From a virus, in the IMG/VR virus record IMGVR_UViG_3300025630_000085, positions 1-20,243 of that record: a DNA stretch of 20,243 nt. One strand, given 5' to 3'. The position numbers and the translations under genes are program-made. This document shows positions 1 to 20,243 of this stretch, piece by piece. Numbering within the stretch: position 1 is the stretch's first letter; every line of letters starts with the position of its first letter. The notes beneath the pieces were generated by a model that had not been told where the DNA came from, made no database searches, and was given only the letters and a program-made list of their open reading frames with translations.

Positions 1-229
1 CTTGACCAGCAGCAATAGCCGCATTAGCCGCAGTCATATCCTCTGTAGTCCAGAAGTCCTTAGCAACCATAATCTCAAGATGTTCAACATTCCTGTCTAC
101 GCAATCCTGCTTATCTGCTGCATCATCATCAGCCATAGCCTCACCAGCAATGATAGCATTGATGAGGTCAACGCTGTGACCCATCGCTGTGTAATGTTGT
201 GCGATTTGTTCTGCTGTTAGTTCGTCCAT
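1..229 (-). CDS. Small conserved marine-phage protein, 3' end cut by window edge
   Basis: An open frame runs from ATG at 229 to the left edge and gives 76 residues beginning MDELTAEQIAQHYTAMGHSV. The start overlaps the stop of the second fibre gene as TAATG, and a GGAG lies 8 bases upstream, so translation is probably coupled to the fibre. Visible motifs are a polar N-terminal helix, an acidic ADDDAADK patch, and a VEHLEIMVAKDFWTTEDMTA block followed by an Ala-rich stretch. From memory, short proteins with this pattern follow fibre genes in many marine phages, but I know of no proven function. A structural or assembly role is only a guess from position. The plus-strand frame across the same bases is a shadow: it lacks a Shine-Dalgarno and resembles nothing I recognise. 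Confidence 0.8.
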   Translation of the reverse strand, partial: MDELTAEQIAQHYTAMGHSVDLINAIIAGEAMADDDAADKQDCVDRNVEHLEIMVAKDFWTTEDMTAANAAIAAGQ

Positions 230-2121
230 TAGTTTGTCTCCAGTGCTACAATGCGTGTTTCTAATTGGTCAATCTTTGTTAGTGCTTCCTGCAACGCTGC
301 GGTTAGCAACGGCACAAGTTTGCTTTGGTCAATGCCTTGCATCACTGCATTGCCATCTGCGTCCACCTCATTGTGTGTGCCTGTAACTGCTTCAGGTACA
401 ACTGACTGAACTTCGTGTGCTAAGAAACCATCAACAGTTGTGTCAGCATCTACAATAAAGTTAAACCGCTTTGGTGCAAGCTGCTGAACACGGTCTGCTG
501 CGCCTGTCAGTTCAATTACGTTTTCTTTGAGGCGGTAGTCACTTGAAGTTGAATAGGTTGTGCTAGTATTGTTTATTGTAATTTCACCAACAGTTGTTCC
601 ATTATATTTGAACCGATTGACTGCGCCACCGCCAGAAACTGTATTGTTATATGTAAAACCAATTTTTGCCGGAGCAGACCAAGTAAGGTTTAAGAAAGCA
701 TCATTATAGTCTGGGTCAGTTCCCCAATTTACAAAACCACTTGAGTTAATTGTTTGTCTAGGATTACCATCGCCATCCGACAGCACGATGTTGTTGCTGG
801 ATGTGCGGATGTCTAGGCCGCCTTGGTCGCCGTTGTAGCGACCTAAGATAGTGTTTCCGCTACCTGAGGTAACATAATAGCCACTCTCCATACCTACAAA
901 TGTATTTCTAGTGTCAGTGGAAGAATACCCTGCTGACCCGCCAATAAAGGTGTTGTAACTATTTGAAGTTTGTGAGTATCCCGCCTGATAACCAACAGCA
1001 GTTTGATAACCACCGGTGGTGTTGTTCTGTAGTGCTGAACGGCCTATAGCCGTGTTGTAGCTAGCGGTGGTGTTTGACTGCAATGCGGCACGGCCAATAG
1101 CAGTGTTGTAGCTGCCTGTGGTGTTGTAGTAAAAGGTGTCCTTACCCATAGCAACATTATCAAAACCTGTGGTATTAAAATACCCAACACCTTTACCAAC
1201 AGCAGTGTTGTTTACAGCCGTTGTATTACTATACAAAGCCTGATAGCCTACAGCCGTGTTGTCAGATGCGGTGGTGTTGGAGTAGAGTGCCTCCTGCCCC
1301 ATAGCAGTATTGCTTCCGCCAGTAGTGTTAAACCGCAGTGCCTGAACACCAAACGCATTGTTGTAAGAGCCAGTCGTTGTGTATCTCAACGCCTCATAGC
1401 CCAGTGCGTTGTTTTGCTGGGCAGTTGTTCCTGCGTATGAAGCCCGATATCCCACAGCGGTATTGTAGCTTGCGGTGGTGTTTGACCCTAAAGCCAAATA
1501 CCCCAAACTAACATTATTTGTTCCAGATGTGTTCTGATACATCGCAGCATAGCCAAGCGCAGTGTTACCAGATGCAGTGTTAGCTTCAAGTGCTTGCTGA
1601 CCAACTGCCACATTGTCGTTGCCAGTGCTGTTAGCGTACAACGCCGTTCGACCAATGGCTGTATTAGAAGCACCAGTGGTTCCAGTGTAGGATGCCTGAT
1701 AACCCACTGCTGTGTTGTTGCTGGCGGTGGTGTTTGCCGAAAGTGCAAACCTGCCTACAGCCGTATTGCTTGCACCAGTAGTGTTTGCAGATAGAGCATT
1801 ACCACCTAAACCTGTGTTGTAATTTCCTGACGTGTTTGCGTCTAACGCAAAAGCACCAACAGCAGTATTCTGTATTCCACCAACATTTGCCGTCAAAGCA
1901 AGTGCGCCAACGCCAGTGTTGTTATCACCAGTAGTGTTTGCCGTGAGTGCGGCATCACCTATTGCGGTGTTGTAATTGCCATCAGAAGCAACGCTGTCCA
2001 AAGCAGTGTTACCCAACGCCACGTTTTGTGTACCAACAGGATAGTTACCATCCAGTTTGATGGTGCCGCCGTCTACATCAAGGGTCTTATGCTGGTCTGC
2101 AAGTTCTCTTGCTCTAGTCAT
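229..2121 (-). CDS. Second tail fibre with 17-residue beta-roll repeats and Peptidase S74 chaperone end
   Basis: The 630-residue protein is very probably a trimeric receptor-binding fibre or tip. Residues 1-32 are a short head starting MTRARELADQ, a beginning seen in other phage fibres. Residues 33-427 hold 24 repeats of about 17 residues with the pattern N-T-A-[VIL]-G-x-x-A-L-x-x-N-T-T, probably a beta-roll shaft like YadA-type heads. A less repetitive domain follows to about 520. The C terminus from about 525 is a Peptidase S74 intramolecular chaperone, with SDYRLK giving the catalytic Ser527/Lys532 spacing. It ends in a coiled coil (about 603-630). By family knowledge the S74 part guides trimer folding and then cleaves itself off before the serine. 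The start overlaps the stop of fibre 1 (TAATG), with GGAG 8 bases upstream. No gp17-type virion anchor is present, so it must attach through another protein, possibly fibre 1. Confidence 0.85.
   Translation of the reverse strand: MTRARELADQHKTLDVDGGTIKLDGNYPVGTQNVALGNTALDSVASDGNYNTAIGDAALTANTTGDNNTGVGALALTANVGGIQNTAVGAFALDANTSGNYNTGLGGNALSANTTGASNTAVGRFALSANTTASNNTAVGYQASYTGTTGASNTAIGRTALYANSTGNDNVAVGQQALEANTASGNTALGYAAMYQNTSGTNNVSLGYLALGSNTTASYNTAVGYRASYAGTTAQQNNALGYEALRYTTTGSYNNAFGVQALRFNTTGGSNTAMGQEALYSNTTASDNTAVGYQALYSNTTAVNNTAVGKGVGYFNTTGFDNVAMGKDTFYYNTTGSYNTAIGRAALQSNTTASYNTAIGRSALQNNTTGGYQTAVGYQAGYSQTSNSYNTFIGGSAGYSSTDTRNTFVGMESGYYVTSGSGNTILGRYNGDQGGLDIRTSSNNIVLSDGDGNPRQTINSSGFVNWGTDPDYNDAFLNLTWSAPAKIGFTYNNTVSGGGAVNRFKYNGTTVGEITINNTSTTYSTSSDYRLKENVIELTGAADRVQQLAPKRFNFIVDADTTVDGFLAHEVQSVVPEAVTGTHNEVDADGNAVMQGIDQSKLVPLLTAALQEALTKIDQLETRIVALETN
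841..2025 (-). repeat. 24 coding tandem repeats, about 51 bp each, in the second fibre
   Basis: Twenty-one of the 24 units are 17 residues (51 bases) long; one is 18 and two are 16. The 24th unit keeps only its first five residues clearly. Each begins with an N-[TVN]-x-[VILMF]-G block and most carry A-L near position 8 and N-T-T or N-T-S near position 12. Units are clearly diverged at the base level, so this is an old protein repeat rather than a fresh DNA expansion. All length changes are whole codons, so the frame is kept. Confidence 0.9.
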
Positions 2122-5100
2122 TATACATTCTCCAATGCGGTCAAGCGTGTTTCAATATTAGCCAGACGCTGTTCAGTTGCGGCACCCACAAAGGCAAGCA
2201 ACTCAGGATAGCGGATGCCAAGCCGTGTGCGTTCAACAGCACCTTCTGGGGCTTCTTCTGCTGTGTCGTAGGTGTCAGTGCGTGTGTAGGCTGCAACGGC
2301 TTCTACAGCCTCAATAGCCTCACTAACAAGACGCTGTTCAGTGCGTTCTGGTTGTGCCTCAACAATGACGTTGCCATCTTCATCAAGTTCTTCCTCAACC
2401 GCTGGAATAACAACATCCTCATAGACTGCATCAACAGCTTCCACAGCCTCAACAGCCGGAACCTCTGTCTGTGTTTCCCACCAAGTGCTGCTAATGAAGA
2501 ACGCATAGTCACCAGCGTCCAAGCCAGCGGCAGTCATAGCTGCTTGAACATCCTGTGCGATTACGCCAGCGTGTGTTCTTGCTGCGTCGCCTTTCTCAGT
2601 AACTGCGCTGTTCCACTTAAAGGTCTTGAACAGTGCGCTGATAGCTTTAGCGGCTGTGATTTCAGCATCAGTCAGAGTTGCGATTTGCTGCTTTTCGTTA
2701 GCGTCAGATGTTTGGATAGTGCCATTGGTGGCATAGATGTCGTCAAAGCGACCGGACGAAAAACCTAAATCCACAACATTGTCTGTGTAAGTTGTGCCGC
2801 CGGTTGTTGGAAGTAACGAGCCACCACCAGAGCCAGAACCTGTTAACCCAGCCGAACCTAAACCGATATAAGCCTCCCCTGAAGTTCTTGCCCCAATACT
2901 ACCCACAGCGGTGCCGTCCTTGCGGAACACTGCAATGTCGCCATCGTTGGCCTGTCTGTTTAACTGTAGCGGGGCGGCTCGACGTGAAACAAAGGCAGTA
3001 CCACTTGCAGCACCACCGATTGATGCACCTATAAATGTTGTAGTTGCACCACCATCACTTTCATCATAGCCACCATCAGCAGTAGTCGTCCCCACCAGCA
3101 CGTTGCCGCTGCTGTCGATGCGCATACGTTCTGTGTTGTTTGTGCCAAACTGAATGAAACTGTTTTGAACATTCCACACAGACATTCCATTTCCAGTTGC
3201 CCAGCCAACGTAAGCTCTGTCTGTTCCAGCTAATGCCCCAAAGTAATAATTACCGCCAGTAAGCAATGCATTTCCAGTGGCCGTCACAGTGCCAGTGACA
3301 TCCACGCCTGTGCTGGTGGTGGCTAGTTTAACGGCGTTGTCGTAGTATAGCTTTACGTCAGCGTCAGCGTTAAACTGTGCGCAGGTTTCGCCAGTATACT
3401 TTGAAATAATAACGCCGGGGTCGCTGCGAAGATATAATCTGCCACTGCCAGTGTCATCAATAATGCTATTCGACCCATCGTGATAAATCTGCAAGTCCTG
3501 AGAAGCACCTAGCTGTATCTTCTCATTGTCACCTAATGACAAGGCAGTAGCAGCAGTAAACGTGCCGTAGGCTACAATATCAACAACATCGCTTGTTGTA
3601 GCAGCAGTAGCAAGAGTTACGTCTGTACCGTTAGTAGCTGTAAAATCACTGGTAACAGTCAGCTTTGCACCATTCAAATAAACATCCACATAGCCAGCAT
3701 CATAAGTTGCAGGGAATACTGTGGTGCTTCCTGTGTATGTGCCAGATGCTGTGCCTACCACATAGTTGTAGCGATTAGATGTGCCATTTACTGATGAACC
3801 GGCGTTCACAAAACCGCCAGAACCGTACACCTTCATAACGTCATTAGTTGTATCAAACCATAAATCGCCAAGAGTAGGTGATGATGGTGCTGTTGCGCTA
3901 ACAAAATAGGTATCACCAAAGTTGTTAATGCTGGCAATGCTGTTTGCTGCATTAACGACTGAGGTTATGTTTGTACCAACAGTGTTTACGTTGCTAATTG
4001 AACCAGCAACAGTACCAATATTAGCAGTGTTTCCAGAAACGGTGGTAACATCACCTGAGATACCAGCAACAGTTGTTACGTTAGCGGCAATGCCAGAAAC
4101 AGTATCAATGTTTGTTTGCTGTGCGGCTGTAGGTGTTAGCTGTTTCCAAGTTGTATTACCAAGGTCATAGACCTTCATCACATTATCAGTGGTGTTAAAA
4201 TATAAATCGCCGTCAGTCAGCGCATTGCCATCTAAGTCCGTTGTCGGGTCTGATGCCAAAGAACCTAGATATTGGTCTGTGAATGTATCTAATGCTGCTT
4301 CCGCTGCGGCTTGTGCATTGGATGCTGCTGTCGCGCTGTTACCTGCATTTGTCGCGCTTGTTGCGGCGTTAGAAGCTGATGTTGCGGCATTTGTTTCACT
4401 TGTTGAGGCATTGCTTGCGCTTGTGCTTGCGGCTGATGCTGAAGCCGCCGCAGCCGTTGCGCTGCTTGTTGCGCTTGAAGCCGCCGTTGTTGCCGATGCT
4501 GCATCTACCAATAAATCCCATTTTGCGCTGTCAGTATTGGTTGTTAGTGGCTGTGAACCGCTAGATGTGTGCGCTGTGTTAGCAATAAAAATATTGTTTG
4601 TGCTTGTGTCTTTTACCAGGTCACGGACAGCATAAGTTGTTCCTGTTCCCCAGTTACCCTTAAATGTCCCTAGTTCTTGCGTAACACTAATCTCACCATT
4701 GCTGTCAAAGGCAAGGATTTTGTCTGCACGGTCAGCCGCACCAACAGTAAACTCTGTTGAAGTCATTGTATTTGTACGGGATAGCTTGATAGAACGGTCT
4801 AGTTCTTCTTGTACCTCTTGCACAAAGAATGTCAGCTTATCCAGGGCATCTTCATGCGCTTCGGCTGGGAACGGGTCATTCGGCGTATAGTCCGTTGTCT
4901 GTGTCTGGGCTGACTCGCGCCGTAGCACAACTGTTTTGCCTGTGGCTGGCGCTGTGACAAACGTAATCGTGCCGCCACCAGCATTACCTACACCAGATAC
5001 AGTGTAGTTTGTGGTGATGGTCTGGACGGTTTCAGTAGCTGTGGCGTTATCGCGCAGAATTACTGCAATATCGTCCTCGTCAAAAATCTTGAACGTGTAC

Positions 5101-5165
5101 GAAAACGCAACGGTGCTGCTATCACCCGCGTAGCTATTTTTAGTTGTGGTACTGCTAACTGTCAT
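2121..5165 (-). CDS. Tail fibre with T7 gp17-like virion anchor and Peptidase S74 end
   Basis: The 1014-residue protein is the main tail fibre. Residues 1-150 match the T7 gp17 N-terminal domain that binds the tail (SYAGDSSTVAFSYTFKIF, LRRESAQTQTTDY, EAHEDALDKLTF). Residues 169-219 have a W..G..Y..D.V....W pattern like small carbohydrate-binding modules. Residues 222-293 are an Ala/Ser/Thr heptad-like shaft. Two DLxFxTTxxVMKVY modules (319-345, 433-455) flank five to six decapeptide repeats (352-401). An LNGAKL beta domain (489-536) and an LQIYHDG shaft (549-590) follow. The C-terminal S74-like chaperone begins near 819: SDANEK keeps the Ser820/Lys825 spacing, and an acidic VEAVEAV-rich insertion (about 901-963) precedes the final helices. 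The start has AGGAG 6 bases upstream. It follows the gp16-like gene after 53 bases and is coupled to fibre 2 by TAATG. Confidence 0.9.
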   Translation of the reverse strand: MTVSSTTTKNSYAGDSSTVAFSYTFKIFDEDDIAVILRDNATATETVQTITTNYTVSGVGNAGGGTITFVTAPATGKTVVLRRESAQTQTTDYTPNDPFPAEAHEDALDKLTFFVQEVQEELDRSIKLSRTNTMTSTEFTVGAADRADKILAFDSNGEISVTQELGTFKGNWGTGTTYAVRDLVKDTSTNNIFIANTAHTSSGSQPLTTNTDSAKWDLLVDAASATTAASSATSSATAAAASASAASTSASNASTSETNAATSASNAATSATNAGNSATAASNAQAAAEAALDTFTDQYLGSLASDPTTDLDGNALTDGDLYFNTTDNVMKVYDLGNTTWKQLTPTAAQQTNIDTVSGIAANVTTVAGISGDVTTVSGNTANIGTVAGSISNVNTVGTNITSVVNAANSIASINNFGDTYFVSATAPSSPTLGDLWFDTTNDVMKVYGSGGFVNAGSSVNGTSNRYNYVVGTASGTYTGSTTVFPATYDAGYVDVYLNGAKLTVTSDFTATNGTDVTLATAATTSDVVDIVAYGTFTAATALSLGDNEKIQLGASQDLQIYHDGSNSIIDDTGSGRLYLRSDPGVIISKYTGETCAQFNADADVKLYYDNAVKLATTSTGVDVTGTVTATGNALLTGGNYYFGALAGTDRAYVGWATGNGMSVWNVQNSFIQFGTNNTERMRIDSSGNVLVGTTTADGGYDESDGGATTTFIGASIGGAASGTAFVSRRAAPLQLNRQANDGDIAVFRKDGTAVGSIGARTSGEAYIGLGSAGLTGSGSGGGSLLPTTGGTTYTDNVVDLGFSSGRFDDIYATNGTIQTSDANEKQQIATLTDAEITAAKAISALFKTFKWNSAVTEKGDAARTHAGVIAQDVQAAMTAAGLDAGDYAFFISSTWWETQTEVPAVEAVEAVDAVYEDVVIPAVEEELDEDGNVIVEAQPERTEQRLVSEAIEAVEAVAAYTRTDTYDTAEEAPEGAVERTRLGIRYPELLAFVGAATEQRLANIETRLTALENV
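3963..4112 (-). repeat. Decapeptide repeats in fibre 1
   Basis: Residues 352-401 of fibre 1 form five copies of a 10-residue unit with the pattern [N/D]-[I/V]-x-T-V-x-G, followed by one degenerate copy. Such short repeats usually make a beta or coiled shaft segment. Base-level units are 30 bases long and diverged. Confidence 0.7.
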
Positions 5166-5171
5166 GTCAAA

Positions 5172-5176
5172 CTCCT
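5172..5176 (-). promoter_or_regulatory. Shine-Dalgarno of fibre 1
   Basis: AGGAG on the minus strand lies 6 bases before the ATG at 5165. The gene is not coupled to the upstream stop, so this site must start translation on its own. It supports the chosen start. Confidence 0.8.
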
Positions 5177-5180
5177 AGCA

Positions 5181-5211
5181 TATATATACAGCATTTTTAC
5201 CTGTTGCGAAA
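5181..5211 (-). promoter_or_regulatory. Weak candidate promoter before fibre 1
   Basis: In the 53-base gap before the fibre genes, the minus strand has TTTCGC (5206-5211), then 17 bases, then TATATATA (5181-5188). The spacing fits a sigma70-type promoter and the -10 box is good, but the -35 box is poor. It could equally be an AT-rich spacer. It would allow fibre transcription separate from the long upstream operon. Confidence 0.22.
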
Positions 5212-5218
5212 GGTTGTG

Positions 5219-8200
5219 TTATTCCGGCAAACTTTCCACCGTTTCAAGCCCAGCCTTTGCCACCTCAATCATCGTCAGATAAAGCTGGTCAATCATCTGG
5301 CGTTTTTCTTTGGCACTCATCGGCCCCGCGTGAACAAGCCTTATCGTCTTGTTTATGTTAGACAAAGTATCTCTGAAGCCTAAAAGCGGTATTAAGTTCA
5401 AGTCAGTATCACTAAGCACTCCCCGCGCTTCTGCCATGCGTCCTTCTTTTTGTAGCTTTTCAATGGTAGCCATGCGACCACCAATCTTCTCATATTTGCG
5501 GTAAAAGTCCTCTATGTATTGGGAACTGCCCGTTGGTTTACGCACTAAAAAGGCACGAATAACAGGCAAGTCCTCAAGCGTCTTCTCTGGTTTGGTCGGC
5601 TGAACCACAAGCCCAGAATCAATTAAGGCTTTGTCAGCGGCCTCTACGGCGTATCTACCTAGAGTTCCAGTCCAAGAACTTATAAGGTGGTCAATCTTTT
5701 GCGGGCTAGAAGGGCCATAGCCAAATGTTATTTCATTGATAAGTTTTCCTAAGGTTTTGGCCGTGGCGCTAGTGTACTGGTCATACTGAAACTCAGGCAG
5801 CATGTTTTCCATACCGCGCGACACAATCGGACGGTCTGTGAAAAAGTTTTTGTTTGCCCAAAACTCAAGACTTGGTTTAGCAAAGTCAGGTATTGGCCCC
5901 ATAGATAAAACCGAGTCTTTAGCAAAGTCTCCAAAAAACTTACCTAAATGCCCAGGGTCTTTGTCTTCAACAAAATCCATCATACGTTCAGCGCCAGTGC
6001 CAAACAAAAGACCAAGTTCAAACGGCTTCGGAATGCGCCAAACAGTATAGTCCTCTGGTTCGTTCACCGTTCCATCGCCAGTTATAACAATCCAAAATAA
6101 ATCTTTTTGCCATCTAGGGAGTTGTTTGTAACGTGGGTCGTCATGGTTTTTGTACCAAAGCAACATGCTTGGAAGTGTAATATATGCAAATATTTTGGCT
6201 GACGTTTGTGCTGGACGCTTTTGAAACGCCTCATATATCTTTGCGTAACCTTGGACACGCGCATTGAAGAACGCGGAAATCATGTTCCACCCTTGCATTT
6301 GCGTACCCATCTTTGAAAAGTCGATAGTAATGTCACGGCTTTCAAATCCAGCACGTTCCATAATGTCTCTATCAGTCAGCTTCTTTTGCTTTTTTAGTTG
6401 GTTTACAGCAAGGCTGTACTGGCCTATACGCCCAGAACTTTCAAATAATTCTGATGCAGCACGAAGCGCCTCCATTGGGTTTGTTATTACATTTCTAACA
6501 TTCCCTGATGTGAGGTACTTTTGCATGTCTTGCCTAAAATAATTTCTGTCAAAGCTAACAAGCATTGACTGCATTGCGCCTGATTTTGTCCAGTCTTTAT
6601 ACAGTTCTGTCTTGTTGACCATGTGCCAGAAACCCATAGCGTTGTGGTAAAATGGAACAAAACCACGGTCGCTAAAAATAGCTGCTGACAGGGCATCTCT
6701 GGCTAGGTTTCTTGCCATAAAGTCTGGGGCAAGCGTTGCGCCAGCGCGTAACAATCTTGATGGAGTGCCAAGGAACTTTAACAGCATGTTAGATTGGTAT
6801 CGGTTCATGTCAGTTAAGGCTTGGGCAATGTCGTTCCCAACCTCCCAGACTTCACGCTTTCCGTTTCTAAATACAGCTATTTCGCTTTTACTTACCACCT
6901 GTCCATTCCGGCGAAACACAGTCATTCCGTCAGCATATTCAGGCTTCAGGACACCATCAAAAACAGCATTGAGTTCCTCTGGTGTTATTTTGGTTCCACG
7001 GGCTTTAGATACTTTTCGTATCTCAGGGAACGCCTCTGGCAGCGCCTCCACCATTTCAATGAACTTTGTGTAGGCGAAGTTTCGTTCCGCTATGGCAATA
7101 TGAGACAATGTGTTTAGGTGTATTGTAGTCAGTGGGTCTTGTACCTTTCGCTGGCTACCCTTAAACTTCTTCATAGGGTTGCGCACTGCCTGACTGAAGT
7201 TGTCAGATTTCATGCTAACCCTGTCATCCATAACGCGGTTAAACGGAACGTAATCTCTGTTCATTTCCAGCATGGCACTGCGCAACTCAGCAGATATGAC
7301 ACCGCTTTCAAAAAGGTATTGGACACCTCTGTCTTGAAACTCGACTAACTCTCTGAACATTGGTTCGTACTTCGCCCCCAATTCAGCGACTGTCTGGCGG
7401 GATGCAGCTATATCGAACCCTGTTTCAAATCCTTGTTCTGTTTTTTCCAACGCACGTTTAGCAACCGCATAAGCAGTAAAGTCTTTTATTTCTCTCTCTG
7501 TCTTTAATGGTTCAAGCACTTTCATCAGACTTTTGCCATTGATTTCTAATGTTTTGAAATCAAGCGTTCCGTGCTGCAAAAAGTGCATGCCGCGACCAAT
7601 CATGCCAGGCTGAAGCCGCATTTGTTCATAAGGCGTCATAGTTGTCTCAAACTTACCACCTTGTTCTTCAAAGTTTCTAACAGCGCGTAGTACAGGATGA
7701 AGCCTGTCTATAAACTGCGTAGTAAATAAAGCCCTAACGTCAGACATGGCTTCGCGTGGTTTTGGTGCTTCAAACTGCACATTTTCCAAAACCTTGCCGA
7801 CTGCTTCTGTAGTAGGGATTTCTTTTGGGGCAGCATCCGTCCTTGCTGCTTCAGCCGCAGCCCTTGGTTCAATCCCACTTTCCCGCAAAGTGTTATATCT
7901 TTCTGTATTTATAATCTCACTGCGGATGTTTACGATGTCTTCTGGTCGCACTTCGTACAATACATCTGGCGTTTCTCGTTTGGGGTTTGAACCTTCTTTA
8001 AACGGCTGTATTGCTTCTGTAGGTTCAATCGGGTCTCTAAACCTTTCTATGTTTTTGCTGGCTAAGTCTTCTTGCATGCGTGGGTTTAATTCAACCTGTT
8101 GCACAACCTCTACTGTAGACTTATCGGTTTTTTTCATGCGTTCCGTGAACATACGTTTAGCTTTTGCGCCGCCTTCAAAACCGCCAAATGTTCCGAGAAC

Positions 8201-9058
8201 TAAAGCTGTGTTAATAAGTTCATCTGATGTCGGCATCTTCTGTTCAAGCGCAGCACCTACGCCAGTAAAAGCTGCATATTGGGTAGCATACTTCCCTGTA
8301 AGGCTGCTTACGCCAAGCCACCCAGGGGCAGCAACACCAACACCAAGATTAAGGCCAGACTTCATGCCCTCCTTAAACCCGTGGTCTACAAAAGAGTTCC
8401 ACCAGTCGTTCCAGTTACTTGTCTCTCCGCGAGAAAGGGCATCAATATACATTGACTTGATGCTTTCATTTACAAACCCTGCCGTGAAAGCGCCAGCAAA
8501 CACATTTCCTCCGGTCGCGGTTGAACCCGCTACAGCCGAAGGTATGAAGACAGGCATATCAGCGCCAATATTGGTCATAGTTTCAAACCAGCGTTCAATA
8601 TGTCCAGTATCTTCTGGTTCTGGTGACAATGCTTTTGAAGCATCGTACCCAATTTCACCTTTTGAGTGGTATTGCAAAGCCAGGTTGATTGTTGATTTCC
8701 CTAAACCGCGTTCCCAATACTCGCCCCATTCGGCTTTTTCACCAACTGCCCACTGCTTAGTCTCTTTAAATACGTCGCGCCAATAGGCCTCCATCTCTCT
8801 TGTAGATGAAACGGGAAGCCCAAACTCACTCTCCATAAACTCAGACGGGTCTTGAAGCAAATCGTCAGATGGTAGTTCGGCTGTTGTGGCTGGCTTTGGA
8901 GTAGACGACTGCGATGGCTTGCCAAACTCTGACGCAATTTCCTCAACGCTAAATCCGGCAGCAGATAACAAATTAAGCTGTTCTTGGCGATACTTTTCTA
9001 CTTCATCGTCCGTAAACCCAGCAGCTTGCATTTCAAGCATATCTTGATAAACGGTCAC
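5219..9058 (-). CDS. T7 gp16-like internal virion (ejection) protein with LPD38-like region
   Basis: At 1279 residues this matches the length (T7 gp16 is 1318) and position of the largest core protein, which is ejected and forms part of the DNA channel across the cell envelope. The N terminus has two helical copies of an AAGF-x-x-[D/E]-E-[V/I] motif (about 12-20 and 34-42). An extended Pro/Glu-rich low-order region lies near 330-430. A segment around 770-1000 (APDFMARNLARDALSAAI, DRGFVPFYHNAMGFW) resembles large polyvalent protein domain LPD38, found in such phage proteins. No transglycosylase motif is visible at the N terminus, unlike T7 gp16. The start codon is GTG, overlapping the gp15-like stop as GTGA, with an AGGGGG Shine-Dalgarno 9 bases upstream. 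ATG at residue 7 is a less likely start. Confidence 0.82.
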   Translation of the reverse strand: MTVYQDMLEMQAAGFTDDEVEKYRQEQLNLLSAAGFSVEEIASEFGKPSQSSTPKPATTAELPSDDLLQDPSEFMESEFGLPVSSTREMEAYWRDVFKETKQWAVGEKAEWGEYWERGLGKSTINLALQYHSKGEIGYDASKALSPEPEDTGHIERWFETMTNIGADMPVFIPSAVAGSTATGGNVFAGAFTAGFVNESIKSMYIDALSRGETSNWNDWWNSFVDHGFKEGMKSGLNLGVGVAAPGWLGVSSLTGKYATQYAAFTGVGAALEQKMPTSDELINTALVLGTFGGFEGGAKAKRMFTERMKKTDKSTVEVVQQVELNPRMQEDLASKNIERFRDPIEPTEAIQPFKEGSNPKRETPDVLYEVRPEDIVNIRSEIINTERYNTLRESGIEPRAAAEAARTDAAPKEIPTTEAVGKVLENVQFEAPKPREAMSDVRALFTTQFIDRLHPVLRAVRNFEEQGGKFETTMTPYEQMRLQPGMIGRGMHFLQHGTLDFKTLEINGKSLMKVLEPLKTEREIKDFTAYAVAKRALEKTEQGFETGFDIAASRQTVAELGAKYEPMFRELVEFQDRGVQYLFESGVISAELRSAMLEMNRDYVPFNRVMDDRVSMKSDNFSQAVRNPMKKFKGSQRKVQDPLTTIHLNTLSHIAIAERNFAYTKFIEMVEALPEAFPEIRKVSKARGTKITPEELNAVFDGVLKPEYADGMTVFRRNGQVVSKSEIAVFRNGKREVWEVGNDIAQALTDMNRYQSNMLLKFLGTPSRLLRAGATLAPDFMARNLARDALSAAIFSDRGFVPFYHNAMGFWHMVNKTELYKDWTKSGAMQSMLVSFDRNYFRQDMQKYLTSGNVRNVITNPMEALRAASELFESSGRIGQYSLAVNQLKKQKKLTDRDIMERAGFESRDITIDFSKMGTQMQGWNMISAFFNARVQGYAKIYEAFQKRPAQTSAKIFAYITLPSMLLWYKNHDDPRYKQLPRWQKDLFWIVITGDGTVNEPEDYTVWRIPKPFELGLLFGTGAERMMDFVEDKDPGHLGKFFGDFAKDSVLSMGPIPDFAKPSLEFWANKNFFTDRPIVSRGMENMLPEFQYDQYTSATAKTLGKLINEITFGYGPSSPQKIDHLISSWTGTLGRYAVEAADKALIDSGLVVQPTKPEKTLEDLPVIRAFLVRKPTGSSQYIEDFYRKYEKIGGRMATIEKLQKEGRMAEARGVLSDTDLNLIPLLGFRDTLSNINKTIRLVHAGPMSAKEKRQMIDQLYLTMIEVAKAGLETVESLPE

Positions 9059-10929
9059 TGACTATTGCCCCCTGCTATCAAAGCTGACCATTTTGGGAAA
9101 TTAGGGCCAGTTTTCCATTGAATGAAAGCATCAGAGTTGCGGTACTCATCCAAAGACTGCCCCTTTTTGCGTGGTGGTGGGCCAAACTGCGCAGCATTAG
9201 GAATTTGGTTTGTTCTTGCCAAATCTTCTGCCATTTCTTTCATTATTTCTTGCGTGGTCGGTGTCCAGTTTTCGTCTGGGTTTATGATAAAATCTGGGTG
9301 ACGTGGATTAAGAAGGTTTATAGGGTCTTTCCCTTCCGCAATACCATTAAAGAAACGCTGTTCCATCTGAACTGTGAAATCATAATATCTAGCATCGCCT
9401 TGTAAATTAAGTTTTGCAAACGCAGGATTGCCAATAATCTTATCTTTGTAGCCTTCGGTGAACTTTCTAAACCGCGCATTATTTCTAATGTAGGCAGCGT
9501 TCTCATCTGTATCAGCTTCGTTGCGCTTTCTTTCGATGTATGTATTAAAGCTGGCAACGTCCTTATCTGCTAACTCATTTCCCTGACGCTGTAGCAAACT
9601 TTTACCTCCAGCGCGACGAACTTCATCCGTATCTGTAGACAAGACAAACTTTTGGTCTAACCGAGTGATTTCGCCACCCCAAATTTTTTGTTGTGTTTCT
9701 CTGTAAATACTTGGCTTGCTGTCAGTTAGTATTTCGCCCCTAGCCCTACGACCAGCCAAGTCAATTAACTGGCTTCTCATAGACTCTCCGTTAGTACCTT
9801 TAAACTCCATCTCTTGTATTTGAGATATGGCAAGTTCACTGTTTCTATATATTTTCTGTATTGCGTCTTGGTACATTGCTTCGTTGTTGTCTACTTCTTG
9901 TTTGTCGGCAACTTTGCGCTTGTAGTCAGCAGTGCTTCTTGCAATCTGCAACCTTTCTTGCCACGCCCTTTCAACTCTGACTTTTTGTTCTTTAGACAAG
10001 GTTTCCCATTCGGCTGCTAAAGAAGTATCAGCGCCAAAATCACCACTTCTGGCGGCAGCAATCCTGTCTTCTACAAGTTCAACAGTATCAAAACTTGTAT
10101 TGCCAATATTATCTATAGGCACATAAGAAGCAAACCTAGCTACCTGTTGGTTATCTAACTCTGTCTCCCTGCTTTTTATTAGCTGGCGTAGAACGCTTTT
10201 TTCCGGCGCTTGCAAGGGCAAGTCTGGTATGTTTTTTTCTATGCTAACTAAGTCTGCTTTAGAGGCATTGGCAATTTGATTTTGCACCCCATCTCTAATG
10301 TTATTAGTTCTGATGTTCTGTATTTCTTTTTCGACATTTACGAGGTTGTACCGAGAAGGCAGACCTTGGGCATCTGCGTTTTTCGACAAATATCTTAAAG
10401 CATCTGCCTTGAAATCAAACAAACTGTCAGAAGCGGAGGTTGTGCGAAGCCCCTCCAAGCCCTTTGAGACTACCTCATCATGCGCAACGCCAGACTTTAC
10501 TCTCCCCCTGTTGTAAGCCTGTTGTTTAGCTTGAAGTTGTTTTTCCAGAAACATTTTTTCTAGGCCTTGCTTTACAATAGCAGACCTTCTTTTGCCATAC
10601 CCCTTGGCATCAATATCAGAGAGTATCTTGGTTTTTATTTCCTCAAAATTTGTTGCGGCAGTTTCCACATCCGTTGATGTGTCTTTAAATATTGATGTTG
10701 TTACAGTGTCAAAAGCAGCCCCGTATTCCTCGCTTGCAATGCGAGTATCTTCACGCTTTTGTTCAGCCATTCCAAACTGAAAAGCAACATCACCAGCAGC
10801 CCCAGCCAAAGATGCTAAAGCGCGGCCTGGCGCTTCAAAAACACTACTTTGTGCGCGTGGGCTAAGTGGGCCGGTTGCTAACTGAACTGATGGGCCTTGG
10901 CCTTGATTATATACAGGTATCTTAGGCAT
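9055..10929 (-). CDS. T7 gp15-like internal virion protein
   Basis: The 624-residue protein lies between the gp14-like and gp16-like genes, where T7 encodes gp15 (747 residues), the middle part of the ejected core and channel. Sequence features are modest: a Gly/Pro-rich start (KIPVYNQGQGPSVQLATGPL), then long charged helices, including a stretch near 300-360 rich in Lys, Arg, Glu and Gln, and a polar C terminus (about 560-624). No membrane segment or enzyme motif is visible. The identity rests mainly on position, size and helical character. The start ATG follows GGGGTAATA, in which the stop of the gp14-like gene is embedded, so translation is probably coupled. Confidence 0.72.
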   Translation of the reverse strand: MPKIPVYNQGQGPSVQLATGPLSPRAQSSVFEAPGRALASLAGAAGDVAFQFGMAEQKREDTRIASEEYGAAFDTVTTSIFKDTSTDVETAATNFEEIKTKILSDIDAKGYGKRRSAIVKQGLEKMFLEKQLQAKQQAYNRGRVKSGVAHDEVVSKGLEGLRTTSASDSLFDFKADALRYLSKNADAQGLPSRYNLVNVEKEIQNIRTNNIRDGVQNQIANASKADLVSIEKNIPDLPLQAPEKSVLRQLIKSRETELDNQQVARFASYVPIDNIGNTSFDTVELVEDRIAAARSGDFGADTSLAAEWETLSKEQKVRVERAWQERLQIARSTADYKRKVADKQEVDNNEAMYQDAIQKIYRNSELAISQIQEMEFKGTNGESMRSQLIDLAGRRARGEILTDSKPSIYRETQQKIWGGEITRLDQKFVLSTDTDEVRRAGGKSLLQRQGNELADKDVASFNTYIERKRNEADTDENAAYIRNNARFRKFTEGYKDKIIGNPAFAKLNLQGDARYYDFTVQMEQRFFNGIAEGKDPINLLNPRHPDFIINPDENWTPTTQEIMKEMAEDLARTNQIPNAAQFGPPPRKKGQSLDEYRNSDAFIQWKTGPNFPKWSALIAGGNSQ

Positions 10930-10931
10930 TA

Positions 10932-11390
10932 TTACCCCGCTAATAATTGTGCAGCTTGTGAACCGCCTTGCAACAATGACTGATATGAAGCTGTCTTGAG
11001 GGCTGATGAACGCGCACGGCCTTCAGCACGGGCAAGCGCCGCTTCAGATGCTTTTGCTGTAGCCTCTATATCTCCAGCGTACTGTATACGAAGCGCGTCC
11101 ATTTCCGTATTGAAGTATGCGTCTGATATTGCCTGTGCTGGACTTCCAGATAATTGCACTCCTGAAGCCGCCGTAGAAACAATCTGAGTACCAACAAGCC
11201 GGTCAGAATTGTGACGTAAGTTTGCTTCCTCGTCCACTTTGGCACGGCGCAAAATAACCGCTTCATTTTCGGCAACTTGTGCGTTGAACTCAGCAGTTTG
11301 CTTGGCAGCTTTTGCCGCAGCTTGGTTGCCCTTGAAACCAAGAAAACCGGAACCTCCCGCCGCAAGTGCAGCCATAGTAATAGGGTCCAT
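10932..11390 (-). CDS. T7 gp14-like internal virion protein
   Basis: The 152-residue protein begins with a short hydrophobic, Gly/Ala-rich segment (ITMAALAAGGSGFLGFKGN) and continues as an Ala/Glu/Arg-rich helix. The central motif SGVQLSGSPAQAISDAYFNTE and the following long helix are typical of gp14-like proteins, the part of the core thought to enter the outer membrane. The frame is also open from GTG at 11393, but ATG at 11390 is preferred because AAGGG lies 7 bases upstream. It overlaps the stop of the previous gene as TGATG. Its place between the GNAT-like and gp15-like genes supports the call. Confidence 0.78.
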   Translation of the reverse strand: MDPITMAALAAGGSGFLGFKGNQAAAKAAKQTAEFNAQVAENEAVILRRAKVDEEANLRHNSDRLVGTQIVSTAASGVQLSGSPAQAISDAYFNTEMDALRIQYAGDIEATAKASEAALARAEGRARSSALKTASYQSLLQGGSQAAQLLAG

Positions 11391-11812
11391 CACATCACCC
11401 TTGCCATGCGATAGTAGTTACTACCGTCTGGCCCAAATTTATACATAACACCTTCATCTTCAAACCCCATCCATCTGGCAAATCTAATCGCCTCTGGGTC
11501 GCCCGTGTGAATACTAGCTTGCACACGGTGTAAATTCGTTGTTGCCAGTATACTACTAAACAGTGTCTTAGCATACCTAGCTAGTGACAGCTTCCATTTC
11601 GGCGCATGCTTGGACAGGATTACCCAGCCCTCGCCAACACCATCCCACATCTCATGTATGCCGCCGACAGCCACTACATCATCATCGCCCATCACAGCAT
11701 AGCCGATAACTTGCTTGCCGTTGTCAAACGCAGCCCGCATGCTTTCTGGAAACTCAAAGTCAGTCTCAATGCTATTAACAAGGCTAGAGTTGAATGGCAC
11801 AATCCTAAGCAT
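11390..11812 (-). CDS. GNAT-fold protein at the T7 gp13 position
   Basis: The 140-residue protein has the look of a GNAT acetyltransferase fold: a central VIGYAVMGDDDVVAVGGI strand pair, then LHRVQASIHTGDPEAIRFARWMGFEDEG, which matches the last helix and the typical GF strand. In T7-like phages the gene in this place (gp13) has a similar fold and is needed for virion assembly rather than known for acetylation. The acetyl-CoA loop (Q/R-x-x-G-x-G/A) is not convincing here, so catalysis is doubtful. The C-terminal MYKFGPDGSNYYRMARV is characteristic of this phage family. The gene overlaps the tail tubular B gene by 8 bases. A GGAGG lies 13 bases upstream, farther than usual. Confidence 0.72.
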   Translation of the reverse strand: MLRIVPFNSSLVNSIETDFEFPESMRAAFDNGKQVIGYAVMGDDDVVAVGGIHEMWDGVGEGWVILSKHAPKWKLSLARYAKTLFSSILATTNLHRVQASIHTGDPEAIRFARWMGFEDEGVMYKFGPDGSNYYRMARVM

Positions 11813-14213
11813 CGAAAGTGTTTGACCTCCGCATGATAGCCAACACAGTCATAGGCAATGGCTGTGACTGCCGCACAATAACCCGTGCATCTGTTTCGTA
11901 CCCTGATGGGAAGTAAATCTCTTTGTCGCCTGTAAACAACGGCACGGCTTGGTTCATAGCCATGCTGCTATCACGAAATGGCAGCCTGTCTAGGTTGTTG
12001 AGGTCTGGCCCCAACTCTGCGCCGACTGTCTTAAAGAACCGCGCAGTCACGCCATGAATACGCTTAATCTTACCTTGGGCAATGCCGTCGTCAGCACCAG
12101 CCTCTAGCCGCAGCGTCTCAATGGTAGACGTGTATCCATAGCCTAAATGTACCTTAGATGCTGAACGGTCTAGTGTGACCCGCCCACCCGATACAACTTT
12201 GTCAGCATGTGTAGAACCGTCAGCTAGGATGGAAACAGTCTCACCCTCTAAATGATTTAGTCCACTAATGGTGGTTGTAGCTGAACCGTCATATGTCAAA
12301 CCGCTGTCTAAGTAGAATGCATCCTCAACATCATCGCCAAACTCAATAGTCTTTAGATATTCAACATGGCGCACAGTAGCGCCGTCTATAGTACGCTTCA
12401 CGGATATATACACTTGGTCTTCTGCGCCAGATGGGATAGCCGTAACACTCTCAACAATGCCGCTGCCACCAATGTCGTGGTCATGCCAGCCGATAGCTGC
12501 ATTAGCGCGGTCGTATGTTAGCCCAATCAACCGTCCATCATTATGGACAAACCACACAATAAGTTCTGGTTCCTGTTGCCACACCATGTCAATCAAGCCG
12601 CCACGCGGAATATGGTCAGCCAGGATGGTTAAGTCGATGCCCAGCAATCCATCAGTGTCCAAGTCAAAGGTAATCTCCTTTACCTTCTCTTGCCCCTTCT
12701 GGATAAGGATGGTGCTGTTGCCAGCCCGTAGCGGTCTTACCTCTGAACAACCGAATGTCGTCTCACGCAGCACGTTTACGTTTGTTGGCGTAACTGGCGT
12801 AGCGCCTGTGCCGCCCGATAGCGTAAATTCTGCGCTTGTAGTCAAGATTTGCAAGAAACGCGCTGGAAGCAAATGCCGGATAACATTCACCTTGTCTGAT
12901 GCAATCGTCAGGTTTACTGCGTCGTCATCATTCGTACCAGGCGTGTGGTTCTCAAAGTCTGCACTAACAGAACCAAATACAGTCTGCGGCTGGCCTGTAG
13001 TACCAGCAAAGTATAAACGTTGTTCATAGAAGCCTACTGCCTTTGGGTAGCCTTGGTCGCCGCCAAATGCACCTAGTGACCATTTCTTTGTGGCATTGCC
13101 AGAACCTACAATGTGGTCAGGCAAGTTGCTATTCCCAAATGAATCTTCTTTTACTATAGCCGTAACCGTTGTTGAGTTTGTGAAAGCAGTTATTTCAACG
13201 TAACCTGTAGCATCATGGTCGTAACGCCAATCAACCGAACCATATGTCTCTGTGCCTTCTAGGTGTACTGGCGGTGTGTTCCCAGATGTTTGGGTAGAAC
13301 CATTTACCTGAGTATACACATGTCCATTATAACGTACAGATACACCACTAGCATAGCTGGTGCTTGCCGCCCACTCATCATGTTCAATTTCAAGCACCTC
13401 GCGGAACCTGATGTAACGCCCAACATCCGCTGCGGTAAACAATGCTGCCGATGCTGTAACTGTTACACTTCCAGTCTGGGCTGACGCATATAGGGTTGTT
13501 GCTGTGTCGTTCTCGTCAAGGTAAGGCCCATCAACAAAGTCAATGTCAGTCAACGTAAAGCTGGTAGCTGTTGTGCGAGTTAGTTTGGCTGGCGCATGGT
13601 CTTTGTGTGCGATGTACAATACATCAGCAGACTGTGCGTGGTTGATTTCAAAGATGTCCGTAACTGAATATGTAGTCGTAACCTCAACAATCTTCGATGC
13701 TGTGCCGCCACTTGTGTATGCGTTAAACGCCGTGCTGTCTATACCAGACAATTCAAATGTATTAGCCGTTGTATTCGCTACAGTAAATTCACGGTTATTC
13801 AACTCTGTCATGCCAGCAACACCGGATATTAGTACCCTGTCGCCGTTTGTGAATGTGTGTGAAGTAATTGTAACTACGGCAGGGTTTGCTTGTGTAACCG
13901 CTGTGATGCTTTGTGCAGCCTCTGTTAGCAAACCGCCATCTTTATAGAAGCGAATATAGTTAGCGCCAAACTCAAGTACATATGCCTGTTCATCGCTGAA
14001 CTCAAAGTCAATCAATCTAACCTTGCCTCCGTCTTTTGTGCGTCCAGCAAAGTATGTGCCTGGTCTCCGTGTAACGCCGCCCGACGGGTACACAACCATA
14101 TTGTTTAAGGTCTGGGCAGCTTCATTGTACTTTTGTAAGTCAATGCGGCCTTCTAGCTTTGGGGATATTTCACCAGTGCGAAAGTTGGTGATGATTGTGG
14201 ATACACGCGCCAT
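11805..14213 (-). CDS. Tail tubular protein B (gp12-like nozzle) with inserted domains
   Basis: The 802-residue protein forms the tail nozzle in T7-like phages. The N terminus is diagnostic: FRTGEISPKLEGRIDL, YPSGGVTRRPGT and the VRLIDFEFSDEQAYVLEFG strand region. Two inserts stand out. Residues 98-175 resemble an E1 FCCH-like beta barrel (HTFTNGDRVLISGV, MTELNNREFTV, AYTSGG), as found in many phage nozzles. Residues 278-332 have W281, a YNGHVY loop, P314-P315 and W329, the layout of small carbohydrate-binding modules. The core resumes with FYEQRLYFAGT and CSEVRPLRAGNS, and ends QPLPMTVLAIMRRS. The start has AGG 8 bases upstream. The gene lies 2 bases after tail tubular A and overlaps the GNAT-like gene. 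Confidence 0.9.
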   Translation of the reverse strand: MARVSTIITNFRTGEISPKLEGRIDLQKYNEAAQTLNNMVVYPSGGVTRRPGTYFAGRTKDGGKVRLIDFEFSDEQAYVLEFGANYIRFYKDGGLLTEAAQSITAVTQANPAVVTITSHTFTNGDRVLISGVAGMTELNNREFTVANTTANTFELSGIDSTAFNAYTSGGTASKIVEVTTTYSVTDIFEINHAQSADVLYIAHKDHAPAKLTRTTATSFTLTDIDFVDGPYLDENDTATTLYASAQTGSVTVTASAALFTAADVGRYIRFREVLEIEHDEWAASTSYASGVSVRYNGHVYTQVNGSTQTSGNTPPVHLEGTETYGSVDWRYDHDATGYVEITAFTNSTTVTAIVKEDSFGNSNLPDHIVGSGNATKKWSLGAFGGDQGYPKAVGFYEQRLYFAGTTGQPQTVFGSVSADFENHTPGTNDDDAVNLTIASDKVNVIRHLLPARFLQILTTSAEFTLSGGTGATPVTPTNVNVLRETTFGCSEVRPLRAGNSTILIQKGQEKVKEITFDLDTDGLLGIDLTILADHIPRGGLIDMVWQQEPELIVWFVHNDGRLIGLTYDRANAAIGWHDHDIGGSGIVESVTAIPSGAEDQVYISVKRTIDGATVRHVEYLKTIEFGDDVEDAFYLDSGLTYDGSATTTISGLNHLEGETVSILADGSTHADKVVSGGRVTLDRSASKVHLGYGYTSTIETLRLEAGADDGIAQGKIKRIHGVTARFFKTVGAELGPDLNNLDRLPFRDSSMAMNQAVPLFTGDKEIYFPSGYETDARVIVRQSQPLPMTVLAIMRRSNTFDA

Positions 14214-14215
14214 GC

Positions 14216-14812
14216 TTAGAACCTGATGTTGGTGTATGTGTCGGCTTGCGGCTGTTCTGGATAACCTTCCATAGCGTCAATAGACTTGGCTTCTCTTAAT
14301 CTTTGTTCATACAATGCGTTCATATTTTGCGCGACAGTGCCGCTGCCTGTAATCGCATAAGCTGTCTCAGCGGCTAGGCGATGTGCGATTGCTGAAGAAA
14401 GCAGCGAGTCATACTGTTCTGTGTCTTCAATGCGACCAATATATACAATTCTGCATGTGCCTTGGTTTGACAGGATTTTGCGTCCTTCAATCTTATACAT
14501 GACGTTGCTATCGTAAGCTGCTATGTCGCTATTTACGTTTGAATCCCAGAATGACAGAACCCGTAGGCAGAACGGTTCTGTTGGCAGTGTGTACTGGTAA
14601 GTAAACCCGAAAGCTGGTGTTGCAGTGTCTTGCGCCAGTTCTGCCCGTGTTACCGCCGTATTCCAAGGGTGTGCGCGTAGCACAGCATCCCGCACCAGTT
14701 CATAGTTACGGTTACACAATCTAGCTTCTTTTGAGTTTTGCGTAAGAGATGTGATGGTTGCTGCGCCAAGCAAGTCTAAGGCTTCGTTACAAATATCAAC
14801 AACTGATGGCAT
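14216..14812 (-). CDS. Tail tubular protein A (gp11-like)
   Basis: The 198-residue protein matches T7 gp11 (196 residues), the gatekeeper ring between portal and nozzle. Typical motifs are VDICNEALDLLGA at the N terminus, ARLCNRNYELVRDAVLRAHPWN, and FGFTYQYTLPTEPFCLRVLSF. A later IEGRKILSNQ...YIGRIEDTEQYDSLL block is also family-like. The start ATG at 14812 has AAAGG 10 bases upstream and lies inside the end of the nuclease gene (17-base overlap). Tail tubular B follows after 2 bases. Confidence 0.92.
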   Translation of the reverse strand: MPSVVDICNEALDLLGAATITSLTQNSKEARLCNRNYELVRDAVLRAHPWNTAVTRAELAQDTATPAFGFTYQYTLPTEPFCLRVLSFWDSNVNSDIAAYDSNVMYKIEGRKILSNQGTCRIVYIGRIEDTEQYDSLLSSAIAHRLAAETAYAITGSGTVAQNMNALYEQRLREAKSIDAMEGYPEQPQADTYTNIRF

Positions 14813-15164
14813 GGTTTACCAACCTTTCAACTCTAATTAGCACACCGAGGCTTAAATTATTTTCGCCGCCTTTAAACGGCCCACGTTTCCTATATGCTTC
14901 TCTGGCTATCGTCTTCAGTTTCTCTGTTGGTAATAATACCACAGTTTCATCATCAAGTACGAATGCCCAATGTGTCGCCATTGTTGTGGCTATGCCACTT
15001 GGCTTGTTCCTACAAGAAAACTCCACAAACACATTCCCAGTTCGTGAAGCTACAAAATCCCTTTTCACCTCTATGGTGTTGCCACTTAATATGTCGCCTA
15101 GCCACCTCTCAGCTATTTGACCAACTTCTAAATCCCAGCGGAAATCGCCGCACGGTTTCATCAT
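14796..15164 (-). CDS. PD-(D/E)XK-like nuclease
   Basis: Counting from ATG at 15164 the protein has 122 residues. The motif order resembles small phage PD-(D/E)XK nucleases: GQIAERWLGDIL (Glu19), then TIEVKRDF (Glu32, Lys34), then TGNVFVEF (Glu48), then KPSGIATT and HWAFVL. It could cut branched or damaged DNA, for example during packaging, but the exact role is not shown. The frame is open to ATG at 15215, but that start would encode a GC-rich hairpin. GGAGG lies 5 bases before ATG 15164, so I choose this start; ATG 15161 is also possible. The gene sits between decoration protein and tail tubular A, and overlaps the latter by 17 bases. Confidence 0.65.
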   Translation of the reverse strand: MMKPCGDFRWDLEVGQIAERWLGDILSGNTIEVKRDFVASRTGNVFVEFSCRNKPSGIATTMATHWAFVLDDETVVLLPTEKLKTIAREAYRKRGPFKGGENNLSLGVLIRVERLVNHAISC

Positions 15165-15169
15165 ATCGC

Positions 15170-15174
15170 CCTCC
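15170..15174 (-). promoter_or_regulatory. Shine-Dalgarno that sets the nuclease start
   Basis: GGAGG on the minus strand is 5 bases before ATG 15164. The upstream in-frame ATG at 15215 has no such site and lies at the edge of a strong hairpin, so the shorter protein is favoured. Confidence 0.75.
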
Positions 15175-15188
15175 AGCATGATGGGTTG

Positions 15189-15214
15189 TATGGGGGCGGC
15201 GAACCGCCCCCACA
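15189..15214 (-). terminator. GC-rich TTCG hairpin after the decoration gene
   Basis: On the minus strand the stem TGGGGGCGG pairs perfectly with CCGCCCCCA around a TTCG loop (9 pairs, 11 with one G-U and one A-U). It starts 4 bases after the stop of the decoration gene. T7 has its late terminator in the same position, after the capsid gene and before tail tubular A. No run of T follows here, so it is not a standard intrinsic terminator. It may cause partial termination, mark an RNA processing site, or protect the capsid mRNA 3' end. Confidence 0.5.
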
Positions 15215-15218
15215 TTAT

Positions 15219-15680
15219 TTAGTCTACAACGTAGAGAACTGTCAGTTCAATCGTTCCTGTAGCGGCTGCGCCAGTCAAGGTAACTGTGACTGGATAGCCT
15301 TCATCGTCGGCATCAATTTCGATACCTGAACCAAGTGCCAGTGTAGCAGCAATGTCTGCTTTAGCGGCGCTTGCTGATGAAGCTGCGGCCTTGAACTCAT
15401 CTGCGTCCAAAGCAACAGTTGTGCCGTCAGCGTTTGCGTAAGCACCATGACCTACAGACAACTGAGTTGATGCACCAAGCGCGTCATGCGCCAGTGAACC
15501 TGTCAGAATCCGTGCGCCGTCTGGGAGACGGAACATTTCAATGACATCATCAGCCGGTAGGGCAGACGCTTCGTAAACACCATGTGCAACACGAACCCGA
15601 CCACCCATTTCGTTGGTCTTGTTCATTACTACAGGGGTTGCGCGTGAATTAGTGCGCTGTGTTGAGTATACAGTAGCCAT
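15219..15680 (-). CDS. Head decoration (cement) protein, Bbp16-like
   Basis: The 153-residue protein directly follows the capsid gene after 14 bases, with GGGAG 9 bases before its ATG. It is beta-rich with Ala/Ser/Asp/Gly-rich loops and no Cys. Family-like motifs are VRVAHGVYEASALPADDVIEMF, RLPDGARILTGSL, DALGASTQLSVGHG, and a C-terminal GTIELTVLYVVD strand. This pattern is common next to capsids of this type, and BPP-1 Bbp16 is a known jelly-roll cement protein. The structural placement is strong, but the exact fold is inferred. Confidence 0.75.
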   Translation of the reverse strand: MATVYSTQRTNSRATPVVMNKTNEMGGRVRVAHGVYEASALPADDVIEMFRLPDGARILTGSLAHDALGASTQLSVGHGAYANADGTTVALDADEFKAAASSASAAKADIAATLALGSGIEIDADDEGYPVTVTLTGAAATGTIELTVLYVVD

Positions 15681-15694
15681 TTCACATCACTCCC

Positions 15695-16558
15695 TTAAGC
15701 AGCTTCGTCGCAGTCAATCTGGACGACTTTTTCTTCTTCCATACGGGTAGAACCGATTGACATGCAATAGTACACCTGAGTCGCATAACCTTTGTCGTTA
15801 CGCTCGTCAATGCGCGCCATTACGTCACGGCCTACTGCCAATGCAAGACCATCCTCTGCCCATGCAAAGCATGAACGGATGTCACCAGATTTAGCTAGAC
15901 GATTGGTTACAATGAAGTTGAAGCCCATGAACTGATTGACTTCACCCTGAACAAGTGCCTTCACAGTGTTGAAGTCGCTTGAGGTGACGTTTGTGTCAGC
16001 CAAGAGTGCTTCAATCTGGTCAGGGCCACATGCAAGGTAGCGTGGGATAGATGGGTCAACATCTGACAGGTCAAGAATCTTCTTAGCCTGACGCAACTTT
16101 GCAAGTGACATGTCAGCACCACCGTTAGCAATTTGCTGTGCGGCTGGCAGGGCTGTTGAGGTTGAACCAGTTTCACCAGTAAATGCTGTGCCAAGTGCAG
16201 CGGCGATGATTTCATCGTCCATTGCGCGGCCCATGGCTGCTGCCGCTGCCATTGCATATGCTGATGTTGGGTCAATAAGCATGCGTACTTTGTCCTGGTC
16301 ATCAATCAGGTCTGCATACTCATAGTCTACGAGTGACACCCGACGACGTGCGTGTGGGGTATCAATCTGTGGTGTGTCGGCATGGCGAGTTGTGCGCTTC
16401 TGCGCTGTTGCCTTACCAACCTGGTCAAAGAAGGCATTTTTACCAGTCATATTCTCTACGCGCACCGCATCACGCAGACGGGAACCCATCTGCTGCGATA
16501 GCATCTGCACGTTTGCAGAATACTGCTGGACAAATGCCGTGGTTACTTGGGTTGACAT
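15695..16558 (-). CDS. Major capsid protein
   Basis: The 287-residue protein is a HK97-fold capsid of the BPP-1-like (Phage_capsid_2) type. Signs are the N-terminal VQQYSANVQMLSQQMGSRL helix, the FFDQVGKA and RRRVSLVDYEYADLIDDQDKVRMLIDP segment (E-loop and spine), AMGRAMDDEIIAAAL, and LACGPDQIEALLADTNVTSSD. A later GEVNQFMGFNFIVTNRL motif is usual in this family. No separate protease or delta domain is seen. AAGGAG lies 9 bases before the ATG. The gene follows the small 79-residue gene by 27 bases and precedes the decoration gene. Confidence 0.92.
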   Translation of the reverse strand: MSTQVTTAFVQQYSANVQMLSQQMGSRLRDAVRVENMTGKNAFFDQVGKATAQKRTTRHADTPQIDTPHARRRVSLVDYEYADLIDDQDKVRMLIDPTSAYAMAAAAAMGRAMDDEIIAAALGTAFTGETGSTSTALPAAQQIANGGADMSLAKLRQAKKILDLSDVDPSIPRYLACGPDQIEALLADTNVTSSDFNTVKALVQGEVNQFMGFNFIVTNRLAKSGDIRSCFAWAEDGLALAVGRDVMARIDERNDKGYATQVYYCMSIGSTRMEEEKVVQIDCDEAA

Positions 16559-16567
16559 ATCTTGTCA

Positions 16568-16573
16568 CTCCTT
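16568..16573 (-). promoter_or_regulatory. Shine-Dalgarno of the capsid gene
   Basis: AAGGAG on the minus strand lies 9 bases before the capsid ATG in a 27-base spacer. It is one of the better sites in the window, as expected for the most abundant virion protein. Confidence 0.75.
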
Positions 16574-16585
16574 CTTTACACGGGG

Positions 16586-16825
16586 TTACATTTGAACGCT
16601 TTTCGGTGCGCTACCCTTACGGACACTCCTGGTCTTTTCAGCCGACTTAAGGCCACCATCTTTCTGGTCGTCATCAGGACGAGTTGCCTCGCTACCCTGC
16701 ATCACCCACTCGAAGTAAGTATCTGCGAGTAAGTGTGGCTTGAGTACATCACGACCGCTACCGAACTCGACAGCTAATCGTAGGCATTCAAGCCGAATAT
16801 CTGTGATGGTCAGTTCCTCATCCAT
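16586..16825 (-). CDS. Small conserved head-module protein, unknown function
   Basis: The 79-residue protein has a folded N half (TITDIRLECLRLAVEFG, then VLKPHLLADTYFEWVMQ) and a charged, probably disordered tail rich in Asp, Lys, Arg and Ser. Short proteins with an LRLEALRLA-type helix between scaffold and capsid are common in podoviruses, but their job is unknown to me. The ATG overlaps the scaffold gene by 8 bases, so translation is probably coupled. No nuclease, membrane or DNA-binding motif is visible. Confidence 0.7.
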   Translation of the reverse strand: MDEELTITDIRLECLRLAVEFGSGRDVLKPHLLADTYFEWVMQGSEATRPDDDQKDGGLKSAEKTRSVRKGSAPKSVQM

Positions 16826-17663
16826 GTAACTGTTCCATCAAATGTTGCATACGTTCCACAGCTTTCTGTCTCGCAATCGGGTTCTTTCTATCCCAATAAG
16901 CATGAGACTTGTCATTCATAATGGCATCAATCTCAGCTTGCGCTGTAGCCGGTGTCATTACGCTTGACTGTGACATTTCTGCAACAGTGTCTTCACTGGT
17001 CACAGATTGCCTGAAATCTGCGATTTTTGCAAATGCTTTAATAAACTCAGCGTTGTCGCCCAGCTTTGAACCATCTGCTAAAGTGATGTTAAACATCTCA
17101 GGGTCTGCAAACTCTTGTGCCACTCGCGCAGCCGCTTCAACCTTTTGGTCAAAAGCCCTACCCCATTCTTGCCGTAATGACTGCACAGTTTGTTCCTTGG
17201 CAACCTCAGCTAATTCAAGAGACTGCGCACCTTCCTGTTCAACTGTGCTTCGGTAGTAATCAAGAATACCTTTGGCTTGGTCGGGTGTTAAGCGCAGTTT
17301 GTGCGCAACATCTGCGTAATTTGCTGCTAATTCTTCAGTAATTACGTTTCCATCAACATCAAAACCATAATCATTTGGTGTCTCTGGACGGCCTAGACGG
17401 TCGTAAATGCGGTCTAAGTCTTCATCTGTTGGGTTGACTGGAACTGCTATCTTGTCAGCACCAATCAATCTTTGCGCGTTCACATATGAACGGGCTAGGT
17501 TTTCAACATCCTTGATAGGCGAAATGCTAGGATGCTGGCGTAGTTCTTCTGGTATCATGTTTAGAAACTCGTTACCAGACCCGCCTGACGCTACTTCTGA
17601 TGGGGTTTCCATCATAGACGCAGCTTCCGGCTGGGCTACCTGTTCGGCGTTTTCCAATGACAT
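16818..17663 (-). CDS. Capsid assembly scaffold protein
   Basis: The 281-residue acidic helical protein carries IPEELRQHPSISPIKDVENL, ARSYVNAQRLIGADKI, DEDLDRIYDRLGRPETPNDY and, near the end, AYWDRKNPIARQKAVERMQ. These are hallmarks of scaffolds in T7-like and related podoviruses, which shape the procapsid and then leave. The middle (about 115-220) is a long coiled helix. GAGGAG lies 5 bases before the ATG, and the stop of the Bbp19-like gene is within that spacer. Its place between portal and capsid is the usual one. Confidence 0.88.
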   Translation of the reverse strand: MSLENAEQVAQPEAASMMETPSEVASGGSGNEFLNMIPEELRQHPSISPIKDVENLARSYVNAQRLIGADKIAVPVNPTDEDLDRIYDRLGRPETPNDYGFDVDGNVITEELAANYADVAHKLRLTPDQAKGILDYYRSTVEQEGAQSLELAEVAKEQTVQSLRQEWGRAFDQKVEAAARVAQEFADPEMFNITLADGSKLGDNAEFIKAFAKIADFRQSVTSEDTVAEMSQSSVMTPATAQAEIDAIMNDKSHAYWDRKNPIARQKAVERMQHLMEQLHG

Positions 17664-17665
17664 GT

Positions 17666-17869
17666 TTACTCCTCTTTCATCATATTGTGGATATGAAGGA
17701 TAACAGCACGTTTCCCTTCCTCGAATGCTGTGGCATTGGCATCGCCAGCCACATAACTAGAAGCACGATAATTACACCGTGCCTCTAAATCAGCTAACAC
17801 TTTAACTGAACTCTCGCTGTTAAATGTTTGTCTGTAAAGGTCTTTTAGCTTTTCAATCTCAGGTGTCAC
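17666..17869 (-). CDS. Bbp19-like small head-module protein
   Basis: The 67-residue protein has the pattern LYRQTF..S....VLADL..RC....S.V.GD..ATAFEEGKRAVILHI, which matches the Bbp19-like family next to portals in BPP-1-like and T7-like marine phages. The function is not established; assembly or portal contact is a guess. It starts with GTG, overlapping the portal stop as GTGA, and has no clear Shine-Dalgarno of its own, so it depends on ribosomes from the portal gene. One Cys is present; no membrane segment. Confidence 0.72.
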   Translation of the reverse strand: MTPEIEKLKDLYRQTFNSESSVKVLADLEARCNYRASSYVAGDANATAFEEGKRAVILHIHNMMKEE

Positions 17870-19455
17870 TTACTAACCATCCTGGACGCTTGCGCTATCT
17901 GGGCTACATTCTGGACATCTTGCTGTTCTTGCATCATCTCCATCTGCGCCTGTTGTTGCGCTGCACGTTCCTCTCTAACCTGTTGAACCTCACGTTCTGA
18001 CCTCAATGCTGATTTCGGAACGCCTAGTGCATCGGTAACATGCTTTACCAATCCGTCGGCATCAATGTGGTCGCCAACCGGAAGTGATTGTGATAGTGGC
18101 ATCAATATCTCAAGTGCCTTCATTGTGCTGTTGAGGCTGCTTGATTTTTGCGCACGGGCAAGCGGTGACACATATTCAATATCCACATCACGCCCCTGTA
18201 AGATTTCCGGTGGCGGGGCAAGCATGTCTGAACGAAGCATCAAAGCAAATACACGGTCAATCAAAGGCCGTAGCATTTCGTTCATCAATCTGCCCAGCAC
18301 GGGGCCAATCACCCGCATGCGTTCTTCTTGCCTTTGAACAACCTCTGTCGCTGTCATGTTTGGAGACTGCCCACTAAGAAGCTGGTCAACATAGAAGGCT
18401 GAACGGATTGCACCGCGCCGCTGTTCTTCCATGCTTAGACCGATAGGAATGTTAGCGCCTGTGTTTAGCGGCGTAATCATATCGCGTGTACCGCTTCTAA
18501 AGAAATTCAATCCCCCAGGCTGCGTACGGATGGGCAAGAGGAAACCATCGTCAGGAACAAGTAAGGGAGGGTCTATTTGTTTCTGCGCAGCTTGGATGAT
18601 TGTTTTCGACATAAGATTAAGCATCTTAACGTCAGGCAACGCAACCATCGCTGGGGAACGCCCCATTGTCTCACCAGTCGCCTTTAAAAATCGTGGGACA
18701 ATGTACGGGAACTCTTGGAAACCGCTTTCAGAAAGCAGCCCCTTGGTTTGCATATCAATATAGAACGATGCGAATGGCATGTTCTTATTGTCTCGCTTGT
18801 TAGGGTCACGGTTAATACGCGGTACTACAGCGTGTAGGATTTCAATTTCCTCGTCCGGCTTATTCTTGAATATCTTTTGAATGTAGTCCGTCACGTTGTC
18901 TATGCCAAACCGTTGCACAGCCTGACGCGCTGGTATTTTGTAAAGACGGAATACTGTGTCTACAATCCCGAATTGGTTTTCTTGCACATAAAACTCAGAG
19001 ATGTGTCGTGTGCTAAACCGCAGATTACCATCGTCAATCTCAGCAAACATGCAGCCTGTGCCAAACACAACCAAGTCCACATACATCTCATGGACTTCAG
19101 TTTCAAAATTTGAGTGGCTAAACGCCCTCATCATGCGCTGGCTGGTATCTTGCAGCCACTCACGCACGTCATCGTCACGCCCGATATTCTCGTCTTTCAT
19201 GTCCAGCATGAACCAAGGCGTAGCACCGCTGGTCAGCATCCCGTGCAAACTAGCAGCAAGCAAGTCAACGGCCTGGAGTGCAGTACCGTCAAAGATAAGT
19301 TCCATGCGCTTTTCGCCACGGCTACGCTTACGAACAATATCCGCTTTGCGGGGCAGCATGTAATCAGCTAGTTCCTGATAATGCGTGTCCCAATTATCTC
19401 TACGGCCTTTAAGGTATTCGTACCGCTTTACTAAGCCCTTAACGAAATCTTGCAT
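17866..19455 (-). CDS. Portal (head-to-tail connector) protein
   Basis: The 529-residue protein is of the podovirus head-tail connecting family (T7 gp8 type, 536 residues). Signs are the N-terminal RYEYLKGRRDNWDTHYQELADYMLP, FDGTALQAVDLLAASLHGMLT, WFMLDMKDE, FGTGCMFAEI, and later ALPDVKMLNLMSKTIIQAAQKQIDPPLLVP. The C-terminal 60 residues are Gln/Glu/Met-rich and probably form the crown helix. It makes the twelve-fold ring for DNA entry and tail attachment. The ATG follows GGGGTAATAC, in which the stop of the polyproline gene is embedded. Confidence 0.93.
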   Translation of the reverse strand: MQDFVKGLVKRYEYLKGRRDNWDTHYQELADYMLPRKADIVRKRSRGEKRMELIFDGTALQAVDLLAASLHGMLTSGATPWFMLDMKDENIGRDDDVREWLQDTSQRMMRAFSHSNFETEVHEMYVDLVVFGTGCMFAEIDDGNLRFSTRHISEFYVQENQFGIVDTVFRLYKIPARQAVQRFGIDNVTDYIQKIFKNKPDEEIEILHAVVPRINRDPNKRDNKNMPFASFYIDMQTKGLLSESGFQEFPYIVPRFLKATGETMGRSPAMVALPDVKMLNLMSKTIIQAAQKQIDPPLLVPDDGFLLPIRTQPGGLNFFRSGTRDMITPLNTGANIPIGLSMEEQRRGAIRSAFYVDQLLSGQSPNMTATEVVQRQEERMRVIGPVLGRLMNEMLRPLIDRVFALMLRSDMLAPPPEILQGRDVDIEYVSPLARAQKSSSLNSTMKALEILMPLSQSLPVGDHIDADGLVKHVTDALGVPKSALRSEREVQQVREERAAQQQAQMEMMQEQQDVQNVAQIAQASRMVSK

Positions 19456-19458
19456 GTA

Positions 19459-19680
19459 TTACCCCAATAATGTAGGTGTGCCGCCACCGACGGTTCCAGT
19501 CGGTTCGCCTAAAGCGCCAGCAACAATGGTAGACCCAGCACCTTTACGCTTTCTAGCCCGCATTGTCGCTTCTTCAGCCATTGCCGCTGCGCGTTGTGTA
19601 TCTTCTTCACCCGCCTGTGCTGGTGGTGGAGGTGGTGGTGGTGCTGGTGGAACATATACTTTTGGCTTCAGAAAAGACAT
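19459..19680 (-). CDS. Small polyproline protein upstream of portal
   Basis: The 73-residue protein has a VPPAPPPPPPPA tract at about residues 10-21, a charged helix with RARKRK, then a GAGSTIVAGALGEP...GGGTPTLLG tail. The [GR]xSTIL..G...TLLG tail is shared by small proteins near portals in other podoviruses; its role is unknown to me, perhaps disordered head or assembly linker. AGGAGG lies 6 bases before the ATG, and the start overlaps the previous stop as TAATG. Confidence 0.68.
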   Translation of the reverse strand: MSFLKPKVYVPPAPPPPPPPAQAGEEDTQRAAAMAEEATMRARKRKGAGSTIVAGALGEPTGTVGGGTPTLLG

Positions 19681-20165
19681 TACTGGCCTCCTGTTGGTGA
19701 TTTTGCACTAGGCCTTGAGTATGCTACACCGTAGCCTTCCATCAATGTGCCAGCTTGACCAGCGCGTTTACCTTTAGTGCGTCGTGTTCCGCGACTCATA
19801 ATTGTCTCGTCAGGCACAACTTCCGGCGTTACCTCTGGCGTTATCTCTGGTGTTGTGGCTGGCTTTGGGGCATCACCGAGCATCGCACGGCGTTCCTCTT
19901 TGTCCACATTCATAACCACATCGAAAGTTTCAGTAGCTATCTTCTTAACTGGCTTTTCAATAAGTTCTTCAAAAACCTCGCCAACAGGCTTGATAACGGC
20001 CTTGACTGGCTTTTCTAGTGGTTCGACAATAGCCTTGTCTACCGCCTTAGCTACAGACTTGACTGGCTTCTCTAATGGTTCAATAATTGCTTTATCAATA
20101 GGCTTGATAATATTCTTCTTAGTGAACCGTTCAACTTTTTTAAATGCTTTCTTTACTGAACCCAT
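19680..20165 (-). CDS. Lysine-rich repeat protein, unknown function
   Basis: From ATG 20165 the protein has 161 residues. The N half is basic and helical (GSVKKAFKKVERFTKKNIIKP) and leads into two 19-residue repeats (24-42, 43-61) of the type DKAI[I/V]EPLEKPVK.V.K.V, plus a degenerate third copy to about 76. The C half has TPE[I/V] repeats and a basic RRTKGKRAG patch and looks disordered. Similar K-P-V-K repeat proteins occur near portals in marine phages; a minor virion or assembly role is a guess. The frame is open to ATG 20183, but an upstream gene appears to end at 20167, and GGGG lies 8 bases before ATG 20165, so the shorter start is preferred. Confidence 0.7.
   Translation of the reverse strand: MGSVKKAFKKVERFTKKNIIKPIDKAIIEPLEKPVKSVAKAVDKAIVEPLEKPVKAVIKPVGEVFEELIEKPVKKIATETFDVVMNVDKEERRAMLGDAPKPATTPEITPEVTPEVVPDETIMSRGTRRTKGKRAGQAGTLMEGYGVAYSRPSAKSPTGGQ
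19938..20096 (-). repeat. Three 19-residue repeats in the lysine-rich protein
   Basis: Units starting at residues 24, 43 and 62 (161-residue numbering) share EPLEKPVK or LIEKPVK. The first two are nearly identical; the third is degenerate. They look like amphipathic helices broken by Pro. Confidence 0.75.
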
Positions 20166-20166
20166 T

Positions 20167-20243
20167 TTAATTACCCCACTCATGGAAACCTAGCTTCTGG
20201 GTTTCAGTGCGAAGCCAGAATGCTTTGTTATAACCCTTATTAG
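20167..20243 (-). CDS. C-terminal end of an upstream gene cut by the window edge
   Basis: Of the three minus-strand frames at the right edge, only one is open to the next gene. It encodes 24 residues ending YNKAFWLRTETQKLGFHEWGN, with TAA at 20169-20167, one base before ATG 20165. The tight spacing fits the operon. The QKLGF end recalls GNAT-type C termini, but the piece is too short to name. Its existence is inferred mostly from spacing and plausible composition. Confidence 0.5.
   Translation of the reverse strand, partial: NKGYNKAFWLRTETQKLGFHEWGN

Follow-up and report, generated by a model that had tools for sequence, protein, structure and literature searches.

How a tail fibre without an anchor of its own could join a phage particle is the question raised by the window analysed here, a stretch of 20,243 nucleotides (positions 1 to 20,243 of IMG/VR virus record IMGVR_UViG_3300025630_000085). 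All features described below lie on its minus strand. An anchor-bearing fibre gene (fibre 1; positions 2121–5165, 1,014 aa) adjoins the gene of an anchorless second fibre (fibre 2; positions 229–2121, 630 aa). Fibre 2 is 100% identical over all 630 aa in two IMG/VR contigs (L013 and L015), in both of which a fibre 1 gene adjoins it; a search for a close isolate of the window gave a single 52-base match only. Tail-fibre regions are among the most variable parts of marine phages and, to our knowledge, the attachment of several receptor-binding proteins (RBPs) in these phages is mostly unknown. The first-pass annotation of this locus had proposed either a branched fibre or two separate RBPs, and left open the route by which fibre 2 is joined.

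Both fibres end in an S74 intramolecular chaperone, comprising residues 820–1014 of fibre 1 (positions 2124–2708) and residues 527–630 of fibre 2 (positions 232–543), and the Ser...Lys (+5) pairs named in that annotation, Ser820/Lys825 and Ser527/Lys532, are present exactly as claimed. Each fibre scores above the cut-off of Pfam PF13884 (Peptidase_S74, 22 bits), with 45.1 bits for fibre 1 (residues 820–882, E = 1.3e-11) and 35.3 bits for fibre 2 (residues 527–580, E = 1.5e-8); a search of the whole record gave no further S74 matches. The columns of Ser527 and Lys532 are invariant in an alignment of fibre 2 with its relatives (30 sequences), and S-D-x-x-x-K is kept in 110 of 119 non-redundant sequences related to the fibre 2 C-terminus. 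By sequence, the fibre 1 chaperone aligns with 7y5s, 6eu4 and 4uw8, and 3gw6 and 3gud are also among its matches. The model of the fibre 2 chaperone, with a pLDDT of only 65.7, resembles the MyRF ICA (7dc3, Foldseek E = 6.2e-4) and the K1F chaperone (3gw6, Z = 7.8). S74 fibres in tandem are seen repeatedly in other marine phages; what is remarkable about this locus lies elsewhere. Because related loci include second genes that carry the N-terminal tag described below but no S74 (L074, L086), and first fibres that lack S74 (L046, L056 and L043 among them), one S74 per fibre is a property of each fibre tip and not of the pair.

The translational coupling of the two genes was confirmed: the fibre 1 stop lies over the fibre 2 start in a TAATG junction with one base in common (positions 2119–2123). 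The fixed ratio of the two fibres that had been read from this junction did not hold up, since overlaps are the rule here (of the 17 gene junctions in the window, 9 are overlaps and 14 leave no gap above 3 nt) and fibre 2 has its own Shine-Dalgarno-like GGAG just upstream of its ATG, within the end of fibre 1 (positions 2130–2133). A third gene (MDELTAEQ..., positions 2–229), incomplete at the window end and on which the earlier annotation was silent, overlaps fibre 2 through a TAATG in the same manner. It is a habitual neighbour of fibres with the NTAxG repeats found in fibre 2, and its only database matches were weak ones to PHROG, with none to Pfam.

The two proteins differ at their N-termini, again in agreement with the first-pass annotation. 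Residues 1–125 of fibre 1 (positions 4791–5165) match the tail protein family PHROG 1640 (E = 1.1e-37), and residues 1–131 match a chain of the tailspike Dpo31 (28lx_A residues 1–133, E = 1e-13); neither these nor any other anchor was detected in fibre 2. As these PHROG and PDB matches come without a match to the Pfam model for the N-terminal part of the T7 tail fibre (none at E ≤ 0.01), we term the fibre 1 anchor 'gp17-like' and not a member of that Pfam family. Fibre 1 has an N-terminal virion anchor, as does the first RBP in systems of the G7C/KP32 type. Further along fibre 1 are a DLYF domain (residues 297–340, positions 4146–4277), a second, shorter DLYF copy (residues 428–450) and an internal domain that we call MAYIG (residues 458–540, positions 3546–3794; HMM match at residues 475–539), our candidate socket for fibre 2. 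In the shaft of fibre 2, a 17-aa NTAxG repeat recurs about 20 times, at about residues 33–420 (positions 862–2025). YadA-type head repeats were sought there without a head-repeat Pfam match; in a low-confidence model the fold matches of the shaft were general beta-helices and pentapeptide-repeat proteins, and YadA was absent among the matches listed.

The candidate plug is the N-terminal tag of fibre 2 (residues 1–13, MTRARELADQHKT, positions 2083–2121), whose start, MTRARELAD, is a form of the tag M-[S/T]-R-A-R-D-[L/F/I]-A-D. Among 1,456 non-redundant ORFs (588,033 residues), the strict motif occurred 38 times at residue 2 and never elsewhere; a looser motif, broadened after inspection of three loci (L163, L168 and L250), occurred 42 times at residue 2 vs 4 times elsewhere (1,624 ORFs). 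In a scan with a degenerate 27-base pattern alone, with no use of homology, M[ST]RARD[LFIM]AD lay near an ORF start in all 118 loci examined; the exact RARE form of fibre 2, with Glu for Asp, falls outside the scanned DNA pattern. A signal at the RNA or DNA level in place of a peptide was considered and rejected: the third positions of the two Asp codons show free variation (GAT/GAC, 58/47 and 45/60 of 105), though AGA predominates at the Arg codons of the tag; the scan pattern itself fixed several bases. Ninety non-redundant tagged proteins fell into 18 body clusters with unlike fibre bodies. The tag sequence had no match in the PDB, and, in the collection of papers searched in full text, motifs of the RARDLAD, RARDFAD, RARDIAD or RARELAD type led to no phage paper. 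Anchorless and with a conserved N-terminal peptide, fibre 2 in these respects resembles the second RBP of a G7C/KP32-type system.

Presence of the tag follows presence of the MAYIG domain. Within 44 loci of one anchor family, a tagged gene was found in 11 of the 15 with MAYIG vs none of the 29 without (Fisher, 1.8e-7), or 8 of 15 vs 0 of 29 by the strict motif (3.6e-5). Two other fibre 1 domains tried as sockets, DLYF (p = 1.0) and ICC (p = 0.24), served as controls and showed no such association. When genes with the same body and differing N-termini were compared, MAYIG lay upstream in 16 of 21 tagged vs 1 of 34 untagged cases (p = 1e-8). Where pattern-scan loci had at least 3 kb of upstream sequence, MAYIG was upstream in 42 of 46, elsewhere in 1 and absent in 3; with less than 3 kb upstream it was not seen in 33 of 59. 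In the reverse direction, of the 27 loci fetched by MAYIG that extend 2 kb or more past the gene, 20 had a tag gene downstream and 7 had none, the motif having been broadened once more for that test. Exceptions also occur in a further comparison, with MAYIG in 22 of 161 untagged loci and no MAYIG in 6 of 50 tagged ones. All of this is co-occurrence among loci related by descent, and tag and domain might move as a pair for some other reason. We also asked whether the subtype of the tag tracks that of the domain (62 pairs); the Mantel correlation was weak for tag residues 10–18 (r = 0.30, permutation p = 0.0005), with r = 0.04 (p = 0.085) for residue 7. We do not use this as support because common descent explains it equally.

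We compared an AlphaFold model of the MAYIG domain with known structures by structural alignment. Its best match was a 69-residue chain of Shigella phage B2 Gp48/Gp49 (9d84_B, Z = 8.5), probably part of gp48, followed by residues 187–250 of CBA120 TSP4 (Z = 8.2), residues 157–255 of a 602-aa T4 baseplate chain (Z = 7.0), which from its length we take to be gp10, and the N-terminus of T7 gp17 (Z = 6.8). These scores are middling and tied across matches, and Foldseek gave no PDB match at E ≤ 0.001. A viral fold library returned many marine tail-fibre matches, few of them named. Several of the matches are branching parts. Tails commonly contain the gp17-anchor fold, so that docking does not follow from the fold by itself.

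Of the two arrangements first proposed for this locus, the co-occurrence and the candidate docking pair favour the branched one. Building on the observed genes, S74 dyads, tag, domain and co-occurrence, we consider it probable that both fibres form one anchor-branched receptor-binding complex with the tag plugged into the MAYIG domain, a model that predicts contact between the fibres, their trimers and stoichiometry, their cleavage and their place in the virion. The gp17-like N-terminus of fibre 1 would bind the tail, and fibre 2 would insert its tag into the gp10-D2/gp17-like domain at residues 458–540. Each fibre trimer would be folded by its own C-terminal S74 chaperone, which would then cut itself at Ser820 or Ser527.

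The tag might instead bind another conserved tail part, such as the adaptor, the nozzle or a small neighbour protein, with MAYIG a mere companion and the fibres separate RBPs. Consistent with this, the tagged gene is distant from the MAYIG gene in 27 of 63 loci, and the phages that carry tag genes are diverse: L288 has a match to a T7-type internal virion protein, L345 has one to tail fibre J, and the cultured roseophages CRP-7 (tag in gp48, MAYIG in gp51) and CRP-1 (gp37 and gp43) are further examples. We nevertheless regard this reading as unlikely: within one anchor family the tag follows MAYIG and not the two other fibre domains, and an association kept despite gene distance fits a protein partner over mere linkage. 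A role in folding, in which the tag seeds trimer formation or caps the fibre at its N-terminus and attachment lies elsewhere, would suit a short tag that precedes bodies of many kinds, but seems very improbable given that NTAxG-S74 bodies are found tagless behind many other N-termini, including in direct fusion to a gp17-like anchor, that S74 already supplies trimerization in known cases and that a folding tag would have no reason to follow MAYIG. That fibre 2 is missing from the virion, or serves as an alternative fibre that is seldom incorporated, is scarcely credible against its intact S74 dyad, its own ribosome-binding-like site and the repetition of the two-gene layout in other loci.

It is about as likely as not that the M[S/T]RARD[L/F/I]AD tag and the MAYIG domain act as plug and socket of an interchangeable standard for RBP docking across unrelated marine phages; if they do, tips of any fold could be swapped onto anchor fibres with the joint unchanged. 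With a short tag that marks secondary RBPs and a named candidate socket, sequence alone would suffice to find such proteins and pair them, and they could then be tested individually. What appears to be new is the tag and its candidate socket in fibre 1, which together offer a putative route for the attachment of fibre 2.

Several parts of this arrangement have known counterparts. The S74 chaperones of the K1F endosialidase, the T5 L-shaped fibre and MyRF are matched here in sequence or structure, as C-terminal domains with Ser...Lys (+5); unlike in those proteins, two coupled genes here carry one S74 apiece. Shigella phage B2 combines a tail fibre and a tailspike, gp48 and gp49, in one complex (PDB 9d84; PMC11654681); the likeness to the MAYIG domain was seen in structure, and B2 gp49 is an esterase spike. 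The N-terminal part of CBA120 TSP4 reportedly holds binding sites for partner spikes (PMC7506556), and the residues aligned with the MAYIG model (187–250) lie inside that part. CBA120 places four spikes, TSP1–4, on its baseplate, and the partners reportedly bind via head domains and not via a short tag. Closest are the dual RBPs of Klebsiella phage KP32 (gp37/gp38) and E. coli phage G7C (gp66/gp63.1). In these, the first protein has an N-terminal anchor and a T4gp10-like branching part, the second is anchorless, with a short conserved N-terminal peptide in KP32, and the genes are adjacent while the bodies swap freely (PMC6872550, PMC13082707). The present locus is alike in its anchored first fibre, its anchorless second fibre with an N-terminal peptide and its adjacent genes. 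Its differences are a RARDLAD-like peptide, a candidate socket that comes after a long helical stretch of fibre 1, an S74 end on both fibres and a single tag motif that extends across many marine phage loci.

The window, an IMG/VR virus record of 20,243 bases with all genes on the minus strand, encodes a head–tail connecting protein (PF12236), a major head protein, tail proteins and a large LPD38-domain protein that has full-length relatives in HTVC010P-type pelagiphages (35% identity over 99% for the HTVC034P relative). A large tail protein (11805-14213, minus strand) also matched E1_FCCH and, below the cut-off, a CBM_5_12-like domain (E = 1.7e-4). The fibre locus comprises fibre 1, which bears a gp17-like anchor (2121-5165, minus strand), the anchorless fibre 2 (229-2121, minus strand) and a small third gene adjoining fibre 2 (2-229, minus strand).

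In other phages, the body of fibre 2, a shaft of NTAxG repeats followed by a Peptidase_S74 (S74) chaperone, sits behind many unrelated N-termini. The N-terminal sequence of fibre 2, MTRARELADQHKT, opens with a short tag, MTRARELAD. A strict form of this tag ([ST][RKN][APST][RK][DE][LIFTA][AS][DNK]) occurred in 38 of 1456 non-redundant ORFs, always at residue 2; that count came partly from loci selected through homology to fibre 2, and we therefore ran a separate scan by DNA pattern alone. Of the matches listed, 118 loci were examined: each one encodes M[ST]RARD[LFIM]AD, preceded either by the contig edge or, 0 to 27 codons before it, by an in-frame stop. All 105 distinct cases have Arg at tag positions 3 and 5, where the pattern would also have permitted Ser. 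The bodies behind the tag fell into 18 clusters in a non-redundant set of 90 proteins (100 amino acids or longer), and one tagged protein matched C1q (L011, E = 5.9e-6). L011, together with L012 and L094, is among the close relatives by anchor sequence in which a 246-aa anchor-only protein precedes a run of separate proteins. Three very short tagged ORFs (L292, 55 aa; L326, 58 aa; L328, 52 aa) end in ...AMAIALGG and have no receptor-binding body; they resemble the truncated form of the second receptor-binding protein in KP32 group C (PMC6872550). Two loci, L349 and L362, encode at least two tagged proteins each, which suggests more than one branch.

The candidate partner of the tag is an internal domain of fibre 1 centred on GYVDVYLNGxKL (HMM match at residues 475-539), named MAYIG for the opening residues of those proteins in which it stands at the very N-terminus. 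We compared 44 anchor-family loci, deduplicated and extending 5.5 kb or more downstream, using a loose tag motif: 11 of the 15 that have MAYIG also have a tagged gene, against 0 of the 29 that lack it. Two other fibre-1 domains showed no link in this sample: DLYF (tag in 8/31 with versus 3/13 without, p = 1.0) and ICC (1/11 versus 10/33, p = 0.24). When only one kind of body was compared (NTAxG fibres preceded by 3 kb or more), MAYIG lay upstream of 16/21 tagged versus 1/34 untagged fibres. The lone untagged case (L024) starts MSKARVLAN, which comes close to the tag. Five tagged fibres are exceptions: in L026 and L045 MAYIG lies in a fibre gene downstream, in L216 and L242 it lies in a downstream gene (a row in alignment A2), and the fifth is L214. 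Among the pattern-scan matches listed, 46 loci extend 3 kb or more upstream, and MAYIG was upstream in 42 of them, elsewhere in 1 and absent from 3; for the 59 loci with less than 3 kb upstream, these numbers were 21, 5 and 33. Tag and MAYIG genes in this set, among the matches listed, were less than 600 nt apart in 36/63 cases and further apart in 27/63. Conversely, of 27 distinct loci that were fetched through MAYIG and continue for 2 kb or more past the host gene, 20 have a tag-like gene downstream, by a motif widened once more. Across loci of at least 6 kb, redundancy kept, MAYIG was present in 44/50 tagged versus 22/161 untagged.

Tagged genes occur in phages of different kinds. Tagged loci encode proteins matching an internal virion protein with an endolysin domain (L288) or central tail fibre J (L345), and the cultured roseophages CRP-7 and CRP-1 have both a tagged fibre (gp48 and gp37, respectively) and a MAYIG-bearing protein (gp51 and gp43).

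An AlphaFold2 model of fibre 1 residues 287-645 (mean pLDDT 81.9, pTM 0.39) was aligned by VIA-align 2, with model residues 172-254 corresponding to the MAYIG domain (fibre 1 458-540). Z scores were middling and largely tied: 9d84_B (Shigella phage B2 Gp48/Gp49; Z 8.5, 65 aligned, rmsd 2.3), 9efk_AE (8.4), 7rfv (CBA120 TSP4 187-250; 8.2), 9f4b_FA (8.0), 8ck1_B (7.6), 8i4m_M (P-SCSP1u; 7.3), 5iv5_AC (T4 baseplate, 602 aa, 157-255; 7.0) and 7boz_b (T7 gp17 N-terminus; 6.8). The top rows are mostly tail fibre anchors, tailspikes, and neck or baseplate parts, several of them branching parts. According to the source papers, the part of G7C gp66 that binds gp63.1 is a homologue of gp10 D2-D3 (PMC6872550), the N-terminal region of CBA120 TSP4 binds partner spikes (PMC7506556), B2 gp48 and gp49 form one complex (PMC11654681), and an N-terminal jelly roll and helix anchor P-SCSP1u gp28 between adaptor and nozzle (PMC10575957). 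This last mode of anchoring is the likely one for fibre 1.

The S74 domains that the first-pass annotation placed on both fibres were borne out, as were their Ser/Lys pairs (Ser820/Lys825 and Ser527/Lys532) and the TAATG junction. Its proposal that TAATG fixes the ratio of the two fibres did not hold up: 9 of the 17 junctions in the window overlap, 14/17 leave no more than 3 nt between the genes, and GGAG lies close upstream of both fibre 2 and the third gene. The TAATG junction is no particular sign of a constant ratio here. Tandem S74 fibres are not unique to this window; among loci fetched via relatives of these proteins, neighbouring S74 genes also occur in L168, L179, L186, L234 and L237, and in L053 and L068 an S74 fibre precedes a tagged fibre cut off at the contig end. 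S74 is missing from the tagged second gene in L074 and L086 and from the upstream fibre in L043, L046 and L056, and five loci (L016, L038, L116, L225, L241) fuse the anchor directly to an NTAxG-S74 body in one protein, which together argue that S74 belongs to each fibre tip. The model of fibre 2 residues 300-630 was poor (mean pLDDT 65.7); at its end it matched the MyRF ICA domain (7dc3_B, Foldseek E = 6.2e-4, Z 8.1) as well as the K1F chaperone (3gw6_D, Z 7.8), which is in keeping with an S74 fold. PMC10579305 describes separate fibre chaperones resembling S74 chaperone domains. In fibre 1, the chaperone has a long Glu/Ala/Val-rich insert (window 2280-2470, minus strand; ..VEAVEAVDAVYEDVVIPAVEEE..) between its conserved core and C-terminal end.

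Two small proteins accompany these fibres. The third-gene product (MDELTAEQ...; window 2-229, minus strand; L013 5987-6226) is habitually encoded behind NTAxG fibres: 85 distinct copies have a gene in front, which encodes an S74 protein in 78 cases and a protein with four or more NTAxG repeats in 75. In five cases (L209, L221, L226, L242, L248) the preceding NTAxG fibre has a C-terminus of quite another type, and the small protein may act for the repeat fibre and not for S74. The second is a protein of about 94 aa (MALTEETIQDKIEIVGDYKHVQVRT..., PHROG 6228; L046 7713-7994 and equivalents). Thirteen loci were examined in which the upstream fibre is not directly coupled, and in 12 of them this protein directly precedes the tagged fibre.

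The simplest account fitting these data is an anchor-branched system as in G7C and KP32. Fibre 1 would be the anchored protein, with MAYIG as an internal candidate socket; fibre 2 would plug in through a putative contact with fibre 1, and each fibre would fold with its own S74. This system differs from those of G7C and KP32 in its tag, in the spread of that tag over many marine phages and in having S74 on both fibres.
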